Virus record (IMG/VR): IMGVR_UViG_3300043775_001242
Span: 1 to 54,301 of that record
From: a virus
DNA length: 54,301 nt
Reading direction: 5' to 3' (one strand)
Of the stretch, positions 1-54,301 are shown piece by piece. Position 1 is the stretch's first letter; each line of letters begins with the position of its first letter. The translations under genes were made by a program, and so were the position numbers. The notes beneath the pieces are model-generated. The model saw only the letters and a program-made list of their open reading frames with translations, was not told the DNA's origin and did not search any database.

Positions 1-3000
1 GGAGTTTGATGTGGACGTATTGTATCATAGAAATATTGATAACACGCTCTCCAACTACCTGCCATAGCTTCGCCATCAATTCTATCAATAAATCTGCCGT
101 AGTTCCAAGTAAACGGATCGTTACTATCAAACACGCTGTTTGTAGTAAAATCAACTTTATTATTGCCTATCCAATTTAAAAAATTCTTAGATACTAATTG
201 ATTTATCTCATTTAATGAATAATCATTATCTCTGAATTTCCCTGGCATTACTTTATAAATGTCTTGATAACTGTTAGTATCACGTAACGTAATGTTATTG
301 TATATGCGTTTTTCTAATTCTAATATAAAACTATCTCTGTAGTCATCGAACGCTGGCGTTATACTGCCATCGTGGCCGCGAATAACATTAATAGGTGTGC
401 GATAGGTGTCATCTTCGAAGATCTCAGGAATAAATTTAGGATACAACCCTAACTTAGTAGGAGTTTCCGGTACATAAGATCCATTGGTATCCTGATATTC
501 TACAATTTTAACAATGTCATCGACTTCTAATGTAATTGTATCGGCAAATGTTATTGCTGGACGATCTGTATCAAATGTATAATCTTTATCTATAATTAAC
601 TGCACATCATTTAAATAAACAAGTACTGCGTTGTTGCTTAATGTAAACGCATCAAATACTTTAGTAATCTCATATGAACGAACCAATGGGTCAAATATGG
701 TATAACCAGTACCGTTAACAATATTTTTTAATGTACCGTACGGCACCATGTCACTATAGAACCATGGGAATGATTTGTTTTTAATCTTGTTAATTTCTGT
801 TAAGATTAAATCAACACTGGCCACAGGATCAGTTGGCTGTATGCCTGACAATGTTGCGCTTAATTCTAAGAATTTATTTTTAAATCTAGCATATTCTTGT
901 TGTGCATAACGTACAGCATCAATGAAATTTGTGTTATCATTTAATAAGAATAACACTGCATTTGAAATTGGTGCACTATGTTGTAGTATAGTACCACCTT
1001 GTGACTTAATTTCGATATCTCTAAGATTACTACTGCTAAGTACATCTCCAACTAGTTCTGTACTATTTTGACTTAGTTCAATTAGATGGTTTCTAAGTTG
1101 CCCCAATGTCATAGTTGTTAAATCAATATTTTGTGCATTGAGTTCTAAGTTTTTAGGTAATTGATATTGGCCGAGTCGACTTACTTCATTACTATAGACT
1201 AAGATGTCAATCTTATCACCTAATGCAGGACTAGTAGACAGGGTCAAGTCACCATTGGACAAGGTCCATTGTGTTGCATTTAAAAATTTATTATTTTTGT
1301 AAACTTTAACATACGGTATAGTAACTGCCGGAGGTATAGTAACATCAATTTTAAATGGGCTGTTGATTCCATCATAGATATAGGTAATCAATTGATATTG
1401 GCTGTTTTTTTCAGCTACTGTATTCCAATTATTTTTTGGTACAGTTGTATATCTATCCATTATTTTTTGTAAAAAGCCTGTGGCAATTCGTGCAGACTGC
1501 TGTGTATTGTTGGACACATAATTAAATGTATCTACATCAAAATAGTTTACAAATTCAATATTGCCCTGAGTTTGAAACGATGTATAAGTTAATGGAAAAT
1601 CTAATACCGGGTCAATTGTTGTGCTCGTAGTTGATCTATTATATCCAAATAATTTTGTACCAGCGAAGGTACTTAGTTGATATTGTGATATACTATTTTT
1701 AGCATTGTCATAGATGTCAAATAACGGATCTTGTTGTAGACTAGTTTTTTGTTGACTGGCTATCCAAGTATCACCGTTATACCACCATTGTGTACCTTTG
1801 TACACGCCTTTGGTTATTACTACAGTATCGTAGGGTTCGGACTGGCCATCGGCTGCTGGATTTAAATTTATATATTTTGGTCCAGTTAACAGTCCATTAT
1901 TATCAAGTGAAGTTTGTACTAAGTTTAATACATAAATGGTATCACGTACCACCGGGTCACGATCGTTAGCAAATATGATTCTCATGCCATCAAATAAAGT
2001 AACACCAAATGCCGTAGTAAATGTTTGTCCGTTAAGTTGGTTAAACGCATCTTCGGTAGTGGTATCTAATATATCTACTGGCGCTTTTCCGATTCTACCG
2101 TAGTTAAATAATTGTAAATCAGATTCAAATTGCACAATTGGACGTCGTGCTCGAAGATCTTGATCAAACATCGGTTGAGTTTTATTATAGTTAGCAGTTG
2201 CAGTAATTATATTCTGATGAAACCATCTATTGGTTCTTGACCAGGCATTTAGATCTATACTCGATCTATTAATGGTGATATATTCTGGGTATACTGTATC
2301 ATATCGTGTGCCGCTTACTAATGTACCAGCGGCAAGGCCCGTGCCAGTTACGGATGTTCCGACTGCGACAGCAGATATGTCACTTAGTGTTACAATGTAC
2401 ACCGCGCCCTTAGGAGCTTCGTAATATGCTTCAACTTCAACTGTACCGATTTGTATTTTGGCACCCGGGATAATTACATCCACAGTAGGACTATTTAAAA
2501 TAATTCTAGTTAAGGGATAGTTTAATGTTATTTCATCATTGTATAATTCAGGTGCTATCATTAATTCTACATCAACTAAGTGCATGCCTGTGGGTTCGCC
2601 TACTCCCTCAACGTAGTATTCTTTATTTTGATATGTAACAGGAATAACGTCAGTACTAAATTTTACTTTTAATCCACTAGTGAATACAACTCCGTTGGGA
2701 CTAGTATAGTTAGGTTTTCCTAATATGTCGTTTTCAATATCAATGTTCCAGCCAGCAACATCAATTAGCTTAATTGTACCGTAGATAGATGGGTCAGTAC
2801 CATCTTGAAAGTATAATGTATCCTGTATACTTGATATTACCGGAACAACATGAAAAAAGCCATCATAGTCTTTGTAAAATTCTTTGTTGGCATTAACTAG
2901 TCCAGATCTAACATATACTTTTTCATCGAGTGCCACGTCACGAGCAGGTGACAATCGAATCAGCGGATCATTTATATCACCACTGTCTGCAAATCGTACT

Positions 3001-4022
3001 GTCCACACACCGTAACGTCGTGCCTGCGGTATAATTTCTCCGGCGTTGTAGCCAGGTACTATAGCACCGTTGCTATCGACGACATTTGGTACTGTCCATG
3101 CTTCTTCGCCGCGATTTGTTAATAAGTTTTGATTAATGAATATTGCAGTTTTACCGTTTAGTTGACCTGTGATTCCTGCGTATGCCGGATACGCTGCAAG
3201 GAATTGACTAACAGTGCGATTTTGTATATCTGCATAGGCAAGAGGAACAGCATAGTCCACTGTAGCTACTATTGGCATTAGTACATATCTATCTTGTGCG
3301 TTAATCTGCGGAACATTAAATGTCACTGTGCCTGTGTCAGCACCATTATTAATAACGCCCAGTACTTCTCTAGTACTTACTGTTGGTGTTGCATTTACTA
3401 GACCGTCGGTACCCAATTCAGTCTGAATCCAAAATTGATTGCCGGGTTGATTGATATTAAATGTATATGAACCGCCTCGAGCTAAGGTTAATGTGTTGTT
3501 TGGCAAATTCCCAGCTGTAAATATATATCGAGATATGTTTTCATTTCTTGTTACTTCATATATGTTTTCTAAATCAATTCCAGTGGTGTTAACTTCTACT
3601 GGATCGGGGCCATTGGCTAGCCAATAGTACTGACTAAAATTAATAAATTTGTCAAATGATATCTGCGGATCAAAGCTATAGTATTCATCATCAAACAGTC
3701 TATCATGGTCAGCAGTGATGCCGCCATAATATTCAATTTTATTTAATAAATCAGTATAACTAGCAAAGAATGTAATTTCTTTTTGATCGTTACGTACTAC
3801 AATACTAGGCTCAAGTTGATATTTTTGACGCTCGGCAGAATTTTCAATTACATAACTGTCTTTATTTTTATAGGTTGGCGCAAATGTTCTTCCGATATAT
3901 CCGTGAATGTTTCTTAAATTTGGCTCGGTAACTAACTGGTCCATTGTAGCCGACAAAAACTTATTGTTAGTGTCAGTTTGGAATATACTAGGAAGAAAAT
4001 TTGAAGTCTTTTTTGTCGCCAT
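1..4022 (-). CDS. Very large virion structural protein, probably baseplate-associated (partial, runs off left edge)
   Basis: The reading frame starts at ATG 4022-4020 (MATKKTSNFLPSIF...) and stays open for 1340 codons to the window edge, so the C-terminus is missing. The sequence is rich in beta-strand-type, Asn/Thr/Tyr-rich segments with no enzyme motif seen. It is the last visible gene of the minus-strand baseplate operon, directly downstream of gp6. In T4 the large wedge proteins gp7 and gp8 follow gp6, so a wedge or peripheral baseplate role is the simplest inference, but I do not recognise direct similarity to gp7. A late-promoter-like box sits about 20 bases upstream of the start, overlapping the gp6 stop, so it may be transcribed separately late in infection. 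It could instead be a tail-fibre-type protein. Confidence 0.7.
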   Translation of the reverse strand, partial: MATKKTSNFLPSIFQTDTNNKFLSATMDQLVTEPNLRNIHGYIGRTFAPTYKNKDSYVIENSAERQKYQLEPSIVVRNDQKEITFFASYTDLLNKIEYYGGITADHDRLFDDEYYSFDPQISFDKFINFSQYYWLANGPDPVEVNTTGIDLENIYEVTRNENISRYIFTAGNLPNNTLTLARGGSYTFNINQPGNQFWIQTELGTDGLVNATPTVSTREVLGVINNGADTGTVTFNVPQINAQDRYVLMPIVATVDYAVPLAYADIQNRTVSQFLAAYPAYAGITGQLNGKTAIFINQNLLTNRGEEAWTVPNVVDSNGAIVPGYNAGEIIPQARRYGVWTVRFADSGDINDPLIRLSPARDVALDEKVYVRSGLVNANKEFYKDYDGFFHVVPVISSIQDTLYFQDGTDPSIYGTIKLIDVAGWNIDIENDILGKPNYTSPNGVVFTSGLKVKFSTDVIPVTYQNKEYYVEGVGEPTGMHLVDVELMIAPELYNDEITLNYPLTRIILNSPTVDVIIPGAKIQIGTVEVEAYYEAPKGAVYIVTLSDISAVAVGTSVTGTGLAAGTLVSGTRYDTVYPEYITINRSSIDLNAWSRTNRWFHQNIITATANYNKTQPMFDQDLRARRPIVQFESDLQLFNYGRIGKAPVDILDTTTEDAFNQLNGQTFTTAFGVTLFDGMRIIFANDRDPVVRDTIYVLNLVQTSLDNNGLLTGPKYINLNPAADGQSEPYDTVVITKGVYKGTQWWYNGDTWIASQQKTSLQQDPLFDIYDNAKNSISQYQLSTFAGTKLFGYNRSTTSTTIDPVLDFPLTYTSFQTQGNIEFVNYFDVDTFNYVSNNTQQSARIATGFLQKIMDRYTTVPKNNWNTVAEKNSQYQLITYIYDGINSPFKIDVTIPPAVTIPYVKVYKNNKFLNATQWTLSNGDLTLSTSPALGDKIDILVYSNEVSRLGQYQLPKNLELNAQNIDLTTMTLGQLRNHLIELSQNSTELVGDVLSSSNLRDIEIKSQGGTILQHSAPISNAVLFLLNDNTNFIDAVRYAQQEYARFKNKFLELSATLSGIQPTDPVASVDLILTEINKIKNKSFPWFYSDMVPYGTLKNIVNGTGYTIFDPLVRSYEITKVFDAFTLSNNAVLVYLNDVQLIIDKDYTFDTDRPAITFADTITLEVDDIVKIVEYQDTNGSYVPETPTKLGLYPKFIPEIFEDDTYRTPINVIRGHDGSITPAFDDYRDSFILELEKRIYNNITLRDTNSYQDIYKVMPGKFRDNDYSLNEINQLVSKNFLNWIGNNKVDFTTNSVFDSNDPFTWNYGRFIDRIDGEAMAGSWRACYQYFYDTIRPHQT

Positions 4023-4040
4023 GTCGTTATAATCTCAAGT

Positions 4041-4055
4041 GTTATATGTATTTAA
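4041..4055 (-). promoter_or_regulatory. Late-promoter-like box, TTAAATACATATAAC
   Basis: Read on the minus strand this is TTAAATA followed by CATATAAC, the extended form of the T4-type late -10 element seen at several places in the window. It overlaps the gp6 stop codon and lies about 20 bases before the ATG of the large structural gene. Promoter activity is inferred. Confidence 0.55.
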
Positions 4056-7000
4056 GCCAGTACAGTTTGGTTGATTTGCGCCGCGGTAATTGCACTAATA
4101 ATCTGCACATTGTCTACCGTAGCTGCACTAACAATAATCTCATTGTAGTTTGCATTAATTTGTAGTAGACTACCGAACGTACTAGATTCGCTAGACGGAA
4201 CAATAGTGATACTTGCAATATTAGGTGCAAGTACACTGTGCAAGTATGCACTCAATTCACTGAAGTAAAATGTTTCGCCGAAGTCCCAGTTAGAAACATC
4301 AAAGTAACTGTTAATTGCCTCGATAACTCTAGTTTTAATATCGTTGTCACTGACAACAATACTAGCATTTTTAACAACTTTAAATGTTGCTTGCAAATTA
4401 GTTGCTGCTTTGTCGCCAAATACTGGTTTAAATTTAGCAGGGTTATAGATGATTGTATCTGTTAGATTCTTATAATTGTCTAATGTGTTAAATTCAGTGC
4501 TGAGTGCATCAACAGTTGGTGGTGCTGGCTCAACAATTACTCCTGTAGTATCCTGTATCCATGCTGTGTAATCAGTTGAATATTGTTTAGTTAACAGGTA
4601 CAAGTCAATAATATTATTTGGACTTGGATCAATACGACGATAGTTAGGACTATTGTGGCGATACTGGAAGTACAAATTCTGTCTACCAATCTTAGAAGTA
4701 TATCCAGTTACTTCAGTTAATACATAAGTTGAATTTGATTGATAGAATTTATTTTCCGACGGAATGTAAAATAATTGTCCAATTGGCCAAGTTTGACTAA
4801 CTTCCTGTGCCGCAACTAATGTTGGATAAGATGAATTGATAAGATCATTACTTACAAGAGTCTGTGTAACGAAATTATCGTACCCATAGGTTGATTGAAA
4901 ATACACATATTTGCTGTTGACGTTAACATTTGGATTAATGATTAGCTCAAACAATTCTGGATTATCTAATATACCATTAGTGTCTGCATCAGAAAACGTA
5001 ACTAATATTTTATTTGGGTTTTCATATCCGTCAGTTTCGACAATATTTTTATAGATGTACCATGTATAATCTAGTGCCAATGGATTTGAATCATCGGGGT
5101 TTGTATTTACTTTTAATATTTTGATATTATCGTTGACTGTAAGGCCTGTTTTTGGGTCAAATACTTTTACAGTATTATCAAAATAGAAATTAGTTTCCTT
5201 TACACTTTCAAATACATAATTTAATCCGCGATATAACACAGTGTATGTTTGACCTACTGTTTTAAAACGTATTAGCCAACTAGAATCAGCTTGAGTACCA
5301 CTGGTATTACCAGATGCGGCTAAACTGAATTCGCCGATATTTAAATCTTCAGATAATATTAGTTTCCAAGATGTAGTATTGATATCATAACGTAGACCGA
5401 AATCTTTGTTTGCTTGTATATAACTAACAATAGAATCTACTAGTGAGGTTGAAAAATCGGTGTCAAATACTGCATACACTGCCACTGCTAGTGCGCCATT
5501 TGGTACTTGTTCGCCTAGTATAATTGGTCCAGACCCGTTGGCTAAATTACCTGCTCCTCCATTAGTTCCATCACCGATAACCTGTTGAACAGCGGCATAG
5601 ATATAATATTTGTCGCCGGATTTGCTAGGTGTTCCTGATTGAATAGTATTACGTGCATCAAAATAAAATCCAGTGCCAGCACTAAATTTAATTATAGAAC
5701 TTTGTTTGATGTATTTGTTATTTGTAGCCACCACATCACCAATTTGAAGTAAGTTGCCTGATGCATTAACAAAATAACCAGTTGAGCCATTAGCCACAGT
5801 AGTTGAATAATTCCAACGTGTGTCATTGAGTGTAATTACTGGGTATGCACTATAGAAATAGTGTAGTGTTTCTTGGGCTGAAGCAATTGGTTTTACTTTA
5901 TTATAAATTGCTTTATAGATATCATTCTTAGTATTATAATCAAAGGAAAACGTACCTACAAACGGGTCGCGATATAATACTCCATCATCTGCAAAGATGT
6001 TAGTACTTGAATATTTTCCAGTTGTATCAATAACATCTAAGTATCGACTAATACCGGAACTAGTACGGTTAACTGCTTTTACTTTTAATATATTGCTGAA
6101 CAATGTATAAGGTAAGATGTTGTAATCTTCGCCTGTTACCATACGATCTTGTGTGTAGTATTGTTGTGGCGCTTTTTGACGTATTTCGTCAAGTGTTTCA
6201 CGTGAACTAGCATTAGCCACCGTATAGCGCAAACTTGCACGAATAGTGAATGTTTCGATTCTACCTGAACGACTGGTATAGTTAATAGGTACAACTACAC
6301 CCTGCATTTCGTCTGGAGTAATTTTATAGTCAGCACCATTACTTACTCTATAGTATAATCTATAATTACCCTGAGGTATGTTAGCAAATGCGCCATCACC
6401 AAATACTAGGTCAATTTGATCACTGGCTCTAGTGTTGACTTGGAACACAGATTTATTAGAACTTTTATTATAGATAACATTGGTATTACCTACAGATGGC
6501 ACTTGTGTCCAGATTGCATTAGGTAAGCCTTGCGCATCTAAACTGTATAACCATATATCAGTGTTATTGATATTGTCTACGTTGACGCTGTACACACGAT
6601 TTGGTGTACTTTCTTGAAATGTAAAATCAAGTGATTTCAATTCACCCTGTTTAAAATAGGTAAAGAATCCTGTGTTATTACTAGTGTTGCCTAAATTATC
6701 GTTACGATAAAGTAGATTAAATGGTCGGTTTTGACGAGGTGCGCTTTCGTATATATAGGTATTGTTAGCACTAGTTGGGCTAATCATTTCAAACTTAGTA
6801 GTTGCTCCTTCAATTTTAGTCGAAAAACTGTAGGTAGCAATAATATTAGGTACTAAATTTATCTGATACTCATCAGTGGTTATGCCGTTAATTAGTTGAC
6901 TGTTACCAGGTTTTCCTACCGATTGCGTTGATAATAGACTTGCATTAATTACTGCGGTAAATTGTTCGTACCAGTTATCATTGGCTGAATCTGCCCATTC

Positions 7001-7426
7001 AATTACTAAGCCAGATAAATTAATACCATTACTGTCGTAGATAGTTTCAGTGGTACTTACACTGTCTACTTTTAAGAATCCACTAGCAGGAATATTGCGT
7101 TTAGGATTGTATGAAATTAGTTTAGCAAGTTTAAGAATACTATCACGACGTTGTGCAGTATCAATGAAGTTTTCGCGTGCGTTTAAGTCACCGCGGAAAG
7201 CTAGACTTTGTCCTAAGAATGCAATAAGATCGATTAAGGCAATGAACTCACTTGATTCAATAAAGTCATTAAAGTCTTCTGGATAATATAAACGCAAATA
7301 ATCAATCATTGACTTACGAAGTGTTTCGTAATCATAGCTTTGAAAGTCCGCATTACGGAAGGTTTGATAGACACGAGTCCAATCTTCAGCAACTAATAAA
7401 CCGGTTTGTCTTGTGGTAATAGCCAT
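4052..7426 (-). CDS. gp6: Baseplate wedge protein gp6
   Basis: This is a T4-type gp6, the protein that in T4 forms the ring-closing dimer holding baseplate wedges together. The N-terminus is diagnostic: residues 1-120 carry DYETLRKSMIDYLRLYYPED, FIALIDLIAFLGQSLAFR and RENFIDTAQRRDSILKLAKL, a conserved opening of marine T4-like gp6 proteins. At 1124 aa it is much longer than T4 gp6 (about 660 aa); the extra length is beta-rich sequence in the middle and C-terminal parts. It lies between gp25 and the large structural gene, matching T4-like baseplate synteny. The start ATG 7426-7424 follows an AGGAAAT ribosome-binding stretch and a late-promoter-like box. Confidence 0.9.
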   Translation of the reverse strand: MAITTRQTGLLVAEDWTRVYQTFRNADFQSYDYETLRKSMIDYLRLYYPEDFNDFIESSEFIALIDLIAFLGQSLAFRGDLNARENFIDTAQRRDSILKLAKLISYNPKRNIPASGFLKVDSVSTTETIYDSNGINLSGLVIEWADSANDNWYEQFTAVINASLLSTQSVGKPGNSQLINGITTDEYQINLVPNIIATYSFSTKIEGATTKFEMISPTSANNTYIYESAPRQNRPFNLLYRNDNLGNTSNNTGFFTYFKQGELKSLDFTFQESTPNRVYSVNVDNINNTDIWLYSLDAQGLPNAIWTQVPSVGNTNVIYNKSSNKSVFQVNTRASDQIDLVFGDGAFANIPQGNYRLYYRVSNGADYKITPDEMQGVVVPINYTSRSGRIETFTIRASLRYTVANASSRETLDEIRQKAPQQYYTQDRMVTGEDYNILPYTLFSNILKVKAVNRTSSGISRYLDVIDTTGKYSSTNIFADDGVLYRDPFVGTFSFDYNTKNDIYKAIYNKVKPIASAQETLHYFYSAYPVITLNDTRWNYSTTVANGSTGYFVNASGNLLQIGDVVATNNKYIKQSSIIKFSAGTGFYFDARNTIQSGTPSKSGDKYYIYAAVQQVIGDGTNGGAGNLANGSGPIILGEQVPNGALAVAVYAVFDTDFSTSLVDSIVSYIQANKDFGLRYDINTTSWKLILSEDLNIGEFSLAASGNTSGTQADSSWLIRFKTVGQTYTVLYRGLNYVFESVKETNFYFDNTVKVFDPKTGLTVNDNIKILKVNTNPDDSNPLALDYTWYIYKNIVETDGYENPNKILVTFSDADTNGILDNPELFELIINPNVNVNSKYVYFQSTYGYDNFVTQTLVSNDLINSSYPTLVAAQEVSQTWPIGQLFYIPSENKFYQSNSTYVLTEVTGYTSKIGRQNLYFQYRHNSPNYRRIDPSPNNIIDLYLLTKQYSTDYTAWIQDTTGVIVEPAPPTVDALSTEFNTLDNYKNLTDTIIYNPAKFKPVFGDKAATNLQATFKVVKNASIVVSDNDIKTRVIEAINSYFDVSNWDFGETFYFSELSAYLHSVLAPNIASITIVPSSESSTFGSLLQINANYNEIIVSAATVDNVQIISAITAAQINQTVLA

Positions 7427-7437
7427 ACTAATTTCCT

Positions 7438-7457
7438 GTTATAATGTATTTATTTAA
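7438..7457 (-). promoter_or_regulatory. Late-promoter-like box upstream of gp6
   Basis: The minus strand reads TTAAATAAATACATTATAAC, containing two overlapping TAAATA hexamers and the ACATTATAAC continuation. It ends about 11 bases before the gp6 ATG with an AGGA ribosome-binding stretch between. It resembles T4 TATAAATA late promoters; activity is inferred. Confidence 0.6.
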
Positions 7458-7477
7458 GGAAAAAAGTGGGTAGTTTA

Positions 7478-7855
7478 TTAGTTTGCGGTAAGAGTTCTGT
7501 TTTGATTGTTGAATCTAAGATTCATTAGATTTGTTTGATTTGTCTGTAGATAACGCATTTCAAGTTCAATTTGAATGCCGGTTTCATATTCAGTAACAAT
7601 AACATTATCAATTGAAACACGTGGATCGTATGCAGCAATTGCTTTGATGTCGGCTACGATTGCACTTTTAAGTTCAGGAGTGAATGGATCATATAAAACG
7701 TTCCATATAATAGTTCCAAAGTTAGGATTCATCAGCTTCTCACCTTTGCGGATTTGAAAGTGATTGATTAAATCTTGTTTAATTAACTCAAAGTCAGTTA
7801 GACGAAACTTTTTATTTCTACCTACTGTTGAGAAACCTTTATATAAAATAGCCAT
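7478..7855 (-). CDS. gp25: Baseplate wedge subunit gp25 (GPW/gp25 family)
   Basis: A 125-aa protein of the gp25/gpW family, the core wedge component that in contractile phages, R-pyocins and type VI secretion helps nucleate the sheath. Family signatures are visible: FRLTDFELIKQDLINHFQ (about 17-34), the central RKGEKLMNPNFGTIIWNVLYD (about 36-56) and a C-terminal beta segment with IQIELEMRYL. Length is normal for the family. It sits between gp5-like and gp6 with short gaps, in the usual baseplate order. A TAAATA-like sequence lies only 5 bases before its ATG, too close to serve as its own promoter, so it is probably co-transcribed with gp5. Confidence 0.92.
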   Translation of the reverse strand: MAILYKGFSTVGRNKKFRLTDFELIKQDLINHFQIRKGEKLMNPNFGTIIWNVLYDPFTPELKSAIVADIKAIAAYDPRVSIDNVIVTEYETGIQIELEMRYLQTNQTNLMNLRFNNQNRTLTAN

Positions 7856-7863
7856 AATAATAT

Positions 7864-10002
7864 TTATCCTGCCCTAATTGTCGCAACTTTTGGTGCCATT
7901 ACTGCAATAGCATATTTTCCTTTCTGATAGTAACTTGCACCAGAAGTTCCGTTATTAATATCAGCACCGACACCGGTACGTGCAAATGTATTTGCTCCGC
8001 CTGCGCCTAACATATGAGCTGTCATTAGTAATCCACCGATTTCTTCTTTTGAAGTTTCTGTTGTGATTGTTTTTTTAGCAACTAATGTATTATAATTAGC
8101 TTTAGTAAAGTTATAGATTGCCTGCTCTTGTAGTGCGGGCGTATTAAGAAACTTATCACGACTTAATCCGTTTAACCACATGGCATCATTGCCTAATGTT
8201 GCAGTGCCTTGGCAATGACTAGCAACGAAGCCGGCTTGTTGCAATGCCTGAAAACCCATCTGATATTTTCCTAAAAATCCGCATTGATTAATTGCCTCGT
8301 ATCCTGCCTTACCATTTTGCAGCCTCGGTGAATAAGAACGCGGAACTTTACAGTCTACATTCATTGGTGTAGCGGCACTGCTTTCACTTTTTGCAATTTG
8401 CGCCAATAAAGCAATTACTTCATCTTTACTTAATGGTCCGATTGTACCTACACCGTCGGCATTAATAAGTTGATCTCTAATATTTTTTTCAGTTAACTGA
8501 CCCGATACTCCTGTTAAATCTTTATATGCTGGTTTAAAATTAGGACTGCCCGCCGGAGTTGATAGCGTCGGTACCTCTGTGACTTTTTCACCGCGATTGA
8601 ATGGTTCGTGTGTTGGAGCGACAGCAACAATTGATGTTAATTTTCCTGAAGGTACATAAACTCCATTGTTGTTAAGTGCCACATCGGAAAAAGTATGTGA
8701 TGGTATTGGATTAGGTTTTTTAACTGTTTTTGCGCCACCACTATTCTGTTTAATTAGCGCACCTGTATGTGCTATGTCGCCTGTTGAGTTCATTGATATA
8801 CTGCCAGTATCGACATTAACTTCAGTACTACTTTGTAGGCCAATTGCGCCGCCAGCGCCTACGGTAACTACACCATTAGATAACAGATTAAAACTAGCAC
8901 AATCAATTTGAAATTTGTTGCCAGCATTTAAATTAATATTATTAGCGGCATTGAGATTTATGTTAGTATCCGAATGTAAATTAATAGATCCTTCGCTTCT
9001 AACATTGAATCCCGATTGTGCATATATATGTATTTGACCATCACTCGACAATTCAACCCAACTTTGTCCAGTCTTATGCGAAATGTACAAAGTATTATTT
9101 GAGTCATTCATCATTATTTGATGACCACTAGCAGTACGCAATCTTATTAATTGATTTTCAGCAATAGCATTACCGTCATCCATAACAAACGTATGGCCGC
9201 CTTTACGAGTTGTATAACGATAATCATCTTCAGTGAAGTCGCCTGCTAGTACTCTAGCATTATATAGTTCAACATTATCTGCAGGATCACCATCATAAGG
9301 TCTTCCTGGAGTACTAATACCAAATACGTTGCTTGGACTTTCGCGTTGACTACTACTTGTAATGGTACCACGAGCTGTATCCCTATCTAATCCCTGCGCT
9401 TTTAATATAGAATACTGTTCTTCGTGTATTGGTTTAGGATTATCAATAAAATTTGGTTTTGCTCTTACAATAGGATCAATTTCATTATATTCCGTTACCG
9501 GTGCAGTAATACCTGGTTGATATGATTTTTTAGTAGAGTCACTAGCTCCGCTTGGGTCAATCTTATTACTGCTGGCTAATCCCGGCATCATATGTCTGCT
9601 AACGTGTGAGTTAACACAGGCAATAAAATATCCACGTAACGGGTCACCTGCAATGAATATTACAATTACTTCAACACCGATGTCGGGCGGTACCATCCAC
9701 ATACCATAGGTGTGCGGTACATTTCTAAACTTATTATCACTGTTAGGCCTGTCTGCGTATTTTGATGCAATATCAGTAGTACCCATAAATGGACTAGCAT
9801 AACTTACTGTACGCCAGTTTGATGATTCGTCTGGGTCTCCACCTAAATCTGGAATCCATACTTGTAGTCTGCCTGCACGTGTAGGGTCAAGATTGTTTTT
9901 AACAATACCAATGTATGGATGTGGGTCAACTCTAGTCGCGGCCGCATCTTCTTTTCTAAGATGTTTGACTACTTTGCTACCGACTCTGTGATCTATTGCC
10001 AT
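7864..10002 (-). CDS. gp5: gp5-like baseplate hub spike with C-terminal lytic domain
   Basis: This 712-aa protein has the layout of a T4 gp5-type spike. Near residues 26-150 is an OB-fold-like domain (PYIGIVKNNLDPTRAGRLQV, then IPDLGGDP and GVEVIVIFIAGDP). Residues about 250-400 include HTFVMDDG and RLRTASGHQIMMND and then short strand repeats (INLHSDTNINLNAANNINLN), typical of the triple-stranded beta-helix. The C-terminal part, about 510-712, looks like a transglycosylase or lysozyme domain: IALLAQIAKSESS provides a candidate catalytic Glu, followed by INQCGFLGKYQMGFQALQQ. In T4 the lysozyme domain lies between the OB domain and the helix, so here it has moved to the C-terminus. It would cut peptidoglycan during tail penetration. 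The enzyme class is inferred. Confidence 0.82.
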   Translation of the reverse strand: MAIDHRVGSKVVKHLRKEDAAATRVDPHPYIGIVKNNLDPTRAGRLQVWIPDLGGDPDESSNWRTVSYASPFMGTTDIASKYADRPNSDNKFRNVPHTYGMWMVPPDIGVEVIVIFIAGDPLRGYFIACVNSHVSRHMMPGLASSNKIDPSGASDSTKKSYQPGITAPVTEYNEIDPIVRAKPNFIDNPKPIHEEQYSILKAQGLDRDTARGTITSSSQRESPSNVFGISTPGRPYDGDPADNVELYNARVLAGDFTEDDYRYTTRKGGHTFVMDDGNAIAENQLIRLRTASGHQIMMNDSNNTLYISHKTGQSWVELSSDGQIHIYAQSGFNVRSEGSINLHSDTNINLNAANNINLNAGNKFQIDCASFNLLSNGVVTVGAGGAIGLQSSTEVNVDTGSISMNSTGDIAHTGALIKQNSGGAKTVKKPNPIPSHTFSDVALNNNGVYVPSGKLTSIVAVAPTHEPFNRGEKVTEVPTLSTPAGSPNFKPAYKDLTGVSGQLTEKNIRDQLINADGVGTIGPLSKDEVIALLAQIAKSESSAATPMNVDCKVPRSYSPRLQNGKAGYEAINQCGFLGKYQMGFQALQQAGFVASHCQGTATLGNDAMWLNGLSRDKFLNTPALQEQAIYNFTKANYNTLVAKKTITTETSKEEIGGLLMTAHMLGAGGANTFARTGVGADINNGTSGASYYQKGKYAIAVMAPKVATIRAG

Positions 10003-10013
10003 TTATTACTTTC

Positions 10014-13000
10014 CTAAAATGTTGTTTGTCCATTGTTTGCTTTACGTTCTAATGCTGTCATAGCATTATTGTTTCGTTGTTGTTGTTGTAATAATCCAGC
10101 CGGGATAGGTAGGCCGGCCGCTTCGTAATCGCTAATAGCTCCGTTGATTATTCTGTCATTACTTTGAGTTGCACGTAACGCGACTTGAACACTAGTAGTA
10201 TTACTAATAATATCAAGATTATCACTTATCCCCTGAGCAGCTCGTGCTTGCAACGCCGAGTCAACTGTTTTTGTATTTGATGTTGGCAGAGGCTGAACAG
10301 CAACTGGTTCTGTTTGTGTAGTTATTGCAGTTTCCGGTGCAGTTGCATCTACTTTAGCCAATGCTTTCTCCTCAGAGGTTTGTAGGGGTGCAGCAGTATC
10401 TTGCACTGGTGCACTGCCTGGTGCTTTATCAGCGTCGGCTTTTTTCACTGAAAAATCTGGTCCGATATTAGCCTGCGCATCTACATCAATTGACCTTGGC
10501 GCAGTTGCGACTATAGCTCTGTTGCCTTTTTCTTCTTTACCGGCCGTTGATGGTTCCAATGATGTTTGTCTTGGCAGGCGAACTGTATCTAAGGTCTGCT
10601 CAAATTTTCCGCCTGAAAATGTACTTTCTACTTTTAATACCCGATACATTCCAGAAAATAAACTTACCGAATGCTTAGAGTCAAACTTCATCATTCCCGT
10701 AGATTCGTCTATATCACTCGGGCTTTTAACTGTAATCTGAATATACAGTTCACCTTGGTCCATACGTAGACTACCATTGGCAATTAGTCGGGGTTCTATG
10801 CCTGTTCCGTCAACTTGTTCTGTTAATATGGTCATTTCTGGTGGATAAAATACATCATCTTGTTTAATATAGTGAGGATCACCAATTATCTTTATTTTTG
10901 CCTGCAGCATATCGCCACCGGTTGAGGTATACAGCGATGCTTCGATATCAGCAAGTGCAATTGCTTCAACTGTTACTGCTCCACCAGTTGATTGCTGTTG
11001 TGAGTTCTGAACAATCCGCTTTTCAACCATGGGCATTAATGCGTTGGCTTCTTGCGCGGCCGCATCAAGGGTTGCGTTCTTAGTCTCTGCTATCTGTAGG
11101 TTCTGTGTTCTAGATAAATTTTCTCGATACGCTGTAACGGCATTGTAATACAATGCATTGAATTCAATATTAAAATCAAGCACATCATTGTTCTTACCAG
11201 TGTACCAATAGTTGTGTATTTTACATGGTTCAGTCCATGTTCCTTGCGGGCCTTCGCGTGTTTTTGTATTGTATACTGTGTAGGGCAATATATGATAGGT
11301 AATTTCTCTTTGCCAAGTTTCGTTTGAGTCATTGTATTTGCCTAACTTTATAGTTGGCACAACTTTATACCACTTCAACGGTTTATTTGCCTGTTCAGCA
11401 AGATATTTTTTGTATGCTACATTGTCACCATTAAATGACGATACCGGTTTTACTTGACCTTGTAAATAGTTAGTATGTCGCATGGCAAACGCAATAACCT
11501 GATCTATACTGGTACCTGTATTAATTGACAATACACGAACACTATGATCTAAGTTTCCTGGGGTACCTCTAATAGACATACCGTTTTGTTCACTGGCCAT
11601 TGCAGTATGTGCTGTACTCAATGTTTCTACAGTGAGATTAAACTGGCCGCCGCCATCTTTAACGATGTCTGGATGAATATTAAATTTATATTTGTCTGCT
11701 ATTTCTGTATTATCTTTGGCAGCTAGGTCTGCATAATAGGCATTCAATGCGCCGGGATATGATTTTACTTTATATACTGCATCTTTGCCTAGTATAATGT
11801 CAGTTGTTTCTTTACTCACTAATAGTGACGGAGCATACGTTAATTGGCCATCTGGTCCTATTAGATTACCTGTACGCCCAGCTATAGTAGCAATTCCTTG
11901 CCCATTGGCACCAGCAGTTGGTGCCGCACGTAGAATAGTCGATGCTTTTAATTCTCTATTTGCTTTCAACTGAGCAGCCATAATTTCTTCGGTGTTGCTT
12001 TTTAAAAAACTTTCTAAAGTACCGGCTGTGACTTCAATGAGTGCCGGTGTACTAACAGTTGATAAATCGTATGCTGAGTGATTGTATGGACAGGCTTCTA
12101 TTTCATATTCAGCGCCTTTAGGTGAGGCTTTTATATCTAGTTTTAGCAAACGTATAGGTATGCGTTTTGTTAGATTAGGAATAATTCCAACAATTTCACC
12201 AGCGTCATTTGTGCCAAAAAAATCAATCTGTAATAAATAGGGCTGTGCTATATAATTAGGAGATTTGATCTCAGTACTGAGATCAATAATTCGATTTAAT
12301 AGTGTAACTCCGTAGGGTTCAATAATTGAAAATTTAAGATCTATTGCGTTAGTAGAACGTGAGCGATCATTAAATCCGATCACCGTAGTCATGTTAAGAT
12401 TTTCAAAGTAAAAATCTTCAGCAAAGAATGGAGCACGCTTGAACATCGATGCTCCTTCGTCGTTGTTGTACCTACCGGCACTGGCTATGATAACACGATT
12501 TGATTTATAATTTTTAACATCAGCCACTATATCGTTATATTCTTCAACAGTTAACAATGCTAAACTTAATCCATATGTATACGATGGATAAGCTAATAAA
12601 GGATTAGGTATTGGTTTTTTTCTTTCATTGTTTGCCGTAGTTGCTTTTGTTGTTTCACCGCTAGTAGCCTCTGATTTTGTTGAAAAACTAGGACCAATAT
12701 CGTAGTTGTTTATTGCCGCTCCTGCGCCTGCCGTGCTTACACTTAAGTTTTTCCCCTCACTCGGTGACAGTGTATCATTTTCATCAGGTGGTGTTGGTGT
12801 AGCCGCCGTTTCTTGTAATGCTACCGGCGGGTTAGCAACAGGAGGATCGTTAGCAATTTTATTTGCAGCGGTGTCACTTGTAGGTGGTACTGGCCGATCC
12901 AAGGCTCTCATAGCACGTGTTACTCCACCATTGGTGGCTGGATCTAATGCTATCCCTCTTATGCCATCAGCATACTGTTGTATAGATTCGGAATTAGGAT

Positions 13001-13145
13001 TTTTGTAGGCAATCGAGTTTGATGCATTTAGTACTGCCTGAGCAGGAGTAGGTCCCACTGCTTCACCAAAATTTGTAGCTACTAGCCATTCCCCACTAGG
13101 TGTCTGAGAAAATGTAAGTCCTTGATAAACAATATTATTGGCCAT
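10014..13145 (-). CDS. Large virion structural protein, candidate baseplate hub component (gp27-like position)
   Basis: A 1043-aa protein I cannot assign with certainty. Residues 1-170 are low-complexity, rich in Ala, Pro and Thr, followed by an ordered core (about 185-390) with strings such as PSYTYGLSLALLTVEEYNDI and AEDFYFENLNMTTVIGFNDR. The C-terminal 150 residues are again Ala/Thr/Gln-rich and probably flexible. It lies immediately upstream of the gp5-like gene (11-base gap) and downstream of gp53-like (3-base gap). Since gp27 is the partner of gp5 in T4, a hub role is plausible from position only. Local strings such as EYEIEACPYNHSAYD and KVESTFSGGKFEQTLDTVR suggest it binds other tail proteins. 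Confidence 0.6.
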   Translation of the reverse strand: MANNIVYQGLTFSQTPSGEWLVATNFGEAVGPTPAQAVLNASNSIAYKNPNSESIQQYADGIRGIALDPATNGGVTRAMRALDRPVPPTSDTAANKIANDPPVANPPVALQETAATPTPPDENDTLSPSEGKNLSVSTAGAGAAINNYDIGPSFSTKSEATSGETTKATTANNERKKPIPNPLLAYPSYTYGLSLALLTVEEYNDIVADVKNYKSNRVIIASAGRYNNDEGASMFKRAPFFAEDFYFENLNMTTVIGFNDRSRSTNAIDLKFSIIEPYGVTLLNRIIDLSTEIKSPNYIAQPYLLQIDFFGTNDAGEIVGIIPNLTKRIPIRLLKLDIKASPKGAEYEIEACPYNHSAYDLSTVSTPALIEVTAGTLESFLKSNTEEIMAAQLKANRELKASTILRAAPTAGANGQGIATIAGRTGNLIGPDGQLTYAPSLLVSKETTDIILGKDAVYKVKSYPGALNAYYADLAAKDNTEIADKYKFNIHPDIVKDGGGQFNLTVETLSTAHTAMASEQNGMSIRGTPGNLDHSVRVLSINTGTSIDQVIAFAMRHTNYLQGQVKPVSSFNGDNVAYKKYLAEQANKPLKWYKVVPTIKLGKYNDSNETWQREITYHILPYTVYNTKTREGPQGTWTEPCKIHNYWYTGKNNDVLDFNIEFNALYYNAVTAYRENLSRTQNLQIAETKNATLDAAAQEANALMPMVEKRIVQNSQQQSTGGAVTVEAIALADIEASLYTSTGGDMLQAKIKIIGDPHYIKQDDVFYPPEMTILTEQVDGTGIEPRLIANGSLRMDQGELYIQITVKSPSDIDESTGMMKFDSKHSVSLFSGMYRVLKVESTFSGGKFEQTLDTVRLPRQTSLEPSTAGKEEKGNRAIVATAPRSIDVDAQANIGPDFSVKKADADKAPGSAPVQDTAAPLQTSEEKALAKVDATAPETAITTQTEPVAVQPLPTSNTKTVDSALQARAAQGISDNLDIISNTTSVQVALRATQSNDRIINGAISDYEAAGLPIPAGLLQQQQRNNNAMTALERKANNGQTTF

Positions 13146-13148
13146 CTA

Positions 13149-13454
13149 CTATAACCCTAATGCTGCAACGATAGTTTCTTTTTTAGGAATGAATATTGTT
13201 GTGCCTGGTAGGAAATCAAACACTGGGTCTTGTATAGTGTTAGGATTGCGCATAGCAAATACCCACCATAATGCACTGTCACCATATAAGTCGTATGCAA
13301 GTAAGTCGGGACGATGTTTATATGTCGCAGCAATTCTATAGACTACATCAGCCGCTAGTGCCGGTATATCCCTAAACGTTGTAACATCAAGAAAGAATCC
13401 GTATGTTTCTGTTTTATTGTACGGACTTGTTTGACTATATACGACTGCTGACAT
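13149..13454 (-). CDS. gp53: Baseplate wedge subunit gp53-like
   Basis: A 101-aa protein with the gp53 signature in its second half: DLLAYDLYGDSALWWVFAMR followed by NPNTIQDPVFDF and PGTTIFIPKK. This Tyr-Gly-Asp...Trp-Trp pattern and the final PGT.IFIP segment are LysM-like and typical of gp53 proteins of aquatic T4-like phages, shorter than T4 gp53 (about 196 aa). The ATG overlaps the stop of the upstream 413-aa gene by one base (TAATG), so the two are translationally coupled. In T4, gp53 completes wedges and joins them. Confidence 0.8.
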   Translation of the reverse strand: MSAVVYSQTSPYNKTETYGFFLDVTTFRDIPALAADVVYRIAATYKHRPDLLAYDLYGDSALWWVFAMRNPNTIQDPVFDFLPGTTIFIPKKETIVAALGL

Positions 13455-14695
13455 TATAGGAATCCCCCTGTAGTAGCAGTTTGTATTAATCTACCTGCAG
13501 CAAAGGAATCAAGATTGAAATTATCATGTAGATTTTTGCGGCTATATATTGGTTTTAACGTAATTGATATTGTACTTACTGCCGGTACTCTAGTTGCCGA
13601 TGTTACTGTTTTGTATGATGATACCATTGTTTCTGCTGTGGCTTTTTTGCTGCCCCATTGCGGTGCAAATTCCATGCCTTGATTATCAAGTGTATTCACT
13701 ACGCTCATAGGTGTTGTTGGTGCTGCTAACGATTCTGTTAATGTTGTTGTTTCGACAGGAATTTGTATGTAGTCAACTTCGTTTGGCATGGTATGCGTAA
13801 AGTTAGTTATTACACACGGCACATGAGGGAAATAATGGCTACCGTAGCCATCTAAGAATACAATCGGTGGCGGGTTACCTGCATTCGCTCCCTGCCCAAA
13901 GAACATTTTAGTTGCCGATCTAAAAAAGTAGATAGCGGCTAGTAAGTATTTTCCTTCATCAATACCTTGTACTGTAAATTCGCCGCCGATGGTAATATCA
14001 CTTACTTCACTATTAGTGTAAAATTGTTGCGAATAGTTGCTGTGTACTGGAGTAGTAGGACTATAGTTGGCTACATGTGATACTTGTATACTTGGTGTGT
14101 ATGGAAATATCACTCCGTTAGTTTCTTTTAACGGCGCCATAAGGTTGTTAGGATTTGATAAATTTGAGGCTTTATAAAATATAGTTGCTTTATCTGCTAA
14201 ACTTATACGCACTCGCCAGTCGGCATCTGCCGCTGCTCCGCCGGCTGCAGAATTTGTATCTTGTATTGCTATCGAAGGATCGCTTTTTGTTGCTGCTACA
14301 GCGGCATTATCTGGTAGAAGACTACGTCTAGCATCTTCTGATTCATAGGAGTTGACATCTTTTGATGGATCAGCTCCGCCACCGCTCCATTCAACCTGAT
14401 CCCCGTAGAAACCGCCTCTAAAATCTGCGCCCTGATTGTAATTCTCAGATACTGCTGCGCGGCCGCCAATTGAATCTGTTCCTGTTAAATATGCACTAGG
14501 GTTACTTGGATTATAGCCGCCGCCACTGCTTAGTGTTTGTTCACCGTTATATCCGCCAGCAAAACTTGGAGCATAAGCGCCAGTATAGTTTTGTGGGGCA
14601 TACGGATTGTATCCACCATTGGTAGATTCAACTTGACCAGGTACGTATCCGCCTCTATTGTCGTATACGGGTGCGTCTGTAGGATTTAGAGCCAT
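13454..14695 (-). CDS. Virion structural protein, first gene of the baseplate operon
   Basis: A 413-aa protein of uncertain role. Residues 1-115 form a disordered Gly/Tyr/Asn-rich stretch with repeated GGYNP and GGG elements. From about residue 150 an ordered domain begins (ADWRVRISLADKATIFYKAS), continuing through YSQQFYTNSEVSDITIGGEF and FLDGYGSHYFPHVPCVITNF. The ordered part resembles conserved structural proteins of marine T4-like phages and could be a tail-tube/baseplate junction protein (functional analogue of gp48 or gp54), but this is inference from neighbours. An AGAGG ribosome-binding site and a TAAATACACTATA late box precede the ATG at 14695-14693. Confidence 0.65.
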   Translation of the reverse strand: MALNPTDAPVYDNRGGYVPGQVESTNGGYNPYAPQNYTGAYAPSFAGGYNGEQTLSSGGGYNPSNPSAYLTGTDSIGGRAAVSENYNQGADFRGGFYGDQVEWSGGGADPSKDVNSYESEDARRSLLPDNAAVAATKSDPSIAIQDTNSAAGGAAADADWRVRISLADKATIFYKASNLSNPNNLMAPLKETNGVIFPYTPSIQVSHVANYSPTTPVHSNYSQQFYTNSEVSDITIGGEFTVQGIDEGKYLLAAIYFFRSATKMFFGQGANAGNPPPIVFLDGYGSHYFPHVPCVITNFTHTMPNEVDYIQIPVETTTLTESLAAPTTPMSVVNTLDNQGMEFAPQWGSKKATAETMVSSYKTVTSATRVPAVSTISITLKPIYSRKNLHDNFNLDSFAAGRLIQTATTGGFL

Positions 14696-14710
14696 AGTAA
14701 AAACCTCTTT

Positions 14711-14725
14711 TATAGTGTATTTATT
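14711..14725 (-). promoter_or_regulatory. Late-promoter-like box for the minus-strand baseplate operon
   Basis: The minus strand reads AATAAATACACTATA, ending 16 bases before the start codon with AGAGG between. This is one of the clearest copies of the TAAATACA(C/T)TATA motif and would drive the whole baseplate operon under gp55 control. Activity is inferred. Confidence 0.6.
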
Positions 14726-14768
14726 ACCGGAGAAATAGTAGCAGTTAAAGATTAATCACATAAATAGG

Positions 14769-14798
14769 TTGTATAGTGCAATGCTATTATGTTATACT
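14769..14798 (+). promoter_or_regulatory. Sigma70-type promoter upstream of gp55
   Basis: TTGTAT (14769-14774) and TATACT (14793-14798) are separated by 18 bases, and an AAAAGGAA ribosome-binding stretch follows before the GTG at 14820. A TAAATA hexamer at 14761-14766 lies on the same strand. The pair suggests host polymerase transcribes gp55 before late genes are switched on. Confidence 0.5.
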
Positions 14799-14819
14799 AA
14801 TTAAAAGGAACCAAACACT

Positions 14820-15713
14820 GTGGCTCGTAAAATTAATTATCTCAACAACAAAGACATATTAAAAGAAATAGCAAAAAGTAAATTAGCATATTGTAGCTTC
14901 ATTAATAAAGAAGTAACCGTATACGATGCTATTGTATCAAATGTTAGTGCAATAAACAAAAAATCCGTAGCAGAAGCAAGAGCAACACGTGCAACTAGGT
15001 TAGCTAAAGAAGCACAAGAAGCCGAGCTTTTACTAGGTAACAAACGCAAATTAGACGAATTTGCAATTCCTGTAGAAAATATTCCAGTAACTGATATTGT
15101 ATTCCGTGTCATGACATGGGAACATATACCTATCGACGAAGTTAAACAGAAAAAATCCGATGCCAAAGCTCAAGAAGCTTACGATGAGGATTTATTTGAA
15201 ACTGAATATGATGAACCGGCAGTTAAGGTCAAAGGTGCTACCAAGTACGTTAAACTAAACTTTCCCCCATTCTTTCATTATTCAGTAACTGAAGAATTAA
15301 CTCCTGTTATAGTAGGCAAAAGTCATTGGAAGGGCGATTTAGAAACTGGCAAGTTCAGTAGAGATCACGGACAGATGACTGCTAAGTTAGCTCATATGTT
15401 TGTTAAGCTATGTGAACGCTATGCTACTCGCAGTAACTGGCGTGGTTATACCTACAACGACGAAATGCGTAGTCAAGCATTACTACAGTTAAGTCAAATC
15501 GGCCTACAGTTTGACGAAAGTAAATCAGACAATCCGTTTGCCTATTATACAGCAGCTATCACTAACAGCTTCACCCGTGTGCTAAACATCGAAAAACGTA
15601 ATCAAAACATCCGTGATGATATTTTAGAAATGAATAACTTTGCACCTAGTTATACTAGACAGAATCAAGGTGGTGGTTCGTGGGGTGGCGGCGGTCACGG
15701 AGCAGATGAGTAA
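14820..15713 (+). CDS. gp55: gp55-like sigma factor for late transcription
   Basis: A 297-aa protein whose C-terminal half matches the T4 gp55 type, the small sigma-70-family factor that directs host RNA polymerase to TATAAATA late promoters. The diagnostic stretch is about residues 195-265: RSNWRGYTYNDEMRSQALLQ, then SDNPFAYYTAAITNSFTRVL and EKRNQNIRDD, corresponding to sigma region 2. It is longer than T4 gp55 (185 aa) because of an N-terminal extension with a basic, coiled segment (about 45-85). The C-terminus is unusually glycine-rich (GGGSWGGGGHG). The start is GTG, preceded by AAGGA. The many TAAATA boxes in the window are its likely targets. Confidence 0.88.
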   Translation: MARKINYLNNKDILKEIAKSKLAYCSFINKEVTVYDAIVSNVSAINKKSVAEARATRATRLAKEAQEAELLLGNKRKLDEFAIPVENIPVTDIVFRVMTWEHIPIDEVKQKKSDAKAQEAYDEDLFETEYDEPAVKVKGATKYVKLNFPPFFHYSVTEELTPVIVGKSHWKGDLETGKFSRDHGQMTAKLAHMFVKLCERYATRSNWRGYTYNDEMRSQALLQLSQIGLQFDESKSDNPFAYYTAAITNSFTRVLNIEKRNQNIRDDILEMNNFAPSYTRQNQGGGSWGGGGHGADE

Positions 15714-16956
15714 AATCATTGAGTTGCATCAACTAATACCAGAAACGCCCCCGGCGAATTTTTGTATTGCACCCTTTCAAAGTATTAGGCAGAACCCATA
15801 CGGGCGTAATAGCCCGTGTGCGTTTGGTGCTGGCGAATGGCATCACGGTGACCTAACCCCAGAACAACGATGGGATAGTGTAGAACTAAATCAGCTTAGG
15901 GCAGAATTTATCAACGGTGATCGTCCTAGTGCGTGCCATCGTTGCTGGGCTGAAGAAGACTCGGGTAAGAAAAGTCTACGTCAGCGACAAATTGAATATT
16001 TCTCCAACGATTATGAGGACTTTATTCGTAGTGGTAAATGGCAGCAAGGCCCTAAAACAGCAGTATTTAAAAGTAGTAACGTATGTAATTTAGCCTGTAG
16101 AAGTTGTGGCGGATGGGATACCAATTCATATACACCCGAAGGATTATATTATCTTGAAAAATATAAGACTGAAGAGCGATCTAATGGTAAAATTGAACAA
16201 TGGAATAAATTCATACCTAAGCTGCCACCTAAGCACATGGATTTTAGTCAGTACTATAGTATTGCACATAATTTAGAAAAAATTGACTTCTTCGGCGGTG
16301 ATCCGTTCTTAAATACCACGCAGTTAGATCTGTTGGAGTATCTAGTTCAACAAGGATTAAGCAAGAACATTACGTTGTATTACAGTACTAATTGTACCAA
16401 TCATCCAACTGAACGATTAAAACGTGCTTGGAATAATTTCAAACGTATTGAAATTGCTATGAGCATTGACGGGGTAGAACAAGAATTTGAGTATCTAAGA
16501 TGGCCAGGTAAATGGGACGAAATGAATCTAGTTGCTGATCATATATTAGGGCTTAAAGGTACCATGGATTGCGAAATTTATACTATGGCGTCAATTACTG
16601 TTAGTGTACTAAATGCAGGGTCCATTGATCGATTGACTGCATGGGTCGAAGATAAAATTGGACCTTATTATATTAACATGGTTAACAGTCCAGCTTGGTT
16701 AGCTGTACACATAGCACCCGAATCGGTTAAGACTGCTTTAATGGCGCAGACTACTAATACAGAGTTGCTCGGTTACTTGACTTTACAAGAACATAACCCT
16801 ATATTATGGAAACAATTTGTAATATGGACTAAACGGCAGGACTTATATCGTAAGCAGAAGTTTGCCGATGCATTTCCGGAATATTTTAAATTAATACAAC
16901 CCTATTGGGATCCTATTACAGATTTAAGCGAAGATAATTTTCATTCCGATAGGTAA
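15706..16956 (+). CDS. Radical SAM protein, twitch-domain type
   Basis: A 416-aa radical SAM enzyme. Starting at ATG 15706, which overlaps the gp55 stop by 8 bases, the N-terminal third has conserved cysteines in PCAFG and ACHRCWAEE. The cluster-binding motif CNLACRSC follows at residues 127-134 (Cys127, Cys131, Cys134), the CxxxCxxC that binds the 4Fe-4S cluster used to cleave S-adenosylmethionine. A GGDP motif (FFGGDPFLN) follows, matching the GGE-type SAM-binding strand. The layout resembles twitch-domain radical SAM proteins found in aquatic phages. The substrate is unknown; candidates are modification of a peptide, nucleotide or cell-surface sugar. Its overlap with gp55 implies co-expression with the late sigma factor. 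Confidence 0.85.
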   Translation: MSKIIELHQLIPETPPANFCIAPFQSIRQNPYGRNSPCAFGAGEWHHGDLTPEQRWDSVELNQLRAEFINGDRPSACHRCWAEEDSGKKSLRQRQIEYFSNDYEDFIRSGKWQQGPKTAVFKSSNVCNLACRSCGGWDTNSYTPEGLYYLEKYKTEERSNGKIEQWNKFIPKLPPKHMDFSQYYSIAHNLEKIDFFGGDPFLNTTQLDLLEYLVQQGLSKNITLYYSTNCTNHPTERLKRAWNNFKRIEIAMSIDGVEQEFEYLRWPGKWDEMNLVADHILGLKGTMDCEIYTMASITVSVLNAGSIDRLTAWVEDKIGPYYINMVNSPAWLAVHIAPESVKTALMAQTTNTELLGYLTLQEHNPILWKQFVIWTKRQDLYRKQKFADAFPEYFKLIQPYWDPITDLSEDNFHSDR

Positions 16957-16972
16957 TTTGGCTAACTTTCAC

Positions 16973-17002
16973 TAGACATCTTAAGGTTATTTCACGTATA
17001 CT
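16973..17002 (+). promoter_or_regulatory. Sigma70-type promoter upstream of gp47
   Basis: TAGACA (16973-16978) and TATACT (16997-17002) are spaced by 18 bases. The hexamer TATACT followed by AATTA is nearly identical to the -10 region before gp55. The predicted transcription start falls on or next to the gp47 ATG at 17009, so this transcript might be leaderless. Confidence 0.5.
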
Positions 17003-17008
17003 AATTAT

Positions 17009-18025
17009 ATGACAAACTTATTTAAAAAAGCGGCAGTTCTGACAGACATACATTTTGGCTTAAAGTCAAATAGTCAGACACACAACGATGATTGTTTAAA
17101 CTTTGTTAAGTGGTTTATTAGCAAGGCTAAAGAAGAAGGTTGTGATGTTTGCTTTATGTTAGGTGACTGGCACAATAATCGAGCGGCAATTAATATCATT
17201 ACCTTAAACTACAGCCTAACAGCGTTAGAACTGTTAGGCAAAGCCTTTGAGCGTGTTATATTCATTCCTGGCAATCATGATTTATACTATAGAGACAAGC
17301 GTGATATACAGTCAGCCGAGTGGGCTAGACATATTCCTAACATTGAAATCATTAATGATTTCTATCAAGAGGGCGATGTTAGTATTGTTCCATGGTTAGT
17401 AGGTGATGATTACAAAAAGATCCCTAAACTTAATGCCAAATATATGTTTGGTCACTTTGAATTGCCGCATTTCTTTATGAATGCCATGGTACAAATGCCG
17501 GAACACGGCGAACTACGTGGCGAACATTTTGGGCATGTAGATCATATGTTTAGTGGACATTTCCATAAACGGCAAACTAACAAAAACATTACCTATGTTG
17601 GCAATGCATTTCCGCACAACTATGCAGACGCTGGTGATGATGAACGTGGCATGATGATACTTACCTGGGGAGAAGAGCCCGTGTTTCATGCTTGGCCAGA
17701 TCAACCCAAGTATCGTGTTTATACCCTGAGCGACATTTTAAAAACACCAGATGCACTATTGCAAAAAGGCATGCACTGTCGTGTAAACATCGATGTGGAT
17801 ATTTCTTATGAAGAAGCAACGTTTATTAAAGAAACATTTGTAGGCACTTATAATCTACGTGAGCTTACCTTAATTCCAGTTAAGCATACAGATATCGGCA
17901 CAGATATTATGTTAGGCAATATTCAATTCGAAAGTATCGATACCATTGTAACAAGTCAACTAACAGCTATTAATAGTGATCATTACAACCCAGCACTGTT
18001 ATTAGATATCTACAGGAATCTATGA
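17009..18025 (+). CDS. gp47: gp47-like recombination nuclease subunit (SbcD/Mre11 family)
   Basis: A 338-aa calcineurin-type phosphoesterase. The metal-binding motifs appear in order: DIH (Asp13, His15), GDWHNNR (52-58), GNHD (88-91), GHFE (about 147) and GHFHKR (about 186). Length matches T4 gp47 (339 aa). With gp46 it forms the Mre11/Rad50-type nuclease that processes double-strand DNA ends for recombination-dependent replication and helps degrade host DNA. Unlike the usual arrangement, gp46 is not the next gene: two accessory genes intervene. The stop overlaps the next start (ATGA). No clear ribosome-binding site precedes this ATG. Confidence 0.92.
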   Translation: MTNLFKKAAVLTDIHFGLKSNSQTHNDDCLNFVKWFISKAKEEGCDVCFMLGDWHNNRAAINIITLNYSLTALELLGKAFERVIFIPGNHDLYYRDKRDIQSAEWARHIPNIEIINDFYQEGDVSIVPWLVGDDYKKIPKLNAKYMFGHFELPHFFMNAMVQMPEHGELRGEHFGHVDHMFSGHFHKRQTNKNITYVGNAFPHNYADAGDDERGMMILTWGEEPVFHAWPDQPKYRVYTLSDILKTPDALLQKGMHCRVNIDVDISYEEATFIKETFVGTYNLRELTLIPVKHTDIGTDIMLGNIQFESIDTIVTSQLTAINSDHYNPALLLDIYRNL

Positions 18026-18915
18026 TTTTTGATACCGCTAGTAAAGACATTATTTGTATAAGTTATCCGTCTGGCGGCTTTGGAAATTTTCTATACTACA
18101 TATTAAGTGAATTTGCTAGTCAAACAGTTAAATTATCGGATAACAAATTAACTTTCAGCAAAGATGGAAACAGTCATAGTATTGTAATGTATACCAATAC
18201 GTATTTTATGGATCCAGACGAGTTCCAACTGCACTGCGACATTGACCCAATGAATAATAAAGTAGTAGTTCTTTGCGATAATGGAATCAACAATGACAGC
18301 TACGATAAAATAAACGTAACGTTTCCAAATGCTAGGATTGTTCGCATAGTAATCGACCCTGCGGTTCGGCCGATAATATATCAAACCTGTATAATCAAAG
18401 CTGTAGGTCAGGATTTTAATACTAATCATAGCCAGCATGTAAAAAACAATTGGTCTGATGCCGCAGAAGATTACGCTATAAGAGAAAATTTTACTCTATT
18501 GTATCATAACTGGTCATACGGTTGGGAGCCAAGTGAATTAGCAATCAATTTAAGTTTTGAGCAGTTATTAATACAACCAATTGATACTATAAAAGAATTA
18601 ATTAATCAGTTAGATATGCAACTAGTCAATGAAGCTAGATTAAAACTAGTGATAGATGACTGGTATATTGCCAATGCAAAATATTTTAATGTATACTCTT
18701 ATACTAACTTAATTTTAACTGCATTAGAAAATAAAGAAAATATTGATATATCTCACATAGTTGACCTGCACGAACAAGGATACATTAACTACTGTATAGA
18801 AAAACAATATAATATTGAAATTCCAGTATATGACTACCGCAATTGGTTTCAATCTACTGAACAAATACAACAAGCAATTATTGAAATAAATGAAAAAGAC
18901 CTTATTAGCAATTAG
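18022..18915 (+). CDS. Putative sulfotransferase-like P-loop protein
   Basis: A 297-aa protein without a certain family. The N-terminal ISYPSGGFGNFLYYILSEF (about 12-30) resembles the phosphate-binding loop at the start of sulfotransferase-like folds. A later segment, LSFEQLLIQPIDTIKELINQ, resembles the 'yEdLl.dP...l..l..fl' region that follows in that family. These two features suggest a nucleotide-sulfate-using transferase, but residue-level proof is lacking. It overlaps gp47 by ATGA and the next gene by 26 bases, so it is tightly built into the recombination operon. Alternative: a glycan- or cell-surface-modifying enzyme of another P-loop type. Confidence 0.55.
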   Translation: MIFDTASKDIICISYPSGGFGNFLYYILSEFASQTVKLSDNKLTFSKDGNSHSIVMYTNTYFMDPDEFQLHCDIDPMNNKVVVLCDNGINNDSYDKINVTFPNARIVRIVIDPAVRPIIYQTCIIKAVGQDFNTNHSQHVKNNWSDAAEDYAIRENFTLLYHNWSYGWEPSELAINLSFEQLLIQPIDTIKELINQLDMQLVNEARLKLVIDDWYIANAKYFNVYSYTNLILTALENKENIDISHIVDLHEQGYINYCIEKQYNIEIPVYDYRNWFQSTEQIQQAIIEINEKDLISN

Positions 18916-19591
18916 TGATGGCAACGGAGTCGATAACGACTTTAAAAAATGGCCAACGTTGTTACAGTTAATGACGTTAGATTCATTGCAGGTTAAAAAT
19001 AAATCTGTAATTGGTGCTAGTAACGAGTTGATATTAATGCAGGTTGCAGAATCGATCGAAGCTGAAAATATCGACTGTGCAATTATCCAATGGACTATAC
19101 CTACACGAATTGATTTAGTGGCTGATGAATTTTGGAAAGAACAAGCCAGCATCGATCCTGTGTATCATTTTAATATTGTACAATCTAATAATCAAGATTG
19201 GTGGGTTACTAGTTCTAGCAACAATCAATATATAAAAGAATATCATAATAGATACATTAAAGAATGGCAATCAATACAGCGTAGTCAATCATATATGTTA
19301 GCTGCCGCAGCATTGTTAAAAAATAAAAACATATCTTTTATTTTTACCTTAGCATACGAATTTAAGTTTAACGGTCCGATGGCCGGCGCTGTTGAAGATT
19401 TACCTTGGATAGAACAAGATTTAAGTAGCTTTAGGTTAATTAGCACATACAAAGACCTTGACCAAGGATTAGCACAACCGCATTCCGCTGTACAACTCGA
19501 ATGGTTAGATACCATAGTCAAACCTAACTGTGATTTCATTGACTATGATACTAAAAGGTATTATAATATACAAAAGCACCTGACAAAATAA
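18890..19591 (+). CDS. SGNH-hydrolase-like hypothetical protein
   Basis: A 233-aa protein of uncertain function. Its opening strand plus LLAISDGNGVDNDF and the following KSVIGASNELILMQ look like blocks I and II of SGNH/GDSL hydrolases, IDCAIIQWTIPTRID sits where block III would be, and QPHSAVQLEWLDTIV near the C-terminus where the His-containing block V would be. The classic GDS serine is not present, so an active esterase cannot be claimed. It starts inside the end of the preceding gene (26-base overlap) and ends 13 bases before gp46. It may act with the neighbouring sulfotransferase-like protein on a surface glycan. Confidence 0.5.
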   Translation: MKKTLLAISDGNGVDNDFKKWPTLLQLMTLDSLQVKNKSVIGASNELILMQVAESIEAENIDCAIIQWTIPTRIDLVADEFWKEQASIDPVYHFNIVQSNNQDWWVTSSSNNQYIKEYHNRYIKEWQSIQRSQSYMLAAAALLKNKNISFIFTLAYEFKFNGPMAGAVEDLPWIEQDLSSFRLISTYKDLDQGLAQPHSAVQLEWLDTIVKPNCDFIDYDTKRYYNIQKHLTK

Positions 19592-19604
19592 ATGACGAGA
19601 CTAC

Positions 19605-21377
19605 ATGACATTTAAAATAAAAAATCTTACAGTTAAAAACTTTATGAGCGTTGGTAATGCAACGCAAGCAGTAGACTTTGATCGCAATGACCTTACCTTA
19701 GTATTAGGTGTTAACGTTGACCTAGGTGGTGACGACAGTGGTGCACGTAACGGCACTGGTAAAACAACTATCATCAATGCCTTAAGCTACAGTCTGTTCG
19801 GACAAGCATTAACCAATATCAAACGTGATAACTTAATTAACAAAACTAACGGTAAGAACATGTTGGTTACTGTTGAGTTTGAGCATAACGGACAAGACTA
19901 TAAGATTGAACGTGGACGTAAGCCTAACATAATGAAGTTTTATGTAGGCGATGAAGAAAAAGAAATTACAGACGAAAGTCAAGGCGATAGTAGAGAAACA
20001 CAAGCTGAGATTGAACGCTTGTTAAGTATGTCGCATAATATGTTTAAGCACATTGTTGCGCTTAATACCTACACCGAACCATTCCTTAGTCTTAAAGCCA
20101 ACGATCAACGTGAAATAATCGAACAGTTACTTGGCATCACTGTATTAAGTGAAAAGGCAGAAAAACTTAAAGAGTTGGGTCGTACCACTAAGGATGCAAT
20201 ACAGCAAGAAGAGTTCAATATTAAAGCCATAAACGACGCAAATGGTCGTATTCAAGAGCAAATTGACAGCCTAAAACGTCGACAAACTATGTGGACTACC
20301 AAGCATGCAGATGACACAGTAAAACTACAAAATGCCCTTACAGAACTACGTAAAATTGACATTGAACAAGAGCTAGCGGCACATACTGCGCTTACTGCTT
20401 ACAACCAACAGCGTAAAGACTTAGACGATTTAACTAAGGCTATTTTACGTAGCGAAGCAGATATTGCCCGTGAACAAAAGACCATAGACAAAGTTACTAA
20501 AGAAATTGCTGATCTTGAAGCACATACTTGTTATGCCTGCGGACAACATTTTCACGATAGCAAACACGAAGAAGTGTTAGCGGCTAAACGTACATCACTC
20601 GAAACTGCTACAAATCAATATTTGTCAGATGAAACGCAGTTAGCTGCATTAACTGCGGCTAAAGTAGAGATTGGTCCGCTAGGTGTTCAGCCTCGAGTAT
20701 ATTACGATAAAGAAGCAGATGCATTTCATCACAAGGGTTCTATTACTAGTTTAGAAACACAGTTAGCCGCTAAGGCTACAGAAGTTGATCCATATGCTGA
20801 ACAAATTGAAGAAATGACGCAGACTGCCCTAGTAGAAACTGATTTTACTACTATGAATGATCTAGTTAAGTTAAAAGAACATCAGGATTTCTTGTTAAAA
20901 CTATTAACTAACAAAGATAGCTTTATCCGTAAACGTATCATTGATCAAAACTTGTCGCATTTGAATGCACGCCTAAGTCAATACTTGGATCGCATTGGAT
21001 TACCGCATACAGTAACGTTCTTAAATGATTTAAGTGTTGAGATTACAGAACTTGGACGTGAGTTAGACTTTGATAACTTGTCACGTGGTGAACGTAATCG
21101 CTTGATATTAAGTTTATCGTGGGCGTTCCGTGATGTTTGGGAAAGTTTATACAATCCGATTAACTTATTATTCATCGACGAGCTTATTGACAGCGGTATG
21201 GATAGTAGTGGAGTTGAAAGCTCATTGGGCATACTTAAAAAAATGTCGCGTGAGCACGAGAAAAGTATTTGGCTTGTTTCGCATAAAGATGAACTTGCGG
21301 GTCGAGTTAACAATATTATGACTGTAACCAAAGAAAATGGGTTTACATCATATAGTACAGACGTAGAAGTAATTTAA
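19605..21377 (+). CDS. gp46: gp46-like recombination nuclease subunit (SbcC/Rad50 family)
   Basis: A 590-aa SMC-like ATPase. The Walker A motif GARNGTGKTT lies at 46-55. Long helical arms follow, with a zinc-hook CYAC motif at 309-312. The C-terminal lobe has the ABC signature LSRGERNRLILSLSWAF and a Walker B segment INLLFIDELID. Length is close to T4 gp46 (560 aa). It pairs with gp47 in the Mre11/Rad50-type complex. A weak inverted repeat (21382-21401) follows the stop. Confidence 0.95.
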   Translation: MTFKIKNLTVKNFMSVGNATQAVDFDRNDLTLVLGVNVDLGGDDSGARNGTGKTTIINALSYSLFGQALTNIKRDNLINKTNGKNMLVTVEFEHNGQDYKIERGRKPNIMKFYVGDEEKEITDESQGDSRETQAEIERLLSMSHNMFKHIVALNTYTEPFLSLKANDQREIIEQLLGITVLSEKAEKLKELGRTTKDAIQQEEFNIKAINDANGRIQEQIDSLKRRQTMWTTKHADDTVKLQNALTELRKIDIEQELAAHTALTAYNQQRKDLDDLTKAILRSEADIAREQKTIDKVTKEIADLEAHTCYACGQHFHDSKHEEVLAAKRTSLETATNQYLSDETQLAALTAAKVEIGPLGVQPRVYYDKEADAFHHKGSITSLETQLAAKATEVDPYAEQIEEMTQTALVETDFTTMNDLVKLKEHQDFLLKLLTNKDSFIRKRIIDQNLSHLNARLSQYLDRIGLPHTVTFLNDLSVEITELGRELDFDNLSRGERNRLILSLSWAFRDVWESLYNPINLLFIDELIDSGMDSSGVESSLGILKKMSREHEKSIWLVSHKDELAGRVNNIMTVTKENGFTSYSTDVEVI

Positions 21378-21381
21378 TTTT

Positions 21382-21401
21382 ACCATCCATTATAGGGTGG
21401 T
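21382..21401 (+). terminator. Inverted repeat after gp46, possible weak terminator
   Basis: ACCATCC and GGGTGGT form a 7-bp stem (one G-T pair) with loop ATTATA. No T-run follows, so termination is uncertain. The next late-promoter-like box begins at the end of this repeat. Confidence 0.35.
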
Positions 21402-21415
21402 TAAATACACATAAC
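21401..21415 (+). promoter_or_regulatory. Late-promoter-like box upstream of the small basic protein
   Basis: TTAAATACACATAAC lies 17 bases before the ATG at 21433, followed by an AAGGAG ribosome-binding site. It matches the extended TAAATACA motif of other late units here. Confidence 0.58.
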
Positions 21416-21432
21416 AACAAGGAGAAGTAAAC

Positions 21433-21618
21433 ATGTCAATTCATGAAGATATTTTAGCAGCAGTAGAATTATACGTTTCAGAATCAGAAAAATTCGAAGT
21501 TAAAGGTGTTAAAGCTGCAGCGGCACGTGCTCGCGGTGCATTAGGTGACTTGGCTAAATTGGCCAAAGCTCGTCGTGCAGAAATCCAAGAGAAGAAAAAT
21601 GCAGCGGCTGCAAAATAA
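21433..21618 (+). CDS. Small histone-H1-like basic protein
   Basis: A 61-aa protein, all-helical by composition, ending in an Ala/Lys/Arg-rich tail (KARRAEIQEKKNAAAAK). The core EKFEVKGVKAAAARARGALG resembles small conserved proteins of T4-like aquatic phages and the lysine/alanine-rich bacterial histone H1-like (Hc1) proteins. DNA binding or compaction is an inference. It has a strong AAGGAG ribosome-binding site and its own late-type promoter, suggesting high late expression, which would fit a DNA-packaging or virion-internal protein. The stop is 7 bases before the GIY-YIG gene. Confidence 0.72.
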   Translation: MSIHEDILAAVELYVSESEKFEVKGVKAAAARARGALGDLAKLAKARRAEIQEKKNAAAAK

Positions 21619-21625
21619 ATAACGT

Positions 21626-22066
21626 ATGACATACGAATATCCTTGGACGTACAATGGTGTAATATTTGACTCTGAGGATATTGGTGAATACTACGGTTTC
21701 ATTTATAGAATAACCAATCTTACTAACGGCCACGATTATGTTGGCCGTAAGTATTTTAAAACTATCAAAAAAAGACCACCGCTAAAAGGTAAGAAGAACA
21801 AACGTCTAGAAACAATTGAAACTGATTGGAAAGACTATTGGGGTTCATCGAGTCGATTAGTAGCAGATATCCTAGCTTTAGGCAAGGAACAGTTTAAACG
21901 CGAAATTATACATTTGTGTAAGAGTCGCGGAGAAACTAACTATATGGAAGCGCATTATCAATTTATGGAAGAAGTACTGTTAAGAGAAGATAACTATAAT
22001 GGTATTATACAGCTTAAACTTGGTAAAGGCTCTGTAAAAGATTTAAAGATTAATAAAAACAGTTGA
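21626..22066 (+). CDS. GIY-YIG family endonuclease-like protein
   Basis: A 146-aa protein with a GIY-YIG-type nuclease opening: YGFIYRITNLTNGHDYVGRK at about 23-42, where YGF-IY stands for GIY and YVG for YIG, with Arg41 as the likely catalytic arginine. Downstream ETNYMEAHYQFMEEVLLRED supplies a candidate metal-binding Glu and is typical of phage Seg-like nucleases. No separate DNA-binding module is seen, so it may be a resident phage nuclease and not a mobile homing enzyme. A TAAATA at 21616 lies too close to its ATG to be its promoter. A sigma70-type promoter for the following RNA overlaps its stop codon. Confidence 0.78.
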   Translation: MTYEYPWTYNGVIFDSEDIGEYYGFIYRITNLTNGHDYVGRKYFKTIKKRPPLKGKKNKRLETIETDWKDYWGSSSRLVADILALGKEQFKREIIHLCKSRGETNYMEAHYQFMEEVLLREDNYNGIIQLKLGKGSVKDLKINKNS

Positions 22067-22091
22067 CCAACGACACTAAACGTATTACAAT
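22063..22091 (+). promoter_or_regulatory. Sigma70-type promoter of the candidate non-coding RNA
   Basis: TTGACC (22063-22068) and TACAAT (22086-22091) are separated by exactly 17 bases, one of the best host-type promoters in the window. The predicted start is near 22098. The -35 box overlaps the stop codon of the GIY-YIG gene. No gene follows for over 600 bases, so it most likely drives an RNA. Confidence 0.62.
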
Positions 22092-22097
22092 AAACAC

Positions 22098-22664
22098 ACA
22101 GCTCTCTAGACACCAAGTCACTCTCATAGAAACAAATTCCAACTCCGCAGTAAAGTAGTAAATGTAATAAAAGCCCTATTGCAGATTAAGTTCTGTATTC
22201 AGAGGAGATCGTGCTCGCGTAATGGCCGCACGTGGAACGTGTAGACTAGACTACACACTGAATGGCGACTGGTATTGTGCTATAAAAAGCGAATCAACAA
22301 TATAAAAATTAGGTGTAAAAACCGAATGATTTGGGCACTGTGAAAAAGATACAACCCATATGATGACATAGTTTGGCTAACTACGGATTATGCATCAACC
22401 GTCGTAAGAAGCAAGAGTAGGGAGTACAGGGCGACCGCTTCCGTGTAAATGAATATAATCTCTTTTAGTTAGTATGATGAAGCACTCGGATGAAGTCGCT
22501 CTGTTTTACTTTGCCTGTAATGGGTGAAGTATGACTATAATCTGGATGAAGCAGTTCTAAAGTCAAAAGCATTACAGTACATATCAAAGTAAATTAGATT
22601 AATTAGATTAGAAGAAAAAGCATTGAGCGATAGCGATAATGCAGATGTCGTTAGACATCTTTTA
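22098..22664 (+). ncRNA. Candidate large structured non-coding RNA (about 570 nt)
   Basis: The gap 22067-22749 has no convincing coding frame but is flanked by a 17-spaced promoter and an intrinsic terminator on the same strand. Two nested multi-stem arms can be drawn by eye. Arm 1: 22377-22383 with 22466-22472 (7 bp), enclosing 22386-22391 with 22455-22460 (6 bp) and 22408-22412 with 22437-22441 (5 bp). Arm 2: 22505-22513 with 22585-22593 (9 bp), enclosing 22515-22522 with 22570-22577 (8 bp) and 22532-22536 with 22561-22565 (5 bp). Local hairpins: 22210-22232, 22239-22256, 22273-22302 and 22620-22642. An AGTATGA...GGATGAAG block is duplicated. GOLLD or ROOL-type phage RNAs are possible relatives but membership was not tested. 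Confidence 0.58.
22643..22664 (+). terminator. Intrinsic terminator of the candidate RNA
   Basis: AGATGTC, loop GTTA, GACATCT forms a perfect 7-bp stem followed by TTTAAG, with the T-run starting inside the stem end. It is immediately preceded by another hairpin (22620-22642). It would end plus-strand transcription from the promoter at 22063. Confidence 0.55.
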
Positions 22665-22721
22665 AGTATATTAAAGTTTTTGCTGTTATAATGACTTTGA
22701 TAGGTGTATATTATAGTCAAT

Positions 22722-22745
22722 AAAAAAGCACAATAAATGTGCTTT
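22722..22745 (-). terminator. Intrinsic terminator of the gp26-like operon
   Basis: On the minus strand AAAGCACA, loop TTTAT, TGTGCTTT is a perfect 8-bp stem ending in a run of T. It lies 5 bases past the stop of the 72-codon ORF and separates that operon from the convergent RNA unit. Confidence 0.65.
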
Positions 22746-22749
22746 AGTA

Positions 22750-22968
22750 TTAAAAAAACGGAAGTCCGCTTTTTTGTGTAGTTTCCATATTATCTTTAAT
22801 AATCTTGTTAATAATCTCTCTATCAGTAATACCTAACATCATTGCATCATCGTACGATAATGCGCCTCTCATATACCAACATAATCTTAATGCTTCATCC
22901 TTAAAGGCTTTTGCTCCCTTTTCCATACTATCTAACTCTGATTCAATTTCCTCGTTAGATAGAGACAA
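22750..22968 (-). CDS. Small tail-assembly-type ORF downstream of the gp26-like gene, possibly made by -1 frameshift
   Basis: A 72-codon ORF whose independent start would be TTG (22968-22966), preceded by a weak AAGG; an internal ATG lies at codon 15. The product ends DNMETTQKSGLPFF and contains ALRLCWYMRGALSYDDAMML. It lies 5 bases after the gp26-like gene in the -1 frame, and that gene's last codons contain the slippery heptamer T TTT TTC. A -1 slip would read through CGC TTA AGG CTT into this ORF with no stop, giving a fusion of about 356 aa. This mirrors the G/GT tail-assembly chaperones beside tape measure genes in many long-tailed phages. Whether it is made alone, as a fusion, or both is unknown. 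Confidence 0.65.
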   Translation of the reverse strand: MSLSNEEIESELDSMEKGAKAFKDEALRLCWYMRGALSYDDAMMLGITDREIINKIIKDNMETTQKSGLPFF

Positions 22969-22973
22969 AAGCC

Positions 22974-23819
22974 TTAAGCGAAAAAACTTGTTTGGTTGAA
23001 CTCCACTTTAACTTTGTATTTCTCGTGGCATTCATCACATACTAATTCCACTGGTTCCATTGCGTTAGCAACTACTGTAGATTCAATTAGTTCTTTAACC
23101 GCTTCGTAAGTTTTTCTATCAGTATTATTAAGAAAGTCTTGTATTAACATTGATTCTTCAACAACAGTGCCTGTTTCAGTAGTAATAGATTGAATACATG
23201 AAACTAATGTATTGATGTTTAAATCAGTTAATTTGTCAAACGATTCTTGAAATCTTGCTTTTTTGTCTTCGTCGCTTAACTCGCTATTAGAAATAACATT
23301 CATTAGTTTTTGCTGTTCAAACGATATTAAGCCTATCCTATTTAAATCGTTATATGTTTGCGGTTTAAGTTTGAATAGTAGATCGTTTAACACATTTGAT
23401 TCGTTATATTGTTTTAACGGGGCTATATTGTCTAACACTCCGCGTAAATCGATAGTATGTTCGTTATCTGCGCCGCAGTGAGTACAATTACTAGACATAT
23501 CCATCCCTGGCCCGTAACTGGCTAATCTAATAGCAATTAAAATGGAATCTAAATCAACTAATGGTATATGCCATGGATCTTTAATAGATGGGCAACAGCT
23601 AGCAATCATATCACGCATACCTGCACCGTTCATTAGTGCATCTGGCGTTTTCAATAAAATTTCATCTTTAATAGTCATTGGGTAAACTGGGATTTCTCCA
23701 GTCACTGATATATCTAAAGTTCCTTGAGGATAAAATTTCCCCGCACTAGGCAATTTTAGATAAATTGCCGGCTGCCTGAAATGGTTGGCTAACGGGTTGT
23801 TTGCGATTGAATTACTCAT
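22974..23819 (-). CDS. gp26: gp26-like baseplate hub / tail assembly protein
   Basis: A 281-aa protein resembling the gp26 family of T4-like phages. The opening LKLPSAGKFYPQGTLDISVT and the IPVYPMTIKDEILLKTPDAL segment are typical, and a Cys pair (CTHC, about 112-115) with a second near the C-terminus (CDEC) may bind zinc. T4 gp26 (208 aa) is described as a baseplate hub subunit. The gene is divergent from the tape measure. Its C-terminus overlaps the T TTT TTC slippery sequence. The ATG at 23819-23817 has a late-type TAAATA box about 40 bases upstream. Confidence 0.78.
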   Translation of the reverse strand: MSNSIANNPLANHFRQPAIYLKLPSAGKFYPQGTLDISVTGEIPVYPMTIKDEILLKTPDALMNGAGMRDMIASCCPSIKDPWHIPLVDLDSILIAIRLASYGPGMDMSSNCTHCGADNEHTIDLRGVLDNIAPLKQYNESNVLNDLLFKLKPQTYNDLNRIGLISFEQQKLMNVISNSELSDEDKKARFQESFDKLTDLNINTLVSCIQSITTETGTVVEESMLIQDFLNNTDRKTYEAVKELIESTVVANAMEPVELVCDECHEKYKVKVEFNQTSFFA

Positions 23820-23834
23820 ACGATTTTAAACTCC

Positions 23835-23848
23835 ATAAATATACTATG
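23835..23848 (+). promoter_or_regulatory. Late-promoter-like box for the tape measure gene
   Basis: ATAAATATACTATG lies about 26 bases before the ATG at 23874. It is interleaved with an opposing box at 23854-23866, so the two late transcripts would overlap at their 5' ends. Confidence 0.5.
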
Positions 23849-23853
23849 TATTA

Positions 23854-23866
23854 CTCTATATTTATT
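23854..23866 (-). promoter_or_regulatory. Late-promoter-like box for the gp26-like gene
   Basis: The minus strand reads AATAAATATAGAG, about 35 bases before the ATG at 23819. It faces the plus-strand box at 23835-23848. Confidence 0.5.
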
Positions 23867-23873
23867 TGGAACA

Positions 23874-26351
23874 ATGGCCATGGCAATTAAAATCGACATA
23901 CCCGGAATTGGAGAAGTTAGCATAGAAGGAGCTGCTCAAGAAGATACGATGCAGGCAATTCTTGCGGCAGTTAACAAGACTGACAAGACCAAAGCATCTG
24001 AAGAAAAGAAAAATAAAAAAGCCAATGAAGATCTTGCCAAATCATCAGCCAAAGTAAAAACTGGATTAGAAGAGCTCGAAGATGAACTTAGCGGAACTGA
24101 AAAAAATGCTAAAAAATTATCTAATAGCATGGAAGAAACAGGAGATAATATATCAAATGCAAGCAAGCAAACTGTAAAAAATCTAGGTAGCTTTGCGGCA
24201 TCGCTGGCATTAACTGCCACTAGTGTTGCTGTGGGCTTTGCTAAAAACTTTAACGACAATGCCGCAAACCCAATTGCTGTTGGTGCCGCATTAATAAACA
24301 CTAGTATTGATCTATTAGGTGCTGGCTTAAAAATTGGAGTTGAAGCAGTATCTGCGTTTGGTGGAGCATTACTTGGCGCAGTTCCTTTAATAGGCGGCGG
24401 CCTGCAACGCGGTGTTGATGGAATAGCATCAGTATCAAAACAAGTTATTGACTTTAGTACAACTGTGCTTAAAGCCGGTAATGAAATGATGGCTGCTGAA
24501 TTCCAGATGACCACTAAAGTTATGGCGGATATGGCCAAAGCCGGTGCCGGCTTTGCAGGCGGCATGTCTGAAATGCGACAAATTGCAAATGAAAGCGGTA
24601 TTGGTATTGAACAATTTGGTAAAGTTATTGCTAATAGCCGAGATTCTATTACAGGAATGGGATTAAGTGCTACTGAAGCAACACATAGATTAAGCAAGGG
24701 AATGGGTGCGCTAACTACCACCTTTGGCAAAAGCGGAAACAATTTGCGCAATGAAATGCTAGCATTGGGATTTAGTTACGAGCAACAGGGTGAAATGATG
24801 GCCCAATATGCTGCAAATGAACGTGCATCGGGTCGATTAAAACGTATGACGGATACCGAGTTAGCTCAGGGTACTGCTCAATATGCTAAAGATTTAAAAG
24901 TACTTGCAGATATTACCGGTAAAGATGCTAAAAAAGCAATGGACGATGCACGTTCGGCATCACTTGAAGCTGATATTATGGCTCAATTAAGCGATAAAGA
25001 AGCAGAAAAATTTCAAAAATCGTATGCTGCAATGCCGGATACGCTGAAAAAAGGATTCTTAGAATTTGTAGCAAGTGGTGGACAGGTTATTGCTGATTCG
25101 TCAACTAATATAGCAATGGTTCAAAATAGTAAAATTAAAGATATTTTTACTACTGGTTTTAGCGGAATAAAAGATGCAAGTAAAACTGCTCAGCAAGTAC
25201 AAGATGAAACCTTAGTAGCTGCAAGATTAGCAGGTGAAGAACAAAAAAGAGTATCAAAAAATAATCCGGAAATGGCCTATGCTGGGCGTGTATTGGGTAC
25301 GTATACTGATACAATTGCTAAACAAAATGAACTTATTAAACTAGGCATGATGTCTCCCGACGAAGTTAAGAAAAGTCGAGATGCAAATGAAAAAATGGCA
25401 GAAACCCAGGATCCGGTTACTCGAGGATTTGCAACCGCAACTGAAGCAGTTGTTAATTTTCAAAAGGAAATGGCTAACTTAGCTACAACGTTAATGCCGA
25501 TGTATGCAACCGCAATCGGAGATGCTACAGAAAAAACTGCAAAAATAGTAACAGCTGCAATGCAACTTGCATCTGGCAAAATATCTATGAAGCAATTTGG
25601 CGATATGATGGGTATGCCCGGTGGTGATGGTAATACTGAAAATAATAAAATGTCACAAAAATTAAAAGCGGATCGTGAAAAGAAAGAAGATGCGCTAGCA
25701 GAATCACAAGCTAAATTGTCAGACGGACATGGTATAATGAGCAAACTTGCCGGAACAGACTTTTCTCAGTCTGATTTGCAAAAAGGCCCGGAAGTTGCTG
25801 CTGAAATTAAAGAACGTAAGGCCGCGTTAAAAGAAGCACGAGAAGCAGAAGCTAAATTATTATTAGCTAAACGAACGTATGCAGCTGGATTGGCAGAAGC
25901 AATGGACTCGTTGGCCGAACATGCAACAGCAGAAGATAAAGCTGCAGCAACATTAAAATATAATCAAAAATTTATTGACGATTCTGCTAAAGGTAACATG
26001 GTTACTAGTGCAGATATTTTAGGTGGAAGAACAAAGACAAATGCAAAAGGGATGTCTGATTATTTTGTATTGCCTACGTCGAGACCGGCAACAGGAGTTC
26101 CAACTACAGTTATGGGCCCGGGTAAAGCAAAAGGTGGGATATCAGTTGGACCTACGTCAGGGTATCATGAATTATTACACGGAACAGAAGCAGTTGTGCC
26201 ACTGCCGGATAACAAATCGATACCAGTTAAACTAGATAGCAGTGCGTTAACTGCTACATTAAATGAGCACACTGGATTATTAAGTAGCATACTTGTAGCA
26301 ATGAATAAAGGTAATAGCCTGTCGTCAGGAATTTTACAGAACGGCTATTAA
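23874..26351 (+). CDS. Tape measure protein (tail length determinant, gp29 analogue)
   Basis: An 825-aa protein with tape measure architecture. Residues 30-100 are charged and helical (KKANEDLAKSSAKVKTGLEE). Hydrophobic Ala/Gly-rich helices span about 100-190 (SFAASLALTATSVAVGF, LLGAVPLIGGGL), as expected for a protein that enters the membrane during DNA ejection. The rest is long helices. The C-terminus carries GGISVGPTSGYHELLHGTEA followed by VVPLP, a motif common at the end of phage tape measures. Two ATGs, 23874 and 23880, are in frame; the first has TTGGA upstream and is chosen, with low certainty between them. It sits between the gp26-like gene and the portal gene. Confidence 0.85.
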   Translation: MAMAIKIDIPGIGEVSIEGAAQEDTMQAILAAVNKTDKTKASEEKKNKKANEDLAKSSAKVKTGLEELEDELSGTEKNAKKLSNSMEETGDNISNASKQTVKNLGSFAASLALTATSVAVGFAKNFNDNAANPIAVGAALINTSIDLLGAGLKIGVEAVSAFGGALLGAVPLIGGGLQRGVDGIASVSKQVIDFSTTVLKAGNEMMAAEFQMTTKVMADMAKAGAGFAGGMSEMRQIANESGIGIEQFGKVIANSRDSITGMGLSATEATHRLSKGMGALTTTFGKSGNNLRNEMLALGFSYEQQGEMMAQYAANERASGRLKRMTDTELAQGTAQYAKDLKVLADITGKDAKKAMDDARSASLEADIMAQLSDKEAEKFQKSYAAMPDTLKKGFLEFVASGGQVIADSSTNIAMVQNSKIKDIFTTGFSGIKDASKTAQQVQDETLVAARLAGEEQKRVSKNNPEMAYAGRVLGTYTDTIAKQNELIKLGMMSPDEVKKSRDANEKMAETQDPVTRGFATATEAVVNFQKEMANLATTLMPMYATAIGDATEKTAKIVTAAMQLASGKISMKQFGDMMGMPGGDGNTENNKMSQKLKADREKKEDALAESQAKLSDGHGIMSKLAGTDFSQSDLQKGPEVAAEIKERKAALKEAREAEAKLLLAKRTYAAGLAEAMDSLAEHATAEDKAAATLKYNQKFIDDSAKGNMVTSADILGGRTKTNAKGMSDYFVLPTSRPATGVPTTVMGPGKAKGGISVGPTSGYHELLHGTEAVVPLPDNKSIPVKLDSSALTATLNEHTGLLSSILVAMNKGNSLSSGILQNGY

Positions 26352-26353
26352 GC

Positions 26354-26368
26354 TATAAATACACTATC
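26354..26368 (+). promoter_or_regulatory. Late promoter TATAAATACACTATC upstream of the portal gene
   Basis: This copy contains the exact T4 late consensus TATAAATA, followed by CACTATC, ending 17 bases before the gp20 ATG. It is the strongest single match in the window. Confidence 0.68.
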
Positions 26369-26385
26369 GTAAAGAGAATATAACT

Positions 26386-28101
26386 ATGTCATGGAAAAAG
26401 CACTTCCGAACTGCAAACACCGGCGGACAACTAAGTCCAATTAGTGGAATTAACAATTCAGCAGATCCGAGCTATCGTAACTATCAAAGCCAATTGCCCG
26501 AAGTGTATATTGGCCACCCAAATCGTACCGAGCGGTATAATCAGTATGAACAAATGGACATGGACAGTGAAGTTAATGCTGCTCTTGATATTATTGCAGA
26601 ATTCTGTACACAACCAAATACAGAAAATGGCACAGGCTTTGATTTATTCTTTAAAGAAGATCCGACAGATAATGAAGTTAAACTACTTAAAGATCAGTTA
26701 TTACAATGGGTTAATCTAAATCAATTAAACAAACGTCTATTTAAACTTGTACGTAATACATTAAAATACGGTGATCAAGTATTCTTACGTGATCCAGAAA
26801 CATTTAAATTGTACTGGACAGAAATGGGCAGTGTAATCAAAGTTATTGTTAATGAAGCAGAAGGCAAAGAGCCAGAGCAATACGTAATTAAAAACCTTAA
26901 TCTTAACTTTCAAAACTTAACTGCAACAGCATTAAGTTCAAGCGATACCTACACAAATCACCCTCAACAAGGTGGTAGCGGTGGTTCTGGTTCGTATGTA
27001 CAACCTAATGTTCCGTACAGTGGCGGCTCACGCTTTAGTCATGCGCAAAACGAAGCAGTGTTAGATGCAGAACATGTAGTGCATATTAGTCTAACAGAAG
27101 GCTTAGATGTAAACTGGCCATTTGGTACTAGCATACTTGAAAGCATATTTAAAATCTTTAAACAAAAAGAACTGTTAGAAGATGCTATTATTATCTACCG
27201 TGTGCAACGTGCGCCAGAAAGACGTATATTTAAAATTGATGTTGGTAATATGCCAACACACATGGCCATGGCCTTTGTAGATCGTGTTAAAAATGAAGTA
27301 CATCAACGTCGCATACCGACACAAACTGGTGGCGGACAAAACATGATGGATGCTACATATAATCCATTATCAACAAACGAAGACTTTTTCTTTCCGCAAA
27401 CAGCAGAAGGACGTGGGTCAACTGTTGAAGCACTGCCAGGTGGTAGCAACCTAGGTGAAATTACAGATTTGCGTTTCTTTACTAATAAAATGTTTAGAGG
27501 ATTGCGTATTCCAAGTAGTTACTTGCCCACAGGCAGCGATGACAGCTCATCGACATTTAACGATGGTAAATCTACCACAGCATTAATTCAAGAATGGCGC
27601 TTTAATCAATACTGTATGCGTTTACAAACTATGATAGTTGAAAAACTAGATAATGAGTTTAAAATGTTCATGCGCTGGAGAGGCATTAACATTGACGGAC
27701 AGCTATTTGAACTACGTTTAAATGAACCACAAAATTTTGCCAAATATCGCCAAGCAGAAGTAGATGCGGCACGTATACAAGCATTTACGTCATTGGAGCA
27801 AACACCATATTTAAGTAAACGTTTCCTATTAGAACGTTACTTAGATCTAAGTGAAGAAGAAATGCAACGCAATGATGAATTATGGGCAGAAGAACGCAAC
27901 GAAACTCCAGATACTGTTGATACTGATGCCGGATTACGTGCTATTGATGTTACTCCAGCGGGCATAGAAAGTGATATGAGTAACTTAGAAATGCCCGACT
28001 TAACTGCGGAACCAGCACCGGGTGTAGAACCAGGTGCATTACCTGCAACAGGCACCCAGCCAGCAGTACCGGCAAGCCCTACGCCACCACCGGGTTTATA
28101 A
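26386..28101 (+). CDS. gp20: Portal vertex protein gp20
   Basis: A 571-aa T4-type portal, the dodecameric ring through which DNA is packaged and on which the prohead assembles. Conserved strings include YEQMDMDSEVNAALDIIAEF (about 52-71), EDAIIIYRVQRAPERRIFKI (about 265-284) and KMFRGLRIPSSYLPTG (about 365-380), regions typical of aquatic gp20 genes. A Gly/Ser-rich loop (HPQQGGSGGSGS) interrupts the first third. The last 60 residues are Pro/Ala-rich. Length is close to T4 gp20 (524 aa). It starts the head operon in the T4 order 20-(small)-(core)-21-22-23. Confidence 0.95.
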   Translation: MSWKKHFRTANTGGQLSPISGINNSADPSYRNYQSQLPEVYIGHPNRTERYNQYEQMDMDSEVNAALDIIAEFCTQPNTENGTGFDLFFKEDPTDNEVKLLKDQLLQWVNLNQLNKRLFKLVRNTLKYGDQVFLRDPETFKLYWTEMGSVIKVIVNEAEGKEPEQYVIKNLNLNFQNLTATALSSSDTYTNHPQQGGSGGSGSYVQPNVPYSGGSRFSHAQNEAVLDAEHVVHISLTEGLDVNWPFGTSILESIFKIFKQKELLEDAIIIYRVQRAPERRIFKIDVGNMPTHMAMAFVDRVKNEVHQRRIPTQTGGGQNMMDATYNPLSTNEDFFFPQTAEGRGSTVEALPGGSNLGEITDLRFFTNKMFRGLRIPSSYLPTGSDDSSSTFNDGKSTTALIQEWRFNQYCMRLQTMIVEKLDNEFKMFMRWRGINIDGQLFELRLNEPQNFAKYRQAEVDAARIQAFTSLEQTPYLSKRFLLERYLDLSEEEMQRNDELWAEERNETPDTVDTDAGLRAIDVTPAGIESDMSNLEMPDLTAEPAPGVEPGALPATGTQPAVPASPTPPPGL

Positions 28102-28121
28102 TATTTTAGGTAAATAATATT

Positions 28122-28346
28122 ATGAATCTACTTGAAATATTTAATTCTGAATTAGTGCAACAGCACCAAACTGAAGAGGAGGATAATACTCCTCTGAAAT
28201 TGTCTGATCTGCGTAAAACTAAATTAACATTAACACAATTACATCGTTTGCGTATTATGAATGATGTACGTAGATTAGAAAAAGAACAAGACTTAGAACG
28301 AGTAAGATCGCAGTACAAGCCAGCCGAAGTCGCACCTCCGATGTAG
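28122..28346 (+). CDS. Small prohead-core-position protein (gp67-like position)
   Basis: A 74-aa charged helical protein (LTQLHRLRIMNDVRRLEKEQ) lying between gp20 and the acidic core protein. In T4 the small prohead core gene 67 occupies this place, but sequence similarity to gp67 is not evident. A TAAATA lies only 5 bases before its ATG, so it is probably translated from the portal transcript; the ribosome-binding site is weak (TAGG). Confidence 0.6.
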   Translation: MNLLEIFNSELVQQHQTEEEDNTPLKLSDLRKTKLTLTQLHRLRIMNDVRRLEKEQDLERVRSQYKPAEVAPPM

Positions 28347-28402
28347 TTATCAATCAAATTCAATCAAAAAACACGCATTTAACTTCAATTTTTCAATAAA
28401 CC

Positions 28403-28417
28403 AGTAAATAATATTAC
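28403..28417 (+). promoter_or_regulatory. Late-promoter-like box before the prohead core gene
   Basis: AGTAAATAATATTAC sits 56 bases before the ATG at 28474. The resulting leader would contain the hairpin at 28419-28442 and the AAGGAG site at 28462-28467. Confidence 0.48.
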
Positions 28418-28418
28418 A

Positions 28419-28442
28419 GAGATATTACGTAACGTAAATCTC
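28419..28442 (+). other. 5' leader hairpin of the prohead core mRNA
   Basis: GAGAT/ATCTC and TTACG/CGTAA stack into a 10-bp stem with one bulged A and a TAA loop. It lies just after the late box and 19 bases before the ribosome-binding site. It could stabilise the mRNA 5' end; no T-run follows, so it is not a terminator. Confidence 0.5.
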
Positions 28443-28473
28443 ACCTAGACAGAAACAATTTAAGGAGTTCTTT

Positions 28474-29289
28474 ATGAACAAGTATGAACAGTTAATAGAA
28501 CACATCATTAATGATGAAACTGATAAGGCTCGCGAATTATTCCACAACATCGTTGTTGAAAAATCACGTGACATTTATGAAAGCCTAATCGACGAAACAG
28601 ATTTAGACGAAGTAGGCGGTAACAAAGTACAAGGATTTATCGATGAAGTTAATCTTGATGAACAAGGTATTAGCGAAGAAGAAGACGACGCTGGCGAATA
28701 TGATGACATGGCTGGCGATGATGAAAGTTCAGATATGGACAATGATTTTGATGCTAGTGGTGATTTAGATTCACACGAAGAAGAGCATGGTGATGTTGAA
28801 GACCGTGTATTGGATTTAGAGTCTGCATTAGACGAACTTAAAGCTGAATTTGATGCTTTAATGGCTGGCGAAGAAGGCGAAGCAGAACACGCCGGCATGT
28901 TCGGTAGTAATGATATGGGCGGAGAAGAAAGTGCTCCTGCAGAATTCATGGAAGCTGAAGAATGTGATACAGAAGAAGATGAAGATGACGCAGAAGAAAT
29001 GGAAGAATCTATTGTACGTGAGTATGTAGAAAAAGTAGCTGCTCCATCAAATACTGAAGGTGCTGATAACAAGCAATCTACAGTAGCTAAGAAAAATGAC
29101 ATGGGTGGTTCATCTGCTAACATCGTACGCGGTGGTACAGAGAACGGTGGTACAGTTAAAAAACCAGCAGTAAATAACATGGGTAATATTAATGTTCCTG
29201 GTGGTAAAGCTGGTAATGCATTTGCTAAGAAAGAAAAAGCACCTGCTGCACAAGCACCAACAAGTACAAATAGTCCAGTAGCAAAATAA
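28474..29289 (+). CDS. Acidic prohead core protein
   Basis: A 271-aa, strongly acidic protein. Residues 1-60 are helical (NKYEQLIEHIINDETDKARE). Residues 65-170 are dominated by Asp and Glu (SEEEDDAGEYDDMAGDDESS) with a short coiled segment VLDLESALDELKAEFDALM. The C-terminal third is Ala/Lys/Asn-rich and low in complexity. It lies between gp20 and gp21, where T4 keeps the acidic prohead core genes 67/68. Acidic core proteins are cleaved by gp21 during maturation. A strong AAGGAG precedes the ATG. Confidence 0.72.
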   Translation: MNKYEQLIEHIINDETDKARELFHNIVVEKSRDIYESLIDETDLDEVGGNKVQGFIDEVNLDEQGISEEEDDAGEYDDMAGDDESSDMDNDFDASGDLDSHEEEHGDVEDRVLDLESALDELKAEFDALMAGEEGEAEHAGMFGSNDMGGEESAPAEFMEAEECDTEEDEDDAEEMEESIVREYVEKVAAPSNTEGADNKQSTVAKKNDMGGSSANIVRGGTENGGTVKKPAVNNMGNINVPGGKAGNAFAKKEKAPAAQAPTSTNSPVAK

Positions 29290-29303
29290 TTTAGGATACT
29301 ACG

Positions 29304-29945
29304 ATGGCTTCATACTTAAAAGAAAACTTAACCTTTGACAATGCTAGAATGGAAATTCTAACAGAAGATAGTCATGACGGTAAAGGTAAGAATCTTTATA
29401 TGAAAGGCATATTCATTCAAGGTGGCGTAAAGAACCACAACGAACGAGTGTATCCAGTAAATGAAATTAGCAATGCCGTAACAAACATTAATGAACAAAT
29501 CAAGGGTGGCTACAGCGTTTTAGGCGAAGTAGATCACCCAGATGATTTGAAAATTAATCTAGACCGTGTAAGTCACATGATTACAGATATGTGGATGGAT
29601 GGTCCTAACGGCTTTGGTAAATTAAAGGTTCTCCCTACTCCAATGGGTAAGTTAGTAGAAACAATGTTGGAAAGTGGAGTTAAACTTGGTGTTAGTTCTA
29701 GAGGTAGCGGCAACGTTAGCGAAAGTAACGGTCAAGTGAGTGACTTTGAAATAGTCACAGTAGATGTAGTTGCGCAACCTAGTGCTCCTAATGCATACCC
29801 AACAGCGATTTACGAAGGACTGTTGAATATGCGTGGTGGACACAAGGTATTCGAAATGGCAAAAGAAGCCAGCGCAGATCAAAAGGTACAAAAATATTTA
29901 AAAGAGCAGGTTACTCGCTTGATTAAAGATTTAAAATTAAAATAG
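29304..29945 (+). CDS. gp21: Prohead core protease gp21
   Basis: A 213-aa T4-type prohead protease with the herpesvirus-assemblin-like fold. The catalytic His lies in VLGEVDHPDD (His78) and the catalytic Ser in VKLGVSSRGSG (Ser131 or 132), with DFEIVTVDVVAQPSAPNAYP following. Length equals that of T4 gp21 (212 aa). It cleaves scaffold, core and capsid proteins before DNA packaging. It is followed after 9 bases by gp22 with an AGGAG site. Confidence 0.94.
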   Translation: MASYLKENLTFDNARMEILTEDSHDGKGKNLYMKGIFIQGGVKNHNERVYPVNEISNAVTNINEQIKGGYSVLGEVDHPDDLKINLDRVSHMITDMWMDGPNGFGKLKVLPTPMGKLVETMLESGVKLGVSSRGSGNVSESNGQVSDFEIVTVDVVAQPSAPNAYPTAIYEGLLNMRGGHKVFEMAKEASADQKVQKYLKEQVTRLIKDLKLK

Positions 29946-29954
29946 GAGATCAGT

Positions 29955-31055
29955 ATGTTAACAGCTATCAAGCCATTGTTAGATAGTGGCATCATTAACG
30001 AAGATACTCAAGCAGCTATTACTGAAGCTTGGGAATCACAAATTAATGAGGCTCGTGAACAAGTTCGTGCAGAATTGCGCGAAGAATTCGCTGGCCGCTA
30101 CGAACATGACAAACAAGTTATGGTTGAAGCTCTAGACAAAATGGTTACTGAAAGTCTTACTGCCGAACTTAATGAGTTCGCCAATGAGAAACAAGCTCTT
30201 GCAGAAGACCGCGTGAAATTTAAACGTCACATGGTTGAAAGCGCCAGCAAATTTAATAACTTTTTAGTTAATAAATTAGCTGAAGAAATCAAAGAATTAC
30301 GCACAGATCGCAAAGTTCAAAACGAAGCAACTGCTAAGTTAGAAAAATTTGTTATCAAAGCGTTAGCTGAAGAAATCAAAGAGTTCGATCTTGACAAAAA
30401 AGCAGTCGTTGAAACTAAAGTTAAACTAGTAGCAGAAGCTAAACAAAAATTAGCTAAACTACAAGAAGCTTTTGTTGCACGTTCAGCTAAACTTGTTAAA
30501 GAATCAGTAGCACAAAATCTAGGCACAGAACTGACCCAATTAAAAGAAGACATCCAAGCTGCTCGTGAGAATATGTTTGGTCGTCGCTTATTCGAAGCAT
30601 TTGCTAGCGAATTCTCAGTAACTCATTTAAATGAGAACAAAGAAATTGCTAAATTGCATCAAACTATTTCAGCTGTTAAAGCTGATTTAGCTGAAAGCAA
30701 AAAAGTAATTGCGGAAAAAGAAGCTCTAGTTGAGTCAAAAAACCGTGAAGTACGTGTAATTACAGAAAGTGTTAACCGTAAGGATACACTTAATGGATTA
30801 CTAAAAACATTAAACAAAGAGAAAGCCGGCGTAATGGCCAGCCTACTCGAAGGTGTGCAAACAGCAAAATTGCAATCTGCATACGACAAGTATCTACCAG
30901 CAGTTTTAAACAACTCACAAGCACCAGTGAAGGCTGAAAAGTCTGTACTAGCTGAGAGTCGTGTAGAAGTAACTGGTGATAAATCTGCTAAAACAGTAAA
31001 TTTAGAAACCAACAACAACGTTGTTGAACTAAAACGTTTAGCAGGGCTAAAGTAA
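29955..31055 (+). CDS. gp22: Prohead scaffolding core protein gp22
   Basis: A 366-aa, almost entirely helical, charged protein with long coiled-coil segments (EQVRAELREEFAGRYEHDKQ; KLEKFVIKALAEEIKEFDLD) and no enzymatic motif. Its place between gp21 and gp23 identifies it as the major scaffold. The C-terminal 70 residues are less ordered. T4 gp22 is 269 aa, so this is longer. It should be degraded by gp21 during head maturation. Confidence 0.9.
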   Translation: MLTAIKPLLDSGIINEDTQAAITEAWESQINEAREQVRAELREEFAGRYEHDKQVMVEALDKMVTESLTAELNEFANEKQALAEDRVKFKRHMVESASKFNNFLVNKLAEEIKELRTDRKVQNEATAKLEKFVIKALAEEIKEFDLDKKAVVETKVKLVAEAKQKLAKLQEAFVARSAKLVKESVAQNLGTELTQLKEDIQAARENMFGRRLFEAFASEFSVTHLNENKEIAKLHQTISAVKADLAESKKVIAEKEALVESKNREVRVITESVNRKDTLNGLLKTLNKEKAGVMASLLEGVQTAKLQSAYDKYLPAVLNNSQAPVKAEKSVLAESRVEVTGDKSAKTVNLETNNNVVELKRLAGLK

Positions 31056-31085
31056 TACAAAAACTTATAAAAGGAAAATAAAGAA

Positions 31086-32264
31086 ATGACAACCCAACTA
31101 TTAGAAGGCCGTTGGAACGAAACTAAGGATGCCCTGTTAGAAGGTCTACAAGGTTCAAAACGTTCTACAATGTCCGTAATCTTAGAAAACACACGTAAAC
31201 ACTTAGTTGAAAACGCTTCAGCTGGTGCAACAGCAGTAGGTAATGTTGCTACACTAAATCGCGTTATTCTTCCAGTAATTCGTCGTGTAATGCCAACAGT
31301 TATCGCTAACGAAATCGTTGGCGTACAACCAATGACTGGTCCAGTTGCACAAATTCACACTCTACGTGTGCGTTATGCAGATTCACAAGCCGCTGGTTCA
31401 ATCGGTGGTGATGCAGCAGTTGCTGGCGGTGAAGCACTTTCACCATTCAACATTGCTACAGCTTACTCAAGCAAAACGTCAACAGGTCTTGCAGCATCAA
31501 CTAGTTCACTAGAAGGTGTTCCAGGTAACCGTATCAACGTTCAAATCTTGAAACAAGTTGTTGAAGCTAAAACACGTAAATTGTCTGCTCGTTGGACATT
31601 TGAAGCTGCGCAAGATGCACAATCTATGCACGGTTTAGATGTTGAAGCAGAAATTATGGCAGCTTTGGCTCAAGAAATTACTGTTGAAATTGACCAAGAA
31701 GTTTTAGGTTCATTAGCAGCTTTAGCTTCTACTGCAACTGACAACTACAACCAAGCTACTGTTTCTGGTACTGCTACATTCGTTGGTGACGAACACGCTG
31801 CTTTAGCTGTTTTAATCAACCGTAGTGCTAACAAAATTGCACAACGTACACGTCGTGGCGCTGGTAACTGGGCTGTTGTAAGTCCATCAGCTTTAACAGT
31901 GTTACAATCTGCAACTACTTCAGCTTTTGCTCGTAGTACAGAAGGTACATTTGAAGCTCCTACAAACACAAAATTCGTTGGTACTTTAAATAGTGCTATG
32001 AAGATCTATGTTAACACATACGCTTCAAACGACACAGTGTTGGTTGGTTACAAAGGTTCTTCAGAATCAGACGCAGCAGCGTTCTACTGCCCATACGTTC
32101 CATTAATGAGCAGTGGCGTTGTGTTAGATCCAGCTACTTTTGAACCAGTAGTGGGCTTTATGACACGTTATGGTTATGTTGAATTAAGTAACACTGCATC
32201 ATCTCTTGGTAATGCAGCTGACTACTTAGAAAAAATCACTGTAGCAAACTTATCATTCCAATAA
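31086..32264 (+). CDS. gp23: Major capsid protein gp23
   Basis: A 392-aa HK97-fold capsid protein of T4 type. Conserved strings include LPVIRRVMPTVIANEIVGVQ (about 61-80), PMTGPVAQIHTLRVRYAD, and the C-terminal PYVPLMSSGVVLDPATFEPV. The N-terminal 45 residues are a helical region, with candidate gp21 cleavage sites after LVE42 or ILE34, matching the (L/I)XE rule. It is shorter than T4 gp23 (521 aa), as is usual in aquatic relatives. Codon choice leans strongly to CGT, GGT and GTT, fitting very high expression. A perfect terminator follows. Confidence 0.97.
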   Translation: MTTQLLEGRWNETKDALLEGLQGSKRSTMSVILENTRKHLVENASAGATAVGNVATLNRVILPVIRRVMPTVIANEIVGVQPMTGPVAQIHTLRVRYADSQAAGSIGGDAAVAGGEALSPFNIATAYSSKTSTGLAASTSSLEGVPGNRINVQILKQVVEAKTRKLSARWTFEAAQDAQSMHGLDVEAEIMAALAQEITVEIDQEVLGSLAALASTATDNYNQATVSGTATFVGDEHAALAVLINRSANKIAQRTRRGAGNWAVVSPSALTVLQSATTSAFARSTEGTFEAPTNTKFVGTLNSAMKIYVNTYASNDTVLVGYKGSSESDAAAFYCPYVPLMSSGVVLDPATFEPVVGFMTRYGYVELSNTASSLGNAADYLEKITVANLSFQ

Positions 32265-32291
32265 GATTTATTCTTAGTAGGATATGAAAAT

Positions 32292-32316
32292 AAAAAGCCC
32301 CGTAAGGGGCTTTTTT
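32292..32316. terminator. Strong bidirectional terminator after gp23
   Basis: AAAAAGCCCC, loop GTAA, GGGGCTTTTT is a 10-bp stem with a T-run on either strand. It ends the capsid operon and, in the other direction, the HNH endonuclease transcript. Confidence 0.88.
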
Positions 32317-32322
32317 GTTGGC

Positions 32323-33078
32323 TTACTTATATGATTGTTTCCTTTTTCCGTGTTTGTTTAACTCTCTAATTTTAGCTAGTTGATCTATTCTTTTCCAAAA
32401 AGTAATTAATGACATATCCATTTTCATAGCATTTACCCACCAAGTAACTAACCAAATATTATCTGGCGTATATCCTTTATTACTATTTTTTCTATCCGGT
32501 GAGCATTTATTTGAATTTGATTTTCTAGTACTATGTTGTAGAATAATCGATTCTCTAGAAATAGCACATAATCCATTTTGATCATCAAATAATTTTTTTA
32601 AAAAATCAACAAGTAATTGTCTCCCTTCTAATCCGTGCCACTCACTGTACAATTCATATCCTTCAGTTTCGCAACGTTTCTGAATAGTTCGTGCCATGTT
32701 CCACCACAACTTATCGGGATTTGCATTAAGTTGTTCCTTTTTAATATCGTGTATCTTAGTCCATCTATTTCTGATTACTCCCATTATTTTTTGATGAGCA
32801 TATAAATCGTTAACTCGTATACGGGCTAATTCTAATTTAGGTCCACTAATATTAAGTTCAATACATTTATCGAACATAATCTGCCTCTTCCTGCCCTGTG
32901 TTCCCCATGTATGCAATAATTTTTCATATTCAATATAATCATTACGGGTCATTGATAAAATTAACTTTTTATATTGATTTATAGAGTTATTACTGTGGTA
33001 TCGAAGATCTCTTGGCTTGATTCTATAGATTGCTTTTCGATCTTGAAACGATAGTTGTTTAGAGCCGTGTACATTCAT
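32323..33078 (-). CDS. HNH-type endonuclease, probably a free-standing homing enzyme
   Basis: A 251-aa protein. The C-terminal half carries a phage HNH-like pattern: LFDDQNGLCAISRESIILQH (about 166-185), then NKCSPDRKNSNKGYTPDNIW and LVTWWVNAMK, where SPDR...GYT..N..LV is a familiar arrangement. The Cys pairs of zinc-bearing relatives are incomplete. The N-terminal part is basic and helical and may bind DNA. It sits on the opposite strand just after the capsid gene and has a perfectly spaced sigma70 promoter, unlike the late genes around it, so it would be expressed early. Confidence 0.72.
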   Translation of the reverse strand: MNVHGSKQLSFQDRKAIYRIKPRDLRYHSNNSINQYKKLILSMTRNDYIEYEKLLHTWGTQGRKRQIMFDKCIELNISGPKLELARIRVNDLYAHQKIMGVIRNRWTKIHDIKKEQLNANPDKLWWNMARTIQKRCETEGYELYSEWHGLEGRQLLVDFLKKLFDDQNGLCAISRESIILQHSTRKSNSNKCSPDRKNSNKGYTPDNIWLVTWWVNAMKMDMSLITFWKRIDQLAKIRELNKHGKRKQSYK

Positions 33079-33098
33079 ATTATTTCCTTAATAATTAG

Positions 33099-33127
33099 AT
33101 TATACGCTAATTAAACAGCAAAGTCAA
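33099..33127 (-). promoter_or_regulatory. Sigma70 promoter of the HNH endonuclease
   Basis: On the minus strand TTGACT (33127-33122) and TATAAT (33104-33099) are separated by 17 bases, with AAGGAA before the ATG at 33078. It is the best host-type promoter in the window. Confidence 0.72.
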
Positions 33128-33135
33128 TCTAATTA

Positions 33136-33148
33136 CTAAATAATAGTG
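33136..33148 (+). promoter_or_regulatory. Late-promoter-like box before the GIY-YIG/NUMOD3 gene
   Basis: CTAAATAATAGTG leads directly into a strong hairpin (33148-33177) and then an AAAGGAA ribosome-binding site before the ATG at 33203. Confidence 0.42.
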
Positions 33149-33177
33149 TAGTTCGCGATATGGGGATATCCAACTAC
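33148..33177 (+). other. Leader hairpin before the GIY-YIG/NUMOD3 gene
   Basis: GTAGTT pairs with AACTAC and, inside, GATAT pairs with ATATC around a GGGG loop, giving 11 bp with a small internal loop. It sits in the 5' leader and may tune translation or stability of the endonuclease mRNA. Confidence 0.5.
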
Positions 33178-33202
33178 CCTAACATTTTAAAGGAATGCCA
33201 GC

Positions 33203-33703
33203 ATGTCTATTTATTTTCAACCAACTTGGCTATATATTAAACAACACAATATTACTGGATTAAAATATTTCGGAAAAACAATAAGAGATCCACTTAAATA
33301 TAATGGTTCTGGCAAATATTGGACATCTCATTTAAAAAAGCACGGAAAGTATATAACTACAGTGTGGGTTCAACTTTTTGATAACGAAGCAGAATTAGTA
33401 CAACATGCCATTGAGTTTTCTAAAACAAACAATATAGTTGAATCGGCAGAATGGGCAAATATGGTAATCGAAAATGGAATTAATAGTGGTGGAATTACAG
33501 GAATTAAACGTTCAGCAGAAACTAAAGAAAAAATTTCACATGCTCGAACCGGAACAAAACATCCGATAACCGAAGAAACTAAAGAAAAAATTAGAGCAAC
33601 TCTCAAAGGTAAAACATTTGACCATATGAAAAAACCTAAATCGGAATTATGGTATAAACGCCATACTGAAACACATAAAGGCAAACCAAATCATTTAAGA
33701 TAA
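33203..33703 (+). CDS. GIY-YIG homing-type endonuclease with NUMOD3 repeats
   Basis: A 166-aa protein. The N-terminal TWLYIKQHNITGLKYFGKT (about 8-26) is a degenerate GIY-YIG core (WLYIK...KYFGKT), followed by YNGSGKYWTSHLKKHG, typical of phage Seg-like nucleases. The C-terminal part has two NUMOD3-type DNA-binding repeats: SAETKEKISHARTGTKHP and TEETKEKIRATLKGKT. This combination is characteristic of mobile free-standing endonucleases. It is immediately upstream of a structural gene's late box (33700), which overlaps its stop codon, suggesting insertion as a cassette after gp23. Confidence 0.85.
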   Translation: MSIYFQPTWLYIKQHNITGLKYFGKTIRDPLKYNGSGKYWTSHLKKHGKYITTVWVQLFDNEAELVQHAIEFSKTNNIVESAEWANMVIENGINSGGITGIKRSAETKEKISHARTGTKHPITEETKEKIRATLKGKTFDHMKKPKSELWYKRHTETHKGKPNHLR

Positions 33704-33714
33704 ATAACTTTATA
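33700..33714 (+). promoter_or_regulatory. Late-promoter-like box before the 331-aa structural gene
   Basis: ATAAATAACTTTATA overlaps the endonuclease stop codon and lies about 78 bases before the ATG at 33792. Two hairpins occupy the leader. Confidence 0.45.
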
Positions 33715-33722
33715 CAATACTG

Positions 33723-33752
33723 CCCACAATGGGTTTATGCGGTCCCAACCGC
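33723..33752 (+). other. Two tandem hairpins in the leader of the 331-aa gene
   Basis: CCCA-CAA-TGGG (33723-33733) and GCGGT-CCCA-ACCGC (33739-33752) stand close together ahead of an AAGGAG site (33779). The second has a 5-bp GC-rich stem. No T-run follows. They may protect the mRNA or be remnants of the endonuclease cassette boundary. Confidence 0.5.
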
Positions 33753-33791
33753 GTAGATTGTAAAACAATTAAATATATAAGGAGAAAACAA

Positions 33792-34787
33792 ATGGGACGT
33801 CCGTTAAATAAGAAATATTTTGGTAACAGAAACATAGGTACAACAGGTACAGCTGATGATGGCATAGGCGGTCAAGGCATTGCTAGCGTTACTATTGCTG
33901 GCACAAACAACAACTACATTGCAGTACCAACAGCAACATTTGCAGCACCGACACTTCCAGGTGGTGTAACTGCAACAGCAGGCGCAATCACTATGATTGT
34001 TAAGTCAGTTAGTATTACTAACGGCGGCGGCAGCTATATTGATGAAGAAGTAGTAACACTTGGTGACGGTTCTGCCGCAGGCGGCACTGGAACAGTAGAC
34101 GGTACATATACTACTCGTGCAAGTTTTAGAATTAAGAGTGTAGACGGCGGAGGAGCAGCCACAACTATTGAACTAGTTGCCGGCGGTTCTTACACAGTGC
34201 TAGCATACAACGGATCTACTCACGCTAGCGCCGCAGGCAGCACAATTACAGAAATGTATACAACAGGTGGCACTGGTAACAATTTACGTATTGCAATTAC
34301 ATGGGGTGTGTTAGCTGTTGCAGTTAGTAATAAAGGTTCTGGTTATGTAACAGCTCCTGTAATTACTATGACTGGTAATGCTTCTAAAACAGCGGTTTTA
34401 ACAACTGATACCGGTGGCGTTCCGGGTTCATCAACAAATCAAGAAAATGCAATTCAAATTCTAGCTTGGATTCCAACAGCAGATGGTGGTAGTTCATCAG
34501 TTATCGGTGACATTGTTGCACAAAAAGGTTCACGCAGAATGAAAGTTAAAACAGCACAAGGTACAGGCGTTGTGACTTTAGTTGCGGCAGTAGTAGCAGC
34601 TGGTCAAGGTACAATTATTGCTACTGATGCAAATGATAGTACATATTGGGTTACAAAATTAACAAGCAAAAAAGCATTGTTAACACAAAAAGTAATGAAC
34701 GGTTCATTTGAATTTGCTTCAAATTCAACAGCACAATGGTCGTTTGATGCTGCAGAACTTGGTATCGTACAAATAGCCAACGCTTAA
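33792..34787 (+). CDS. Virion structural protein, possibly capsid decoration or fibre-related
   Basis: A 331-aa Gly/Thr/Ala-rich, beta-type protein (MGRPLNKKYFGNRNIGTTGT...). The start is ATG 33792, with AAGGAG 8 bases upstream; an upstream in-frame ATG at 33729 is rejected because it lies between leader hairpins. Repeated GSGYVTAPVITMTG-like and GGGSYIDEEVVTLGDG segments suggest two similar beta domains. The last 90 residues (KGSRRMKVKTAQGTGVVTLV) look like a separate domain. It is late-promoted and followed by a perfect terminator. Family unknown; its place after gp23 suggests a virion protein. Confidence 0.68.
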   Translation: MGRPLNKKYFGNRNIGTTGTADDGIGGQGIASVTIAGTNNNYIAVPTATFAAPTLPGGVTATAGAITMIVKSVSITNGGGSYIDEEVVTLGDGSAAGGTGTVDGTYTTRASFRIKSVDGGGAATTIELVAGGSYTVLAYNGSTHASAAGSTITEMYTTGGTGNNLRIAITWGVLAVAVSNKGSGYVTAPVITMTGNASKTAVLTTDTGGVPGSSTNQENAIQILAWIPTADGGSSSVIGDIVAQKGSRRMKVKTAQGTGVVTLVAAVVAAGQGTIIATDANDSTYWVTKLTSKKALLTQKVMNGSFEFASNSTAQWSFDAAELGIVQIANA

Positions 34788-34800
34788 TTGTAATAAATTA

Positions 34801-34828
34801 AAATAACAGCTTCGGCTGTTATTTTTTT
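34801..34828 (+). terminator. Strong UUCG-loop intrinsic terminator
   Basis: AAATAACAGC, loop TTCG, GCTGTTATTT is a 10-bp perfect stem with continuing T residues. It ends the 331-aa gene transcript. Confidence 0.88.
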
Positions 34829-34849
34829 GACTATACTATCTACAATTAG

Positions 34850-34861
34850 CATAAATAATAG
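34850..34861 (+). promoter_or_regulatory. Late-promoter-like box for the first fibre genes
   Basis: CATAAATAATAG lies 16 bases before the ATG at 34878, with TAGGA between. It would start the fibre transcript just after the terminator. Confidence 0.5.
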
Positions 34862-34877
34862 AAACTAGGATATTTAA

Positions 34878-35459
34878 ATGGCCGCTGTTAAAAAACTTAA
34901 CACCTCGTACACAATTGACACCACAGATGTTATCATCACAGGCAATTTAACAGTACAAGGTTCACAAACTGCAATCGAAACAACTAACACTACGTTAAAA
35001 GATAATGTTATTGTTCTCAATGATGGTGAAACAGGCGCTGGCGTTACATTAGGTACTGCTGGTATTGCTGTTGCTCGTGGCTCATTAGCCAACGTTGCGT
35101 TACGCTGGAATGAGTCAATTAACAAATGGGAGTTGACCAATGATGGATCGACTTACTCAGTTATAACATCGTCAACCAGTGGTAGCACAATATTAATAGA
35201 TGATTTAGCTCCTGCACTTGGTGGCAATTTAAATACTAATGGCTATACAATTTTAGCAAACGTAGGAAATGTAAAATTTGGTGGTAATATACAAATTAAT
35301 AATACCGCAGTTGCACCAACAGCAGTCGCTGGCGCTACTGTAGTATATGCAGCAACTCCTGGCGCTGGTGCAAGTGGAGTATATGTTGTTAATGGTGAAG
35401 CCGTTAACGAAGAACTAATTACGAAAAAGCGAGCATTTGCTTTTTCAATACTATTATAG
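34878..35459 (+). CDS. Short tail-fibre-type structural protein
   Basis: A 193-aa protein whose first 110 residues (ITGNLTVQGSQTAIETTNTT, IVLNDGETGAG, LRWNESINKWELT) form a module also found in the two giant fibres at 36237 and 47534. The middle has LGGNLNTNGYTI, a motif common in fibre and attachment proteins. It lacks a receptor-binding or chaperone tail, so it may be an accessory or connector fibre. The next gene follows after 10 bases. Confidence 0.68.
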   Translation: MAAVKKLNTSYTIDTTDVIITGNLTVQGSQTAIETTNTTLKDNVIVLNDGETGAGVTLGTAGIAVARGSLANVALRWNESINKWELTNDGSTYSVITSSTSGSTILIDDLAPALGGNLNTNGYTILANVGNVKFGGNIQINNTAVAPTAVAGATVVYAATPGAGASGVYVVNGEAVNEELITKKRAFAFSILL

Positions 35460-35469
35460 GATTAACACA

Positions 35470-35781
35470 ATGGCAATTTCTAACACCTTATTAACAACAG
35501 TGGTATCAAACGTATATGTCAGTTCAGGCAATACTGTAGTATCAGTTATGTACTTTTGCAACACAGATGCTACTGCTAAAACATTTGATTTATATGCAGT
35601 GCCTAGCGGTACAACAACAATTAACAGTGACGTACAAATTTACAAAAGTGTTCAAATACAAAGTAATGATACTTTTGTTGTTGATATGGAAAAAATTGTA
35701 TTAGCCAACGGTGATACATTGCGAGCCGCAGCATCAGCAAATTCAGCAATAACAGCAACAGTTAGTTACGTAGGAATGTAA
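35470..35781 (+). CDS. Small conserved structural protein
   Basis: A 103-aa beta-rich protein (MAISNTLLTTVVSNVYVSSG). The start at ATG 35470 is chosen because AGGA stands upstream and an earlier in-frame ATG at 35437 would lie within the previous gene. The pattern VMYFCNTDATAKTFDLYAVP followed by VDMEKIVLANGDTLRA resembles small beta-sandwich virion proteins of aquatic myoviruses. Role unknown; its place in the fibre operon suggests a tail or fibre component. It abuts the next gene (stop TAA directly before ATG). Confidence 0.68.
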   Translation: MAISNTLLTTVVSNVYVSSGNTVVSVMYFCNTDATAKTFDLYAVPSGTTTINSDVQIYKSVQIQSNDTFVVDMEKIVLANGDTLRAAASANSAITATVSYVGM

Positions 35782-36198
35782 ATGGGACGCTTACTTAAAA
35801 ATACAGTATTTAAAACAGGTAGCTATGCATTAGGTGTGCCAGTTGGATCAAGTTCAATTGGGCCAGATGTGCCAGTTGTAGGGCAAACTCGTTATAATAC
35901 TTCAACAGGCAAATTAGAATTCTATAATAGTAGTGTATGGAACGCAGTAGCTAAAGAAGGCGATGTTACTATTACTAAAGACACCCTAGCTGGTGATAAT
36001 ATAGTTTCTGATTTTACTATGTCTAAAACGTATAATTCTGGACAAGAGGCACAGGTATTGGTATTTTTAAATACTGTATATCAAAATCCTGGCATTAACT
36101 ACACATTCAATGGAACAACAAATATACATTTTACAAGTGTGCCTACTGGTGGCGCAGTTATATTAGTACTACACAATATTGCAAGCACTACAGTATAG
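35782..36198 (+). CDS. Small tail-fibre-related protein
   Basis: A 138-aa protein. PVVGQTRYNTSTGKLEFYNS followed by VWNAV is a fibre module seen in many phage structural proteins, also echoed in the giant fibre at 36237 (IGYIRFNTDNDAVEYWTG). The second half (AQVLVFLNTVYQNPGINYTF) matches a fibre module whose relatives appear near 38400 and 53600 of this window. It is translationally adjacent to the previous gene and probably a virion component. Confidence 0.68.
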   Translation: MGRLLKNTVFKTGSYALGVPVGSSSIGPDVPVVGQTRYNTSTGKLEFYNSSVWNAVAKEGDVTITKDTLAGDNIVSDFTMSKTYNSGQEAQVLVFLNTVYQNPGINYTFNGTTNIHFTSVPTGGAVILVLHNIASTTV

Positions 36199-36210
36199 CC
36201 TGTTCCTTAG

Positions 36211-36217
36211 CTAAATA
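36211..36217 (+). promoter_or_regulatory. Late-promoter-like box before the 1885-aa fibre
   Basis: CTAAATA followed by TTAAAATAGGAG places the box 19 bases before the ATG at 36237 with the ribosome-binding site AGGAG between. Confidence 0.5.
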
Positions 36218-36236
36218 TTAAAATAGGAGTTAGTTA

Positions 36237-39200
36237 ATGGCAATAGGTCGTGTACCCGGGGCAGCACTGTTAGGAAATCTAGATAGACAAGGTCTTGATC
36301 TGGGCTTCACTACCAACAGTGACACATTATTACAGTTAGATTTTACTAACTTTCGTCTTGGTATCAACACGGCATCTCCCCAAGAATCATTAGAAGTTAC
36401 TGGGAACATTCTTGTAACAACCGGCAATATATTAACCTCAGCTAATTTAACATACGATATTGGTGCGACTAATAAATATTGGCGCAATATCTATAGCGGA
36501 AACCTTTATACTAGCAATATTACCAGTACAAATATCACTGGTACGTTAACCACAGCTATACAAACTAATATAACCACAGTAGGTACGTTAGGCAACCTAT
36601 CAGTCACTGGTAATATTGATGCAGGCAATATAATAAGTAATATCACCGGCAATGTAATTGGATCGGCAACTACGGTAACTGCATCAGCACAGCCAAATAT
36701 AACATCACTGGGTATATTAACTGCTCTCGATGTAACAGGTAATGTTGGTGCAGGCAATGTTAGTGGTACATATTTAACTGGTACATTACTAACTCAAGCA
36801 CAACCATACATAACATCAACAGGTATATTAACTGCTCTCGATGTAACAGGTAATGTTGGTGCAGGCAATGTCAGTGGTACATACTTAACAGGTACATTGC
36901 TAACAAGTGCTCAACCAAACATCACAACATTATCCGGTGTTACTAGCATCGGTGCAAGTGGAAGTACAGTATTAACCGGCACACTAGCGACTAATGCACA
37001 ACCTAATGTTACATCTTTAGGTACATTAATATCACTAGACGTAACAGGTAATGTTGGTGCAGGCAATGTTAGTGGTACATATCTAACTGGCACACTATTG
37101 ACGGCCAGCCAAACTAATGTTACATCATTGGGCACATTATCAGCATTAACAGTCAGTGGAAATATCATTGCGCAAAGCTCTATTGTACCAACAAGTAACA
37201 TTGCTGGTAATATTGGTTATGCCGATACATGGTGGAGTGCAGTATACGCTAATACAATTAATGCAACTAATTTAAATGGCACGATACTTACAACTAATCA
37301 ACCTTATATTTCTAATTTAGGAAATATTACAGTTGATAGCATTTCCATTGGTGGAAATATTAGTATTACTGGTAATGTTAACGGAACAGACATTACTGCT
37401 AACACCATAACAGCCAACACAATCACTGGCACATTACTTACAGGCAATCAGCCTAACATAACAAATTTAAGCAACATCTCAGTTGATAGCATTTCTATTA
37501 GTGGAAATTTAGGTATCACAGGAACTACAACAGCCGGCATTATCAATGCTGATGAGATCTATGAAAGTAATATTCGTGTTGTAACTCAAGAAACTACAAT
37601 TACAGTTACTGGTGATGCTACTGGCAGTGGTAATGTTTCAAATATTGCATTAACTTTAGCAGACACTGGTGTTACTGCAGGCACATATGGTGCTGCAGAT
37701 GATGAAACATGGGATAGAATTCCTAAAATTACTGTAGACAGCAAAGGCCGCATTACAAATATTGCTAACATTACTCTTACTCAAGTCGGTAATGTAACCT
37801 TTACTGATACAACTATATCAACAGTGGCTAACTTAACAATAGCACCAACTAATGGTTATATTTTTGCTAATAGTAGTGTCATATCCGACGTTGCTGATCC
37901 AGTTAGCGCACAGGATGTGGTTACATTAAACTATCTAACAACAACATTAAGTGGCGCTGCAAATAGCCTAGTCATTGGTGATAGTCTAGTAAATCTAATA
38001 GATGAAACTAATAATAGTAGATTAGAAATTACCCTTGATTCAGAGTTAATTGCAAATATAACAGCTAATGCATCAACATTTTACAATACTGTTAATATTG
38101 GTAACATATCAATAGTTGATAACACAATTTCATCAAGTGGAAATATATACATCGATGCACAGAATACAGGCATTGTACAAATTGTTGGATCCGATGCACT
38201 GGGCATTCCTGTTGGAAATGTAATTACTCGTCCTCTAAATCCTGAGATAGGGTACATACGTTTTAACACTGACAATGATGCTGTGGAATACTGGACTGGC
38301 ACAGAATGGACATACCCGGGCGCAGCTACAATTACATCAGAAACTGTCTACCCTGATGGACTAACTGCAAGCTATAATTTAACAACCTCGGCTACTCCAG
38401 ACGGGTTGCTAGTTAGTATCAACGGTACAATGCAACAACCATTTACATCATATAATATGTCTGGTAATGTAATAACATTCACAGAAACTCCGCAAGATAC
38501 TGATATTATTGAAATTCGACATATTGTTGCTGGCGCAGTTTCTATAGGATCACTGACCTACGGACCTACGTCTAAAGTAGAATTATCTACTGGTAATGTC
38601 AATATTACCGGTAATTTAATACCAACAGCAAATGTCACATATGATCTGGGTTCTGATTCAATGTGGTGGCGCGACCTGTACATGAGTGGCAGTACTATTC
38701 ATATTGGTGGTGCACTGCTTAAAGTAGTCGACAATGCATTGAGTTTTACTCCTGCGGGTAGCCCTACTCCGATTAATCTAACATCAGATGTTGATCCGAC
38801 TATACTTATTGCAAATACCACGCAGGTCAAAGCAACTGATAACTTTGTAAATGTTTCTATTGCCAGCGCAAACGTAGCGGCATTTAGCAGTGAAGGGTTA
38901 ACCATCACAGGAAATGTTAGTGCAGACTACATTATAGGTGACGGTAGTCAACTAACTGGCTTACCAGCAGGGTATACTGACACAAATGTAGAAGCATACT
39001 TACCATCTTATACAGGAAACATAAGTTCATTAACCACAGCCAACACAGCAATGAAAGGCTATGTTGACGGTATTAGTAGTACTAAAGCTGAGTTAAGCGG
39101 AGCAACATTTACTGGTAACATAACAGTTACAGATAGTATTATGTCAAATTACATTACAGCTAATGTACTTAGGACAACCGATACAACTATAGCACTAGGT

Positions 39201-41894
39201 CCTAATGCCGGTAATACTGACCAAGGTTTATCAGCAATAGCCATTGGGTGGAACGCTGGGGCAAACACACAAAGTTACTATGCAGTAGCCATTGGGCCAC
39301 AGGCAGGACAAACACAACAAGGTGAGTATGCAGTTGCTATTGGTCGTGAATCGGCTAAGACTTCGCAAGGTGCTGACTCAGTTGCGATTGGAAGAATTGC
39401 CGCCCAAACATCACAGGGTACTAAGTCGGTAGCAGTTGGTTTTGGAGCCGCCAGCAATTATCAAAGTAATAATGCAGTGGCCATTGGTAATTCAGCCGGT
39501 GCAACTTACCAAGGCAATTCAGCGGTGGCCATTGGTAATAGCTCTGGGTTACTTTATCAAGGCAATTTAGCAATAGCCATTGGGTACCGTGCTGGGTATT
39601 CATACCAAGCTGCTAACACTATTATTTTAAATGCGACCGGAACTACAATCAACGGAGTAGAAAATCAAACAGATAGTTTCTATGTAAATCCAATTAGAAA
39701 TGCCACCGGAAATGTTGGACTATTGCAATATAATAGTACTACTAAAGAAGTTACATACAGTCTTGACATTGCGGCAAATAGTATTAGTGCTAATACCTAT
39801 ACGTGGGCTAACGGAACTTCAATAATTACCACTTTGTCTTCTGACATAACCACAGCTAACACAGCAATGCAAGGATATGTTGATGCAATAAATTCAACTC
39901 TAACTGCCAATGCCGGAGCACAAGCAGGCACATTAGCAACTATACAAAACAACTATGCACAATTATCGGGTGCAACATTTACTGGCGCCTTGGCCGCACC
40001 AAATATATCTTTAACATCTGCACTGGCTATATCATCTGGTGGTACAGGTGGAACAAGTACTAGTTCTGCATTAAACAACCTATTACCCAGCGGTGAAGTT
40101 AGTGGCTACGTATTAAAAACTGCAGGTGAAGGCAGTTACTATTGGAGTGCAGAAACAGGTGGCGGTAGCGTAGTTGGTACAACTATCAGCACCAGCAGAA
40201 CTTATTTTACTGCTACCTCAGGACAAACTGTATATACCGGAATCACATACACTCCGGGTGCAGGACAGTTACGCATATACATCAATGGTGTTAGACAGTT
40301 TGACAGCGCCTATACTGAAACAAATAGTTCAGCAGTTACGCTATCTACAGGAGTTACTAGCGGAACTGTAGTATTAGCAGAAGTTGACGCATATACAGAT
40401 TATAATGTCTATGCTAATGCAACCTATAGTAGTCCGGTTGGAACAATTAGTTCAACTACAGTTCAAGATGCCCTGGCAGAATTGGACACAGAAAAAGCTG
40501 CACTGGCAGGAGCATCATTCACAGGCAACGTATCAACCAGTGGTAATCTGCGTGTTACTGATACAACACAAAGTACCGGAGAAGGAACCGGCGCACTAGT
40601 AGTCAGTGGTGGTGCAAGTTTTAGTGGAAATGTTTACATCAGCGGTAACTTACAAGTTGCTGGAACTGAAACAATATTTAATGCCAACAATCTAAGTATT
40701 GCTGACTCGCTGATATATCTAGCCGATGACAACTCCGGTGATGTATTAGATATCGGTATCGTAAGTTCGTTTACTAATCCTGGATATCAACACACTGGCT
40801 TTGTGCGTGATGCCACAGACGGCGTTTGGAAACTATTTGCTAATGTAGCAGCAGAACCTACTACAACAATTGACTTTACTAACGCTACTTATAGTAACTT
40901 ACGAATTGGCAACCTAACATCAATTGGCGGAACATTTACAGGTAATGTCGGTGCAGATAACCTAAGTGCTACTAACTTAACCGGAACATTAACAACTGCG
41001 GCCCAGACTAATGTTACTAGTGTTGGTACATTAACTGGTTTAACAGTAAGTGGTGCTCCGGTACCTAATGCTAACGTAAGCGTAAACTTAGGTAGCACAT
41101 CAGCTTGGTGGAGCATACTCTATGCAAATACACATGTTGGTGCCACAGCTACTTTTACGGGTAATATTACAGCCGGCAACGTAAGTGCTACAAATTTAGT
41201 TGGTGCAATTACTTCTAGTCAAGTTACTACTGCACTAGGATTTACTCCTTATAACAGCACAAACCCAAGTGGCTACACAACAAATACAGGTACTGTAACC
41301 AGCATAGCAACAGCAGGTACAGTTAGCGGTCTTACGCTAACCGGCGGCACTATTACAACAAGCGGAACAATTACTCTAGGCGGAACGCTAAGTCTAACGT
41401 CAGGTCAAGTTACTACTGCACTTGGTTACACTCCGTACAACAGTACTAATCCAAATGGTTATATCAGCGCAGTGCCAAACGCAAGCACTCAAGTTTCAAG
41501 TCTTGGTGTAGGCACAGCCGCAAGTGGAACTAGTGGTGAAATACGTGCCACTAACAACATTACTGCTTACTACAGTTCAGACTCACGCTTAAAAGAAAAT
41601 GTGCGTGATATACCCGACGCACTAGCTAAAGTTACAGCTATTGGTGGTAAACTATTCGATTGGACTGATGAATACATTGCCGATCACGGTGGCTTAGATG
41701 ACTACTTTATGCGTAAAGCTGACTTTGGTGTTATAGCACAAGACGTTGAGCAAGTGTTACCCGAAGCAGTGCGCACTAGAGAAGATGGCTACTTGGCTGT
41801 TGACTATGAAAAGATGTGTGCCCTAGCGTTTGCGGCTATTAAAGAACTACAACAACAGGTCCACTTGCTAGAGCAACAAATAAAGGACAAGTAA
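36237..41894 (+). CDS. Giant tail fibre with YadA-like repeats and C-terminal S74 chaperone
   Basis: A 1885-aa fibre. Residues 1-450 are built of Thr/Gly/Asn-rich strand repeats, with long DNA-level repeats at 36718-37100. Residues about 985-1128 hold YadA-head-like AIG...G repeats (SAIAIGWNAG, YAVAIGPQAG, NAVAIGNSAG). Residues 1140-1190 carry the DSFYVNPIRNATGNVG module shared with the next giant fibre. The C-terminus is a peptidase S74 intramolecular chaperone: DSRLKENVRDIP, with Ser1783 the likely self-cleavage residue, then FGVIAQDVEQVLPEAV and a terminal coiled coil. S74 domains fold trimeric fibres and then cut themselves off. It is a probable long tail fibre. Confidence 0.9.
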   Translation: MAIGRVPGAALLGNLDRQGLDLGFTTNSDTLLQLDFTNFRLGINTASPQESLEVTGNILVTTGNILTSANLTYDIGATNKYWRNIYSGNLYTSNITSTNITGTLTTAIQTNITTVGTLGNLSVTGNIDAGNIISNITGNVIGSATTVTASAQPNITSLGILTALDVTGNVGAGNVSGTYLTGTLLTQAQPYITSTGILTALDVTGNVGAGNVSGTYLTGTLLTSAQPNITTLSGVTSIGASGSTVLTGTLATNAQPNVTSLGTLISLDVTGNVGAGNVSGTYLTGTLLTASQTNVTSLGTLSALTVSGNIIAQSSIVPTSNIAGNIGYADTWWSAVYANTINATNLNGTILTTNQPYISNLGNITVDSISIGGNISITGNVNGTDITANTITANTITGTLLTGNQPNITNLSNISVDSISISGNLGITGTTTAGIINADEIYESNIRVVTQETTITVTGDATGSGNVSNIALTLADTGVTAGTYGAADDETWDRIPKITVDSKGRITNIANITLTQVGNVTFTDTTISTVANLTIAPTNGYIFANSSVISDVADPVSAQDVVTLNYLTTTLSGAANSLVIGDSLVNLIDETNNSRLEITLDSELIANITANASTFYNTVNIGNISIVDNTISSSGNIYIDAQNTGIVQIVGSDALGIPVGNVITRPLNPEIGYIRFNTDNDAVEYWTGTEWTYPGAATITSETVYPDGLTASYNLTTSATPDGLLVSINGTMQQPFTSYNMSGNVITFTETPQDTDIIEIRHIVAGAVSIGSLTYGPTSKVELSTGNVNITGNLIPTANVTYDLGSDSMWWRDLYMSGSTIHIGGALLKVVDNALSFTPAGSPTPINLTSDVDPTILIANTTQVKATDNFVNVSIASANVAAFSSEGLTITGNVSADYIIGDGSQLTGLPAGYTDTNVEAYLPSYTGNISSLTTANTAMKGYVDGISSTKAELSGATFTGNITVTDSIMSNYITANVLRTTDTTIALGPNAGNTDQGLSAIAIGWNAGANTQSYYAVAIGPQAGQTQQGEYAVAIGRESAKTSQGADSVAIGRIAAQTSQGTKSVAVGFGAASNYQSNNAVAIGNSAGATYQGNSAVAIGNSSGLLYQGNLAIAIGYRAGYSYQAANTIILNATGTTINGVENQTDSFYVNPIRNATGNVGLLQYNSTTKEVTYSLDIAANSISANTYTWANGTSIITTLSSDITTANTAMQGYVDAINSTLTANAGAQAGTLATIQNNYAQLSGATFTGALAAPNISLTSALAISSGGTGGTSTSSALNNLLPSGEVSGYVLKTAGEGSYYWSAETGGGSVVGTTISTSRTYFTATSGQTVYTGITYTPGAGQLRIYINGVRQFDSAYTETNSSAVTLSTGVTSGTVVLAEVDAYTDYNVYANATYSSPVGTISSTTVQDALAELDTEKAALAGASFTGNVSTSGNLRVTDTTQSTGEGTGALVVSGGASFSGNVYISGNLQVAGTETIFNANNLSIADSLIYLADDNSGDVLDIGIVSSFTNPGYQHTGFVRDATDGVWKLFANVAAEPTTTIDFTNATYSNLRIGNLTSIGGTFTGNVGADNLSATNLTGTLTTAAQTNVTSVGTLTGLTVSGAPVPNANVSVNLGSTSAWWSILYANTHVGATATFTGNITAGNVSATNLVGAITSSQVTTALGFTPYNSTNPSGYTTNTGTVTSIATAGTVSGLTLTGGTITTSGTITLGGTLSLTSGQVTTALGYTPYNSTNPNGYISAVPNASTQVSSLGVGTAASGTSGEIRATNNITAYYSSDSRLKENVRDIPDALAKVTAIGGKLFDWTDEYIADHGGLDDYFMRKADFGVIAQDVEQVLPEAVRTREDGYLAVDYEKMCALAFAAIKELQQQVHLLEQQIKDK
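36706..37100 (+). repeat. Tandem DNA repeats inside the fibre gene
   Basis: A core of GATGTAACAGGTAATGTTGG and the following GTGCAGGCAATG is repeated nearly exactly at about 36730, 36841 and 37039. The offsets of 111 and about 198 bases are whole codon numbers, so repeats encode matching protein segments and could recombine to change fibre length. Confidence 0.75.
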
Positions 41895-41895
41895 C

Positions 41896-42855
41896 ATGCC
41901 CTTACCATCCAGTGGTGCGATATCCTTTAACAACATCAACGTAGAACTTGGCTTAACCGCCACCGCACAGATATCATTAAATGATAGTGCGGTACGAACA
42001 CTATTTGGAGTAAGCAGTGGTGCTATAGCAATGAATGTTGGCTATGGTAAGTCAAATGCGTTCTCGGCAACCATTTCATCAAATCAAACCAATTTGAATT
42101 TAAGAACTTGGGCTTTAGCGAATGGATGGGATGGTTCTACTGCCGCAACAATCACTATCGGTTCGGGAGTTTGGATTTATTCCACTTCCACAGGAACTCC
42201 TGCATTAACCACCGGAAGTTTTCCGGGCGGCTTAACTATCATTAACAATGGATTTATTGCTGGAATGGGTGGTGCAGCTGGCGATATGTCATTACCTGCT
42301 ACTGGTTTTGCCGGTGGAAATGCCATAAGCCTTGGTTCAAACGTGACAATAAATAATACGAATGCTTCTGCTTATATTGGCGGTGGTGGTGGTGGCGGGG
42401 GCAGTTGGCAAGGTGGTGGCGGTGCTGGCGGCGGTAACGCGGGTAGCGGCGGCCCCGTAGGTGGTGGCGTCGGCTCTGCCGGTGGAAATGCAACAGGTGG
42501 AGCAAATGGCGGCAAAGGCGGCGGCGCTGGCGGGGGTGGCGGTGGATACAGTGGTTCAGGCAAATCTACCTATATGTATCCCGGCGGTGGCGGTGGCCGT
42601 ATATTTCCCGGCTCCGGTGGTGCTGGTGGCACTCCTGGTGGTGGTGCTGGTGGTAGCGCAAATGCCGGTGGGGGCAATCGCACCGTTACAACTGGTCCAT
42701 GCGGCGGTGGTGGCGGCGGCTGGGGGGCGGCAGGCGGCATTGGCCTTGCTGGAAATTATGCCGGTGGAGCAGGTGGCAAAGCAGTCGCGCTTAATGGATA
42801 CACTGTTACTTGGACAAGCGGTAATACAACTCGTGTTTATGGGGCTGTATCATGA
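41896..42855 (+). CDS. Glycine-rich tail fibre adhesin (gp38-like polyglycine type)
   Basis: A 319-aa protein. The N-terminus (LPSSGAISFNNINVELGL) is a conserved fibre-tip opening found in aquatic phage tail proteins. Residues about 160-300 are extraordinarily glycine-rich (YIGGGGGGGGSWQGGGGAGG), with Gly runs broken by variable Ser, Asn and Pro. This matches the polyglycine-II sandwich seen in T-even-type gp38 adhesins that recognise receptors through loops between glycine runs. It lies one base after the stop of the giant fibre, so it may cap that fibre. The Gly block raises local GC well above its neighbours. Confidence 0.8.
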   Translation: MPLPSSGAISFNNINVELGLTATAQISLNDSAVRTLFGVSSGAIAMNVGYGKSNAFSATISSNQTNLNLRTWALANGWDGSTAATITIGSGVWIYSTSTGTPALTTGSFPGGLTIINNGFIAGMGGAAGDMSLPATGFAGGNAISLGSNVTINNTNASAYIGGGGGGGGSWQGGGGAGGGNAGSGGPVGGGVGSAGGNATGGANGGKGGGAGGGGGGYSGSGKSTYMYPGGGGGRIFPGSGGAGGTPGGGAGGSANAGGGNRTVTTGPCGGGGGGWGAAGGIGLAGNYAGGAGGKAVALNGYTVTWTSGNTTRVYGAVS

Positions 42856-43460
42856 GAACTGTAAATTTAGATCTAATTAAATTAGCTGATGTTGAAATTT
42901 GCCAAGAAGGTTTGGATTTTTTTAATGGTAAAAATTCATTAAATGAGCCGTTGGCTGGGAAAAAAGATAATGAGGTTTTAAATATAGCTTTAGAAACAGA
43001 GGACCAAGAAGCGTTGAAATGGTGGGAAAGTTTATTTAATTCAACCCATGCTTGGGATTATTGGAATGAAAGTTATGCTGTAAACCATTATTTTATTTAC
43101 AACCAAGTATTGGAAATTGAACAAAAATTTAATACTTTAAATGAAGCAAAAGAAAATCAAAAAATCATTTATGAATCTATATTTGAAAAATACAAAAAAA
43201 TGACTTCAGTCGCTTTGGTAAAATATCATGAAAATAATGATGTTGAATGGTGCGGCGTTGATTCAATAGAAACGTATGAAAATGATGGAGTTTTTCAAGT
43301 GTTTAATTATTGGACTGGCACACATATTCAAGCCAATTCAAAAATTGAAGCAATTGAAATTATTAACAACATAGTCAGTGAAAATATATTTAAGCCATCA
43401 ATTTTTGCTTGTTTTATAAATCAAAATCAAATTTCATCAAATGTAAAATTGATACAATGA
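42852..43460 (+). CDS. Hypothetical acidic protein after the adhesin, possible fibre chaperone
   Basis: A 202-aa protein I do not recognise. It overlaps the adhesin stop (ATGA) and is overlapped by the next start (ATGA), so the three are co-translated. It is rich in Glu, Asn, Lys and Trp/Tyr (KWWESLFNSTHAWDYWNESY) and probably soluble and cytoplasmic. A role as assembly chaperone for the adjacent adhesin is inferred from place alone. The DNA is clearly AT-richer than the fibre genes and uses many AAA/TTT/ATT codons, suggesting transfer from a different source. Confidence 0.6.
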   Translation: MRTVNLDLIKLADVEICQEGLDFFNGKNSLNEPLAGKKDNEVLNIALETEDQEALKWWESLFNSTHAWDYWNESYAVNHYFIYNQVLEIEQKFNTLNEAKENQKIIYESIFEKYKKMTSVALVKYHENNDVEWCGVDSIETYENDGVFQVFNYWTGTHIQANSKIEAIEIINNIVSENIFKPSIFACFINQNQISSNVKLIQ

Positions 43461-44314
43461 ATTTCATTTCACAATTTTTTTTAACCAATAAAAACAACCC
43501 ATGTTTTATTGATAAAAATGGGGCATATTCAAGTGATGAAATTTTTTTATCAATTAAAAAATTTGCCAGTTATTTAAAATTTTTAAATATCCAAAAGGGC
43601 GATTTTATTATTATAAAACTGCCTGATACGGCTTTTTTACCGATTGCTATATTTGGTTCAATGTGGATTGGTGCCATCCCAGTTTTAGTAGGTTCGGGGA
43701 AATGTGGCGTTGAGCATAATTTTAATACTTTAAATCAAGCCAAAAAAAAATTTGAAAATTCTTTAATCATTGCAAATGAAATAGATTATTCAAATTTCAA
43801 GCCAATTGAAACTCAATTAGATTTTGAGCAAGATTTAGAATGTATCGTTTTTCATACATCAGGCAGAACAGGCGCCCCAAAATTCATTTCGCATACGCCA
43901 AAAACATTGTTAAATGTGGGCGAATATATGGGGGATTTGCTTTTGGATACAAATGATAGAAGTTTATTTTGTGCGGAAAAAATAACACACGCATACGGTT
44001 TTGCATTATCAATTTGTGTTGCATTAAAAAATGATATAACCGCAATTTTATTGGATGCTAGTCCATCAAAATTAAATTTATGCCATTATATAAACACATA
44101 TAAGCCAAGTATTTTTGCTGGAACTCCGCGTCATTTTGAATTTATTAAAGATGAGGAATTCACAGGCGTAAGGTTGGCAGTCAATGCTGGCTTTGCACCG
44201 ATTAATCAATTAAAAGGTGCGGCCTTTCTTAATGGGGAAGGCTCCACAGAAACATTGGGGTTTTATAAAGCAAATGGAATACCATTGAAATATGATAATA
44301 TAATTGCTACATAA
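43457..44314 (+). CDS. Truncated adenylate-forming (ANL superfamily) enzyme
   Basis: A 285-aa acyl-CoA-synthetase-like protein. The start is ATG 43457, overlapping the previous stop. HTSGRTGAPKFISH (from residue 133) matches the ANL P-loop core motif (TSGTTGxPK), FAGTPRHFEFIK matches the following conserved region, and NGEGSTETLGF (259-269) corresponds to the YGxTE adenylate-binding motif. A full ANL enzyme has 500 or more residues with a C-terminal lid domain that is absent here; this copy stops just after the YGxTE region. It might be a minimal adenylating enzyme or a decayed one. DNA is unusually AT-rich. An enzyme of this class in a fibre locus is unexpected. Confidence 0.78.
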   Translation: MNFISQFFLTNKNNPCFIDKNGAYSSDEIFLSIKKFASYLKFLNIQKGDFIIIKLPDTAFLPIAIFGSMWIGAIPVLVGSGKCGVEHNFNTLNQAKKKFENSLIIANEIDYSNFKPIETQLDFEQDLECIVFHTSGRTGAPKFISHTPKTLLNVGEYMGDLLLDTNDRSLFCAEKITHAYGFALSICVALKNDITAILLDASPSKLNLCHYINTYKPSIFAGTPRHFEFIKDEEFTGVRLAVNAGFAPINQLKGAAFLNGEGSTETLGFYKANGIPLKYDNIIAT

Positions 44315-44477
44315 TAAGATAAGACATTGCCCGCGTTCCGAAAGAGTAGAACAAAATAAAGTTAGACTTGTATTAGAGGCATTAAAAGCACAAATCATTG
44401 CTGGTGGATTAGATTACACAACCGCAATTGCTGAAAAGAAGATTGTAGAAGACGCTAAAGTAGCTGCAAATAGTTAG
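44304..44477 (+). pseudogene. Headless ORF fragment downstream of the ANL gene
   Basis: An open frame ending at TAG 44475-44477 encodes RVEQNKVRLVLEALKAQIIA followed by GGLDYTTAIAEKKIVEDAKV, a plausible helical C-terminus with base use like the phage and not like the AT-rich cassette. It has no ATG; the first in-frame codon after a stop is TTG at 44304, with no ribosome-binding site. It looks like the 3' remnant of a gene whose front was replaced by the adhesin/ANL cassette. A short real gene with an unusual start cannot be excluded. Confidence 0.5.
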
Positions 44478-44546
44478 GTAAAAGACTGTCTTTAAGTGTT
44501 CCTATATTATAGTTGATATTAAACGGGTGTAATGTAAAACTTTTAG

Positions 44547-44562
44547 TTAAATACACTATAAC
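44547..44562 (+). promoter_or_regulatory. Late-promoter-like box before the 283-aa fibre protein
   Basis: TTAAATACACTATAAC, a full-length copy of the extended motif, lies 11 bases before the ATG at 44574, with AGAG between. Confidence 0.6.
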
Positions 44563-44573
44563 AGAGAATAACT

Positions 44574-45425
44574 ATGGCATTAACACAGGTAACACCAGAC
44601 GTACTACATAATATACAAAGCAATGTTACCCAAGTAGGTACCTTAAGTGACCTATCGGTCACTGGTAATATCACATCAGGTAATGTAACTGCTACAAATT
44701 TTACAGGAACTGCTAGTCTAGCAAATAATGCCAGCTTCCTTGGTGGAACAGCAGCCGCTAGTTATGCGCTAGGGTCAGCAGTTACCACAGCCAACACAAA
44801 CATGAAAGGTTATGTTGATGGGCAAATATCAACTACCAGTTCAGCAATAACCACAGCTAATACTAATATGAAAGGCTATGTCGATGCAGCCAATACTATA
44901 CAGTCAGGGCAAATATCAACTACTAGTTCAGCTATAACTACAGCCAACACCAACATGAAAGGCTATGTTGATACACAAGATACTGCAATTACCACAGCAT
45001 GGACAGCCAATGCTGGTGCACAAGCAGGAGCAATTGCTACTCTAACAGCCGGTGCAACTGTTGCGGGTACAGGTATTTCAGTATCGGGTACATTTCCTAA
45101 TCAAACTATTAATGCTCCTGGCTCGACACTGAACTCTCAAAGTTCAGCATATATTGTAGCCGCGGCTGACGCAGGTAAAACAATTTCAATTACTACTGGT
45201 GGTGTAACTGTTAATACCTCTGTTATGTCTGCTGGTAATATGATTACTATATATAATAACTCAGCCACAGCACAAACTATTACACAGGGCGCAGGATTCA
45301 CATTGCAGTGGGCCGGGCAGACGGTGTCAACTACAGGTAACAGAACACTAGGCTTATACGGTATCGCTACTATATTGTTCATATCAGGGTCAATTGGGGT
45401 TATTTCGGGCGCAGGGGTAACATAA
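44574..45425 (+). CDS. Tail-fibre-type protein with tandem ITTANTNMKGYVD repeats
   Basis: A 283-aa protein. The opening VTQVGTLSDLSVTGNITSGN is the same kind of strand repeat as in the giant fibres. Residues 75-145 contain three copies of a SAITTANTNMKGYVD unit, typical of trimeric coiled or stalk segments and also present at about 39000 and 39850. The C-terminal 110 residues (GKTISITTGGVTVNTSVMSA) look like a compact beta domain. The stop overlaps the next start (TAATG), so it is coupled to the repeat protein that follows and may carry it as its tip. Confidence 0.75.
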   Translation: MALTQVTPDVLHNIQSNVTQVGTLSDLSVTGNITSGNVTATNFTGTASLANNASFLGGTAAASYALGSAVTTANTNMKGYVDGQISTTSSAITTANTNMKGYVDAANTIQSGQISTTSSAITTANTNMKGYVDTQDTAITTAWTANAGAQAGAIATLTAGATVAGTGISVSGTFPNQTINAPGSTLNSQSSAYIVAAADAGKTISITTGGVTVNTSVMSAGNMITIYNNSATAQTITQGAGFTLQWAGQTVSTTGNRTLGLYGIATILFISGSIGVISGAGVT

Positions 45426-47335
45426 TGTCAATAATGCAAATGCTGTGGGCCGCAGCGAAAATACCCCTTAGTTGGTTTGCTAGTTCTTCGGGGACTACTG
45501 TTATGAACGGAGCCACGTGGGTTTCAACAGTAGGTACAATGAGGGCAATTACCTGGACAGGCAGTCAATTCTGTGTAGTGGGGCAATCGGGAAAATGTGC
45601 CACATCCCCTGACGGAGTTACGTGGACTACCCGTGCTAGCTTTGCTACAGCTTTTAATTCTGGAACTGCAAACGCAATCGTTTGGACAGGCAGTCAATTC
45701 TGTGCAGTGGGCGCCAGTGGCAGATGTGCCACGTCTCCCAACGGTATTACGTGGACTAGCCAACCTAACTTCACGACAGTTTTTGGTACTATAACTGCAT
45801 CCGCAATCGCTTGGTCGGGCAGTCAATTCTGTGCAGTAGGTAATAGTGGGAGATGTGCTACATCTCCCGACGGGGTCACATGGACTCTTCAGTCCAACTA
45901 CACTACCGCCATTGGCAGCAGTTCGAATACTGGTGATGCAATTACTTGGACAGGCAGTCAATTCTGTGTAGTAGGCTTCACCTGTGCTACATCCTCTGAT
46001 GGGGTTACGTGGACTAGCCGACCTAGCTTTGCTACAGCCATGGGGTCAACTCGGGCACTTGCAATCGCCTGGACAGGCAGTCAATTCTGTGCTACAGGCG
46101 GCGGCGGTAAATGCGCAACATCCCCCGATGGGGTTACGTGGACTGGTCGGGCCAACTTCACGACAGTTTTTGGTAGCGCCAATACTGCATCCGCAATCGC
46201 TTGGTCAGGCAGTCAATTCTGTGCAGTGGGCGGCGCAACCGTCCCCGCCTCCAGTAGATGTGCTACATCTCCTGATGGTGTTACGTGGACTCTTCGGGCT
46301 AACTTCACGACAGTTTTTGGCACTTCACCCGGGCAAGGAATTGCTTGGTCAGGCAGTCAATTCTGTGTAGTAGGGCAAGCGAGCAAAGGTGCCACATCCT
46401 CTAATGGGGTTACGTGGACTCTTCAGACTGACTTTACTAGGGCTACTGCAATTAGTACACATCCATTGCAAGCAATTACCTGGTCAGGCAGTCAATTCTG
46501 TGCAGTGGGGCAATCGGGAAAATGTGCCACATCCCCTGACGGAGTTACGTGGACTGATCAACCTAACTTCACAACAGCTTTTAGTAGTAACACTGGTTGG
46601 GCAATTACCTGGTCGGGCAGTCAATTCTGTGCAGTGGGATCCCAACCCAACTGTGCTACATCTCCCGACGGAGTCACATGGACAACCCAACCCAGCTTCG
46701 CAGCAGCTTTTGGTCAAACAGGGCGCGCTGCAAGGGCAATCGTTTGGACAGGCAGTCAATTCTGTGTAGTAGGCGATGTTTTTAGTAACTGTGTAACATC
46801 TCCTGATGGAATTACGTGGACTACCCGGTCCGGCTTTGCTGCAGTTTTCTCGAGCAGTTCTGCGCAAGGAATTGCTTGGTCAGGCAGTCAATTCTGTGTA
46901 GTGGGCTTTGCGGGAGAGTGTGCCACGTCCCCCGACGGTATTACGTGGACTAACCAACCTGGTCTTGCGCCAGTAATGCCAGCACCGGCATATGCCATCG
47001 CTTGGTCAGGCAGTCAATTCTGTGTAGTAGGCAGTCAATGTGCTACATCTCCCGACGGGGTCACATGGACTAACCAGCCGGGGTTAGCTGCAGCTACTGG
47101 AAGCAGCGGTGCAACAACAATCATTTGGACAGGTAGTCAATTCTGTGCAGTGGGCACAGGCAAATGTGCTACATCTCCTGATGGTGTTACGTGGACTAAC
47201 CAACCTAACTACACTACGACGGCTGGAGCTACTGCTAATACGAATGCAGTTGCATATAGTAGTAGTCTTAACCGATTAGTTGTTATTAGCAAGATTAGTC
47301 TTAATACTCCTGTGTATTCTGTAGGCCCCATTTAA
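45425..47335 (+). CDS. Asp-box repeat protein, predicted beta-propeller tail tip
   Basis: A 636-aa protein made of 13 full repeats plus one degenerate terminal copy, each about 40-48 residues. The unit is AIxW(T/S)GSQFCxVGxSGxC followed by ATSPDGVTWT and a variable tail. SPDGVTW is an Asp-box-like motif found in sialidase/BNR-type propeller blades. Fourteen units would suit two seven-bladed propellers. Nearly every unit has two cysteines (SQFC and CATS), the second missing only in unit 7. The N-terminus is short and hydrophobic (QMLWAAAKIPLSWFASSSG) and might anchor it to the preceding fibre. Receptor or glycan binding is inferred; catalytic sialidase residues were not identified. Confidence 0.75.
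   Translation: MSIMQMLWAAAKIPLSWFASSSGTTVMNGATWVSTVGTMRAITWTGSQFCVVGQSGKCATSPDGVTWTTRASFATAFNSGTANAIVWTGSQFCAVGASGRCATSPNGITWTSQPNFTTVFGTITASAIAWSGSQFCAVGNSGRCATSPDGVTWTLQSNYTTAIGSSSNTGDAITWTGSQFCVVGFTCATSSDGVTWTSRPSFATAMGSTRALAIAWTGSQFCATGGGGKCATSPDGVTWTGRANFTTVFGSANTASAIAWSGSQFCAVGGATVPASSRCATSPDGVTWTLRANFTTVFGTSPGQGIAWSGSQFCVVGQASKGATSSNGVTWTLQTDFTRATAISTHPLQAITWSGSQFCAVGQSGKCATSPDGVTWTDQPNFTTAFSSNTGWAITWSGSQFCAVGSQPNCATSPDGVTWTTQPSFAAAFGQTGRAARAIVWTGSQFCVVGDVFSNCVTSPDGITWTTRSGFAAVFSSSSAQGIAWSGSQFCVVGFAGECATSPDGITWTNQPGLAPVMPAPAYAIAWSGSQFCVVGSQCATSPDGVTWTNQPGLAAATGSSGATTIIWTGSQFCAVGTGKCATSPDGVTWTNQPNYTTTAGATANTNAVAYSSSLNRLVVISKISLNTPVYSVGPI
45545..47245 (+). repeat. Thirteen tandem ~130-base coding repeats
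   Basis: GGCAGTCAATTCTGTG recurs almost unchanged in each unit, with CATCNCCNGANGGNNTNACGTGGAC-like cores between (as in TCCCGACGG, ACGTGGAC). Averaging 131 bases, the units are in-frame and differ mainly between the cores. They are protein-coding and not a CRISPR array. Confidence 0.9.
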
Positions 47336-47433
47336 TAATATTTAGATTTAATTCTTTGTGAAGTAACTTAACTGACTTAAAAGCAATTACAGTAATCTAA
47401 ACATACCGCCAAACTCAAAAACTTCTTTCTCAA

Positions 47434-47448
47434 CTAAATACATATAAC
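47434..47448 (+). promoter_or_regulatory. Late-promoter-like box before the last giant fibre
   Basis: CTAAATACATATAAC matches the extended motif and lies 85 bases before the ATG at 47534, giving a long leader. The rest of the 198-base gap 47336-47533 contains no gene that I can see; a TATACTAAT stretch at 47502 lacks a good -35. Confidence 0.5.
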
Positions 47449-47533
47449 AAACTGTGCCAGCTCAGGGGAATATGGAACCGCCGCTACCATTCAGTTTACT
47501 ATATACTAATAATTATAAGCGGAGTTTTAACCT

Positions 47534-50500
47534 ATGGCAGTTCTAACCAGAATTAAGAATAATCAGATTACGGATTCAACGATCCTTGCTAACACCAAGA
47601 TTGTTCCAGGATCTATTGTAGGTAGCTTATTTAATGCTAATCTAACAGTAGCCAGTGATGTTACCATTACTGGTAATCTAACAGTTCAAGGTGCTAGTAG
47701 TTACCTTACTGTAGCAAGTACCAACACTTATGTTAACGATCCATTAATTGTCCTAAACAATGCGTTTACTGGAACAAACAGTTACGATGTTGGTCTAATA
47801 TTCAATCGTGGTAATCAAACCAGCACAGCGTTGATTTGGAACGAAAATGATAACCAATTTGAACTCACTTATACAACTGAAACTGGCACAAGCTACGCCA
47901 CTATTGACAACAGCGGATTTGCTAACTTAAAAGTTGGTAATCTTACAGTCGCTGGCATTACAACAATAGATGATATTGGCGCCGGCAATCTTACATTAAC
48001 TGGCGATCTAGCAGTTAATGGCGGCGATATAACCACAACTGCCACTACATTTAATCTATTAAACACTGATGCTACTACAATCAGCGCATTTGGTGCTGCA
48101 ACTACCTTGGGTATTGGTGCATCAACTGGTACACTAACCTTAAACAATGCTACTGTAACAACACCTGGGCAAATAGTTACTACACGTGCTGGTAGTGCTA
48201 CAACAGGTGATGGCCAAATTTACCTAAACGGTAGCACCAGCAATCGTATAGATTGGAACACAAACGGCACAGGTGCTCCGGCATTTACTACAAGAACCGA
48301 TGGTACTAAAGTAGTTCTTTATCCTGCACTAAGTGGTAGCACAGTTGATTACGCTATTGGTATCGATTCTGCAACATTATGGACGAGCGTTCCGGAATAT
48401 GGTGACTCATTTAACTTTAAATGGTATGGTGCTACAACACTAGTAGCAAACTTATCAGGTACTGGTAACTTTACAACTGTAGGAGATGTTGCTGTTAACG
48501 GTGGTGATTTAACTACCACAGCGGCTACATTTAATTTAATTGATACAGATGCTACCACAGTAAACTTTGCTGGTGCGGCAACAACTATTGATATTGGTGC
48601 TACAACTGGCACACTAACGATTAACAACCCGACTGTAGTTGGCTCACAAACAACGCAGGACTTATATAATACAGTTGCTACAACACTAAACTTTGCTGGA
48701 GCAGCTACCACATTAATAGTGGGTGCAACTACTGGCATAGCAAACATACGTAATGCAACTACCAATATTATTGGTAATGCTACTGTAGGCGGTAAACTTA
48801 CAATGGGTAATATTATTACCCTAGCTAATGGTGCGGTAATTAAAGACACGTCTGGCAATGCAGTAGCATTTGGACACAGTGCTGGTTTAACTAGTCAAGG
48901 ACCTAGCTCGGTAGCTATTGGTGCGTTTGCAGGAGAGAATACACAATCAGATTATGCTGTAGCCATAGGACGTAGTGCTGGTTTAACTACTCAAGCTACA
49001 GAAACTGTTGCGGTTGGTATATATTCTGGAACTCTGCAACAAGAACAATACGCCGTAGCAGTTGGCGCTTGGGCAGGTCAATACAACCAAAGTATAGGAT
49101 CGATAGCAATAGGCTATGAAGCTGCTCACAGTGAAAACGGTGATTATGCAATTTCTATAGGATACAAAGCTGGATATCTTGCTCAACCTGCTAGAACTAT
49201 TGTTCTTAATGCTAGCGGAGATCAAACTAACGGCGTAGCGGCACAAACAGACAGCTTCTATGTAAACCCAATTAGAAATGCCACTGGCAACGTAGGTACA
49301 TTACAATACAATAGTGTTACTAAAGAAGTTACATACAGCTTAGACTTAACATTGGCTAATATTACCTTAACAGGTGACTTAGCAGTTAATGGTGGTGACT
49401 TAACAACTACCGCTAGCGCATTTAATTTATTAAACTCAAATGCTACTACTGTAGATGCATTTAAAGCTGCTACTGATTTAGAATTTGGTGCTACAACTGG
49501 TACATTAACAATTAATAACCCAACTGTAGTTGGCTCACAAACAACACAAGATTTATACAACACAACAGCAACTACAGTAAATGCATTTGGTGCTGCCACT
49601 ACATTAATAGTAGGCGCAACTACAGGCATTGCAAACATACGTAATGCAACTACGAATGTACTTGGTAATTTAGTAGTTGCTGGTACAATGGGTGTAACTG
49701 GTGCGGTAACACTAACTGATGATTTAGCTGTTAATGGTGGTGATTTAACTACAAGTGCCAGCACATTTAATTTAGTTGATGCCAATGCTACTACTGTAAA
49801 CTTTGCTGGTGCAGCGACTACCATTGATCTAGGTGCTACAACTGGTACATTAACAATTAATAACCCAACTGTAGTTGGCTCACAAACAACACAAGATGTA
49901 TTTAATACAACTGCTACTACAGTAAATGCATTTGGTGCCGCCACTACACTAATACTTGGTGATACTTCGGGTACAGCAAACATCCGCAATGCAACTACAA
50001 ACATTGAAGGTAATGCAGTAGTTGGTGCTACACTTTCAGCAAATAGTATACAAGCAACACCAATTGGGTCAGTAACTGCAGCCTCTGGTAAATTTACATC
50101 AGTAACCGACGAATCATTAACAGCAACTAGAGTAACATTTGCCGGTACTGGTGGAGATTTAGACGATAGCGCAAACTTGACGTTTGTTACAGACACACTA
50201 TCTATTAGAAATGTATCGATTAACGGTGAAACTAATACTATCGCTGCAGTTGGTGGCAATCTTAACTTATCAGCTAGCACCAATGTAATTGATGGCAACG
50301 GTGCGACTGTGGCAAATATTGCTGACCCTACAGATCTGCAAGATGCAGTTACATTAAGTTATTTAAACACACAAATTAACAGTGGTGTTACAAACTTACA
50401 AACAGATAATTCCGATATCACTATAACAGACAATGGTAACGTGGCAGGTGTTATCACAACTAATGTAGACGGTGTATTAGTTTCGACCATTACAACAAAT

Positions 50501-53500
50501 TCAGCGGCATACTTTACAGATTTATTAGTAATAGATGACGCTACTTCTAATGTATCCGTTGGTGGTTCATTGTTTGTTCAAACTACCAGTCAGTTTATTG
50601 GAAATGTTACAGTTGATGCTAGTGTAGGACGTGGATTCCACGTTAGCAACAGTACAGCACAGTTTGCAAAAACAGTAACATTTGATGCTAATGTAGATAT
50701 TAGTGGTAACATTAACGCAACTGATACTACACAAAGTATTAACAGTTCAACTGGTGCAATTACTACACTTGGTGGTGTTGGTATTGCTCAAAACTTAAAC
50801 GTAGGTGGTGATGTAGTTATCACAGGTAACTTGCAGGTTGATGGGTCTGTAACATCAGTTAACACAGCAACATTAGATGTTGAAGATTTAAACATCACAG
50901 TGGCTAAAGGCGCTGCAAATCCAGCAGCCGCTAACGGTGCAGGTCTAACCATAGATGGCGCCAATGCAACTATTTTATGGACTAATGCAACCCAATCAGT
51001 TAATTTTAATAAAAATATAGTTACACCGGGTGCCAATTTCACAGGCACTGTTACAGTAGCTCCGAGATTTACAGTAACGTCGTTTGATGGCAACTCTGTA
51101 ACAACATTAAGTGGTAACGACATCACCACAAGTGCAACAACAGCAAACCTATTTAATACCACTGCTACCACAATAAACTTTGCAGGTGGAGCAACTGCAC
51201 TTATATTAGGTAGCACAACAGGTATTGCAAATATACGTAATGCAACTACAAATATTATTGGTGCCGCTACAGTAGGTAGTACATTATCAGTCACTGGTGA
51301 AACTACGTTAACTGCTAACTTAGCAGTTAATGGTGGAGACATTACAACCACTGCTAGTACATTTAACTTAGTAAATGCAAATGCCACAACAGTTGATGCG
51401 TTTAAAGCTGCAACTGATTTAGAATTTGGTGCCACAAGTGGTACGTTGACTATCAATAACCCGGCAGTAGTTGGCACACAAGCAACACAAGATGTATTCA
51501 ATACTACTGCTACAACTGTAAATGCATTTGGTGCAGCAACAACACTTATAGTTGGTGCTACCACCGGTATAGCAAACATACGTAACGAAACAACAAACAT
51601 TATTGGTAATGCCACAGTTGGTGGCACACTTAATGTCACTGGCAACACAACTATAACTGGTCATGTAACATTAGAGGGAGTTACATCAACTGGCGCCACT
51701 GGTACAGGTAATATAGTATTCAGTAATAGCCCAGTACTAACAACACCAAACATTGGCACACCTGGCTTTGCTAACTTATCTAATGCAACAGACTTGCCTA
51801 TAAGTACAGGGGTTAGTGGACTTGCTGTAGGTATTGCTGATTTCTTAGCAACACCATCAAGCAGTAATTTAATTACTGCGGTAACAGATGAAACAGGCAC
51901 TGGTAATTTGGTATTCAGTAATAGCCCAGTACTAACAACACCAAACATTGGCACACCTAGTTTTGCTAACTTATCTAATGCAACCGGCTTACCGTTAACA
52001 GGTGTTACTGGCTTTGGAGCAAATGTAGCTACATTCTTAGCAACACCATCAAGTAGTAATTTACTAGATGCTGTTACCGACGAAACAGGCACTGGTAATT
52101 TAGTATTCAGTACAAGCCCTACATTAGAAACATCATTGGTAGCAGGTACTAGTAGCTTTGATCTAGTTAACACAACAGCCACTACAGTAAACTTTGCAGG
52201 TGCAGCAACAACATTAAGTGTTGGTGCAGCCACAGGTACTACAACAGTCAATAACGATTTAGATGTTGCATTAACATTAACAGCACGTGATATTAACAGT
52301 ACTGTAATTGGTAACGTATCTGCCGCAGCTGGTACATTTACAACTGTAACAGACACAGGCTTAACTGCAACAAGAATTACCTATGCTGGCACAGGTGGCT
52401 TATTATCTGACTCGTCTGACTTTACCTATGATGCAGGAATTTTTACAGTTCAAAATTTCAGTATTAACGGAGCAACTGCAGAAATTTCTGTAATTGGCGG
52501 CAGTGGTAATGTTACATTGAATCCAGATGCAGGTGGTGTAATTGATGCAACCGGCAGCTTGATATCTAATATTGCTAACCCGGTCAGCGCACAAGATGCA
52601 GTAACACTAGATTATTTAACAACAACCCTTGGTAGTATTAGTGCCAATGCTATATCTCAATTGAATTCCGACATTAGTATACTTGATGCGGCAACTGGCA
52701 TTATTACAGCTAACGTTGATGCTGTTAGTGTCTTTACATTATCAAACTCATCGGCTAGTTTCTTTAGCGACTTTGTAACATTTAATAACACTACTAGTAA
52801 TGTTGCAATTACAGGTACCGCATACATTTCAAGTAATGCAACAATTGTAGGGGCACTTGATGTTACTGGAGATACAACGTTAACTGGTAATCTAGCAGTT
52901 AACAGTGGTATCTTAACTACTACTGCTAGTGCAGCCACAGTATTTGATGATGCAGTATCATCAGTTTATGCATTTGGTGGTGCTACAACAATTGATATAG
53001 GTTCTGCTAGCGGTACGATTACAATTAACAACCCAACTGTAGTTGGTACGCAAGCAACACAAGATTTATATAATACAACTACAACTACAATGAATTTTGC
53101 CGGTGAAGCAACAACATTGATTGTTGGTGCTACTACCGGTGTAGCAAATATACGCAACGCAACTACTAATATTATCGGTAATGCGGTAGTTGGTGGTACA
53201 CTTAGCGTTACTAGCGGCGCAACTATTAACGAGGCACAAACAACAACAAATTTTGTTGTTAAAGGGCAAACATCATCTAGTTTAATACTAGCAGATAGTG
53301 CTAATAATTCTGTGGTATTTGGTGGCAACTTAACATCTGCTGTTCTTGGATCAGTAGCAACATTTACAGGAACAAGTGCAATTATTTTACCAGTTGGTGA
53401 TATTAGTCAACGTCCGAGCAATAATGGACTAACTGATGTTATTGGTATGGCACGCTACAGCACTTCATCTAACAACATTGAATTCTTTGACGGCACAGCT

Positions 53501-54301
53501 TGGCAGGTAGCAGGTAACTCATTTACATTAGTTACAACAAATGCATTTACAGGTAACGGAGTTGCAACTAGCTTTACATTATCGGCGCCATCAACAACAT
53601 CAGCTCTTATTGTTGCAATTAACGGAGTTGTGCAATATCCAACACTAGCATATTCTGTAGGCGGAGTAAACAGTGATGTATTAACATTCACTGAAGCTCC
53701 GGCAGTCGGTGATATCATTGACGCTAGAGCATTGAGTACATCTACAACAGTGTCGGCATTAACCAACGGAAACGGATATGTACAGTATACTGTAAACGAC
53801 AATTTTGCTAACGTAATAGCCGGTACAAGTACAGTTGAAACAAGAATGAGTATTTCAGCAGCTACTGGCACAGCAACATTTATGAACGATGTTGTAATTA
53901 ATGGTAACTTAACAGTTAAAGGTGACACAGCCGGTAATATTAATCTTGGTGATGCTAATACAGATAATGTTATATTCTTTGCAGACGTTAATAGTAATGT
54001 TATTCCAAATGGCAACGCTGTTCATGATTTGGGTTCAACAACAGCATTTTGGAATAATACATATACTGACAATCTTGTTAGTGTTAATATTATAGCCGCC
54101 GCCGATGAAATAGCTGTGGGTACCTCAGATACAGTGATTGACACATTTGATGCAACTGTTTACAGAAGTGCAACATATGTATTGTCTGTTTCAAATTCTT
54201 CATTAGGCGAGTATGAAACTACGGAAGTGTTAGTAATACATAATGGCACTACTGCATATAAAAATCAATACGGAACCATATATACAGGTACATCAAGTTT
54301 A
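47534..54301 (+). CDS. Giant modular tail fibre (partial, runs off right edge)
   Basis: The frame opens at ATG 47534 (MAVLTRIKNNQITDSTILAN) after GGAG and stays open for 2256 codons to the window end. Residues 30-130 hold the GNLTVQG...IVLNN...LIWNENDNQFELT module shared with the genes at 34878 and 36237. Units of about 100 residues containing NGGDLTT, NNPTVVGSQTTQD and TTGIANIRNATTNI recur at least five times. YadA-like AIG...G repeats lie at about 445-560, followed by the DSFYVNPIRNATGNVG module also in the other giant fibre. About 1390-1540 are 65-residue repeats (NSPVLTTPNIGTP). The missing C-terminus probably has another chaperone domain. Probably a long tail fibre. Confidence 0.88.
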   Translation, partial: MAVLTRIKNNQITDSTILANTKIVPGSIVGSLFNANLTVASDVTITGNLTVQGASSYLTVASTNTYVNDPLIVLNNAFTGTNSYDVGLIFNRGNQTSTALIWNENDNQFELTYTTETGTSYATIDNSGFANLKVGNLTVAGITTIDDIGAGNLTLTGDLAVNGGDITTTATTFNLLNTDATTISAFGAATTLGIGASTGTLTLNNATVTTPGQIVTTRAGSATTGDGQIYLNGSTSNRIDWNTNGTGAPAFTTRTDGTKVVLYPALSGSTVDYAIGIDSATLWTSVPEYGDSFNFKWYGATTLVANLSGTGNFTTVGDVAVNGGDLTTTAATFNLIDTDATTVNFAGAATTIDIGATTGTLTINNPTVVGSQTTQDLYNTVATTLNFAGAATTLIVGATTGIANIRNATTNIIGNATVGGKLTMGNIITLANGAVIKDTSGNAVAFGHSAGLTSQGPSSVAIGAFAGENTQSDYAVAIGRSAGLTTQATETVAVGIYSGTLQQEQYAVAVGAWAGQYNQSIGSIAIGYEAAHSENGDYAISIGYKAGYLAQPARTIVLNASGDQTNGVAAQTDSFYVNPIRNATGNVGTLQYNSVTKEVTYSLDLTLANITLTGDLAVNGGDLTTTASAFNLLNSNATTVDAFKAATDLEFGATTGTLTINNPTVVGSQTTQDLYNTTATTVNAFGAATTLIVGATTGIANIRNATTNVLGNLVVAGTMGVTGAVTLTDDLAVNGGDLTTSASTFNLVDANATTVNFAGAATTIDLGATTGTLTINNPTVVGSQTTQDVFNTTATTVNAFGAATTLILGDTSGTANIRNATTNIEGNAVVGATLSANSIQATPIGSVTAASGKFTSVTDESLTATRVTFAGTGGDLDDSANLTFVTDTLSIRNVSINGETNTIAAVGGNLNLSASTNVIDGNGATVANIADPTDLQDAVTLSYLNTQINSGVTNLQTDNSDITITDNGNVAGVITTNVDGVLVSTITTNSAAYFTDLLVIDDATSNVSVGGSLFVQTTSQFIGNVTVDASVGRGFHVSNSTAQFAKTVTFDANVDISGNINATDTTQSINSSTGAITTLGGVGIAQNLNVGGDVVITGNLQVDGSVTSVNTATLDVEDLNITVAKGAANPAAANGAGLTIDGANATILWTNATQSVNFNKNIVTPGANFTGTVTVAPRFTVTSFDGNSVTTLSGNDITTSATTANLFNTTATTINFAGGATALILGSTTGIANIRNATTNIIGAATVGSTLSVTGETTLTANLAVNGGDITTTASTFNLVNANATTVDAFKAATDLEFGATSGTLTINNPAVVGTQATQDVFNTTATTVNAFGAATTLIVGATTGIANIRNETTNIIGNATVGGTLNVTGNTTITGHVTLEGVTSTGATGTGNIVFSNSPVLTTPNIGTPGFANLSNATDLPISTGVSGLAVGIADFLATPSSSNLITAVTDETGTGNLVFSNSPVLTTPNIGTPSFANLSNATGLPLTGVTGFGANVATFLATPSSSNLLDAVTDETGTGNLVFSTSPTLETSLVAGTSSFDLVNTTATTVNFAGAATTLSVGAATGTTTVNNDLDVALTLTARDINSTVIGNVSAAAGTFTTVTDTGLTATRITYAGTGGLLSDSSDFTYDAGIFTVQNFSINGATAEISVIGGSGNVTLNPDAGGVIDATGSLISNIANPVSAQDAVTLDYLTTTLGSISANAISQLNSDISILDAATGIITANVDAVSVFTLSNSSASFFSDFVTFNNTTSNVAITGTAYISSNATIVGALDVTGDTTLTGNLAVNSGILTTTASAATVFDDAVSSVYAFGGATTIDIGSASGTITINNPTVVGTQATQDLYNTTTTTMNFAGEATTLIVGATTGVANIRNATTNIIGNAVVGGTLSVTSGATINEAQTTTNFVVKGQTSSSLILADSANNSVVFGGNLTSAVLGSVATFTGTSAIILPVGDISQRPSNNGLTDVIGMARYSTSSNNIEFFDGTAWQVAGNSFTLVTTNAFTGNGVATSFTLSAPSTTSALIVAINGVVQYPTLAYSVGGVNSDVLTFTEAPAVGDIIDARALSTSTTVSALTNGNGYVQYTVNDNFANVIAGTSTVETRMSISAATGTATFMNDVVINGNLTVKGDTAGNINLGDANTDNVIFFADVNSNVIPNGNAVHDLGSTTAFWNNTYTDNLVSVNIIAAADEIAVGTSDTVIDTFDATVYRSATYVLSVSNSSLGEYETTEVLVIHNGTTAYKNQYGTIYTGTSSL
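51700..52140 (+). repeat. 65-codon tandem repeats in the last fibre
   Basis: GTATTCAGTAATAGCCCAG and the following roughly 50 bases occur nearly identically at about 51716 and 51911, 195 bases apart, with a diverged third copy at about 52103. The spacing is a whole number of codons. Confidence 0.75.

Follow-up and report, generated by a model that had tools for sequence, protein, structure and literature searches.

A pseudoknotted RNA of about 480 nt with twin 7-nt repeats in T4-like jumbo phages and its kinship with Polynucleobacter-1

What does a phage keep in a gap of 0.68 kb in which no believable gene can be found? The window, i.e., the whole 54.3-kb stretch of DNA analyzed here, is a virus record with T4-like genes, among them gp47 and gp46 (phrog_100 and phrog_77), an ORF for a SegE-like GIY-YIG endonuclease, a gp20-like portal gene, and a gene for a baseplate-hub protein that we labelled gp26-like. 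The gap was confirmed at 22067-22749. It is flanked on one side by the segE-like ORF on the plus strand (21626-22066, with its stop at 22066; PF19835, E = 3.3e-36) and on the other by two ORFs on the minus strand, the next one being at 22750-22968. The segE-like ORF also matches phrog_447, labelled 'NAD synthetase', and this label looks wrong because the Pfam match is to a GIY-YIG endonuclease. In the interval between gp46 and segE, a small protein with a match to histone H1-like Hc1 (PF07432) is encoded at 21433-21618, and it is also found in many relatives of the window's subtype. Elsewhere, at 33723-33794 on the plus strand, Rfam recognized a freshwater-2 RNA (RF02980; 52 bits against a cut-off of 49.9). 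It overlaps the start of a 352-aa ORF at 33729 with no Pfam match, and the true start of this ORF may lie further on.

The original prediction held that the gap has no believable gene and gives rise to a large structured noncoding RNA, and both statements were borne out among relatives. When 400 nt of 70 sequences were inspected, the longest open frame had a median of 62 aa and a maximum of 132, and the values after shuffling were 62.5 and 122. There was, thus, no sign of a reading frame, and a hidden gene was rejected because the open-frame lengths were those of shuffled sequences. Bypassing of the T4 gene 60 kind was also considered for the gap and was dropped, since no frame was found.

Covariation and fold of the RNA

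A blastn search with the window gap showed conserved noncoding stretches in many of 80 gp46 loci, which were the best 80 of at least 600, and motif scans of IMG/VR returned at least 120 and at least 119 stretches. The loci used for synteny were picked via gp46 and the subtype-A sequences via a conserved 29-mer, so positives are favored in both sets. Three subtypes were distinguished in the alignments: A, to which the window belongs, B, and C. They have in common a 3' core, modelled over 150 positions, and differ in their 5' domains. The structure was analyzed in an alignment of 70 distinct subtype-A sequences, including the window, with a mean identity of 0.65 and about 42 effective sequences.

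Evidence from the window alone would not settle the RNA question: its single-sequence fold gave z = -1.52, and 6 of 100 shuffles folded equally well. The original prediction had proposed a check for covarying base pairs among relatives, and compensatory changes were found in the 70 subtype-A sequences. With the structure chosen on nearly the same sequences as those counted, a bias in its favor, the 80 pairs and two pseudoknots had 93.8% of their cells paired (80.1 in shuffles), compensatory double changes were observed at 53 of the 80 pairs (37.8 in shuffles), the cells with double changes numbered 753 (225.6 in shuffles), and the covariation score was 0.384 (0.145 in shuffles). Not one of 500 shuffles came up to the alignment in any of the four statistics, and chance stems were rejected on this ground; sliding the helix partners made pairing fall to 33-46%. 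RNAalifold, which is unable to draw pseudoknots, was run on the same alignment with no structure supplied and returned P2, P3, P5, P6, P7, and P10, with double changes at 32 of 49 pairs; the few extra pairs that it drew were not adopted. Collectively, covariation strongly supports a large structured noncoding RNA. It spans about 480 nt, 22180-22663 on the plus strand, and we infer its 5' end from the first helix and its 3' end from a terminator-like hairpin.

All helices lie on this strand. Helix P1 (22196-22202/22258-22264; 92.4% paired, two-sided changes at 6 of 7 pairs) encloses P2 (22210-22214/22228-22232) and P3 (22239-22244/22251-22256), in which 5 of 5 and 5 of 6 pairs, respectively, showed two-sided changes. 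P5 and P5b are found at 22332-22358, with 99.3% and 97.6% of cells paired, and hairpin P6 at 22367-22375/22384-22392 (90.9% paired, two-sided changes at 8 of 9 pairs). The loop of P6, 22376-22383, pairs with 22466-22473 to form pseudoknot PK1, in which 99.3-100% of cells were paired and 6 of 8 pairs changed on both sides. Pseudoknot PK2 joins 22401-22405 to 22431-22435 (86.9% paired, 2 of 5 pairs with two-sided changes), and the equivalent columns of subtype C, 275-277/304-306, covary. P9 (22413-22417/22460-22464) encloses P7 (22420-22425/22437-22442) and P8 (22444-22447/22454-22457), the latter taken from the subtype-A alignment. The most conserved stretch of the RNA lies within this region, 22413-22464. 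P9 shows little variation in subtype A, but compensated changes are seen in it in B and C. Hairpin P10 (22507-22517/22521-22531) was 93.8% paired, with two-sided changes at 7 of 11 pairs. Some pairs were often unformed in the 70 sequences, namely one pair of PK2 (46), the last of P10 (42), the outer one of P6 (27), and the outermost of P9, treated below.

The stems that had been drawn by eye fared unevenly. Two nested arms were proposed, and in the first the 7-bp stem 22377-22383/22466-22472 lies in PK1, where it was paired in 68-70 of the 70 sequences with double changes at 6 of 7 pairs. Its inner stems are probably P9 (5 bp) and P7 (6 bp); P7 was kept in 70 of 70 sequences, but the outermost P9 pair failed in 54 of 70. 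The second arm was not supported: 346 of 541 cells (64.0%) were paired in the 9-bp stem (22505-22513/22585-22593), and the 8-bp stem (22515-22522/22570-22577) reached 290 of 474 (61.2%). Some pairs of these stems had double changes, but P10, which competes with this arm, was paired in 714 of 770 cells (92.7%). Nor was a covarying contact found for the ATGCAT loop suggested to kiss another, half of which falls in the 3' strand of P6; the supported loop contact is, instead, that of PK1.

An extended Polynucleobacter-1 family at a fixed genomic place

The Rfam scan that had been suggested for GOLLD, ROOL, and HEARO was run, and none of them was recognized in the gap. The window RNA had no match at the gathering score, neither GOLLD nor ROOL was found at E ≤ 5 in 21380-22800, and HEARO and group I and II introns remained without a match even at E up to 5. 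The proposed identity with GOLLD or ROOL was abandoned, as no match to either was found in the window or in 13 relatives (E ≤ 1). Polynucleobacter-1 (RF01718; gathering score of 37 bits) also gave no match to the window RNA. It was, in turn, found in 9 of the 13 relatives (E up to 1), where it scored 82-121 bits and preceded the core by roughly 100 nt, and the other four were of subtype A (L088), of subtype B (L031 and L149), or cut short (L082). Among nine large records, RF01718 was above the cut-off in three (G002, G003, and G008), all of subtype C, and just below it in G005, with 35.5 bits. The 141-nt Polynucleobacter-1 motif is, in subtype C, the 5' half of the RNA, and this is where its likeness to the RNA lies; the motif is, thus, part of a larger RNA, which has at least three 5' architectures. 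It differs from the window RNA, whose 5' domain has other helices, and the shared 3' core with the two pseudoknots and the twin repeats is outside the Rfam model.

Covariance models of the core, whose E-values are rough, found the window with 84.8 bits (E = 5.5e-18) in the case of model R1 and, at 22389-22552, with 82.3 bits (E = 7.8e-15) in the case of model R2. The former was built from 24 cores, among them the partly A-like L113, and the latter from 20 subtype-B and -C cores, with L113, L027, L039, and L041 left out; model R2 also found 13 of the 13 subtype-A loci supplied to it, indicating a 3' domain homologous to that of the RF01718-bearing RNAs. Model R1 also matched the window weakly at 34727-34848, with 18.2 bits and E 0.098; this second match was taken as chance and was missing with model R2. 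Since the core models find the window, its RNA belongs together with the RF01718-bearing RNAs in one extended family, and it is almost certain that we are dealing with a real RNA of this extended Polynucleobacter-1 family. The suggestion of a new class was, therefore, right in that Rfam does not recognize the RNA, but one subtype contains Polynucleobacter-1, so the RNA is not wholly unknown.

Table 1 of PMC2864571 (Weinberg 2010) lists Polynucleobacter-1 as probably an RNA and probably cis-regulatory ('y'), with an ambiguous entry ('?') for riboswitch, and gives its origin as Burkholderiales, fresh-water or estuary. Rfam types RF01718 as an sRNA gene. A limited literature search found no later work on Polynucleobacter-1, and among the matches listed in a limited search, none was relevant by title to structured or noncoding RNA of jumbo phages from freshwater.

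The RNA has a fixed genomic place in T4-like jumbo phages. It was found between gp46 and gp26 in 48 of the 48 gp46 loci holding both ends (gp46 and gp26 or orf72), and segE, its usual upstream neighbor, was found in 46 of them; the RNA stood without a segE match in the other two (L052 and L066). In a broader set, at least one neighbor gene of the window was within 8 kb in 131 of 137 occurrences, among the matches listed. No core match was obtained in 17 of the 80 gp46 loci, save a partial one in L056, which was counted as RNA-bearing. Two of the 17 (L001 and L003) hold the 5' part of the RNA, and most of the remaining ones stop less than 2 kb from gp46. Another three, L018, L044, and L069, have 2.8, 4.8, and 6.0 kb available beyond gp46 with no core match, and the RNA may be absent from them or have a more divergent form.

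Where segE was found, the distance from its stop to the core was 205-230 nt in 44 of 68 subtype-A sequences (76 unique), 192-249 nt in 21 of 28 of subtype B (33 unique), and 229-292 nt in 41 of 47 of subtype C (54 unique), and in most of these sequences the stop is close to the first helix. The distance rose to at least 954 nt, i.e., an insert of at least 0.7 kb, in 12 sequences of subtype A, 6 of B, and 3 of C. On the downstream side, the first ORF of at least 60 aa, as given by a crude ORF call, was on the opposite strand in 74 of 110 relatives and on the same strand in 36. One same-strand ORF, L100:10581-11558, encodes 325 aa with no Pfam match. L005 and L006 carry about 0.7 kb of additional sequence directly before the RNA and about 60 additional bases close to the P8 loop. 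In L324, the 5' domain common to these two is joined to a 3' part like that of the window, which points to recombination within the RNA.

Among 50,697 cultured-phage records, blastn with the window gap gave two matches, both with E 0.7, and one subtype-B and one subtype-C copy gave none. In the gp46 regions of the cultured jumbo phages PA5oct and Atu_ph07, model R1 found nothing convincing, and Rfam gave no match at E ≤ 0.1; three weak model R1 matches were found in PA5oct, the best with E 0.049, about 5 kb beyond gp46. The same Pseudomonas phage has 0.66 kb without annotated genes about 2 kb past gp46 (L449:9677-10339), with no match to the RNA or to Rfam. When 58 bacterial contigs matching a 21-mer were scanned, model R1 was convincing in one only, L231 (128.9 bits), followed by L252 (23.7 bits, E 0.0045) and five further contigs with 14-18 bits, and model R2 at E ≤ 0.1 returned L231 alone. 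This 4.5-kb contig, binned as a Bacteroidetes MAG, carries a full RNA core at 21-172 and is perhaps a misplaced phage fragment. RF01718 had no match in one Herbaspirillum genome and one Betaproteobacteria MAG, a result that does not show absence.

Twin 7-nt repeats that change together

The strongest covariation in the 3' core was between columns 52 apart that carry identical, not complementary, letters. In the window, they belong to two direct repeats of GGATGAA on the plus strand, R1 at 22488-22494, preceded by ACTC, and R2 at 22544-22550, preceded by ATCT. The repeats were anchored on these flanking ACTC and ATCT, or near forms, with the repeat letters ignored, and both anchors were found in 231 of 248 occurrences, 147 of them unique, among the matches listed. 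In the 147 sequences, R1 and R2 had the same letter at the seven positions in 144, 144, 146, 144, 142, 143, and 139 cases, and 72, 124, 136, 131, 70, 141, and 74 would be expected if they were independent. Free variation is seen at three of the seven positions. The main variants follow from R-GAU-R-A-W (G/A, G/A, U/A), and each of its eight combinations occurs. Parsimony in subtype A gave about 10, 9, and 10 changes at the three variable positions, equal in number in R1 and R2. As the two copies are equal while changeable, selection seems to keep them so. Their spacing was 48-61 nt in 170 of 171 sequences and 74 in one, which was apparently mis-anchored. In 17 of 171 unique sequences, the 7-mer of the repeats occurs a third or fourth time within 660 nt, often as AGATAAA 17 nt before the core. 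Incomplete identity was observed in 8 of the 147, of which two cases look real (GACGAAA/GACGAAG and GGATGAC/GGATGAT) and six look mis-anchored.

Agreement was also found at some flanking positions. The base five before the repeat agreed in 53 of 69 subtype-A sequences (16.7 expected) and in 85 of 147 of all subtypes (36.1 expected), and two positions further up agreed in 65 and 67 of 69 in subtype A (33.7 and 57.9 expected). At one agreeing upstream position, the cause may be that either module can pair with the 5' arm of P10. Between the repeat and the conserved A that precedes it lie three columns, each of which agreed, in subtype A, in 0 of 69 sequences, and flanking columns that never agree argue against gene conversion. 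Gene conversion or target-site duplication was, thus, considered unlikely, since the flanking triplets stay different and the spacing varies.

Complementary partners of the repeats were sought in several ways. Complements of a sequence's own 7-mer showed no enrichment, either inside the RNA or over 6 kb (within 3 kb), repeat complements had no genome-wide excess, no covarying complement of the repeat was seen within the RNA, and no column of subtype A paired in strict Watson-Crick fashion with a variable repeat position in at least 80% of sequences. An aligned-context test in five large contigs and the window, with usable context at 78 of 194 sites only, returned the RNA itself alone in at least two matching genomes. 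An enrichment of 11-mer partners, 0.20 against 0.10 per locus, was discarded, as 18 of the 33 own sites were R1 or R2 left unmasked, and the remaining 15, one counted twice, compare with 12.2 expected. CsrA-type GGA sites, considered as a reading of the repeats, were dropped because GGA is missing from four of the eight main variants.

The pattern suggests that the repeats are two copies of one binding site or take part in a like-with-like contact; a shared partner would be the plainest reading and direct contact the boldest. We regard as tentative, and on balance doubtful, the idea that the repeats either contact like with like, as a short homo-paired duplex with parallel strands from one molecule or from two, or serve as a changeable address code by which one partner is read twice.

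Ends of the RNA and its possible roles

The RNA had been credited with a promoter and a terminator of its own. The promoter-like TTGACC-N17-TACAAT is present at 22063-22091 on the plus strand (10 of 12 matches), but only near relatives share it. Its hexamers were found in 21 of 131 subtype-A occurrences, a count that includes the window and repeat fetches of one contig and covers only -420 to -250 of the core. Promoter-like sites were not in excess in 21500-23200 (8 found, 6.1 ± 2.4 in shuffles), and upstream sigma-70-like sites with at least 10 matches were present in 18 of 74 sequences of subtype A, 2 of 36 of B, and 2 of 57 of C, with 5-7% expected from mononucleotide shuffling. Outside the window's clade, the RNA comes almost directly after the segE stop, and the 115-nt spacer of the window with its promoter-like site is specific to this clade. 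The T4 late promoter motif TATAAATA was discarded, as it was found upstream in none of the 74 A and 57 C sequences and in one of 36 B. At the other end, the hairpin AGATGTC-GTTA-GACATCT and its TTTT are present at 22643-22663 on the plus strand, resembling an intrinsic terminator, but the T-run is short and the scan did not list it. The equivalent hairpin covaries in subtype C (columns 474-486 to 476-484; 26-29 of 52 sequences with letters there), and so does the equivalent (columns 451-465 and 454-461) of a hairpin with a GAGCGATAGCGA core that lies before it at 22620-22642 on the plus strand.

The gap, thus, contains a pseudoknotted RNA of about 480 nt with no coding sign, whose 3' domain is homologous to that of Polynucleobacter-1-bearing RNAs. 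As for its role, the best explanation overall, to which we give an even chance, is a structured trans-acting RNA with two sites for one partner. It would be made with or after the gp46-segE transcript, or from its own promoter in the window's clade, would end at the intrinsic terminator at 22643-22663, and would fold through PK1, PK2, and P10 into a compact body acting in trans. Its 3' end may be a tandem pair of similar modules, with the same 7-nt sequence presented twice, and its most likely job would be to bring two copies of one partner side by side, be it an RNA of the phage or the host or a protein. We place this two-copy mechanism slightly short of evenly balanced.

In the packaging RNA of phage phi29, copies are joined by short complementary loops. 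The joining of copies via short loops is the likeness to be drawn here, but the repeats of the window RNA are identical instead of complementary, and a link to packaging is not implied. An RNA-only homo-oligomer would resemble GOLLD and ROOL, with R1 and R2 from one molecule or from neighboring ones touching directly, like with like, and we consider it unlikely. The account in PMC12286853 describes both as phage-borne, ornate, cage-forming, and of unknown function, GOLLD with a constant 3' and a less conserved 5' region and ROOL with contacts between identical sequences of different chains. The window RNA is likewise large, ornate, and phage-borne, with a constant 3' and a variable 5' part as in GOLLD and more than one pseudoknot, of which ROOL has several (PMC12286853). 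Moreover, like-with-like covariation without a complement is what a direct symmetric contact would be expected to leave. However, the window RNA matches neither in Rfam, so this is a resemblance only; it is also shorter than GOLLD, and the 54-kb window has 0 tRNA genes, near which GOLLD often lies; this lack of tRNA genes also sets it apart from ROOL. Such a contact would, in addition, require a parallel course of R1 and R2, joined by homo-base pairs over as many as 7 nt, an arrangement that is, to our knowledge, rare in RNA.

The short distance between the segE stop and the first helix in most sequences with segE would also fit a 3' UTR element of the gp46-segE messenger, stabilizing it or governing its translation or processing. 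This seems quite unlikely to us, as the RNA is kept in two of 48 loci with no segE match, is separated from segE by an insert of at least 0.7 kb in some, has a promoter-like site of its own in the window's clade, and is larger and more elaborate than any mRNA stabilizer we know of. With same-strand first ORFs in 36 of 110 relatives, such as the one of 325 aa, a cis role is possible there; for the RNA in general, a cis-regulatory leader or riboswitch, as marked for Polynucleobacter-1 in PMC2864571, is improbable, because the first ORF is not on the same strand in the other 74, the next genes of the window are convergent, a terminator-like hairpin closes the RNA, and the Rfam type of RF01718 is that of an sRNA gene. 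A degenerate or novel self-splicing or homing-associated element tied to the GIY-YIG gene is highly improbable; the usual neighbor is indeed a SegE-like endonuclease of this type, but Rfam gave no intron or HEARO match at E up to 5, and the two loci without a segE match keep the RNA.

The repeats lead to a clear-cut prediction, i.e., changing one of them would cause harm, and changing both alike would restore function. If like-with-like recognition proved true, covariation by identity would be a signal of RNA assembly outside complementarity-based tests, and other ornate RNAs would be worth re-examining for it. For the family, a little-studied group of RNAs is extended well past its known limits, and a 141-nt orphan motif becomes part of a large phage RNA with a fixed address and a covariation-backed structure.
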